Positions 1-34,813 of a DNA stretch of 34,813 bases are shown here, piece by piece; within the stretch, counting starts at the first letter, position 1; each line of letters opens with the position of its first letter. Both the position numbers and the translations under genes were made by a program. Below the pieces are notes generated by a model. It searched no databases. It had not been told where the DNA came from and worked only from the letters and a program-made list of their open reading frames with translations. This DNA comes from Bryobacterales bacterium (GTDB lineage Bacteria > Acidobacteriota > Terriglobia > Bryobacterales > Bryobacteraceae), in contig PLOR01000062.1 in NCBI GenBank assembly GCA_003142185.1, positions 1-34,813 of the forward strand, in the 5' to 3' direction.

Positions 1-358
1 TCCAGCGGCTCCATCTCGGCGGCTGAGTACTGCTGGGTTTCATCCACCACCCAGCATCACCTGCCGCCGTGCCAAGCGGACAGATCACTGGTGAATTGGA
101 CCGGACAACTCACATACTAGCGACAGCGTTGAGCTTGGCGGGCGGGTTTGCGGCCAAAGGTGGTAGATCGTCGCGGCAGGTTTGGCTTTTCCCTTTAACG
201 AAACATACAGGAAGCTGGTACCGATTTCGATGAGCACGGCAGTGACGACCGCAGCGGCGGGCTCGACCGCCGTTCGGGCGAAAACGCCGTTCGGGCCCTC
301 AGTCAAGCCCGTGCCAGGTCAGGTTCGCGCCTGATCGAGTTGGTCCGGTTTTGGAGTC
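1..358. other. Unassigned left edge of window, no supported gene
   Basis: This stretch lies downstream of the chemosensory operon's last gene. A minus-strand open frame of 73 codons (85-306) exists, but it shows no recognisable domain and no clear ribosome-binding site, so I do not call it. A short stem (TCAGG/CCTGA around 320-334 on the minus strand) could end the operon transcript, but it lacks a T-run. Confidence 0.4.
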
Positions 359-847
359 TCAGGATCGCGTGGCCAGGACCGTGACCCAAAATGGCCCCTC
401 GGAGCACTGGCAAGCGAGCCGCTCGCGAACCTCAGCCCCGCATACCCGCAAGCAGTAGTCGCTTCCATCCACCACCGAGGGCATGGAAAGCCGGATACCC
501 CGCGTCAACACACACTTCATGTTGCCGCCGATCATGTTGACCAATTCGCCGAGCACATCGCGCACGACGTCATCCACAGTGTCGGACGGGTCCAGGGAAA
601 GGAAGCGGCCCGCGAACTGGCAGGCCTGCCGCCGGTCGCACTCCAGCAGGATCGCTCCGTTCCAATCTCCCGCCATGTGGACCGCAGCAGTCAGGCGCTC
701 CCCGTTAGGAAACCAGGGCGTCCCGCACTCACCAACTTCCAGGCCCAGCATGGTTGCGAATACGGACTCGACGATCTGCGCCAGTTCGCTCGGCAGTATC
801 TCCGCGCTCGATTCGGTTAATCCAAGTGTCTTCTCAGCGGGCGACAT
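359..847 (-). CDS. cheX: CheX-type chemotaxis phosphatase
   Basis: A 162-residue protein of the CheC/CheX/FliY family. Known members dephosphorylate CheY-P and so reset the signal. The sequence shows the phosphatase signature: an ExxN motif in GELVNMIGGN, followed about 19 residues later by the conserved Pro in SMPSVV. Only one such motif is present and the length suits CheX. A longer frame opens at 892, but the ATG at 847 has a strong SD (GGAGGAG) 8 nt upstream. It overlaps the end of cheR by 14 nt, so the two are probably translationally coupled. As the last gene of the operon it likely acts on the CheY encoded four genes upstream. CheX versus a single-motif CheC is not certain. Confidence 0.8.
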   Translation of the reverse strand: MSPAEKTLGLTESSAEILPSELAQIVESVFATMLGLEVGECGTPWFPNGERLTAAVHMAGDWNGAILLECDRRQACQFAGRFLSLDPSDTVDDVVRDVLGELVNMIGGNMKCVLTRGIRLSMPSVVDGSDYCLRVCGAEVRERLACQCSEGPFWVTVLATRS

Positions 848-1667
848 AGACGATCGCTCCTCCCACGGTCTGCCTTCCAAACCACTCCTCAACGCCGAAC
901 GCCGTCTCGGCGCCGCCCAACAGCAGCCAGCCGCCTCGAAACAGAGTGTCGTGGAGTTCCGTCAATATGTTCTTTTTGGTTTCAGTGTCGAAGTAGATCA
1001 TGACGTTGCGGCAGAACACCAGGTCGAAAGGCCCGAGAGCGCGCATGCTCTTACGCAGGTCAATCGTCTCGAAACGGGCCATCCGGCGCACCGGCTCGCT
1101 CAACTGCCACTCGACTCCGGAACGGCGGAAGTGCTTGACCAGGAGGGCCGCCGGCAAACCCCGGTTCACCTCAATTTGCTGGTACCTGCCGGACCGGGCA
1201 CGCTCCAAGACCTGCGAGGAAAAGTCAGTGCCCAAAATCTCGATGTTCCAGTCACTGAAACCCTCCTGTAGGAGCAGCATCGCCAGGCTGTAAGCTTCCT
1301 GCCCGGTCGATGCCGCGGCCGACCAGAACCGCAACTTCTTCATATCCCGCCGGTCTTCCTTCAACCGGGGCAGCAGGACAGTCCGGATGGCCTCATAATG
1401 GGCGGGATCGCGAAAGAAGTAGGTTTCGTTGGTCGTCATGGCCTCAACGACTTGGCGGCCGACCTCTGTTTCGCGCGTGGCCTGGAGGAGAGCGCACAAG
1501 TCGTTGATAGAGCCGAGGCCAAGTTGCCTGACGAGCGGCGTGAGGCGGCTTTCGAACAAGTAGTGCTTGTCATCTTCGAGCACGATGCCCGCTTGGGAAT
1601 AGACATGCTGCTGGAGGAACCGGTAGTTCTCCGAGTCGATCTCCGAGACTGAAGCTTGGCTTTGCAT
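834..1667 (-). CDS. cheR: CheR chemoreceptor glutamate methyltransferase
   Basis: Full-length CheR (277 residues). It uses S-adenosylmethionine to methylate glutamates on the methyl-accepting protein. The N-terminal helical domain (about 10-75) is followed by TTNETYFFRDP (77-87), the SAM-binding loop WSAAASTGQEAYSLAM (115-130) and FCRNVMIYF (218-226), all hallmarks of the family. A frame continues upstream to 1754, but that part lies inside cheB. The ATG at 1667 is preceded by AAGGGGA, which overlaps the cheB stop (gap of 10 nt). CheR and CheB are an opposing adaptation pair and are adjacent here. A second, shorter CheR-like gene sits at 6460-7083. Confidence 0.93.
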   Translation of the reverse strand: MQSQASVSEIDSENYRFLQQHVYSQAGIVLEDDKHYLFESRLTPLVRQLGLGSINDLCALLQATRETEVGRQVVEAMTTNETYFFRDPAHYEAIRTVLLPRLKEDRRDMKKLRFWSAAASTGQEAYSLAMLLLQEGFSDWNIEILGTDFSSQVLERARSGRYQQIEVNRGLPAALLVKHFRRSGVEWQLSEPVRRMARFETIDLRKSMRALGPFDLVFCRNVMIYFDTETKKNILTELHDTLFRGGWLLLGGAETAFGVEEWFGRQTVGGAIVYVAR

Positions 1668-1677
1668 GCAGTTCCCC

Positions 1678-2793
1678 TTAACTTCGGCCCGCCATCCGCA
1701 GGATCTCCGGCACGACTTGATCGAGGGGCAGCACGCGGTCGGCAAGTCCCGCATTCACCACAGCGCCGGGCATCCCCCAAACGACACTCGAAGCCTCGTC
1801 CTGTGCTAGGACGCTGGCCCCTTGTGCCTTGAGAATCTCCGCGCCGCGCAACCCATCTTGCCCCATGCCGGTCAGAACTGCGGCGATGACTGCCCCGCCA
1901 TACACATCCGCAATCGAAGTGAACAGTGCGTCGACGGCAGGCCGGCAGGAGTTCAGCGGCGGCGCCTGATCCAGATACACGCGCACTCCGCCGCCGTTCG
2001 ACACGACCTTCAAGTGAAAGTCGCCCGGCGCGATCAGGATCTTGCCGGCTTCCACTGGGTCGCTCTGGCTAGCTTCTTCGACTGGCAACCGGCAGGATGA
2101 GTGAAGACGCTCGGCGAGCAACCGGGTGAAGAGAGGCGGCATGTGCTGCACGACCAGGACCGGCAACGGGAACCCGGCCGGCAGCTCGGGCAGGATCGAG
2201 CCCAACGCTGTCGGCCCTCCCGTTGAGACTCCGATCACGATAACTTTGGGCCGCACCTTCGCACTTTGAACGACGGACGTGCTGCGCGCGGCCAGCGGCG
2301 CCGCCACGACGTGCGCCGGTTCCGACCGCGCCACCGCACGGCTTTGCGCCGGCACATGGAAGAACTGTTTGATTTTGGGGACCAACTCTTCCCGCAGGCG
2401 CGCCATCGAGCGATCGAGCGACCCTTCGTTGGAAGCCTTGGTCACGTAGTCGTCGGCTCCCAAGCTCAGTGCTTCCAGTGTCACCTCCGCGCCGCGCTCG
2501 GTGAGCGTGCTGAACATGATGACCCGCAGTTGAGGATACTCGCGCCGAACGCGCCGCAACGTTTCCAGGCCGTCCATCTCCGGCATCTCGATATCCAACG
2601 TGAGGACATCGGGGTTTAGCTGCGGAATCCGTTGCAGTGCGATGGCACCGTTCGAAGCCGCCCCCACAACCTCTAGCGCGGGGTCCTGATCGAGAGCATG
2701 AGTGACTAGGCGCCGGATGACCACCGAGTCGTCCACCACCAGCACGCGAATCCGTTCTCCAGGCCGGAGCATTCGTTTGTTCACCGCAGGCAT
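1678..2793 (-). CDS. cheB: CheB receptor methylesterase/deamidase
   Basis: A 371-residue response regulator that removes receptor methyl groups. The N-terminal receiver has the acidic pair D21-D22 and the phosphoacceptor D67 (LTLDIEMP). The C-terminal methylesterase domain carries the catalytic triad S190 (GVSTGG), H217 (VVQHMPP) and D313 (TGMGQDG). A linker of about 40 Ala/Val/Arg-rich residues joins the domains. The frame opens at 2826, inside cheY. The ATG at 2793 is preferred because GAGGAAAT precedes it and it leaves a 13-nt gap to cheY. Complete in every visible motif. Confidence 0.94.
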   Translation of the reverse strand: MPAVNKRMLRPGERIRVLVVDDSVVIRRLVTHALDQDPALEVVGAASNGAIALQRIPQLNPDVLTLDIEMPEMDGLETLRRVRREYPQLRVIMFSTLTERGAEVTLEALSLGADDYVTKASNEGSLDRSMARLREELVPKIKQFFHVPAQSRAVARSEPAHVVAAPLAARSTSVVQSAKVRPKVIVIGVSTGGPTALGSILPELPAGFPLPVLVVQHMPPLFTRLLAERLHSSCRLPVEEASQSDPVEAGKILIAPGDFHLKVVSNGGGVRVYLDQAPPLNSCRPAVDALFTSIADVYGGAVIAAVLTGMGQDGLRGAEILKAQGASVLAQDEASSVVWGMPGAVVNAGLADRVLPLDQVVPEILRMAGRS

Positions 2794-2806
2794 GTCTTGT
2801 ATTTCC

Positions 2807-3181
2807 TCAGGAATGGATTCCCGCAAGCTGGAGCTTCTCCACGAGGATGTCTTTGGTGAACGGTTTCATGACATACTCGTTGGCGCCCGCCTCCAAGGCC
2901 GCTGCCATCTGATCCAGTTCGGTCTCGGTGGTGACCATGACCACCACCAGCGAAGAAAGTTCCGGTTTCTGGCGCAATTGCTTGAGTAGCTCCAGCCCGT
3001 TGATCTCGGGCATGTTCCAGTCCGCCAGGACCAGTGACACCGCGGTCTTCTCGGTTTCGATCACCTCCAGGGCTTCTCTTCCGTTGGCCGCCTCGCGAAC
3101 CTCGAATCCGAGTTCCTTCAAGGTCCTGGCGAGGATCATCCGAACGGCCCGCGAATCGTCCACAACTAATGCTTTGGCCAT
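2807..3181 (-). CDS. cheY: CheY-like single-domain response regulator
   Basis: A 124-residue stand-alone receiver, expected to accept phosphate from CheA and carry the signal to an unknown output. All key residues are present: the acidic pair D8-D9, phosphoacceptor D54 (VLADWNMP), the Thr pair near 84-85 and K106 (VMKPFTK). Two ATG codons stand side by side (3184 and 3181). AGGTGA lies 5 nt before the second, which makes 3181 the better start. It follows the mcp gene by about 80 nt and precedes cheB. No output domain is fused, so the target cannot be read from the sequence. Confidence 0.93.
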   Translation of the reverse strand: MAKALVVDDSRAVRMILARTLKELGFEVREAANGREALEVIETEKTAVSLVLADWNMPEINGLELLKQLRQKPELSSLVVVMVTTETELDQMAAALEAGANEYVMKPFTKDILVEKLQLAGIHS

Positions 3182-3260
3182 CATTTCACCTGTGTTCGTT
3201 GACTGAAGGGCAGCCCGGCGGATGGGTGACAGCCGCCGGGCCCCAATACCTGACGGGTTC

Positions 3261-5792
3261 TCAGACACTGAACTGCGAGACGACCTGCTGTAGCCCGGCC
3301 GCCATCCGACTCAACTCTTGCGAGGCTTTCTGCGTGTCGTTGGCGCCTTGGGTAGTATTCTTCGCAGCCACGGCCACGCCACCGATGTTCTTAGCGATAT
3401 CGCCGACCCCCTTGGCTGCTTCGGTCACACTGCGGCCGATTTCATTGGTCGTCACCGTCTGTTCTTCCACCGCCGAGGCGATGCTGTTGGAGATGTCGTT
3501 AATCTGGTTGATAATGGTGCCGATCTCCTCGATCGCCTTGACGGCGCCCTTGGTATCGCCCTGAATCGCATCGATCTTTTGACCGATATCCTCGGTGGCT
3601 TTGGCGGTCTGTTTGGCGAGTTCCTTGACTTCGTTGGCCACCACGGCGAAGCCCTTACCCGCTTCGCCGGCGCGCGCCGCCTCGATGGTCGCGTTGAGCG
3701 CCAGCAGGTTGGTCTGCTGCGCAATCGAGGTAATCACCTTGATCACGTTGCCGATCTCCTGACTGGACTCGCCCAGTTTCTTCACGGTGTCATTCGTCGT
3801 GTGCGCCACGCTGACGGCATTCTTGGCCACCCGGGCCGACTCGTTGGCGTTCTTGGCAATCTCGCGGATTGACGACTGCATCTGCTCGGAGGCAGAAGCC
3901 ACCGAAGAGACGTTCTTCGACACTTGCTCGCTGGCCGCGGAGACGACATTGGCCTGCGTCGCGGTCTCCTCCGCGTTGCCTGACATCTGTTGGCTCACCG
4001 CGGACATCTCCTCGGAAGAGGAGGCCAGGGCCTGTGCATTCTGGCCGAAGTGTCGTATGTTGTCCTGAAGGTCAGCCGCCATCCGATTGATGTCTTCCTT
4101 GAGTTGTGCGAAATCGCCCTGGTGCTCGCCCTCAACTCGAGCCTTGAGGTCCTTGGCGGCGATCTTGCCCAGGACCAATGAAGCCGCCCGGATCGGCTTC
4201 ACGACCGCGTCCAGGGTCTGGTTGACCCCCTCGACAATCTTGCGATAGTCGCCGTGGTGCTTCGATGCATCGGCGCGGGTGGCCAGCTTGCCCTCCACGG
4301 CCGCCTTCACTAGCAGGTCGGCGTCGTTGACCATCGCGCTGATAGCGTCTATGCAGGTGTTCAGGTTGTTCTTGATTTCGTTGAAATCGCCGTTGTAGGT
4401 GTCGGTGATCTTGGGCGGAATGTCGCCCTTCGAGATCCGGTCTACGTACTCGGCGGACACGTTCAACGGCTTGATGACGTTGTCCAGCGTGAGGTTGAAG
4501 CCTTCGATGACCTTGCGGAAGTCGCCCTGGTGCTTGGCCGCGTCGGCGCGCGCCGCCAGCTTGCCTTCCAGCATGTTCTGCGTCAGTCCCACGCCGTCGG
4601 CCACCACACGGCTGAGGGCGTCTATGCAGGTGTTCAGGTTGTTCTTGATCTCATTGAAATCGCCGTTGTAGGTGTCGGTGATCTTGGGCGGAATGTCGCC
4701 CTTCGAGATCCGGTCTACGTACTCTGCCGACACGTTCAGCGGTCCGATCACTGCATCGAGGGTCTTATTCACGCCCTCGATGACCTTGCGGAAGTCGCCC
4801 TGATGCTTGGCCGCATCGGCACGGGTGGCCAGTTTGCCTTCCACCGCAGCCTGGGCGAGTGTATTCGCGTCCTTGACCAACGCCCCGAGGCCCTCCATCA
4901 ATTCAATCATTGCCGGTACCAACTCGTCGTACTCCGACCGGCGGCCAGCCTTCTTGTACTCAGGCAGGTCGCCAAGATCTCCCTGCGCGACTTTCTGGAT
5001 AGTAGCGCGCACATGCAGAACCCTATCCATTGTGGTGTTGGTCGCTTTCGCGACGTCCGAGAAGACTCCCGCGTACGTTCCCTCGACACGCTTGGTGTAA
5101 TCGTTGACAGCCATCCTCTGGAGCACTCCGTTCGCTTCCACGAGGCCGCCCAGCCCGGCGATGCAGGCATTCAGGTTGTTCTTGATCTCATTGAAATCGC
5201 CGTTGTAGGTGTCGGTAATCTTGGGTGGGATGTCGCCCTTAGAGATGCGGTCCACGTATTCGGCCGAAACGTTCAACGGCTTAATCACGTTGTCCAGCGT
5301 CAGGTTGAAGCCTTCGATCACCTTGCGGAAGGCGCCCTGGTGTTTGGCCGCATCGGCACGGGTGGCCAGTTTGCCATCCGCCGCCGCCTGCACCAGCAGG
5401 TCGACATCATTCGCCATGTTTTGCAGCGCCGCAGCCACGTTATTCACGGCCTGTTTCATCTTCTCGTGGTCGCCGCTGTACGTCTGCGTGATCAGTTCGT
5501 CGATCTTGCCTGCGCTGATCTGCGCCAGGACGCGGTTGCCCTCGCCGATTGGCAGCAGGATCGCATCGAGCATCGTGTTCACGCTCTCGATCAGCTTGCG
5601 GTCGTCGCCTTCGAACTGGTCTACCTTCCCGCGCTCGCCGAGGCGGCCTGCGCGCGAGGCTTCCACCAACCGGAGTATCTCCTCCAGCAGATCGTTCGTT
5701 TGCGTTGTTACTGGACGGTCCAAAACGGCGGCGCCGGTGGACGGGTTTCGGCCGGGAGGAATTCGCCGGCCGTCGTTTGCTTGTTTTGCCAT
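3261..5792 (-). CDS. Soluble poly-HAMP methyl-accepting chemotaxis protein
   Basis: An 843-residue chemoreceptor with no transmembrane segment or signal peptide, so it is probably cytoplasmic. After a short disordered head, roughly 11 HAMP-like units of about 40-46 residues run from residue 80 to 560. They alternate between a [18 protein letters not shown] type and a [17 protein letters not shown] type. The C-terminal signalling coiled coil contains the invariant tip ([19 protein letters not shown]) that contacts CheA and CheW. No C-terminal CheR-tethering pentapeptide is visible; the protein ends QFSV. The start has a good SD (AAGGAG, 8 nt). Three DNA segments of about 210 nt are nearly identical, indicating recent internal duplication or conversion. 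There is no separate sensory domain, so the HAMP array itself, or a partner protein, may be the input. Confidence 0.92.
4351..4560 (-). repeat. Internal poly-HAMP repeat, copy A
   Basis: Near-identical at DNA level to 4624-4833 and 5161-5370. It encodes two consecutive HAMP-like units. The 273-nt period between copies A and B equals 91 codons, a di-HAMP unit. Confidence 0.85.
4624..4833 (-). repeat. Internal poly-HAMP repeat, copy B
   Basis: Second copy, 273 nt from copy A. The first half (about 120 nt) is almost unchanged between the copies; the second half differs more, reading [12 protein letters not shown] in place of [12 protein letters not shown]. Confidence 0.85.
5161..5370 (-). repeat. 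Internal poly-HAMP repeat, copy C
   Basis: Third copy, about 537 nt from copy B, close to two periods. The intervening 270 nt encode two diverged HAMP units. Confidence 0.8.
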
Positions 5793-5860
5793 GGTCTTTG
5801 CTCCTTCGTCTTCCTTTTGCGTTATTTGCGATGCGTCACCGGCGCCCGATTCTCGATCCG

Positions 5861-6472
5861 TTATTGCCTTCCGACGGCCGGCTGGCTGCCGGCGGCCATC
5901 CTCTGCGATTCACGCAGCCTCTGGTTGCAGTGCTCCATCAGCGGAGCGCCGTGTCCGAAGTAGATTCGCCGGACATCGCGAGCACACAGCTTCTCGAATG
6001 CCCCGAGGAATCCGGCCTCATAAGTCCCCGTTGGCGACGTGATCAGCAGAGGGGAGTCGCCGGCGAAAAGCACGCCCTCTGCCTGGTTGTATAGGCAGAT
6101 CGAGTCGCTGCTGTGACCCGGTGTGTGAATCACCTCGAAGTACCCGTCGCCCATTTTAATCGTGTCCCCATCGCGCAGCAGACAACCGACGCCCTCGATA
6201 CTTGGCGAAAACGCGAACACTTTGGGGTGGAATGCATCACGAACCAGCGGCAGCAACGCGCAGTGGTCGGAATGGCTGTGCGTCAGCACCACCTGTTCGA
6301 CCGGCCATTTACCAATCCCGGTGGGAGCACGGCCGATGCTCGCCAGTATGGCCGGGTCCTGCCCCACATCCACGAGTGTGTTGACATCCTCGATCCGGCT
6401 CGCATCGCCGAGTACCAGGTACACCTGGGAGGTATAGAGTTCGCCACTGTTTTCCAATGTCACGATCCGCAT
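5861..6472 (-). CDS. Metallo-beta-lactamase-fold hydrolase within che operon
   Basis: A 203-residue MBL-fold protein with a complete metal site: THSHSDH (H65, H67, D69, H70), H120 in TPGH, D139 in FAGD and H174 in YFGHG. This argues for a dinuclear metal centre and hydrolase or related activity; the substrate is unknown. It has no signal peptide, so it is likely cytoplasmic. The ATG overlaps the end of the short CheR-like gene by 13 nt and is preceded by GAGG at 7 nt. It lies 68 nt before the receptor gene. Coupling to the chemosensory genes suggests it serves the same pathway, perhaps as a sensor module or by acting on a small-molecule signal. That is inference; no such role is established by the sequence. 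Confidence 0.88.
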
Positions 6473-7083
6473 TCGCCAACCTCTACTCTGCGGAACAACT
6501 GCCCGTCGGGAATCACCCGCTGGAATAGTGAGGCGAGTTCCGGCGGCATCTCCTGCGTCTGCTCAGTGGCGAAAAGACCGCCGGGCGCCAACGCCCGGTG
6601 AAACATTCTGAGCACTTGAATCCGCTCTGCAAGCTGGAAGTGGAGCAGCACGTTCTTGCACAAGACCAGCGAATATCCTTGGCCGATTTCCTGGAACGAC
6701 AGGAGATCGTGCCGCTGATAGGCGACGGGCCGGCGGATGGTGTCGATCACGCGAAGGTATCCCGGCTTGTCCGCGGGTTCGAAGTATTTTTCGACGATCC
6801 CCCCGGGCACCCGCTCCAACTCGTCTTTGGGATATTCTGCCGTCTCGATCATCCGGGCGAACTGGCCCGAGCTTTCGACATCGGTCGCATCGATGCGGAG
6901 GTTTTTGAAGGCGAAATGCCCCATCCGTTCAGCAAACATAATGGAAAGTGTGTAAGGCTCTTGTCCCATCGCCACACCGGCATCCCAAACGCGGGGATGA
7001 CTGCGGCCGGACAAGACGGGGAGGAGATGCTCTACTACCCGCTCCAGCACTTGTTGGTCCCGGAAGAAGAAAGTGAAGGCCAT
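6460..7083 (-). CDS. Short CheR-like SAM methyltransferase lacking N-terminal domain
   Basis: A 207-residue protein matching the catalytic half of CheR: FTFFFRD near the start corresponds to the TxFFRD motif, WDAGVAMGQEPYTLS to the SAM loop, and LVLCKNVLLHF to CRNVLIYF. The N-terminal helical domain of true CheR, which contacts the receptor, is absent: the protein begins only a few residues before FFRD. A good SD (GGGGGAGGTT) sits about 9 nt upstream of the ATG at 7083, so the short form looks genuine. It is translationally coupled to the MBL protein. It may methylate something other than the receptor, or depend on a partner for targeting. Confidence 0.85.
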   Translation of the reverse strand: MAFTFFFRDQQVLERVVEHLLPVLSGRSHPRVWDAGVAMGQEPYTLSIMFAERMGHFAFKNLRIDATDVESSGQFARMIETAEYPKDELERVPGGIVEKYFEPADKPGYLRVIDTIRRPVAYQRHDLLSFQEIGQGYSLVLCKNVLLHFQLAERIQVLRMFHRALAPGGLFATEQTQEMPPELASLFQRVIPDGQLFRRVEVGECGS

Positions 7084-7259
7084 CTTTTAGAACCTCCCCC
7101 CACGCTGGCGTGGCGCCGGTGGTCCGAAGGCTTTCCCTGGCAGTGGCGCACACTCCCCTGGCATTAGCAACGGTGCGATCACGGGATGGCGCGCGGACGA
7201 GGGCGTCTGCCCGACGTTGGACCGGTCGAGCGTCGTCGAGCATGCGGGGGGACGGGACA

Positions 7260-7739
7260 CTAAGCTGGCCTCCCGGCGGCGAGATCCACGGTTCGCTCCG
7301 CATCGAGAACCAGCAGCAGCCGGTCTTTCAACTTGTAAACGCCGCGGATGAGCTCTCTCGCCGCGGGATCGAGGTTCTCGGGCGGCCGTTCGAACGTAGC
7401 GGCATCCACATCCAGCACGTCTCCGATCTCATCGACCAGCAAACTTACGGCGCCATCCTCGGTGCGGACCACCATGTTCATCGGCGTCTGGTCTCCGGCG
7501 CGCGGCGGCAACCGGAGCCGCCGCCGCATATCGATGGCGGTGACGATTTGGCCGCGCAAGTTGATCAGCCCCTCGATGACCTCCGGGGCCTGAGGCACGC
7601 GGGTCATCTGCTGGAAGCGCAACACTTCCTGGACGCGAAGAACATCCACGCCGAAGAACAGGTCGGCGACGAAAAACGTGGAGAACTGTCCGCTGGTCTG
7701 CGCCAGTCCGGACTTCATGGTTGCAATGTCGGTTACCAT
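7260..7739 (-). CDS. cheW: CheW coupling protein
   Basis: A 159-residue single-domain CheW, the adaptor linking receptor tips to CheA. The SH3-like fold is suggested by FFVADLFFGVDVLRVQEV, the GLINLRGQIVTAIDMR core (conserved in the family) and a C-terminal hydrophobic strand LLLVLDAE. It starts 3 nt after the cheA stop, with AGGAG inside the end of cheA, so the two proteins are probably made in a linked ratio. About 176 nt separate it from the next gene. CheA itself carries two CheW-like domains. Confidence 0.93.
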   Translation of the reverse strand: MVTDIATMKSGLAQTSGQFSTFFVADLFFGVDVLRVQEVLRFQQMTRVPQAPEVIEGLINLRGQIVTAIDMRRRLRLPPRAGDQTPMNMVVRTEDGAVSLLVDEIGDVLDVDAATFERPPENLDPAARELIRGVYKLKDRLLLVLDAERTVDLAAGRPA

Positions 7740-7742
7740 CGG

Positions 7743-10334
7743 TTATCGCTCCTCTCCCACGCATACTGGAACCGTCTCGGAAGAAGCCAGCGTCGAGGCC
7801 AGCCGCGCCACCGATTCGAGCATCGCCTCCCGGTCGAACTTCACCTGGCAATCCTGGAAATCCGCCGTCTGGCCGGCTCGCGTCCGCGCCTGCTCGGCCG
7901 AGTTAGCCAGCGCCAGGATCGGGATCCCCTGCCACTCCGTCCGGCGCCGCATCGCGGTGAGCAGAGCGGAACTGCCGTCGGGAGGAAGGTCCAGCGCCGT
8001 CACGACAATGTCCACCGGGTGCTGCTCCAGGCCGCGAATCGCCTCGTCCAGATTGGCGGCCTCCAGAACCCGATAGCCCACCATATCCAGGCCGCTCCGA
8101 ATCAGGCCTCGCGAGAATGCCGAGGCTTCGGCGACCAGTATCCTCTTGCCGTTGGCGGACCCACCCGTGGACTGAAACCAATCTTCCGCAGCCGCTCGAA
8201 TGACCTGGTTGAGATCGAGGAAATCCGCGACATGCTTGCCCACCACCGCCGACCCAAGGAGACCTTTGCGACCCGTCTTCTGGCGCACCGTGACCGCCTC
8301 TTCGGCAACATCCAGGATCTGGTCGACCACCAGGCCCACGCTACGGTCGCCGTCGTTGAAAACGATCACTTGCACCGGATCGGCCGTCTGGCCATGATCG
8401 GGCGCACCGGATTCGAGTACGTCCCGGAGGGGAATCAACGGGAGGATACGGTTCCGGTATTGCACCACCTGGCATCCGCCCGCATGCTCGATGGATGATT
8501 GCGGAAACTCCTCGAGCCTGGCGACGAGAGAAAGCGGAACCGCCAGGCGCTCGAAAGAACCCGCCCGAAACAGGAGCAACCGCTGTTGCTCGATCCCCGA
8601 TTGCGTCTTCTGCTCCGTCGCGGCGCGCGACTGCTCGCGGGATTCGGCCAGCACCCCGGAGCGCTGGCCGATGCCTAGCACGTCGAGGATCAGGGCTACG
8701 CGGCCATCGCCCATGATCGTGGCGCCGGCATAGACGGTCAGTCCCTTCAACTGCTTGCTCAAGGGCTTGACCACGATTTCCTGAGTATCGTTGATGCCGT
8801 CCACCACTAGCCCGAACTGCCGGTCCTCGGCCTGTAGGACCACCATGCTAACGACGTCGGCCCGCTCAGCCGATTCGAGCCCTAGCACCTGGTTCAGATA
8901 GGCGATGGGCAAAAGAGTCCCGCGACGGCGGTACACCGGTGTTCCATGCACGCGCTCGATGTGTTTTTCTCCGGAATCTCCCTCCAGGCGGATCAGTTCG
9001 AGCAGGCTGACCTGGGGAATCACGAATCGTTCGCCACCGCTCGAGATCACCAGGCCGGGAATGATGGCCAGGGTGAGAGGTATTTTGAGCTTGACCGTGG
9101 TTCCTTCGCCGGGCCGGCTGAAAACATCGACGATGCCGCCGATCTTCTCAATATTGGACTTCACAACGTCCATGCCGACGCCGCGTCCCGAAACGTTGGT
9201 GACTGTTTTCGCCGTCGAGAAGCCGGGCTGGAAAACCAGGTTCAGCGCCTCCCGATCCGTCAGCTTCTCGGACTGTTCAGGCCGCAGAAGCCCCTTCTCA
9301 ATAGCCTTCTGCTTCACCCGTGCGACGTCGATCCCCGCCCCATCGTCGCCGATTTCGATGTTGACCTGCCCGCCTTCGTGATAAGCGCGAAGGGTCAGTC
9401 TTCCTTGTGGCGGTTTGCCCGCGCGCACGCGCACCTCCGGCGGCTCGACGCCGTGGTCGCACGAGTTCCGGACCAGGTGAACCAGCGGGTCCTTGATCGC
9501 CTCGATGATGGTCCTGTCGAGTTCCGTCTCCGCGCCGTCCATCTCCAGGCGAATCTGCTTGCCGAGGGCCACCGCCATGTCGCGCACCACGCGCGGCAGC
9601 TTGTTCCAGACCATCCCGATGGGTTGCATGCGCGTCTTCATAACGCCCTCTTGCAACTCGGTGGTAATCAGGTTGAGGCGCTGTGAGGTCACGTTGAGAG
9701 CGGCATCCTCCCGCTCGGTGTTGAACTGGAGGATCTGATTGCGCGTCAGCACCAGTTCCCCCACCAGATCCATGAGCTTGTCCAGCAGCCCAACGCCGAC
9801 CCGAATGTTGGCATCCGCCACCGCGGAGGACTTCGCGGCGTCGCCTTCGCGCGGCTTGTCTTCAGCGTGCTCGGAGAAGCCGTTGTTGTCCAGAGGCTCC
9901 GCCGCGGCCGCAGGCGTCATGCCGGCGCCGGGCTGAACCGCACTATCGCCCGTCAATTGCGCCGCGACGCGCAGACGTTCAGTCAGGTCTTCAAAACGGT
10001 CCGGACCTTCCTCCCCAGTCGCTTCGATGGACCCCAACACCTTTCGGGTTGCGTCAACCGTGTCCAGGATTAGGGATACCAGGGATGGACTGAGTTCGCG
10101 CCGGCCATCGCGCAACTGGCTAAGGAGGCTTTCGGCCTGATGGGTGATCCTTTCCAGGGTCGAAAAGGCGAGGAAGCCGCACGTGCCCTTGATGGTGTGA
10201 ATGGTGCGGAAGATGCTGGCCAGCAGCTCCGCATCCTTCGGGTGCTTCTCGAGTTCGACCAGTTCCTGATCCAGACGCGAGAGGTTTTCATGACTCTCGA
10301 CCAAGAACTCACGAATCACATCTTCATCTTGCAT
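7743..10334 (-). CDS. cheA: Hybrid CheA histidine kinase with two CheW domains and degenerate receiver
   Basis: An 863-residue kinase heading the operon. Domains: HPt with phosphorylated H46 (RTIHTIKG), a linker of about 70 residues with no clear CheY-binding P2 domain, dimerisation helices (about 178-245), HATPase with the N-box HLVRNSCDHG (286-295), G1 DDGAG (330-334) and G2 GRGVGMD (383-389), a CheW domain (about 420-560), a second CheW-like domain (about 583-715) and a C-terminal receiver (730-863). The receiver looks degenerate. The expected DD pair reads EA (VAEASAF), and the phosphoacceptor position is Ala780 (IVVTALDLPP), though Lys in QVKF is kept. The frame opens at 10397, but the ATG at 10334 has GGAGGAA 7-8 nt upstream and begins the HPt at its usual distance. 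The kinase core appears intact. Confidence 0.93.
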   Translation of the reverse strand: MQDEDVIREFLVESHENLSRLDQELVELEKHPKDAELLASIFRTIHTIKGTCGFLAFSTLERITHQAESLLSQLRDGRRELSPSLVSLILDTVDATRKVLGSIEATGEEGPDRFEDLTERLRVAAQLTGDSAVQPGAGMTPAAAAEPLDNNGFSEHAEDKPREGDAAKSSAVADANIRVGVGLLDKLMDLVGELVLTRNQILQFNTEREDAALNVTSQRLNLITTELQEGVMKTRMQPIGMVWNKLPRVVRDMAVALGKQIRLEMDGAETELDRTIIEAIKDPLVHLVRNSCDHGVEPPEVRVRAGKPPQGRLTLRAYHEGGQVNIEIGDDGAGIDVARVKQKAIEKGLLRPEQSEKLTDREALNLVFQPGFSTAKTVTNVSGRGVGMDVVKSNIEKIGGIVDVFSRPGEGTTVKLKIPLTLAIIPGLVISSGGERFVIPQVSLLELIRLEGDSGEKHIERVHGTPVYRRRGTLLPIAYLNQVLGLESAERADVVSMVVLQAEDRQFGLVVDGINDTQEIVVKPLSKQLKGLTVYAGATIMGDGRVALILDVLGIGQRSGVLAESREQSRAATEQKTQSGIEQQRLLLFRAGSFERLAVPLSLVARLEEFPQSSIEHAGGCQVVQYRNRILPLIPLRDVLESGAPDHGQTADPVQVIVFNDGDRSVGLVVDQILDVAEEAVTVRQKTGRKGLLGSAVVGKHVADFLDLNQVIRAAAEDWFQSTGGSANGKRILVAEASAFSRGLIRSGLDMVGYRVLEAANLDEAIRGLEQHPVDIVVTALDLPPDGSSALLTAMRRRTEWQGIPILALANSAEQARTRAGQTADFQDCQVKFDREAMLESVARLASTLASSETVPVCVGEER

Positions 10335-10457
10335 GCGCCGTTCCTCCACGTAACCCAAAGACTCCGGTTGCTGCCAGGTAGTGCATTGGGCCCGCACTTT
10401 TTCACACCTTCTCGCACCTTATGTTTTGGTGGCGTGCCTACTGTCTGCACAACAACC

Positions 10458-10485
10458 TAATCGGAGGGTGGCGGGGAATCCTTTA
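10458..10485 (-). promoter_or_regulatory. Possible sigma-28-like promoter of the che operon
   Basis: On the minus strand TAAA is followed after 16 nt by TCCGATTA, which resembles the flagellar/chemotaxis sigma consensus TAAA-N15-GCCGATAA (6 of 8 in the second box, spacing off by one). It lies about 120 nt before the cheA start, in the gap between the divergent cheA and aldolase genes. Weak evidence. Confidence 0.25.
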
Positions 10486-10597
10486 TATACTCCCTTCGAA
10501 TAGCAAGAGGTATGCCGGAGGCCTTCCGCCCCTTTCTCTCCGGTAGAAATCCGGGCTAGCATGGTTCTGCGGGTTCAGGCTTAGGAAAGGAGCGGGC

Positions 10598-11386
10598 ATG
10601 AGGATCAATCAAACACGGGAGCGGCTGGCGCGTGGCGAAACGGTTTACGGATGCGGGTTACAAGTGTACCGGTCGGCGGAAATTCCGCGTACTTTCGCCG
10701 CGGCGGGCTTCGACTACGTGTTCATCGATATGGAACACGGCGCCTTCGATCTGGAAACCGTGCAGGACATGATCCGCGCGTCAGTCGAGGCCGGCATCAC
10801 CCCGATCGTGCGCGTGGCGGAGCTGCTGTACTCGCTGGTGGCGCGGCTGCTGGATGCGGGCGCGCAAGGCATTATCCTGCCGCGCGTGGAAGACCAGCGC
10901 GTGCTGGCCGAGGCGTTGAGCTGGCTGCGCTTTCCGCCGCGGGGCAAACGCGGCTACGGCGTCAATCCCACCATGACCGGCTACGAAGCACATACCTTCG
11001 CGGAGATCATCGAACACCAGAACCGCAACACGCTGGCGGTGGTGCAATTCGAAACCGTTACGGCCATCGAAAACGCCGACGAACTGCTGGCGCTTCCCGG
11101 CCTGGACGTGATCATGGTGGGTCCGGCGGACCTTTCGATCGCGCTTGGCATTCCGGGCGAATTCGACCACCCCCTGCTGATCTCGACAGTGGAAGGCTTG
11201 ATCGAAAAGTGCAAGCGCCACGGCGTCGTGCCCGGCATTCAGACGCGTAGCGTGGCCATGGCGAAAGCCTGGGCCGAGCGCGGCATGCGCTTCGTGGGCG
11301 CAAGCGCCGAGCACGGCTTGTTGCTCGAAAAGGCCAAGGAATCCGTCGCCGCTCTGCGTGCAGCGCGGGCGCCACAGCCGGCATAG
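10598..11386 (+). CDS. HpcH/HpaI-family class II aldolase
   Basis: A 262-residue aldolase of the family that cleaves 2-keto-3-deoxy or 4-hydroxy-2-ketoacids to pyruvate and an aldehyde, using a divalent metal. Catalytic and metal residues are in place: H47 (IDMEHGAF), R72 (IVRV), E152 (QFET) and D178 (VGPADLS), with the family signature after VGPADL. The start has AAGGAG at 6 nt. It is transcribed away from the che operon and followed by a convergent DUF3788 gene, so it seems to be a single-gene unit. The exact substrate cannot be told; degradation of sugar acids or aromatics are both usual for the family. Confidence 0.9.
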   Translation: MRINQTRERLARGETVYGCGLQVYRSAEIPRTFAAAGFDYVFIDMEHGAFDLETVQDMIRASVEAGITPIVRVAELLYSLVARLLDAGAQGIILPRVEDQRVLAEALSWLRFPPRGKRGYGVNPTMTGYEAHTFAEIIEHQNRNTLAVVQFETVTAIENADELLALPGLDVIMVGPADLSIALGIPGEFDHPLLISTVEGLIEKCKRHGVVPGIQTRSVAMAKAWAERGMRFVGASAEHGLLLEKAKESVAALRAARAPQPA

Positions 11387-11413
11387 CCAGCCCGGCGGTT
11401 CGCCAGGTTGCCT

Positions 11414-11857
11414 TCAGTACTGGAGCTTGATCGCGGCCAGCTTCACGATTGCGGCGATATCTTTGGCTCCGATCGCTTCGATACGGACCGCGGTTCCCTC
11501 CGGATACCGCTTGCCTTCCTCGACGATCCTGACGACTGTTCGGGGAAGCGTGCTGTGGCGCGCAGCTTCGACAGCCTTGTCGCCAAGCACGAAAGTCACT
11601 CTGAAGCCGCCGCGGCACGGCCCGAGATACAGGATGTTCCGCTTCTTCATCTTCAATCGCAGCGCCCATCCGGACTTGGGGGAGTAAGAATTCCACTCCT
11701 CGACGACAAGGTTCAATTCAGCCGCCAGCCGGGCCAGCAGTTGGTCCCAAAACTCCCTGGCAGGGCCCAGCACTGCCGCAAGTTCGTCTGCGGTCGGTTG
11801 CTCAAGCTTGCCGATGAAGGCGTTTGGAAGAATGGGAGTTTCGGCTGCCGTTATCAT
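11414..11857 (-). CDS. DUF3788 family protein
   Basis: A 147-residue protein with the look of the DUF3788 family: an EEWNSYSPKSGWALRLK segment, a following GGFRVTFVLGDKA stretch and a C-terminal IKLAAIKLQY. The family has no agreed function. It lacks a signal peptide and membrane segment. An in-frame TTG precedes the ATG at 11857, but the ATG sits 7 nt after a TACAGT box, so a leaderless message starting at this ATG is likely. It converges with the aldolase gene and diverges from the dehydrogenase gene. Confidence 0.78.
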   Translation of the reverse strand: MITAAETPILPNAFIGKLEQPTADELAAVLGPAREFWDQLLARLAAELNLVVEEWNSYSPKSGWALRLKMKKRNILYLGPCRGGFRVTFVLGDKAVEAARHSTLPRTVVRIVEEGKRYPEGTAVRIEAIGAKDIAAIVKLAAIKLQY

Positions 11858-11864
11858 CAAGACT

Positions 11865-11870
11865 ACTGTA
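11865..11870 (-). promoter_or_regulatory. Putative -10 box (TACAGT) of DUF3788 gene
   Basis: The box ends 7 nt before the ATG, the spacing expected for a leaderless transcript. No convincing -35 box is seen. Confidence 0.35.
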
Positions 11871-11903
11871 GCGCGGGGCCGGCACGATGCGGGCGATCCG
11901 GGG

Positions 11904-11909
11904 TAGAAT
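11904..11909 (+). promoter_or_regulatory. Putative -10 box (TAGAAT) of the SDR gene
   Basis: The box ends 7 nt before the ATG at 11917. There is no ribosome-binding site in the short gap, which suggests leaderless translation. No clear -35 box is visible. Confidence 0.4.
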
Positions 11910-11916
11910 CGCGCAT

Positions 11917-12636
11917 ATGGAATCTCTTTCCGGGAAGCTGGCGGTGGTTACGGGCGGCACGCGCGGCATCGGACGCGCCATCGCGGAGCGCTTGCTTGGC
12001 GAAGGTGCGGCGGTGGCCATTTGCGGGCGCAGCAACCAATCGGTCGAAACCGCGCTGGGCGCGCTGCAGCCGCTGGGCCGCGTGATCGGCATCGCCGCCG
12101 ACGTCACCCAGCCCGACCAGGTGAGCGCTTTTTTCGCGGCCGTGGACGGCGAGTTCGGCGGCCTGGACATCCTGGTGAACAATGCGGGTCAAGGCGTGTT
12201 CGGCAAAGTCGCGGACCTGACTCTCGATCAATGGCGCAGCAACATCGAGCTCAACCTGAACGGCCCATTCTATTGCTCGCGCGAAGCGCTGGCGCGGTTC
12301 CGCAAACGCGGCGGCGGCTTCATCGTCAACATCTCGAGCCTCGCCGGGAAAAACCCGTTCAGCGGCGGCGCCGGCTATAACGCCAGTAAGTTCGGCCTCA
12401 ACGGCTTCAGCGAGGCCATGATGCTCGATCACCGCTACGAAAACGTTCGCGTGGCGACCATCATGCCCGGCAGCGTCGACACCGGATTCTCCGGTGGCCC
12501 CTCCGACCGCAGCGGCGACACCAGTTGGATGATCGCGCCGGAAGACGTGGCCGAGGCGGTGGCGATGGTGTTGCGCATGCCCGCGCGCACCATGGTCAGC
12601 CGGATCGAAATGCGGCCGGCGCAACCGAGGAAATAG
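11917..12636 (+). CDS. Short-chain dehydrogenase/reductase (SDR)
   Basis: A 239-residue classical SDR oxidoreductase. It shows the nucleotide-binding TGGTRGIG (12-19), the NNAG motif (88-91), catalytic S141 (NISSLAG) and the YxxxK pair Y154/K158 (GYNASKFG). Arg16 in the glycine loop and R38 in CGRSN favour NADP(H). The frame opens at 11887, but the first conserved strand starts right after the ATG at 11917. Followed by the menG-like gene 45 nt downstream, which seems to have its own -10 box. The substrate is unknown; 3-ketoacyl-ACP reductase-like proteins look similar. Confidence 0.88.
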   Translation: MESLSGKLAVVTGGTRGIGRAIAERLLGEGAAVAICGRSNQSVETALGALQPLGRVIGIAADVTQPDQVSAFFAAVDGEFGGLDILVNNAGQGVFGKVADLTLDQWRSNIELNLNGPFYCSREALARFRKRGGGFIVNISSLAGKNPFSGGAGYNASKFGLNGFSEAMMLDHRYENVRVATIMPGSVDTGFSGGPSDRSGDTSWMIAPEDVAEAVAMVLRMPARTMVSRIEMRPAQPRK

Positions 12637-12665
12637 CCATCGCGCTCTGCCGCAGTGCGGTTTGT

Positions 12666-12671
12666 TAAAAT
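12666..12671 (+). promoter_or_regulatory. Putative -10 box (TAAAAT) of the menG gene
   Basis: AT-rich box ending 10 nt before the ATG at 12682, with no SD between. It would give a leader of only a few bases. Confidence 0.35.
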
Positions 12672-12681
12672 TCATCTACCC

Positions 12682-13380
12682 ATGCAAATACCGGCTGAGA
12701 GACAAGATACGCGATTGATGCGCGCCATGTTCGGCACCATCGCGCCACGCTACGATTTCTTCACGCGCGCGTTTTCGTATGGCATGGATCGCGGATGGAA
12801 GCGCGCGGGGCTCAAGCTGGCGCAGTTGCCGCCGCGCCCGCTGGTGCTCGATCTGGCTTCCGGAACGGGCGATTTTTCGCTGCTGGTCGAGGCGCAGTAT
12901 CCCGGCGCACGGCCGATTGCGGTGGATCTGACGGAGGGCATGTTGCGGCTGGCGCGGGAGCGTGGAGTTGAGCGCGCGGTTTGCGGCGACGCGTGCCAGC
13001 TTCCCTTCCCCGACGCCGCCTTCGACTGCGTGTTGATCGGCTATGGCTTGCGCAATTTTCCTTGCCTGGCTACGGCCGTGCGCGAGATCGAGCGAATCAT
13101 CCGGCCCGGCGGCGTTATGGTGAGCCTGGATTTTTTCCTGCCCGCCAACGGCGTGCTCCGCCGGTTGTTCCTGGCCTACCTTTATATGCAGGGCTTCCTG
13201 TTTGGGTTGCTGATGCACGGGCGGCCGCGCATCTACACGTATATTCCGGATTCGCTGCGGTCGTTTGTTTCGATCGACGATTTTTCCCGCCTCTTGGGGC
13301 GCAGCGGCTACCGCCGCGTGAATGCGCGCGGTTTCCTGCTGGGCGGCATCGGCCTGCACTGGGCAGCCAAGGCGGAATAG
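12682..13380 (+). CDS. menG: UbiE/MenG-family quinone C-methyltransferase
   Basis: A 232-residue class I SAM methyltransferase of the UbiE/COQ5 family. It acts in the last step of menaquinone (or in ubiquinone) synthesis, methylating the demethylated quinone ring. Family signatures are YDFFTRAFSYGMDRGWK (N-terminal), the SAM loop LDLASGTGD and FDCVLIGYGLRNF, which matches the diagnostic GLRN motif. The frame can start at a GTG at 12655, but the ATG at 12682 matches the usual family start. I favour MenG because menaquinone is the usual quinone in the presumed phylum. It converges with the UPF0173 gene. Confidence 0.87.
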   Translation: MQIPAERQDTRLMRAMFGTIAPRYDFFTRAFSYGMDRGWKRAGLKLAQLPPRPLVLDLASGTGDFSLLVEAQYPGARPIAVDLTEGMLRLARERGVERAVCGDACQLPFPDAAFDCVLIGYGLRNFPCLATAVREIERIIRPGGVMVSLDFFLPANGVLRRLFLAYLYMQGFLFGLLMHGRPRIYTYIPDSLRSFVSIDDFSRLLGRSGYRRVNARGFLLGGIGLHWAAKAE

Positions 13381-13404
13381 CGGCGCGGTTGCCGCCGCCC
13401 GCCG

Positions 13405-14097
13405 TCACCATTCCACCGGCTTGCCGGGCTCCAATGGCCAAACGCTGATGCCGCTCACCGTGACCAGCTTCGCCAATTCCTCCGGCTTGCCGGTGAGCGC
13501 CGGGAAAGTGCCGAAGTGCATCGGGATCACCTTGGGAGCTCGCAGCAGGCGGCAGGCGAGCGCCGCTTCGTGCGGGCTCATGGTGAACAGATCGCCGATC
13601 GGCAGAAACGCCAGCTCCGGATGGTAGAGCTGCTCGATGAGCTGCATGTCACTGAACACGTTGGTATCGCCGGCGAAGTACAAAGCGCGGCCATCGGCGA
13701 ATCGCAACACGTAGCCGGCCGCTTCGCCGCCGTAAACGATTTCGCCTTCGTCCAGGATGCCGCAGCTATGCACCGCGTGCGTCATGGTGAACGTCACGCC
13801 GCTGGATTTCTGGCTTCCACCCTTGTTCATGCCGCGCGTGTTCTTGACTCCTTTGCGCTCCAACCAGGCGCAGGTCTCGTAAATACCGACAACCTCCGGC
13901 CCGAATCGTGCGGCCAGCGGAATGGCGTCGTGGATGTGATCGAAGTGGCCGTGAGTGATCGCGATGGTATCCACGCGTTCGATGCGGTGGCCCTTCGGGT
14001 AAGCGGGGTTGCCATCGGTCCAGGGATCCATCAGGATCACTTGCCCTGAAGCCAGACGAAACTGAAATGTGCCGTGCCCAAGCCAGGTGATTTCCAT
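13405..14097 (-). CDS. UPF0173-type metal-dependent hydrolase
   Basis: A 230-residue MBL-fold protein of the UlaG/UPF0173 type. It starts directly with MEITWLGHGTFQF, typical of the family. It then shows DPWTDGNP, the metal motif ITHGHFDH (H49, H51, D53, H54), TMTHAVHS, FAGDTNVF and a late PMHFGTFP. It is predicted cytoplasmic; the physiological substrate of the family is unknown. The upstream frame reaches 14244, overlapping the neighbouring gene, and shows no conservation there, so the ATG at 14097 is chosen. CATAAT ends 6 nt before it. Confidence 0.88.
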   Translation of the reverse strand: MEITWLGHGTFQFRLASGQVILMDPWTDGNPAYPKGHRIERVDTIAITHGHFDHIHDAIPLAARFGPEVVGIYETCAWLERKGVKNTRGMNKGGSQKSSGVTFTMTHAVHSCGILDEGEIVYGGEAAGYVLRFADGRALYFAGDTNVFSDMQLIEQLYHPELAFLPIGDLFTMSPHEAALACRLLRAPKVIPMHFGTFPALTGKPEELAKLVTVSGISVWPLEPGKPVEW

Positions 14098-14103
14098 ACC
14101 AGG

Positions 14104-14109
14104 ATTATG
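14104..14109 (-). promoter_or_regulatory. Putative -10 box (CATAAT) of UPF0173 gene
   Basis: On the minus strand the box is 6 nt before the ATG at 14097. There is no SD, so the transcript is likely leaderless. Confidence 0.45.
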
Positions 14110-14150
14110 CCACGGCGCGGCGACACCAAGAGCAAGGATGGCGCGGCGTC

Positions 14151-14615
14151 TTAGCCCTTCTGCGCCATTGCCGCTACCCGGCGCTCGAACTCCTCCGGCG
14201 GAACGTCTTCGATGTGGGTGGCCACGTACCATTGATTGCCGCAAGGATCTTCCACGCCGGCGGTCCGGTCGCCGTAGAACTGATCGGCCGGCTCGCGTAC
14301 ACTCTTGCCGCCGGCGCTCACCGCCGCGCGGTACACCGCGTCGGTGTCCGGCACGTACAGATAAATGGTCGATGTCTGCGGCTGCATGTCGCCGCGCGCC
14401 CGCCCCATCATCACGATCGAATCGCCGATCTTGGCTTCGGCGTGCACAATGAAGCCATCCGGTCCGCGGTGCGCAAGCACTTCTTGGGCGCCGAAAGCGC
14501 CCTTCACGAACCGCAGTAGCAGATCCGCGTCGGCCACCGTCAAATAGGGAGTCACGCTGTGATAGCCATCCGGAATCGGATTGACCTTGGGTCTTGCTGA
14601 ACTTCCGCTTGCCAT
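14151..14615 (-). CDS. VOC-superfamily (PhnB/glyoxalase-like) protein
   Basis: A 154-residue protein of the vicinal oxygen chelate fold, PhnB-like. It begins with a typical HSVTPYLTVADADLLLRFVK strand-helix unit and contains GDSIVMMGRA, a second half-unit with YLYVPDTDAVYRAAV, and the closing DRTAGVEDPCGNQWYVATH. Such proteins are small metal enzymes or antibiotic/aldehyde-resistance proteins; the activity is not predictable here. The ATG at 14615 has a good SD (GAGGAGGG, about 8 nt). It lies 53 nt before the UPF0173 gene on the same strand, which seems to have its own promoter. Confidence 0.85.
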   Translation of the reverse strand: MASGSSARPKVNPIPDGYHSVTPYLTVADADLLLRFVKGAFGAQEVLAHRGPDGFIVHAEAKIGDSIVMMGRARGDMQPQTSTIYLYVPDTDAVYRAAVSAGGKSVREPADQFYGDRTAGVEDPCGNQWYVATHIEDVPPEEFERRVAAMAQKG

Positions 14616-14719
14616 GGAACTGCCCTCCTCGATGAAGTCATTATGCCTCTTTTCATGGCGCAGTGGAGGGAAGCCGATTTGAGTCGGCGCGAACCAGGTT
14701 CGCTAAAGCACAGGTCTCC

Positions 14720-14749
14720 TTGCCAAACACCCTCCACCTGCGGTACACA
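14720..14749 (+). promoter_or_regulatory. Putative promoter TTGCCA-18-TACACA
   Basis: Both boxes are recognisable. The -10 ends 6 nt before the GTG at 14756, as for other leaderless candidates here. It supports the shorter start of the TlpA-like gene. Confidence 0.45.
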
Positions 14750-14755
14750 AGCTAT

Positions 14756-15277
14756 GTGCTCCGTTTCGGAATCGCCGTACCCATTCTGGCCGCCGCAGTA
14801 ACCTTGATCGCGGCCGACAAGAAACCGTCCGACCTCACACTGCGCGATCTCTCCGGAAAAAAGGTCCAGCTTCGCGATTATCGCGGCAAGATTGCGGTTC
14901 TGAACTTCTGGGCGACGTGGTGCGTCCCTTGCCGCGAGGAGATGCCGATGATCGTGGAAGCGGAGAAGACGTGGGCGGCGAAGGGAATTAGTTTCATCGC
15001 TATCTCGCTCGACGACGATAAGACCAGGAAGAACATCCCCGCATTTATCGATCTCTATCATGTCGATTTCCCCATCTGGACCGGCGCCTCGTCGGATTCG
15101 CTCGATAAGCTTCAAATGGGCGAGGGCGTCCCCGACACGGCGTTTCTCGACGAAGCCGGAATCGTGGTGGCGCGCGTTCTCGGCGAGATTCGCCGCGCCG
15201 AACTCGATGAGCGGCTGGCCTGGCTCACGGGCGATCGCAAATCCGCGCCTCCGCCGGCGCTAATTAACCACTTCTAG
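14756..15277 (+). CDS. TlpA/ResA-like thiol-disulfide oxidoreductase
   Basis: A 173-residue exported thioredoxin-fold protein. With the GTG start at 14756 the N-terminus is a signal peptide or anchor (LRFGIAVPILAAAVTLIAA). It is followed by an AhpC/TSA-type domain with the active-site CxxC in FWATWCVPC (C56, C59) and the cis-Pro loop GVPDTAFLD. Proteins of this kind reduce disulfides in the periplasm, for example on apocytochromes. A longer frame begins at GTG 14663, but its extra 31 residues do not resemble an export signal and no SD precedes it. The start is therefore probable, not certain. The C-terminal tail is Pro-rich. Confidence 0.82.
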   Translation: MLRFGIAVPILAAAVTLIAADKKPSDLTLRDLSGKKVQLRDYRGKIAVLNFWATWCVPCREEMPMIVEAEKTWAAKGISFIAISLDDDKTRKNIPAFIDLYHVDFPIWTGASSDSLDKLQMGEGVPDTAFLDEAGIVVARVLGEIRRAELDERLAWLTGDRKSAPPPALINHF

Positions 15278-15290
15278 TTGCTTTCAACTA

Positions 15291-15319
15291 TTGCCCGTTT
15301 TCCGATCGGCCGCTAACAT
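15291..15319 (+). promoter_or_regulatory. Promoter TTGCCC-17-TAACAT of the barrel gene
   Basis: A vegetative-type promoter with 17-nt spacing. The -10 ends 6 nt before the ATG at 15326, leaving no room for an SD: the clearest leaderless-transcript candidate in the window. Confidence 0.55.
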
Positions 15320-15325
15320 GCCCAC

Positions 15326-16516
15326 ATGGGGTTTACATTTAGCAATCTACAGCGCACAATTCTTGCGACCGGTCTTGCTATAGCCGCCTCGCTGCTGATC
15401 ACCACACCCGTGCATGCGCAGGGCTGCATCGTAGCTCGCTCCAATGGCGAACAAGGAGGCCCGGATAGCGAAGGCGGCTATCTGATGCCGGGAGAGTGGA
15501 ATTTCGACATCGGATACCGCCATCAGTTCTCCTATATTCACTTTGTCGGACCTACCGAGCAAAGTTACCGCGTCCAGGATGGCACCGAAGTCATGAACAA
15601 GATCAATCTGGAGAACTTCACCGCGACTTACCAACTGTCGCCCCGGTTCAGCCTGACGGCGGACCTCCCGCTGCTTACCGCAAGTCGCCGATCGAACAAT
15701 TCGCCAATTACTTACACGTCCGCCGGCATCGGAGACAGTTCGGTGGTGGCGAGCGGCTGGATATGGAATCCGAAGAGAAACCACCGCGGTAACATTCAGT
15801 TAGGCCTCGGTATCCTGCTACCCACGGGCAAGGACGACGTGGCTAACACGGTCGATCCGTTGAACGGCAAAGGTACGACGACCACTGTCGTCGATTATTC
15901 CATTCAGCCCGGGCAGGGCGGTTGGGGTATTCCCCTGCAATGGTCGGCTTATAGGAACTGGTTGGGTAGCCAATTCTACCTCAACGGCAGCTATACGGCG
16001 ATGCTGGAAGACATCAACAACGTGCTGAGAAGCTCGACCTTAAATCCGGTTACTTTGACGCAATACAACGCGATTATGGACCAGTATCTTGTAGAGGGCG
16101 GCGTGACTCATCCAATCTCTAAGGTGCGCGGTCTCACGGTCACATTCGGTCCGCGGTTGGAGGGAGTGCCGGCTCGCAATCTCTTCCCGACCGGCAATGA
16201 CCTTGGCTTCCGCCGCCCCGGATTTGCGGTCTCCGCCGAACCCGGCATCCAGTACGCCAAGCGTGGCAACGTGCTCACATTCACGATCGCCCGCGCCATC
16301 TATCGCGACCGCACGAAAAGCGTCCCCGACGATCTCACCGGCGGTCATGGCGATGCAGCTTTCGCCAACTGGGTGTGGCTGGCCAGCTATTCATTCCGCG
16401 CCGGCGGCAAGCATGCCGACTCGGAGCCTTCGGCGGCCCACGCCACCGTGCCAACCCATGTCGACTCCGCCGCGGTCGTAGCTCCGCCCAGCGCCGCTGC
16501 TGTCGCCTGTCAATGA
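15326..16516 (+). CDS. Outer-membrane beta-barrel protein
   Basis: A 396-residue exported protein. The N-terminal signal peptide (about 1-32, cut near VHAQG) is followed by alternating amphipathic strands rich in Tyr, Trp and Gly (for example WNFDIGYRHQFSYIHF, FYLNGSYTAML, LTVTFGPRLEGV), typical of an outer-membrane barrel. It resembles the transporter/MetA-type barrel families, but I cannot name a substrate. The last predicted strand (FANWVWLASYSFRAG) is followed by a 34-residue His/Ala/Pro-rich tail ending ACQ, instead of a terminal aromatic residue. It has its own promoter, 48 nt after the TlpA-like gene, and ends before paired terminator-like repeats. Confidence 0.78.
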   Translation: MGFTFSNLQRTILATGLAIAASLLITTPVHAQGCIVARSNGEQGGPDSEGGYLMPGEWNFDIGYRHQFSYIHFVGPTEQSYRVQDGTEVMNKINLENFTATYQLSPRFSLTADLPLLTASRRSNNSPITYTSAGIGDSSVVASGWIWNPKRNHRGNIQLGLGILLPTGKDDVANTVDPLNGKGTTTTVVDYSIQPGQGGWGIPLQWSAYRNWLGSQFYLNGSYTAMLEDINNVLRSSTLNPVTLTQYNAIMDQYLVEGGVTHPISKVRGLTVTFGPRLEGVPARNLFPTGNDLGFRRPGFAVSAEPGIQYAKRGNVLTFTIARAIYRDRTKSVPDDLTGGHGDAAFANWVWLASYSFRAGGKHADSEPSAAHATVPTHVDSAAVVAPPSAAAVACQ

Positions 16517-16519
16517 TTC

Positions 16520-16570
16520 GTGGCGCAGCCTGTCAAGGCTGCTGAGCCGAGAGTCATCTCGGCTTTTCTT
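16520..16570 (+). repeat. Dispersed palindromic repeat A, copy 1
   Basis: A 51-nt unit beginning GTGGCGC and ending GCTTTTCTT. It matches 25300-25350 and 29792-29842 with few changes, and an inverted relative occurs at 16607-16657. The core is a perfect 7-bp hairpin. Confidence 0.85.
16546..16570 (+). terminator. Rho-independent-type terminator of the barrel gene
   Basis: Stem GCCGAGA / TCTCGGC with loop GTCA, followed directly by TTTTCTT, 30 nt after the barrel stop. The hairpin is the core of repeat A. Confidence 0.7.
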
Positions 16571-16604
16571 CTCGAGGCCGCAACAAAGCCCGTGTCGAAA
16601 GCAA

Positions 16605-16633
16605 CCAAGAAGGGTCGAGACGACTCTCGACCC
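16605..16633 (-). terminator. Likely terminator of the rng gene
   Basis: Read on the minus strand: stem GGGTCGAGA / TCTCGACCC (9 bp, loop GTCG), followed by TTCTTGG. It lies 41 nt after the rng stop. The T-run is weak. The stem differs from repeat A copy 1 by paired (compensating) changes. Confidence 0.5.
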
Positions 16634-16657
16634 AGCAGGCTTGACAGCCCGCGCCAC
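16607..16657 (-). repeat. Dispersed palindromic repeat A, inverted copy 1'
   Basis: Reverse complement reads GTGGCGCGGGCTGTCAAGCC, then a GTCGAGA hairpin, closely related to copy 1. Together with copy 1 it forms a head-to-head pair between two convergent genes. Confidence 0.8.
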
Positions 16658-16673
16658 GGGCTGAAAGCCCCGC

Positions 16674-19178
16674 TTACGCCAAATCGAACTTTTCCTGATG
16701 GAGCAGCGGATCGCTCTTGACCATCACGGTGCGGCCGAGCACTTCCTCCAGCTCTTGCAGGTAAGTATTCTGGTTGCTCTTGAGAAGCTTGGCGACTTCC
16801 GGTGACACGCGCAGCATGACGTCCGTGCCTTCGAGCGCAGCGGCGATCTTCTGGGCTTCTCCGAGGATCTCGCCCACCACCGTCTGCGGGCTTTTCACGT
16901 AGCCGGCACCCTCGCAATACGGGCACGGCGTGCACAGCGTGCGCTCCAGGCTCTGCTTGACCCGCTTGCGGGTGATGGCCACCAGGCCGAAATCATTGAA
17001 CTGAAGAATCTTGTAGGGCGCCCGGTCGGCGCGCATGGCGTCCTCGAGCGTCTGCATCACCTTCTGCCGGTTCTTGCGCTCGTCCATGTCGATGAAGTCG
17101 ATCACGATGATGCCGCCCAGATCGCGCAGGCGGATCTGCCGCACGATTTCCCGGATGGCGTCGGTATTGGTTTTGACGATGGTGTCTTCCAGGCGGTTGG
17201 ACTTGCCCACGAACTTGCCGGTGTTCACGTCAATCGCCACCAGCGCCTCGGTCTGATTGATGACGATGTGGCCGCCGCTCTTGAGCCAGACCTTGGGGCG
17301 CAGGGCTTTTTCGAGCTCGGCGGTGACGCCGAACTCGTCGAAGATGGGGTTGGAACGGGAATAGAGCTTGACCCGGCTGATCAGCGCGGGCTGGAAGCGC
17401 TCGACGAAGCGCAGCACACTTTCGTAAGCTTCTTCGTTGTCCACCCAGATGCTCTTAAAGTCGGTCGTGAGCTGGTCGCGCAGCACCCGTTCCACCACGT
17501 TGAGGTCATGGTGGATGAGCAGCGGCGCCGGCTTACGCTCGGCCTTCTGCCGCATGTCGAGCCACATGTTGTAGAGGAAATGCATGTCGGCGCGCAGCTC
17601 TTCTTCGCTGCGCCCGTCGCCCGCGGTGCGGACGATGAAGCCGCCGGGGATGCCGCTTCGATTGGCTTGCAGCACGCGCTTCAGCCGCGAGCGTTCCTCA
17701 TCGCTCGGAATCTTGCGCGATACGCCGATGTGGTCGACGGTCGGCATGTAAACCAGGAAGCGGCCGGGCAGCGCGATGTGCGACGTGATGCGGGCGCCCT
17801 TCTGTCCGAGCGGTTCCTTGGCGATCTGGACGATGATTTCCTGGCCCCCGCGCAGTAAGTCGCTGATCGAAGTGGCGGCGGCTTTCTCGGGACGGCCCTC
17901 GCTGGTTCTAGGCGCGGCGGCGGCGGTGCGCTGCTCGGGGCGCGCTTCCTGCGGGCGCGCGGCCTCGGCCGGCGCCGGATTCCGGTCGCGGCCGCCGCGG
18001 CGGCGCGTGCGGCGGGAAACCCGATGCTGGTAACGCGGACCCTGCTCGCGCAAGGTCGCGGTGAGACCGCCGGGCGTGGGCGCAGGCTCCGTGCCTCCCT
18101 CCGAGACCTGGTCTTCCGCCGCGGCTTGACTCTCCGCGGCGCCTCCGTCTTCGAGAGCGTCTTCGCCTTCCCCAAGGTCTTCGCTTTCGGGAGCGGGCTC
18201 CAGCGCGTCGCCGGCTTCAATGGTGTCCGGAACCGGGGCCGATTGCGGCGCTTCGGCGAGTTCCCCGGCAACTTCTTCGACCTCGAGTGGCGTTTCCGGC
18301 GCTACAGCTTCCCCTTCCGCTGGCGCGGCCGGCGGAGGAACCTCGATCGGCACCGCAGGCGCTTCCGCGGCCGCAACCGGCGTTTCGGGTTCGGGTTCGG
18401 GTTCCGGTACGGCTTCGGCAAACTCAGCCTGCTGCCCGGCGCCGGCGGATTCTTCGGAAGCATCCGGCTCGGGCTCTTCCTCCACGCGCGCTGGGCCGGT
18501 GTACTTGGCGAGCGATTCGCCGGGCAGAACCAGCAGATCATCGCTCGAAGACGCACCCGGTTCGCTTGGTTCCGGCACTCGCGGCTCGCTCGGCGCGGCC
18601 GGCTCGGCCGTGTGATGGCCGGGGGAGTAGAACTTGGAATCGGGCAGCGCGCGTCCACCCCGCTGGCCGCGACGCCGGCGGGAACGGCGTCCTCCGCGGC
18701 GGTCTCGATCTCGCTCGTCGCGGCGCTGTTCCACCTCGGGCGCGGCGGCCTCGGCCACAGTTAAGGATGCCCCGGGCGGCTCGGGCGCTACGGCGGCGCC
18801 AGTCTCTACTGCGGCAGGCGAAGCCGCATCCGCCGCGGGCGCCGCTTCCGCGGGAGCGGGCGGCTCGGCTAGGATCGCCGCCGGCGGAACGCGGTCCATT
18901 TTGAGGACCTTGTCTTCCACGCTAGTGACGATCTTGTCGTATTCTTCGTTGTCTTCGAAGAAGTCGGATACGTAAAGAAATGCATCTCGATCCAGGCCGA
19001 TGTCGACGAACGCCGACTGCATGCCCGGCAAGACCCGCGTCACGCGGCCTTTATGGATACTACCGGCGAGAGAATATTCATTTTCCCGCTGGTGATAGAC
19101 TTCGCAAACCTGATCGTCCTCCAGAATCGCCACACGCGTTTCGTGGCGGTTGGAAGAGATCACTAACTCCTTCGACAT
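16674..19178 (-). CDS. rng: Ribonuclease E/G family endoribonuclease with split S1 domain
   Basis: An 834-residue single-strand-specific endoribonuclease involved in mRNA turnover and rRNA maturation. The S1 domain begins at about 37 (SLAGSIHKGRVTRVLPGMQ) and resumes at about 437 (SISDLLRGGQEIIVQIAKEP). Between them lie about 340 residues rich in Ala, Glu and Pro with Arg-rich patches (RRGGRRSRRRRGQRGGR). The catalytic DNase I-like region has VAIDVNTGKFVG and IVIDFIDMD (metal-binding Asp), and the zinc-link CTPCPYC. The C-terminal scaffold of E. coli RNase E is absent, so rng and rne are both reasonable names. A frame opens at 19226, but the ATG at 19178 has GGGAGG at 6 nt. Downstream of rodA on the same strand. 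Confidence 0.92.
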   Translation of the reverse strand: MSKELVISSNRHETRVAILEDDQVCEVYHQRENEYSLAGSIHKGRVTRVLPGMQSAFVDIGLDRDAFLYVSDFFEDNEEYDKIVTSVEDKVLKMDRVPPAAILAEPPAPAEAAPAADAASPAAVETGAAVAPEPPGASLTVAEAAAPEVEQRRDERDRDRRGGRRSRRRRGQRGGRALPDSKFYSPGHHTAEPAAPSEPRVPEPSEPGASSSDDLLVLPGESLAKYTGPARVEEEPEPDASEESAGAGQQAEFAEAVPEPEPEPETPVAAAEAPAVPIEVPPPAAPAEGEAVAPETPLEVEEVAGELAEAPQSAPVPDTIEAGDALEPAPESEDLGEGEDALEDGGAAESQAAAEDQVSEGGTEPAPTPGGLTATLREQGPRYQHRVSRRTRRRGGRDRNPAPAEAARPQEARPEQRTAAAAPRTSEGRPEKAAATSISDLLRGGQEIIVQIAKEPLGQKGARITSHIALPGRFLVYMPTVDHIGVSRKIPSDEERSRLKRVLQANRSGIPGGFIVRTAGDGRSEEELRADMHFLYNMWLDMRQKAERKPAPLLIHHDLNVVERVLRDQLTTDFKSIWVDNEEAYESVLRFVERFQPALISRVKLYSRSNPIFDEFGVTAELEKALRPKVWLKSGGHIVINQTEALVAIDVNTGKFVGKSNRLEDTIVKTNTDAIREIVRQIRLRDLGGIIVIDFIDMDERKNRQKVMQTLEDAMRADRAPYKILQFNDFGLVAITRKRVKQSLERTLCTPCPYCEGAGYVKSPQTVVGEILGEAQKIAAALEGTDVMLRVSPEVAKLLKSNQNTYLQELEEVLGRTVMVKSDPLLHQEKFDLA

Positions 19179-19244
19179 CGGTTGCCTCCCCGGGAACAAG
19201 GAGAGTCTCGGAGAGGACGCTGGCACCCTGCGTGCGCGCCGGTC

Positions 19245-19262
19245 CGCCTGTGCGTACAGGCG
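19245..19262 (-). promoter_or_regulatory. Hairpin in the rng leader
   Basis: Perfect 7-bp stem CGCCTGT/ACAGGCG with a 4-nt loop, 67 nt before the rng start, in a 263-nt gap after rodA. RNase E of E. coli controls its own mRNA through leader structure; the same here is only inference. Confidence 0.35.
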
Positions 19263-19441
19263 CCAAACCGACGCTCAAAGAAGCTCACGCTGGCCGGCGG
19301 TGGAGCTCTCACTCAAACACCGGACGGCCGGGAACCGCTCCTCTCGCCTGGGGGAGCGCTCAAAAGCGCCACCACCCCGAGGGTCTCTTCTTAGGCTCCC
19401 ATAACCTTTCTATTGCCGGATCGCCCTTGCAGGCAGCCCGG

Positions 19442-20533
19442 CTAATTCACGAATCTTCTGAGGCGGACGTTATTCACCAGCCCCAAAGCCAAAAAACTCG
19501 ACCAGATACTGGAACCACCGGCGCTAAAGAACGGCAACGGAATGCCGGTCACTGGCATCAAGCCCGCCACCATTCCCACATTAACCAGCACGTGGAACAG
19601 CAATAGGCTGGCCACCCCCATGCAGATATACATACCCACCGGATCGGGCGCCGTTTGCGCATTCTGGACAATACGCATAATCATCACAAAGAACAGCGAC
19701 AAAACAATCACTACGCCGACAAATCCATGCTCTTCGGCAAGAGACGCAAAGATGAAGTCCTTCTGCGATACCGGAAGGAAGCGTAACTGGGTCTGCGTTC
19801 CCTTGGTAACTCCCTTGCCGAACATCCCACCCGCTCCTACCGCGATCTGGGATTGAATCAATTGATACCCGGCTCCCTGGGGGTCGCGATCCGGATCGAG
19901 AAAGCTGACCAGCCGCGCCCGCTGAAAGTCCTTCAGAAAATACCAGCCCACGGGAAGCACCAACATCGTAACAACGGCGATTACAACCACATACTTGCGC
20001 CGCAGTCCCGCCAGAAATGCGCCAACCATCAAGATGGCGATATACGTTAACGAGGTCCCCAGATCGGGCTGTTTCAGCACCAGCAGCGTGGGAACCAATA
20101 CCAACGACGAAAGTATCGTCATCTCCCGGATCTCCAGCGTTTCCGTCTTGATCTCCGCCAGATACCGGGCTACCAATAATATTATCATCAGCTTGACAAA
20201 TTCCGATACCTGCAAATGTAAACCGCCGCCCAGCGGAATCCAGCGGCGGGACCCAAAGGCCGTCTGGCCCACCACGTAAGTGACCACAAGAGCCACCACC
20301 GAGACGATGTAATAGCTCGGAACGTAATGCAGCAGCGCATGATAGTCCACCGCCAGAACCAGCCACATCAGCAGCAGGCCGCCCGCGACGTAGAGGATCT
20401 GGCGCCACCAGGCGCTGTGGTACGGGCTATCGAGCGTGGCACTGTAAATTTGCAGAACCCCGATGCCGCACAGCGCCAGCGCGATGAGCAGCAGGGACCA
20501 ATCCAAATCGCGCGCGGAGAGATAGCGGGTCAT
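19442..20533 (-). CDS. rodA: RodA SEDS peptidoglycan glycosyltransferase
   Basis: A 363-residue polytopic membrane protein of the SEDS family, with about ten hydrophobic segments. It polymerises lipid II during rod-shape elongation, working with PBP2. Family marks are GSRRWIPLG, the KQPDLGTSL motif with its essential Asp, GAGYQLIQSQIAVGAGG, and the late PVTGIPLPFFSAGGSS. The ATG at 20533 comes 1 nt after the mrdA stop, so synthesis is linked. RodA rather than FtsW is supported by its length and by the mrdA neighbour. Confidence 0.95.
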   Translation of the reverse strand: MTRYLSARDLDWSLLLIALALCGIGVLQIYSATLDSPYHSAWWRQILYVAGGLLLMWLVLAVDYHALLHYVPSYYIVSVVALVVTYVVGQTAFGSRRWIPLGGGLHLQVSEFVKLMIILLVARYLAEIKTETLEIREMTILSSLVLVPTLLVLKQPDLGTSLTYIAILMVGAFLAGLRRKYVVVIAVVTMLVLPVGWYFLKDFQRARLVSFLDPDRDPQGAGYQLIQSQIAVGAGGMFGKGVTKGTQTQLRFLPVSQKDFIFASLAEEHGFVGVVIVLSLFFVMIMRIVQNAQTAPDPVGMYICMGVASLLLFHVLVNVGMVAGLMPVTGIPLPFFSAGGSSIWSSFLALGLVNNVRLRRFVN

Positions 20534-20534
20534 A

Positions 20535-22472
20535 TCAGTTATGAGCCTGAGCGGCGGATGAGGATGGATCGGATATGCCGAGGTGGGTTATCTCAGAGAG
20601 GCGCGCCGTGACCGAAGTCTGCTGCTGGCGTAGCGCCTCAATCCTGGCCTTCTTGTCAAAATAGGCCTTCATGACATCGCGCGCGATGGGCGCGGCCAGA
20701 TAGCCTTCCCGGCCGTGATCGAACAGGGCGACCACCACGATTTCCGGCGCCGAGCGCGGTGCGAAGCCCACGAACCAGGCGTTATCCGTCATGTCCACGC
20801 CGCCCTTTTGCTTGGCGAAACCGGCCGACGCCACCTGCGCGGTGCCCGTCTTTCCGCAAACCTCGATGCCTTTCAACGTGGCGAATCCGGTAGCGGTGCC
20901 ACCTTCGTTCACCACGCCATACATGCCATCGACGACATCTTTCACGTGATCCGGATCGAGCGGCCACTGGTCGGGCTTCTCGGTTGCGTCCAGTTCACGG
21001 ACCAGGTGCGGATGGTGCCAGATGCCGCCGATGGAAATACCGCCAATCGCGCGCGCCAACTGGAGCGGCGTCACCGTCAGCGCGCCCTGCCCGATCGCCA
21101 CCGAGATGGTCTCGCCCGCCCACCACTTCTCGCGATAATTGCGCAGCTTCCATTCGGGCGATGGCACGATGCCGGAAGCCTCGCCGGGCAGATCGATTCC
21201 GGTCGGATGACCGAAGCCCACCAGGTCGGCATAGTAGGCGATGTGGTTGATCCCCATCTTGTCGCCCAGCGTGTAAAAGAAGACATCGCAGGAGCGCACG
21301 ATCGCGTTGTGCAGCGAGATGGTGCCGTGCCCGCCCTTTTGCCAGCATTTGTGGTAGCCGCCGTAAAACGAAGCGCCGCCCGCGCAATGAACCGTCCAAT
21401 TCATGTCCACCGTGCCCGTCTCCAGGCCGGCCAGCGCCATGATCGGCTTGAAGGTCGAACCCGGCGCCAACTGGGACTGAATCGCACGGTTCATCATCGG
21501 GTGGTCCGGGTTGTCCATGATGACCTTCCAGTCGGCGGACTTGATGCGCTCGGCGAACTTGTTGAGATCGAACGCCGGCCGGCTGACCATGGCCAGCACC
21601 TCGCCCGTGCGCGGATCGAGCGCCACCACGGCGCCATTGCGGCCATCCATGGCGAGCTCGGCGACCGCCTGCAGATCCAGATCGATGGTGAGTTGCAGGT
21701 CCTTGCCCGGCGTGGCGGGCTTGGTCTTCAGCACCTGACGCACCTGGCCGCGGTTGTCCACCACCACCTGCCGTTGGCCATCCACGCCCGCCAGCGTGTC
21801 GTTGTACTGCCGCTCAATGCCGAACTTGCCGATGGCGGTGCCGGGATCGTACTTGGCGAACTCCGGCATGTCCAGTTCCTGATCGCTGATTTCACCCGTG
21901 TAGCCGATCACGTGCGCCATCATGCCGTTCTGCGGATACGCCCGTTTGTAATCCTGCGTTAGTAGCAACTCGGGGAAAAAGTCGCGGTGGGAGTCGACGA
22001 AAGACAGATCGGCTGAGGTGACGACTTCCTTGAGCACGATCGGATCGTACTTCGGCCGCGAACGGTAGCGGCGCACTTTGGCCTGTAAATCTGCCAGGTC
22101 CAGGTCCAGGCCGCGCGCGATCGGCGCCAGGTGCGCTTCGTTCAACGATTCGCGCGTCAGCAGCAGCCGGAAGGAACTGTGGTTGTCGACAATCAGCCGT
22201 CCGTCGCGATCGAGGATGCGGCCGCGCGGCGCCGCCATCGGCTGCGACTTTACGCTGTTGGCGAGCGCGCGCTCGTCATAAAACTGCGGATTCTGAACCT
22301 GCAGCCGCCAGAAGCCCGAGATCAGAAACACGAACGCGATCACCGTGGCGTACTGAAAAATGGCGATCTTGCCCGCCACTTGCCGGTTGTCGTCGCGCAA
22401 GGGTGGCTTGTGGATGACTTGGGACTCGAGATTGGGATCGATCGGCGGCAGGGTCACAGCACCAGGGCGCAA
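20535..22472 (-). CDS. mrdA: Penicillin-binding protein 2 (elongation transpeptidase)
   Basis: A 645-residue class B PBP that crosslinks peptidoglycan in the cell-elongation complex with RodA. One N-terminal membrane anchor (about 36-55) precedes a dimerisation/pedestal domain (RGRILDRDGRLIVDN). The transpeptidase has S339-T-F-K, S394-C-D and K541-T-G, the three active-site motifs. The start is uncommon: the frame opens with TTG at 22472, preceded by GAGAAGAG at 5 nt, and a GTG five codons later is an alternative. TACACT at 22490-22495 may be its -10 box. PBP3/FtsI is unlikely given the rodA partner. Confidence 0.94.
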   Translation of the reverse strand: MRPGAVTLPPIDPNLESQVIHKPPLRDDNRQVAGKIAIFQYATVIAFVFLISGFWRLQVQNPQFYDERALANSVKSQPMAAPRGRILDRDGRLIVDNHSSFRLLLTRESLNEAHLAPIARGLDLDLADLQAKVRRYRSRPKYDPIVLKEVVTSADLSFVDSHRDFFPELLLTQDYKRAYPQNGMMAHVIGYTGEISDQELDMPEFAKYDPGTAIGKFGIERQYNDTLAGVDGQRQVVVDNRGQVRQVLKTKPATPGKDLQLTIDLDLQAVAELAMDGRNGAVVALDPRTGEVLAMVSRPAFDLNKFAERIKSADWKVIMDNPDHPMMNRAIQSQLAPGSTFKPIMALAGLETGTVDMNWTVHCAGGASFYGGYHKCWQKGGHGTISLHNAIVRSCDVFFYTLGDKMGINHIAYYADLVGFGHPTGIDLPGEASGIVPSPEWKLRNYREKWWAGETISVAIGQGALTVTPLQLARAIGGISIGGIWHHPHLVRELDATEKPDQWPLDPDHVKDVVDGMYGVVNEGGTATGFATLKGIEVCGKTGTAQVASAGFAKQKGGVDMTDNAWFVGFAPRSAPEIVVVALFDHGREGYLAAPIARDVMKAYFDKKARIEALRQQQTSVTARLSEITHLGISDPSSSAAQAHN

Positions 22473-22511
22473 GCCGGCTCTTCTCTTTCAGTGTAGCCCC
22501 AATGGCGCCCC

Positions 22512-22575
22512 GGGGACTGACCTCTCTGTCCCAAGGCGCCGCTCTTGCGCCGCGTGGACAGAGCGGTCTGTCCCC
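22512..22575. repeat. Dispersed palindromic repeat B, copy 1
   Basis: A 64-nt unit with flanking hairpins (GGACAGA/TCTGTCC type) around a GGCGC/GCGCC stem. It lies between mrdA and the large carbohydrate gene and is nearly identical to 22944-23007. The left stem here is imperfect. Confidence 0.85.
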
Positions 22576-22590
22576 GGCCCAGGCCAAAGT

Positions 22591-22662
22591 GGGACAGGTC
22601 CCCGACCTGTCAGCGGCAGGCGCGACTGAGCGTTGGCAGGTCGGGGACGTCGGGGACCTGCC
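22591..22662. repeat. Palindromic repeat C (two hairpins)
   Basis: GACAGGTC-CCC-GACCTGTC followed by a second stem GGCAGGTC/GACCTGCC, all within 72 nt, next to repeat B copy 1. It could also act as a transcription barrier after the carbohydrate operon, but no T-run follows. Confidence 0.7.
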
Positions 22663-22682
22663 CCGCTTCCGCCTCAGCCTGT

Positions 22683-25600
22683 CTACCCGCCCTCGAAGCC
22701 GAAGAAGACATCCAGCCGCTGGACCGCTCCACTCCGCTCGAATATCGCCGCACTGATTCCCGCGTCGAGCTCAAGCCCTTCCACGATATTCCTGGAGCCG
22801 TCGGCGCGCGTGATCTCGATCCTCTGCGGCCCCGATCGATGGGCCACCACCGGCGTCTGGCAGGTGGTGAACGCCATCGTGCCGGGATCGAGATCCAGGC
22901 TGCGCTCCTCGCCGTCGAGATCGTAAAAGTGGAACGTCCTCAAGGGGACAGACTTCTCTGTCCCAAGGCGCCGCCTTTGCGCCGCGTGGACAGAGCGGTC
23001 TGTCCCCGGCCCCACGAGGAACTCGCCGCGGCTGACCAGGTCACGGCGGAAACTGAGCCGCCCGTCTTTGACCGCGACCCCCATCTCGCCGAGCCGCGTG
23101 ATGAGATCTTCCTTCACCTGACCGGTCATCCCAGGCTGCTGCACTCCCGCAAAACCGGGCGTGTGGGAGTAGGGATCGGTCGGAATGGCGCCGTATAGTT
23201 CCGGCGGCTTGTGGACGCCGATGCCTTCGCGGATTTCGTGGTAGTGGCTTCTCAGGCGCTCGACTAACTCGGCGTCCTCGCCCGCGCACCCTGCCCGGTC
23301 CAGCCCTTCCTGCACCGCCAGCAGCAGCTTCGAAACCATGTGCCAGTAAATGCAGCCGAGCCCCTCGTATTTATAGAACGTGCCCGAGCGGCCGGTGAAC
23401 GACTGGTGATCGAACACCTCCTCATATAACGCGAGAATCTGCGCGTTCTCCTCATCCGGCAGGCTGAGGCCGGCCAGCGCCTCCTTCAGCAGCCCGGAGT
23501 TCCGGAAGGCCGCGTTGAAGTGAGCCACGCCATTCGTATCCTGAATCACGATGCGCCGGTCATCGCGTTCGATCATCGCGGCCAACGCCTTCGACTTCGC
23601 GATGGCCTCAGCCGGAATATTGTTCTTCTCGAAAAAGCCCGGCAGCTTGCGGTCCGGATAAAGGACGTAGCTGTTCTGGTCGGCACGGTAAAGCGGGCTG
23701 CTGCGCAGCGCGTCAAGCAGCAATACCGATTCCTGCGTACCGAGCGCGCCCGAGCTCAGCACCGCCATCTGGCCTTCCAGCATCTCGTAAAGGCGGCGAA
23801 TCACGATGCCGTCGCCCGCAACCTTCATCAGGTTGTAGGCGTGATAGAGGCCGTCCGCCCGCCGGTTGGCGCGAATCGAGTGGTCGATGTGCCGCAGCGC
23901 CACGTCGCAGAAGGCGCCGATCTCCGCGACGCTCAGCCGCGTCTGCCGTCCGGAAAACCCGTGCGCGTAAAGCCCGGCCCGGTAGTCGCTCCCCACGTTG
24001 CCCAGATCGTCAAGAACTCGCTTGCGGTCCCGGTCCGAAATCGGTCCGCCGAGCAGGCCCGCGTGCCGTTCCAGGGCTTCCGCCACGCGGCGAAAAGCCT
24101 CGGCGACTTCCGCGGAAACCTCGACCTCCGGCGCTTCCAAACCGCCGAAAATCCCCCAGCAGAAGGACAAGAACCGCCGCAGAAAGTAGAGCGTCACCAT
24201 CGAGACGCCGGAGCCCACCAGCGCATTGTTGGCGTCGTTCCACTCCGGCCGCTGCGTGTTCATCCACAAGCCGGCTTCGGGGATGTAGTTGAACAGCCGC
24301 GCCAGCACCAGCACCAGCAACTTCTCGGCCAGGTTCACGCGATACGGCGCGCCGTCCGCGCCCGGCAGAGCCTTTCCGTCCGCGCCCATCGCTTCCGCCC
24401 TCTGGCGGATCTCGCGATCCAGAGCGAAATCGAAGTCGATCGTGTTGCGCGGATCTTCGAGCAGCGCGCTGTACGGCTTGATGCGATACGGAACGTTGGC
24501 GTAGGTGAACACGCGTCGCGTCAGCAGCCCCGCCACGGCGCCGGGATGGTAGCGCGCCGAAACTTCCAGCAACTTCAAGAGGTAGATCACCTGGTGATCG
24601 CCCCAATAGCCGATGTAAGACCACGCGTCGTGCGGGTCCAGCACCTCCCAGTCGAAGCCGTCGCGCATGATGCGATATGGGTTGTAGCCATCGGCGGTGG
24701 AGGCGCCGGCAAACTTGAAGATCATGCTCTCGACGTAACCGGGAAACGACAGCGCCAGCGCTTCCCAGTTCTGGAAAATGTCGCGCCAGTTGCCTTGGTA
24801 GTTGAGGATCCTCTCGCCGTGCTCGGACTTCACTTCGATGGCGAAGATGTTCCACGGGCGGCTGGGATCGCCGTGACGCCGGCTGAACGTCAGCGGCAGG
24901 TATTCGTGCGCTAGCCGCTCCAGGTCCGGGTCGTCCTGCCCGCGCGCCAGATCGAGCAGCCGGCTATGCAGCAGCGTCTCCGGCAGCGCATCGAGAAATG
25001 CGGCCTGCCGCCCGGCTAATGCGTGGTTGGCCTTGCCGAGGAACGCCGCGAAGTCGGCGCGGGAAACCGCATACCCGCGATCCGGAATTCCGCCGCGCAT
25101 CACATTGAACAAAGCGTTCGAGAAATGCCGGTCTGAGCTGAGATCGTCGCCGGTAAGTTGGAGACCGTCGGCGGCGGCCACGATGCGAACCAGGTTGCGC
25201 GTGCCGCGCTCGATATCCTCGTCAAGTTTCGACCTCACAGCCGCGACCGTCAGGGAGCGGTCAATGCCAATCGGAGCCGCGACCGTGAAACCAAGCACCG
25301 TGGCGCGGGCCGTCAGGCCTGCTGAGCCGAGAGTCGTCTCGGCTTTTCTTCCCTCCGCGGGGGCGTGATTTTCAACGGAGTTAGCGCTGCCCCCGAACGA
25401 TCCCTCACCGCCAGACTTAAGCAGCCCGACCAAATTCGCCACGCCTGCCGCGTCCTGATCCACCTCCGCCACCAGCGTCCACTCTTTGCGCCCGCCCGCC
25501 CCAAGCACCACCCGCGCGTTGACGAAATACGCACCGCGGCGCCCGCGGATCAGCGTTTCCTCATCCACCGCCTCCCCGCGCCGGAAGCGATCGAGTTGCG

Positions 25601-26384
25601 CCGCGCACAGCAGCCGGCGCGCCGGTTCGAGGCCCTCCGACCAGACCGTAGTCGCGCGCAGCGCCTCGTTCGGCTCGGGCCGGTCGGCTGGAATGGAGCT
25701 GAGCTTGAAGAGACCCAGACCGGTTTCGGAGTCGAGTTCGTTTTCCTTGTAGCCATCCGCCAGCGTGCTGTATTCCATTTGGAACCGGCGCGTGAGGCCG
25801 TGCGGCAAGAGGTTCTGGATGCCGTCCAGTAGATCGATCTCCACCGGCTCCGCTCCCAGGTTCACCAGCGTCGCGCGCCGCACGAAGCCGAAACGGTCGC
25901 TCGTCATCCACGCGCAGGAAAAGGACAGACCGAGATCGTGGTTTACTTCCTCGAATATGATCTTGTTGCTGTAGACGCTCTTCGACAGGCTCCGGGTAAT
26001 GCCATACAGACCTTCGTACCGCTGCGAGAAAGGCTCCCACATCGCGGTATGCCCGGTGCGCCCGCCGCGCGCAACCAGCAGGATGGTCTTGCCGCCGGTC
26101 TGGTCCTGGCTGTCATGGATGCGGTCGTCCGTGTAATAAGGGAACAGCGCGTGGTCGGGATCCCTGCGGCCGGCGGTCAGCGCGCCTGTGCTCGAGACGA
26201 ACATCCAATGATCCGAGTCGCTGACCAGGCTCATCAGGAACGGCGCCATCGCATCGTAGTTGACGATCCGGTAGAAACGCTCGCCGCCAGTCTCGATGGC
26301 CCCGCCCTCCACCGGTGGGGCATGCTTTAGCTTGCCCCCGATGATTAAAGAATTCTGGACCTTGACGTCGCCCAGCACACTCAC
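22683..26384 (-). CDS. Large carbohydrate-active protein, possibly GH94-like
   Basis: A 1233-residue protein, the last gene of a sugar operon. I cannot assign it firmly. Its pattern is that of two-part sugar phosphorylases: an N-terminal beta-rich part (for example WMFVSSTGALTAG, MWEPFSQRYEGLYGI, FVRRATLVNLGAEPVEIDLL) and a C-terminal alpha/alpha-barrel-like part containing RPEWNDANNALVG, which recalls the WND motif near the catalytic Asp of GH94 phosphorylases. No signal peptide, so likely cytoplasmic and acting on imported oligosaccharides. The GTG start overlaps the GH17 stop (GTGA) and follows GGAG. Two dispersed palindromic repeats lie inside it in frame (codons about 345-361 and 1126-1147), adding low-similarity segments. 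Confidence 0.7.
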   Translation of the reverse strand: MSVLGDVKVQNSLIIGGKLKHAPPVEGGAIETGGERFYRIVNYDAMAPFLMSLVSDSDHWMFVSSTGALTAGRRDPDHALFPYYTDDRIHDSQDQTGGKTILLVARGGRTGHTAMWEPFSQRYEGLYGITRSLSKSVYSNKIIFEEVNHDLGLSFSCAWMTSDRFGFVRRATLVNLGAEPVEIDLLDGIQNLLPHGLTRRFQMEYSTLADGYKENELDSETGLGLFKLSSIPADRPEPNEALRATTVWSEGLEPARRLLCAAQLDRFRRGEAVDEETLIRGRRGAYFVNARVVLGAGGRKEWTLVAEVDQDAAGVANLVGLLKSGGEGSFGGSANSVENHAPAEGRKAETTLGSAGLTARATVLGFTVAAPIGIDRSLTVAAVRSKLDEDIERGTRNLVRIVAAADGLQLTGDDLSSDRHFSNALFNVMRGGIPDRGYAVSRADFAAFLGKANHALAGRQAAFLDALPETLLHSRLLDLARGQDDPDLERLAHEYLPLTFSRRHGDPSRPWNIFAIEVKSEHGERILNYQGNWRDIFQNWEALALSFPGYVESMIFKFAGASTADGYNPYRIMRDGFDWEVLDPHDAWSYIGYWGDHQVIYLLKLLEVSARYHPGAVAGLLTRRVFTYANVPYRIKPYSALLEDPRNTIDFDFALDREIRQRAEAMGADGKALPGADGAPYRVNLAEKLLVLVLARLFNYIPEAGLWMNTQRPEWNDANNALVGSGVSMVTLYFLRRFLSFCWGIFGGLEAPEVEVSAEVAEAFRRVAEALERHAGLLGGPISDRDRKRVLDDLGNVGSDYRAGLYAHGFSGRQTRLSVAEIGAFCDVALRHIDHSIRANRRADGLYHAYNLMKVAGDGIVIRRLYEMLEGQMAVLSSGALGTQESVLLLDALRSSPLYRADQNSYVLYPDRKLPGFFEKNNIPAEAIAKSKALAAMIERDDRRIVIQDTNGVAHFNAAFRNSGLLKEALAGLSLPDEENAQILALYEEVFDHQSFTGRSGTFYKYEGLGCIYWHMVSKLLLAVQEGLDRAGCAGEDAELVERLRSHYHEIREGIGVHKPPELYGAIPTDPYSHTPGFAGVQQPGMTGQVKEDLITRLGEMGVAVKDGRLSFRRDLVSRGEFLVGPGTDRSVHAAQRRRLGTEKSVPLRTFHFYDLDGEERSLDLDPGTMAFTTCQTPVVAHRSGPQRIEITRADGSRNIVEGLELDAGISAAIFERSGAVQRLDVFFGFEGG
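22944..23007. repeat. Dispersed palindromic repeat B, copy 2, inside a gene
   Basis: Contains a perfect 8-bp hairpin GGGACAGA/TCTGTCCC (loop CTTC), a GGCGC/GCGCC stem and a perfect 7-bp hairpin GGACAGA/TCTGTCC. Read in the gene it encodes GTDRSVHAAQRRRLGTEKSV without a stop. Confidence 0.85.
25300..25350 (+). repeat. Dispersed palindromic repeat A, copy 2, inside a gene
   Basis: Differs from copy 3 only at the hairpin loop (GTCG for GTCA). It lies opposite to the direction of the gene, so its T-run is on the non-message strand; the gene reads through it in frame (KAETTLGSAGLTARAT). Confidence 0.85.
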
Positions 26385-27364
26385 TGCTTCTCCTTGACTG
26401 CGGGAGCGACCGGCGAATCGTAGCTCGGTGAGGTCGGCCCGGCCGGCATCAGCTCCGGGTACAACGTCTGCATCGCCAGCTTGGCCTTGCGGCCCTCGGA
26501 GAATAGTCCCCAGTGACCCTCCGTCCCGCTGCCCTTCCAGGGCTCGTCAAACGCCTCGAACCAGAACAGCGTCACGTCGTTGGCTTTCGCCCACGCGGTC
26601 AGTTCCTCGTAATAGCGCTTCTGCTTCTTTTCGTCGCCGGCCCGCGGGGCGTGCTGGTTGCCAACGGTGTAGGAAGCCCAGCCCGCTTCGCCGAGAACGA
26701 TGGTTTTCCCCGGATGCGCCTTGCGCACGCTCTCATAGTTCTTAATAGTCGAAGGCATGGCCGTGTCGATGTCCTCGTGGCCCCACATCGGATACGTGTG
26801 CATCACGATGAAATCAACCGCACTCGCCAGTTTCGCATCCGGCTTCTGCCAGTAGAGATAGTCGTCGGCGACCGTGACCGGGCAGCTAACCGCCTTCCTG
26901 ACCTGCGCAACGTACTCGAGCGCTTTTTCCTCGGTCAGTTTGTGATCGGACCAGGTGACCAGAATCTCGTTGCCCACGGCGACCGCCAGCACGATGTCCT
27001 TGTACTCGTTAGCCAGGCGGATTCCCGTCGCCGTCTGCTGCGCGCTCTCGGCTTCGCGGCCCGGCCTGCCGTCCAGCCAAATGCCGAGCAGCACCTTGAG
27101 CCCGATCTTCTCGCGCCGGATCACTTCCAATACGTCCTGCGAGTGTTGATCTCCGCCGTAGAGACGGATGAGAGTCCAGTTCTTCTCCAGGATCTTGAGG
27201 TCTTCGAGAATCTGCGCCTGAGTCGGGAAGCGGTTCAGTTGCGGGTTCTGGCCCGCGCGATAGCCCGAGTAATCGATGCCGTTGCCTTGCCATTTCTGCA
27301 CCGTCAGATCGGCCGCCAGCGCCGAAGACGCCATGGCGAACAGGCAAATCAATGCTCTCTTCAT
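26381..27364 (-). CDS. Secreted GH17 beta-glucanase
   Basis: A 327-residue glycoside hydrolase of family GH17, whose members cut beta-1,3-glucans or transfer glucan chains. It has a signal peptide (MKRALICLFAMASSALAA). The TIM-barrel shows IRLYGGDQ, the acid/base E133 in VAVGNEIL, IVMHTYPMW, the nucleophile E226 in LGEAGWAS and WFEAFDEPWKG. The start overlaps the transporter stop (ATGA) and has AGGTGGAGG upstream. A frame continues upstream to 27847 but it lies within the transporter. Cleavage of beta-glucan outside the cytoplasm and uptake by the neighbouring symporter is the likely logic; endo versus exo action is not resolved. Confidence 0.9.
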   Translation of the reverse strand: MKRALICLFAMASSALAADLTVQKWQGNGIDYSGYRAGQNPQLNRFPTQAQILEDLKILEKNWTLIRLYGGDQHSQDVLEVIRREKIGLKVLLGIWLDGRPGREAESAQQTATGIRLANEYKDIVLAVAVGNEILVTWSDHKLTEEKALEYVAQVRKAVSCPVTVADDYLYWQKPDAKLASAVDFIVMHTYPMWGHEDIDTAMPSTIKNYESVRKAHPGKTIVLGEAGWASYTVGNQHAPRAGDEKKQKRYYEELTAWAKANDVTLFWFEAFDEPWKGSGTEGHWGLFSEGRKAKLAMQTLYPELMPAGPTSPSYDSPVAPAVKEKQ

Positions 27365-28791
27365 GCCTCCACCTCTCCCCGCCGCGCCTTCAGCTCCGCT
27401 TCGATCTTCACCATCAGTGGATCGTCTAGCGGATAGAGCATCATGGTGGCGGCTGCCAATACCAGCAATACGCACGGAATCCAACTCATGGAGAGGATGA
27501 TCCCGTGGAGTGAGCGGCCGGTCTGCTCCACGTTTGCCACATACCCGTAGTAGGCCAGGATAAGGCCGAACATCCATGCGCCGATCGCCACGCCGATCTT
27601 GGTGCTGAAGATGGCTGAGGCAAACACCAGTCCCGTGGTGCGGCGACCGGTGCGCCATTCGGCATGGTCGGCCGTATCCGCGAACATAGCGAAGACCAGC
27701 GGCGAGTTGAACCCGATTATAAAGCTGGAAACGATCTGCAACGCAAAGATGAGCCAGAGATCCGAGGGCCCCGCCAGACAGAAGCCCGCGACGATCAGCC
27801 CTCCAACGCCGATCGCGATCATGAACAGCGGCTTCTTGCCGAACCACTTCGCCATGCGCGACGTGATCGAAACCGCCACCAGAAACGCCAGGCCGTTCGA
27901 GACCAGAAACGCTCCCAACAGATCCTGCCGTTTCAGGAAGTATTTGAAGTAGTAGACCGAGGCCGAACCCTTAATCACGAACGCCGCCAGCACCATCAGC
28001 AGCACGCCGACCAGCACCAGCCACGGCCGGCTGCCGAAGAGGTCGCCCAGATCGCGCTTGATGTCGGAATGCTGCTGCGCAGGCGGGGTGACCCGCTCGC
28101 GGGTGCTGGCGAAGCAGAGCGCCAGCAAGACGACCGCGAGAACGCCGTACAGCACCATGGTGAGCTGCCAGCCGCGCGCGTCGTTACCATTACCAAAGAA
28201 CTTGACTAACCGCAGCGTGAAGAACTGCACGAACACTCCGGCGGTGAAGGCGCCAATGAACCGTATCGAGGAGATGGAGGTCCGCTCCTGCGAGTTCGAC
28301 GTCATCACGCCCATCAACGCGGTGTAGGGAATGTTCACCGCCGTGTAAAGGAACATCAGGAGAGAGTATGTAACGTATGCATAGACCAGCTTGGCGCTGC
28401 CGCCAAGATTGGGCGTGGTGAAGGTTAGCACGCCCGCCACAGCCAACGGGAGGGCGAACCACAAGACATAGGGCCGGAAATGGCCCCAGCGCGTCTTGGT
28501 CCGGTCGGCGATAGCTCCCATCGCCGGATCCGCCACCGCATCCGCGATGCGGGTGACCAGCAGCATGGTGCCCACCGCCGCCGCGGAGATGCCGAAGACG
28601 TCGGTGTAAAAGATCATCAGGAAGAACTCGAACGTCTTCCAATAAAAATTCGAAGCCGCATCTCCCAAGGAGTATCCGATCTTCTCCTTGAGCGAAATGC
28701 GGTCTGCCAACGGAACCTTCTGTGTCGCTGCGCCCACGCCAACCTCCCCGTTCGGCGCCCTGAACATGCGCCAACAAGAGTCTAACGCCAT
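27361..28791 (-). CDS. GPH-family (MelB-like) sugar:cation symporter
   Basis: A 476-residue polytopic transporter of the glycoside-pentoside-hexuronide family within the MFS fold, with about 12 membrane segments. It begins with the family-typical KIGYSLGDAASNFYWKTFEF and carries DAVADPAMGAIADRTKTRWG and a later DHAEWRTGRRTTG. These proteins import oligosaccharides with Na+ or H+. First gene of the operon that continues with GH17 and the 1233-residue protein; the substrate is presumably a glucan fragment. Start uncertain: ATG at 28791 or at 28767, neither with an SD; the frame itself reaches 28857. Confidence 0.88.
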   Translation of the reverse strand: MALDSCWRMFRAPNGEVGVGAATQKVPLADRISLKEKIGYSLGDAASNFYWKTFEFFLMIFYTDVFGISAAAVGTMLLVTRIADAVADPAMGAIADRTKTRWGHFRPYVLWFALPLAVAGVLTFTTPNLGGSAKLVYAYVTYSLLMFLYTAVNIPYTALMGVMTSNSQERTSISSIRFIGAFTAGVFVQFFTLRLVKFFGNGNDARGWQLTMVLYGVLAVVLLALCFASTRERVTPPAQQHSDIKRDLGDLFGSRPWLVLVGVLLMVLAAFVIKGSASVYYFKYFLKRQDLLGAFLVSNGLAFLVAVSITSRMAKWFGKKPLFMIAIGVGGLIVAGFCLAGPSDLWLIFALQIVSSFIIGFNSPLVFAMFADTADHAEWRTGRRTTGLVFASAIFSTKIGVAIGAWMFGLILAYYGYVANVEQTGRSLHGIILSMSWIPCVLLVLAAATMMLYPLDDPLMVKIEAELKARRGEVEA

Positions 28792-29193
28792 TAGAGGATC
28801 TGAATCGATCGGGTGGGGTATGCTTTGCCAACGCCTGCGTGCGGGTGCGGACTTCAAAACGGGGATAAAGACATTGCTGCTCGCCCATTCGCACGGTACT
28901 GCCCCCCGCTGTCGTTCACCGCTTCCGCAAATTCTCTCAAGCCATTGTCCCCACGGGCTTTCGCGCTCTTCAGCACAATCCGGTTATCGCTCCGGCCAGC
29001 CCCATATGCCACAGTGAGATTGGGAAGCAGGCGGCTTGGGACAGCCCGCCTCGTTTCGCTTGGCCACCGGCCCCGTGGGCCCGATCGTGCCCACTTTTTG
29101 CGATCGTTTTTATTGTTTTCAATGACTTAACGCGCCGTTCGTGGGAACACTCGTGCCCACGCACCAGTGGGCGAACCTGGATCTGAAAGGAGG
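28792..29193. other. Non-coding gap upstream of transporter, little recognised
   Basis: About 400 nt between the transporter start and the flavin-reductase gene stop, both on the minus strand. It must hold the promoter of the sugar operon, but I see no clear -35/-10 pair. A palindrome at 29140-29161 is the only distinct structure. Confidence 0.5.
29140..29161. repeat. Palindromic element downstream of flavin-reductase gene
   Basis: CGTGGG ... CCCACG with an inner CAC/GTG pairing and a two-base bulge, giving a stable hairpin 33 nt after the stop at 29194. No T-run. Confidence 0.5.
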
Positions 29194-29730
29194 CTATCTC
29201 ATTTTGGAAGGCAACTGAATCGTCCGGCCGGCAACCATGAAGGCGCCCCTTCCGAGATGATGAATCGTCCGCGGGCGTTTCACCGCGGGGTCGATCCACG
29301 CTTTGATTACTTCCAGGACGAAAAAGCAGTATTTGTTCGTCATCCTCGTATCGACGACCTTGCATTCGAGATTTGCATAGCATTCGTCGATGAGCGGTGC
29401 CTGGATTCGCCGCGCGGCCGTCGGCGTGAGACCAAATGTCGCGAACTTGTCGGTCTTTGCCCCGGACGTGTTCCCGCACCCCACCACCTTCGCCGCCAGC
29501 TTCACGGTCGGAATGTTGATCGCACATTCCTTGGTCGCCTTCAAAATGCCGAACGTGTAATTCCGGTTGCTGACCACGCAACCCACCAGTGGCGGCTCGA
29601 ACTCCATCATCGTGTGCCACGACAAGGTCATGATGTTCGGCCGCCCCTTCCAGGCGGTCGTCAGCAGCACGACCGGCCCCGGCTCGATCAAGCCATAAAC
29701 CTTGGACAAGGGAAGCGCTCTTTTGGCCAT
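29194..29730 (-). CDS. Flavin reductase-like, FMN-binding family protein
   Basis: A 178-residue split-barrel protein of the flavin reductase/flavoredoxin family, which binds FMN and moves electrons. Typical segments are PGPVVLLTTAWKGRPNIMTLSWH near the N-terminus, PPLVGCVVSNRNYTF, ECAINIPTVKLA and ECYANLECKVVDT. No signal peptide. The ATG at 29730 has GAGGT at 7 nt. It has no obvious metabolic link to the surrounding sugar genes. Two cysteines (C85 in GCGNTSG and C116 in DECYANLEC) may matter but are not diagnostic. Confidence 0.86.
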   Translation of the reverse strand: MAKRALPLSKVYGLIEPGPVVLLTTAWKGRPNIMTLSWHTMMEFEPPLVGCVVSNRNYTFGILKATKECAINIPTVKLAAKVVGCGNTSGAKTDKFATFGLTPTAARRIQAPLIDECYANLECKVVDTRMTNKYCFFVLEVIKAWIDPAVKRPRTIHHLGRGAFMVAGRTIQLPSKMR

Positions 29731-29791
29731 TTCGGTACCTCGGATAATCGACGATAGCCTTAATCTCGATAATAGGCCTCAGGACTCGATC

Positions 29792-29842
29792 GTGGCGCGG
29801 GCCGTCAGGCCTGCTGAGCCGAGAGTCATCTCGGCTTTTCTT
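29792..29842 (+). repeat. Dispersed palindromic repeat A, copy 3
   Basis: Contains the perfect GCCGAGA/TCTCGGC hairpin plus TTTTCTT. It lies between the divergent flavin-reductase and GH3 genes, 57 nt before the GH3 start, so it would stop rightward transcription from upstream before GH3's own promoter. Confidence 0.85.
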
Positions 29843-29898
29843 CCCGCCGGACCTATGCGCATGCAACCCGCGCTGTATACCTGCTACGTTGAGCAAAG

Positions 29899-32145
29899 AT
29901 GGCCACGATGCCAATGACAAAACTTCTCGAGACTCTTCCCCGCCCGTCCAGGCTTACCATCGCCGCCCTGGCGTTGGCGCTCGCTGTGGCGCCGGCCCTG
30001 GCGCAATCCGCACAACCGCCGCGGAAGCCCGCCGGCCCTTGGATGAACAAAACTCTTTCACCCGATCAACGCGCCGACCTTGTGATCAAAGCGCTGACGC
30101 TCGACGAAAAGATCTCGCTGCTCCATGCCAACGGCTGGGAGATGGGCGGTCCCGAAACGTTGCCCCTCAGAGCGCTCGGCAATGCCGGATTCATCGCGGG
30201 CATTCCCCGTTTCGGCATTCCCGATCTGCAGATGGCGGACGCCACGGTCGGCGTGACGCACTCATCGGTGTTCGGCCGCTATTCCACTCCGCTGCCGTCG
30301 ACCATTGCGGAAGCTTCGAGCTGGGATGTCGATCTGGCCCGCGAATACGGCTCTCTCATTGGCCGCGAGTTGCGCGACCAAGGCTACACCATGACGCTCG
30401 GCGGCGGTGTCGACCTCACCCGCGAGCCGCGCAACGGCCGCAACTTCGAGTATCACGGCGAAGATCCGGTCCTGGCCGGCACGATGACGGGCGCCGAGAT
30501 GAAGGCGCTCCAGGAGCAACACATCATCGGCGACCTCAAACACTACGCCATGAACGATCAGGAAAGCGGACGCTCTTTCGTCAATGTGAAGGTGGGCAAG
30601 CGGGCCATGCGCGAAAGCGATTTGCTCGGCTTCGAGATTGCCCTCAAGGGGTCTGGCGCGGGCGCGGTGATGTGCTCGTACAACCTGGTGAACGGCGATT
30701 ACGCCTGCGAGAACGACTATCTCCTCAACCAGGCTTTGAAGAAAGACTTTGGCTTTCAGGGTTTCGTCATCTCCGACTGGGGCGCCACGCATAGCACAGC
30801 CAAGGCGGCCAACGCCGGTCTGGACCTCGAGATGCCGGAAGCCGATTACTTCGGCGAGGCTCTCAAGAAGGCGGTGGAAAGCGGGGAGGTTCCCGTGTCC
30901 CGCCTCGATAACATGGCGCACCGGATCCTGCGCAGCGAGTTTGCGGTGGGGCTGTTCGACAACCCGCCGGACCGCCGCGTGCCCGATGTGTTTCATGGCC
31001 TCGAAGTGGCCGAGCGCGTCGCGGAACAGACCATCGTTCTCTTGAAGAACGCGAACGGTCAGTTGCCTCTGGCCGCATCGAACATCCACTCGATCGCCAT
31101 CATCGGATCGCACGCGGACGTGGGCGTGCTCTCCGGCGGTGGCTCCGGGCAGGTCGATCCCATCGGCGGCAACGCGATTCCCTGGGCGGTTTCCAACGGC
31201 CAGGTCTGGCACCGCTCGTCACCGTTGAAGGCGATTCGCGCCAAGGCGCCAGGCGCCAAGGTCGCATACGATCCGGGCACGGATACGAACGCGGCCGCGG
31301 CCCTGGCTAAAGCATCCGACGTGGCTATCGTATTCGTCAATCAACCAACCGGCGAAGGCGACGACGTGCGCAGCCTCTCGCTTCCTGACCAGCAGGACGC
31401 TCTCGTCAGCGCCGTCGCCGCGGCCAATCCGCACACCATCGTAGTGATCGAATCCGGCGGCGCAATCACCATGCCGTGGATCGACAAAGTCAGCGCGGTG
31501 CTGGAAGCCTGGTATCCCGGCACTCGCGGCGCCGAAGCCCTCGCCGGCATCCTCTTCGGCGACGTGAACCCATCCGCCAAATTGCCCGTCACCTTCGCGA
31601 AATCGGAAGCGGACCTGCCGCACCCGGTCGAGATGCTGCAGCCTCCGCCGCGCCAGGGCGAAGAGGTCCCGATGTTCCCCGGCGCTCCCTGGAAGGTCAA
31701 TACCAGGCGGTTCGATATCGAATACGACGAAGGACTCCTGGTCGGATACAAGTGGTATGACGCCAAGAACAAACAGCCGCTCTTTCCGTTCGGCTATGGA
31801 CTGTCTTACACCACCTATAGCTACTCAGGCCTGAAGGCGTCTTCCGCGCAGGTCACGTTCGACGTGAAGAACACCGGCAAGCGGGCCGGAGCCGAGATCG
31901 CCGAGGTGTACGCCACTCTTCCCCTGGCCGCGGGTGAACCGTTCCAGCGCCTGGTGGCATTTAAGAAGATTGCGCTCGAGCCCGGCGAATCCAAATCGGT
32001 GACCCTCGATCTCAACCCGCACTATCTGTCCATCTTCAATGAGGACAAGAATGGTTGGGAACTCGTGGCGGGCGAATACACGGTCGAAGTGGGCGGTTCC
32101 TCGCGCGACCTGCCGTTGCGCGGCACGTTCCGCACCGGGGACTAA
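29899..32145 (+). CDS. Exported GH3 beta-glucosidase
   Basis: A 748-residue glycoside hydrolase of family 3, removing sugar residues from the non-reducing ends of beta-glucosides. A signal peptide (about 1-36, cut after ALAQS) is followed by the (beta/alpha)8 domain with DLKHYAMND (substrate-binding Lys-His) and nucleophile D293 in FVISDWGATH. The second sandwich domain starts around 380 (IVLLKNANGQLPL), and a C-terminal fibronectin-III-like domain (about 640-748) ends the chain. TACGTT lies 8 nt before the ATG at 29899, and the SD is poor. It is close to the GH17 operon but divergent from it; together they suggest beta-glucan saccharification outside the cytoplasm. Confidence 0.92.
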   Translation: MATMPMTKLLETLPRPSRLTIAALALALAVAPALAQSAQPPRKPAGPWMNKTLSPDQRADLVIKALTLDEKISLLHANGWEMGGPETLPLRALGNAGFIAGIPRFGIPDLQMADATVGVTHSSVFGRYSTPLPSTIAEASSWDVDLAREYGSLIGRELRDQGYTMTLGGGVDLTREPRNGRNFEYHGEDPVLAGTMTGAEMKALQEQHIIGDLKHYAMNDQESGRSFVNVKVGKRAMRESDLLGFEIALKGSGAGAVMCSYNLVNGDYACENDYLLNQALKKDFGFQGFVISDWGATHSTAKAANAGLDLEMPEADYFGEALKKAVESGEVPVSRLDNMAHRILRSEFAVGLFDNPPDRRVPDVFHGLEVAERVAEQTIVLLKNANGQLPLAASNIHSIAIIGSHADVGVLSGGGSGQVDPIGGNAIPWAVSNGQVWHRSSPLKAIRAKAPGAKVAYDPGTDTNAAAALAKASDVAIVFVNQPTGEGDDVRSLSLPDQQDALVSAVAAANPHTIVVIESGGAITMPWIDKVSAVLEAWYPGTRGAEALAGILFGDVNPSAKLPVTFAKSEADLPHPVEMLQPPPRQGEEVPMFPGAPWKVNTRRFDIEYDEGLLVGYKWYDAKNKQPLFPFGYGLSYTTYSYSGLKASSAQVTFDVKNTGKRAGAEIAEVYATLPLAAGEPFQRLVAFKKIALEPGESKSVTLDLNPHYLSIFNEDKNGWELVAGEYTVEVGGSSRDLPLRGTFRTGD

Positions 32146-32265
32146 CGGAGTTTCCGCGCGGCAGGAACCGAGCGGCAATACTGAATTTGAGACCGAATCG
32201 GTGTACAATTACTAACACCGCGATTACACTTGTTCTTTCCCGATGCGGTCCTTTTTGGGGGTGCG

Positions 32266-32568
32266 ATGGAAAAACCGGCGCAAAACATTCAAGACAGTTT
32301 CTTAAACAACGCGCGCAAGGACAAGATCGTCCTCACGATTTACCTGATGAGTGGCGTGAAGCTTTCCGGCCGGATCAAGAGTTTCGACAAGTACTCTTTG
32401 GTCCTGGAGACCAACAATCAGGAACAGTTGATTTTTAAGCACGCAGTTTCCACAGTGGTGCTACAGAAGCCTCTTCACTCCTTCAGCGGCAACTCGCAAA
32501 CCACCGTTGCGAGCGGGACTCCGGCCGGCGCACCGAGTGTGCCGGTGCCCGCCGAATCGGAGGCATAG
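32266..32568 (+). CDS. hfq: RNA chaperone Hfq
   Basis: A 100-residue Sm-like protein that forms a hexamer and pairs small RNAs with mRNAs. The Sm1 part reads [23 protein letters not shown] in segments around residues 26-48, and Sm2 has IFKHAVSTV, the KHA signature of Hfq. The short C-terminal tail is Ala/Pro/Ser-rich. The frame can open at a TTG at 32230, but the ATG at 32266 has GGGGGTG just upstream. TACAAT at 32203-32208 may be a -10 box. The stop (TAG) is in the same frame as hflX, which follows after 42 nt; hfq-hflX order is also known from Enterobacteria. Confidence 0.95.
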
Positions 32569-32610
32569 CACACGCCGGCGACCAGACCCTCCCGCGAGCG
32601 CGCCATCCTG

Positions 32611-33879
32611 GTGGGGCTGGAGTGGAAATCGCGCGCCGCTTCCGCGCGTTGGGGACCGGCGGGCAGCGAAGAGTCGCTCGACGAACTGGCGGAACTGGCT
32701 TCGAGCGCCGGCGCCGACGTGGTGGAGCGCGTGCTGCAATCGCGTGACGCGCCGCAAGCCGCTACCTTCATCGGGCCCGGCAAGGCCGCCGAATTGGCCG
32801 CCACGGTTGCCGCCGGGGAGGCAGACGTCGTCATTTTCGATCGCGAGCTCACCCCCACCCAGCAGCGCAACCTGGAAAAATCGATTCGCACCCGGGTTAT
32901 CGACCGCACTCAGTTGATCCTCGACATCTTCGCCGCGCGCGCCCGCACGCGCGAAGGCCGGCTGCAGGTCGAACTGGCGCAGCTTAATTACCTGCTGCCC
33001 CGCCTGTCAGGGCGCGGCGTCGAAATGTCCCGGCTGGGTGGCGGCATCGGCACCCGTGGGCCGGGCGAGACGCAACTGGAAACCGACCGCCGGCGCATCG
33101 CCCACCGGATCCAGAAGATCAAACTCGAACTGGAGAGTGTGCGCACCGGCCGCGCCATAAACCGGCGGCGCCGCAGCGCGGTTCCGCTGGCCACGCTGGC
33201 TCTCGCGGGTTACACCAACGCCGGAAAGTCCACCCTCTTCAACCGGCTCACCCAGGCCACTGTCCTCGCCGACGCCCGCCTGTTCGCCACGCTCGACCCC
33301 ACCGTCCGCCCGCTGCTGCTCCCTTCGCACCGGCGCGTTCTGGTCAGCGACACAGTCGGCTTCATCCGCAACCTGCCCACCACCTTGGTGAAAGCGTTTC
33401 GCGCCACGCTCGAAGAGATTCAGGAGGCCGCGCTGGTGCTGCACGTGGTCGACATGGCTTCGCCTTCCGCCACGGAACAGGCCGCGCGCGTTGGCGAGGT
33501 GCTGGATGAAATTGGCGCCGCCCACGTCCCGCGCATCCTGGTGTTGAACAAAATGGACCGTGCCGGAGCGGCAGCCGAGCCGCTCGTGCGCCGCCTTTCG
33601 GCCACCGGTCCCGGTCAAACCGGCGGCGCGGTCGCTATCTCCGCCTTGACGGGAGAGGGCATCGGCCGCCTGTTGGACGCCATTGACGCGGCGCTCCCGG
33701 TAGATCCCACGCTTTCGGTAACCCTCCGCATTCCCGCGGCCGACGGCGCCACCCTCGCGCTGCTCCACCAGTTCGGACGGGTGATCAAGACCCGTTACTC
33801 CGGTAACCACTGCGTCGTGGAGGCCACCATCCCCGAGTCGCTCGAAGGGCGCTTGCGCCGCGCCGGCAAATTGGCCTGA
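32611..33879 (+). CDS. hflX: Ribosome-associated GTPase HflX
   Basis: A 422-residue GTPase that splits stalled 70S ribosomes. The N-terminal HflX domain contains ATFIGPGKAAELA and LNYLLPRLSGRG, followed by GGGIGTRGPGETQLETDRR. The G domain has G1 GYTNAGKST, the DTVGFIRNLP (G3) region and NKMD (G4). The start is a problem. GTG at 32611 is the first usual start codon after the hfq stop, yet the conserved first strand (ERAILVGLEW) begins five codons earlier, where only ATC, CTG and similar codons exist. No SD is seen. The frame is open all the way from the hfq stop, so CTG initiation, coupled restart or read-through are all conceivable. Confidence 0.92.
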   Translation: MGLEWKSRAASARWGPAGSEESLDELAELASSAGADVVERVLQSRDAPQAATFIGPGKAAELAATVAAGEADVVIFDRELTPTQQRNLEKSIRTRVIDRTQLILDIFAARARTREGRLQVELAQLNYLLPRLSGRGVEMSRLGGGIGTRGPGETQLETDRRRIAHRIQKIKLELESVRTGRAINRRRRSAVPLATLALAGYTNAGKSTLFNRLTQATVLADARLFATLDPTVRPLLLPSHRRVLVSDTVGFIRNLPTTLVKAFRATLEEIQEAALVLHVVDMASPSATEQAARVGEVLDEIGAAHVPRILVLNKMDRAGAAAEPLVRRLSATGPGQTGGAVAISALTGEGIGRLLDAIDAALPVDPTLSVTLRIPAADGATLALLHQFGRVIKTRYSGNHCVVEATIPESLEGRLRRAGKLA

Positions 33880-34217
33880 TGGAGGGGGTTACGCACCTTC
33901 CCGCATTTGAGGGCAAGTACGGTAACAGAATCCACAGGCACTGTGGAAAACACTGTGGGAAAGCGGCTCTTCGCAAGCATTAAACTACCATTAAAAAAGC
34001 ACTTACCACGTTTTGCCGCAAGCGGCAGCATATTTCATTAAACGCTTTGGAATAAGTTGCTTGACACCAGACCGCCGCGAACACCAAATGCATTACACAT
34101 TGGTTAACACGAGCGGCTGGTGGTGGAGTCGGATTTCCACATGGCTACTCAGGGGAATACCCTATGCCACCACCCCCACACAGACAAGTAAAATGGTCTG
34201 TTACACTGTACCTTGTT
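33880..34217. other. Non-coding gap with DnaA-box-like repeats before a tRNA
   Basis: AT-richer than its surroundings. It holds an inverted repeat CCACAG-GCA-CTGTGG (33932-33946), a direct repeat of CACTGTGG, a DnaA-box match (TGTGGAAAA, 33942-33950) and a one-mismatch box (33954-33962). An 8-bp inverted repeat (34119-34126 with 34167-34174) may be RNA structure. TACACT at 34202-34207 is a plausible -10 for the tRNA. Confidence 0.45.
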
Positions 34218-34294
34218 GGCGGCGTAGCTCAGCTGGCTAGAGCGACGGTCTCATAATCCGTAGGTCCGCAGTTCGAGTCTGCGCGCCGCCACCA
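34218..34294 (+). tRNA. tRNA-Met (anticodon CAU), elongator type
   Basis: A 77-nt cloverleaf with CCA encoded: acceptor GGCGGCG/CGCCGCC with discriminator A; D-arm GCTC/GAGC; anticodon stem ACGGT/TCCGT with loop CTCATAA; T-arm CGCAG/CTGCG with TTCGAGT. The last anticodon-stem pair is T-T. The acceptor end does not look like initiator tRNA, which usually has a mismatch at 1-72. A tRNA-Ile with modified CAU cannot be excluded from the sequence. Confidence 0.93.
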
Positions 34295-34377
34295 TTTCCC
34301 TGCAATAACTTGCGAGCGTTCCCGGTCCGGCGCCACCCCGCTGCGGCCGGCCTTCGATTAGGATATAGCGGTCTTTT

Positions 34378-34383
34378 TATAAC
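34378..34383 (+). promoter_or_regulatory. Putative -10 box (TATAAC) of the methyltransferase gene
   Basis: It ends 8 nt before the second ATG (34392) and 2 nt before the first (34386), so a leaderless start at 34392 fits better. Confidence 0.4.
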
Positions 34384-34385
34384 AT

Positions 34386-34813
34386 ATGGAGATGGATCCC
34401 GCTCTCCGCCGCGCCTGGACTCAGATCGTCACGGGCGACGATTACGACGAGCACATGGCCAGAATCGGTCAAGCTCAAGCGGGCGCCGGCCTTACCTGCC
34501 AGATCCTCCGTTCCGCCGAGCCACCTGTGGGCGGGCGCGTGGTAATCGCTGGCGCCGGCACCGGGCAAGCGCTCGATTACGCGGATACTGCCCTCTTCCG
34601 GCCGTTCCGCCTGACCTTCACCGACCTGAACCCGGCATTCCTTGCGCGCCTTGCGCAGCGCCTGGCGAAGCACGGTCTGGCCGCCACCGTGCTCGAAGAC
34701 GACATCGAACAGACGGCGATCGAGCCCGGACCGGATCTGCTTCTGGCCACGCTGCTGCTGGAGCATATCGATTGGCGCCGCGGCGTCGAGCAGCAGTCTC
34801 GTAACGCCATTTC
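34386..34813 (+). CDS. SAM-dependent methyltransferase, 3' part outside window
   Basis: The frame stays open from 34386 to the window edge (about 142 codons). The N-terminal part has a short helix with an EHMARIGQ segment, then a Rossmann SAM-binding strand VVIAGAGTGQAL, an acidic strand end FTDLNPAFLARLAQ, an EDDIEQ segment and DLLLATLLLEHIDWRRG in the place of motif IV. These support a class I methyltransferase of unknown substrate. Two ATGs (34386, 34392) compete; the second suits the -10 box. The C-terminal part cannot be judged. Confidence 0.75.
   Translation, partial: MEMDPALRRAWTQIVTGDDYDEHMARIGQAQAGAGLTCQILRSAEPPVGGRVVIAGAGTGQALDYADTALFRPFRLTFTDLNPAFLARLAQRLAKHGLAATVLEDDIEQTAIEPGPDLLLATLLLEHIDWRRGVEQQSRNAI

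Follow-up and report, generated by a model that had tools for sequence, protein, structure and literature searches.

The hfq-hflX junction

The window, by which we mean the whole stretch of DNA that was analysed (34,813 nucleotides, contig PLOR01000062.1 of a Bryobacterales bacterium), comes from a fragmented draft assembly of 119 contigs. It carries hfq and hflX in tandem on the forward strand (Table 1), followed some 340 nt after hflX by a tRNA-Met (CAT) gene. Both protein genes are genuine. Profile searches of the window proteins matched Hfq to TIGR02383 (95.6 bits against a cut-off of 61.7) and to PF17209, and matched HflX to TIGR03156 (456.3 bits against a curated cut-off of 216.75), with its N-terminal, middle and G domains (PF13167, PF16360 and PF01926) all scoring above their cut-offs. 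HflX splits 70S ribosomes, an activity established in other species.

Table 1. Features of the hfq-hflX region, in window coordinates.
Feature	Position	Strand	Details
hfq	32266..32568	+	ATG start at 32266, TAG stop at 32566-32568, 100 aa
GGAGG, putative Shine-Dalgarno site for hflX	32559..32563	+	Inside the final hfq codons; from the sequence
ACG, proposed hflX start codon	32572..32574	+	In the hflX frame, 8 nt after GGAGG; from clade conservation
hflX coding sequence with the proposed start	32572..33879	+	435 aa plus stop
ERAILVGLEW, conserved first strand of HflX	32596..32625	+	E at 32596; the start must lie upstream
GTG, first canonical start codon of the hflX frame	32611..32613	+	V of ERAILVG, five codons past E; rejected as start
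tRNA-Met (CAT)	34218..34294	+	ARAGORN; Rfam RF00005, 66.6 bits

An earlier reading made from the letters of the window (hereafter the sequence-only reading) had observed that hflX runs in the frame of hfq, open past the TAG stop, that no ATG, GTG or TTG precedes the conserved first strand of HflX, and that the start of this gene must consequently be unusual. The window sequence confirmed the shared frame, which is open from position 32569 and devoid of ATG, GTG and TTG until the GTG listed in Table 1, and the lack of a canonical codon recurs in 67 of 156 junctions of the family. The start must indeed be unusual. The same reading had seen no Shine-Dalgarno site, wrongly, as a GGAGG motif precedes an in-frame ACG located 3 nt past the hfq stop. 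Because this putative binding site for hflX is inside hfq, the start of hflX is tied to hfq, as had been supposed. None of the four start options then put forward is the best as worded: the CTG at 32608 is simply the internal Leu codon of ERAIL, a truncated HflX and an Hfq-HflX fusion are weighed below, and a restart after hfq is compatible with the evidence provided that it is placed at the ACG, a site which had not been considered.

Start codons of hflX and of control genes in the family

A family search over 237 genomes yielded 160 family loci, at 156 of which the junction was read; L272 and L276 had no hflX match, hfq was missing upstream in L079 and L105, and L055 (a copy of L032), L033 (no family assignment) and repeat loci from the same genomes were left uncounted. 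The sample is made up mostly of best-scoring relatives, and owing to shared ancestry the genomes do not count independently. Canonical codons were counted in the hflX frame from the upstream stop, taken no further than 60 nt ahead of the hfq end, to the E of ERAIL. By this measure 67 of the 156 junctions had no ATG, GTG or TTG, 72 had GTG or TTG only and 17 had ATG, and the corresponding figures with a 15-nt limit were 71, 73 and 12, these last 12 ATG-started candidates belonging to the more distant family members. When the same rule was applied to hfq at the same loci (n = 151, five of the 156 being too short for the hfq start), ATG was found in 149 cases and GTG or TTG in 2, and a canonical start was thus missing from 67/156 hflX genes versus 0/151 hfq genes (Fisher p about 3e-24, kinship ignored). 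The starts of obg were canonical at all 30 loci read by eye (24 ATG, 5 GTG and 1 TTG), that of rplP was ATG in 30/30 loci and that of infC, also read by eye, was ATG in 18/18 family loci. Since hfq, obg, rplP and infC start canonically by this comparison, the family is not prone to odd starts at large and hflX stands out.

Among the 70 junctions with GGAGG, 55 displayed a near-cognate codon (ACG, ATC, ATT, ATA or CTG) in the hflX frame 4-11 nt past this motif, as against 5 and 2 junctions when the two other frames were considered; a canonical codon occupied that position in the hflX frame at 1/70 junctions and neither kind of codon at 14/70. GGAGG was present in 51/67 junctions without a canonical start versus 19/89 of the others (Fisher p 7e-12, kinship ignored), as would be predicted were strong ribosome binding to offset a weak start codon. 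Counted back from the last base of the hfq stop, the motif lay at -10 in 44 of these 51, and it was absent from the other 16/67 junctions without a canonical start. Outside the GGAGG-spacing rule hflX starts were placed by eye or left without a call (e.g. L016 and L281). An in-frame ATG, GTG or TTG, which may well be the start there, is present at 89/156 junctions and the near-cognate start is therefore not universal in the family. At the place held by ACG in the window, the wider family appears from these junctions to use ATC, ATT, ATA, CTG, TTG or GTG, and ATG seldom.

Other junction types were encountered during this survey. Five junctions of a single genus (L261, L264, L267, L277 and L279) show ACG followed by ATC or ATA ahead of the conserved stretch, with no GGAGG. 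At 25 family junctions (L013, L026, L031, L133, L269, L293 and others) the base ahead of the hfq TGA makes a TTGA, CTGA or GTGA in the hflX frame, and in some of these a TTG or CTG start of hflX seems to overlap the stop. In L079 (genome G128) hflX lies at a contig edge and a TAG is reported within the match.

The survey also bears on translational read-through of the hfq TAG, which would produce an Hfq-HflX fusion. The hfq and hflX frames agree in the window and in 79/156 loci, as such a fusion demands, whereas hflX is out of the hfq frame in 77/156 junctions overall and in 21/67 of those without a canonical start. The stop codon is not conserved either, being TAG in 68, TGA in 46 and TAA in 42 of the 156 loci and, at the junctions without a canonical start, TAG in 37, TAA in 16 and TGA in 14. 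Moreover, the codon between the hfq stop and the ACG varies in the clade described below, and in L072 the ACG directly follows the stop. As a conserved mechanism read-through is already refuted by these junctions, and we regard the fusion as highly improbable.

Conservation of the ACG in the HflX clade

A tree of HflX was computed with 51 rows from an alignment beginning at the E of ERAIL, therefore leaving out the start region itself. Start labels were set by eye on this tree (L016 carries no label and L079, whose upstream sequence is missing, was dropped), whose bootstrap was not fully settled (correlation 0.970). The window belongs to a clade of 28 rows with a support of 99/95. In 26/28 rows of this clade an ACG is found in frame 7-9 nt after GGAGG; L072 has its ACG at 5 nt and L081 has ATC instead. 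No ACG was observed 4-11 nt past GGAGG in either other frame (0/28). The surroundings of the ACG are variable, with 12 kinds of codon before it and 13 kinds after it, and in L060, L073, L076 and L080 hflX is out of the hfq frame, yet the ACG is retained in the frame of hflX. In the rest of the clade hflX genes ACG accounts for 338/816 Thr codons; an ordinary internal Thr codon should thus show variation at its third base, and the fixed third base is not a matter of codon bias. A table in which ACG was found in 25/25 rows is no test of invariance, because its rows were preselected for ACG; only the variation of its other columns is informative, and the 28-row tree count replaces it.

Some clade members offer other candidate codons besides the ACG, namely an in-frame TTG further down in L073 and L080 and, in L076, a CTG in frame that shares bases with the hfq stop. 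An ACG is also present in L032, outside the clade, and the ACG label requires 3 changes on the tree. An in-frame ACG behind GGAGG was likewise found in L083. When start codons were scored on the tree as a five-state label, 11 changes were counted, and 5 when near-cognate was opposed to canonical.

In principle, the missing ATG could result from a sequencing error or from a recent mutation breaking hflX; a draft assembly in so many contigs leaves room for the former, and the sequence-only reading had envisaged that a relative with a normal ATG would expose such a local accident. Relatives argue against it. The same-genus L004 (88% identity) carries GGAGG, a TAA stop in place of TAG, then CAC and ACG, and together with 26 other clade rows it retains the ACG, a single row having ATC. 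With the same ACG in 27/28 rows from separate assemblies and an hflX gene that is otherwise intact, the probability of an error or a breaking mutation is next to nil. The comparison indicates that the ACG is not a damaged ATG and that selection keeps a near-cognate codon in a clade of related species.

The GTG at codon V of ERAILVG, a standard start codon, is the earliest one that the hflX frame offers, and translation might begin there or further down, the preceding frame being untranslated. This is the truncated HflX of the sequence-only reading. It would deprive HflX of its first strand, and in E. coli the annotated protein starts ahead of the matching AVLV stretch. The residues E, R and A ahead of the GTG are invariant, with synonymous changes at their third bases, in 25 aligned relatives, all of them picked for ACG. 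The GTG itself is not conserved, as it is found in 33/158 loci and in 5/28 clade rows and is replaced by GTC in L004, and of the 67 loci with no canonical codon upstream, 39 have their first one at least 11 codons past E. We consider a start at this GTG or beyond very unlikely, and comparison among relatives instead places the putative start of HflX at the conserved ACG behind GGAGG.

RNA structure, promoter and initiator tRNA

We found no conserved RNA fold at the hflX start: the alifold energy was -0.5 versus a mean of -0.65 (sd 1.23) for shuffled alignments, 30/100 of which were as low, and single-sequence folds around the start differ among relatives. No Rfam RNA family was matched around the hflX start, the tRNA being the sole match, and no promoter-like site was detected between hfq and hflX (0 in 32100-34250).

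The lack of a conserved structure would suit an explanation in which the near-cognate start exists and has no regulatory meaning, a strong Shine-Dalgarno site and coupling to hfq rendering the codon unimportant. The enrichment of GGAGG at junctions without a canonical start (51/67 versus 19/89) could likewise be the cause of a relaxed selection instead of a compensation for the weak codon. Relaxed selection should, however, let ATG, GTG, TTG and non-start codons come and go, whereas ACG is kept in 27/28 rows of the clade while its neighbours vary, and only 1/70 GGAGG junctions has a suitably spaced canonical codon in the hflX frame. We judge a start devoid of regulatory meaning to be unlikely, if far from negligible.

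The genome of the window (G000) encodes a tRNA-Met (CAT) of the initiator type, with the GGG-anticodon loop-CCC stem. An altered initiator tRNA reading ACG was looked for with one narrow exact pattern in 6 genomes and was not found by it: G000 gave no CGT match, and the only CGT matches, two in G002, were not tRNAs according to ARAGORN.

The ACG could in theory also be converted into AUG by C-to-U editing of the messenger. To our knowledge no C-to-U editing of a start codon exists in bacterial mRNA. In plastids ACG-to-AUG editing is on record (PMC9845219). Comparable positions at other family junctions hold ATC, ATT or ATA, from which C-to-U editing cannot give AUG, and we hold this explanation to be extremely improbable.

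Likely near-cognate hflX starts outside the family

Beyond the family the likely hflX starts, all placed by eye, were ATC in L024 and L028 from the same order, ATT in L160/L203 (one genome), L201, L218 and L221 from the same class, TTG in L212 and L222, and ATG in L209, L211, L213, L216 and L219. In L354, which belongs to another class of the phylum, hfq is followed by hflX with an AGGAGG motif and a likely start ATC (by eye) at 7 nt, and the displayed hflX frame contains no ATG, GTG or TTG before the conserved start. The similarity of this junction suggests that the near-cognate start of hflX may extend more widely than the family. Together with the TTG annotated as the start of E. coli K-12 hflX, these loci suggest that a weak hflX start may be an old and wide trend, of which the ACG of this clade may be the extreme form.

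Two further observations were made in these lineages. In L155, from the same order, hflX lies apart from hfq and displays GGAGGT with an in-frame ACG at 6 nt, TTG codons being available as alternatives. In L205, L208 and L217, from another family of the class, the HflX frame is short (345-348 aa) and seemingly without the first strand.

Discussion

We think it very probable that HflX begins at a selected near-cognate ACG backed by a compensating Shine-Dalgarno site, an arrangement that would keep HflX low. In the mechanism that we propose, the GGAGG located inside hfq would be bound by 30S subunits or by ribosomes fresh from translating hfq, and the ordinary initiator tRNA would read the ACG at 32572 despite the mismatch at its second base, such that HflX would begin with Met. 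The weak start likely serves to hold HflX far below Hfq on their common message.

IF3 disfavours near-cognate start codons such as ACG. By analogy with Streptomyces sigR, slackened IF3 proofreading would be predicted to yield more HflX, and we see about even chances that IF3 represses HflX in this manner. More tentatively, HflX might sense how faithful initiation is: with IF3 or free 30S subunits in short supply, or with start-codon proofreading loosened by stress, initiation at ACG, the amount of HflX and ribosome splitting might all rise, Hfq and HflX being made from a single message at a fixed and very unequal ratio. We regard this extension as somewhat doubtful. Because infC starts with ATG in the family, the feedback known for infC in E. 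coli is not evident there. Among the infC loci read by eye (L163-L192), the 18 of this family all have ATG, whereas of 12 loci from the order's other families 10 have ATT, ATA or ATC and two were left without a call, a pattern opposite to that of hflX. IF3 thus does not evidently govern its own synthesis through a near-cognate start in a family whose hflX is subject to such control, a situation that cuts both ways.

We know of few bacterial genes with conserved starts outside ATG, GTG and TTG (infC, pcnB and sigR). In E. coli infC, which encodes IF3, has an AUU start, as does pcnB. The hflX case resembles infC in that a translation-factor gene is placed on a near-cognate start and that the yield depends, or in hflX would depend, on IF3 discrimination; the two differ in that the gene is here hflX, the codon is ACG with its second-base mismatch, the binding site lies in the upstream gene, and dependence on IF3 is inferred. 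E. coli K-12 shares the hfq-hflX order, and its hflX is annotated from a non-AUG start; this is, however, a standard TTG after a 75-nt gap following hfq, whereas in the window the ACG stands 3 nt past the hfq stop. A study of genes preferring non-AUG starts in bacteria reportedly describes conserved cases, a large share of which are genes for translation.

In Streptomyces sigR starts at GTC behind AGGAGGTG and is repressed by IF3, and replacing this GTC by ATG, GTG or TTG overproduces SigR (PMC5472188). The sigR and hflX cases have in common a non-canonical start, a strong binding site (AGGAGGTG in sigR, GGAGG here), conservation among relatives and a two-gene arrangement in which the ratio of the proteins may matter. 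They differ in that the odd start of sigR is carried by the first gene and was demonstrated by mutation, while that of hflX is carried by the second gene and was recognized by comparison alone, and the codons are not the same. In the accessible part of a survey of start-codon switches (PMC5622118), out of 61,358 ancestral AUG starts one changed to AUU and two to CUG, and ACG goes unmentioned there.

A conserved non-canonical start is hence known as a kind. Among the open-licence papers listed by full-text searches, judged by title or by the opening of the abstract, we found no report of a natural ACG start at a bacterial chromosomal gene, nor of hflX as a gene with a non-canonical start. As a rule, genome annotation allows only ATG, GTG and TTG, and hflX genes of this kind are therefore likely annotated too short or wrongly.

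From an ACG start little HflX would be produced, in an amount that the start-codon checking machinery might adjust. With its shifts among ACG, ATC, ATT, ATA, CTG, TTG and GTG, the family provides a natural series on how IF3 and the Shine-Dalgarno site govern start choice, and on whether the dose of a ribosome-splitting factor is set in cells by means of weak starts.
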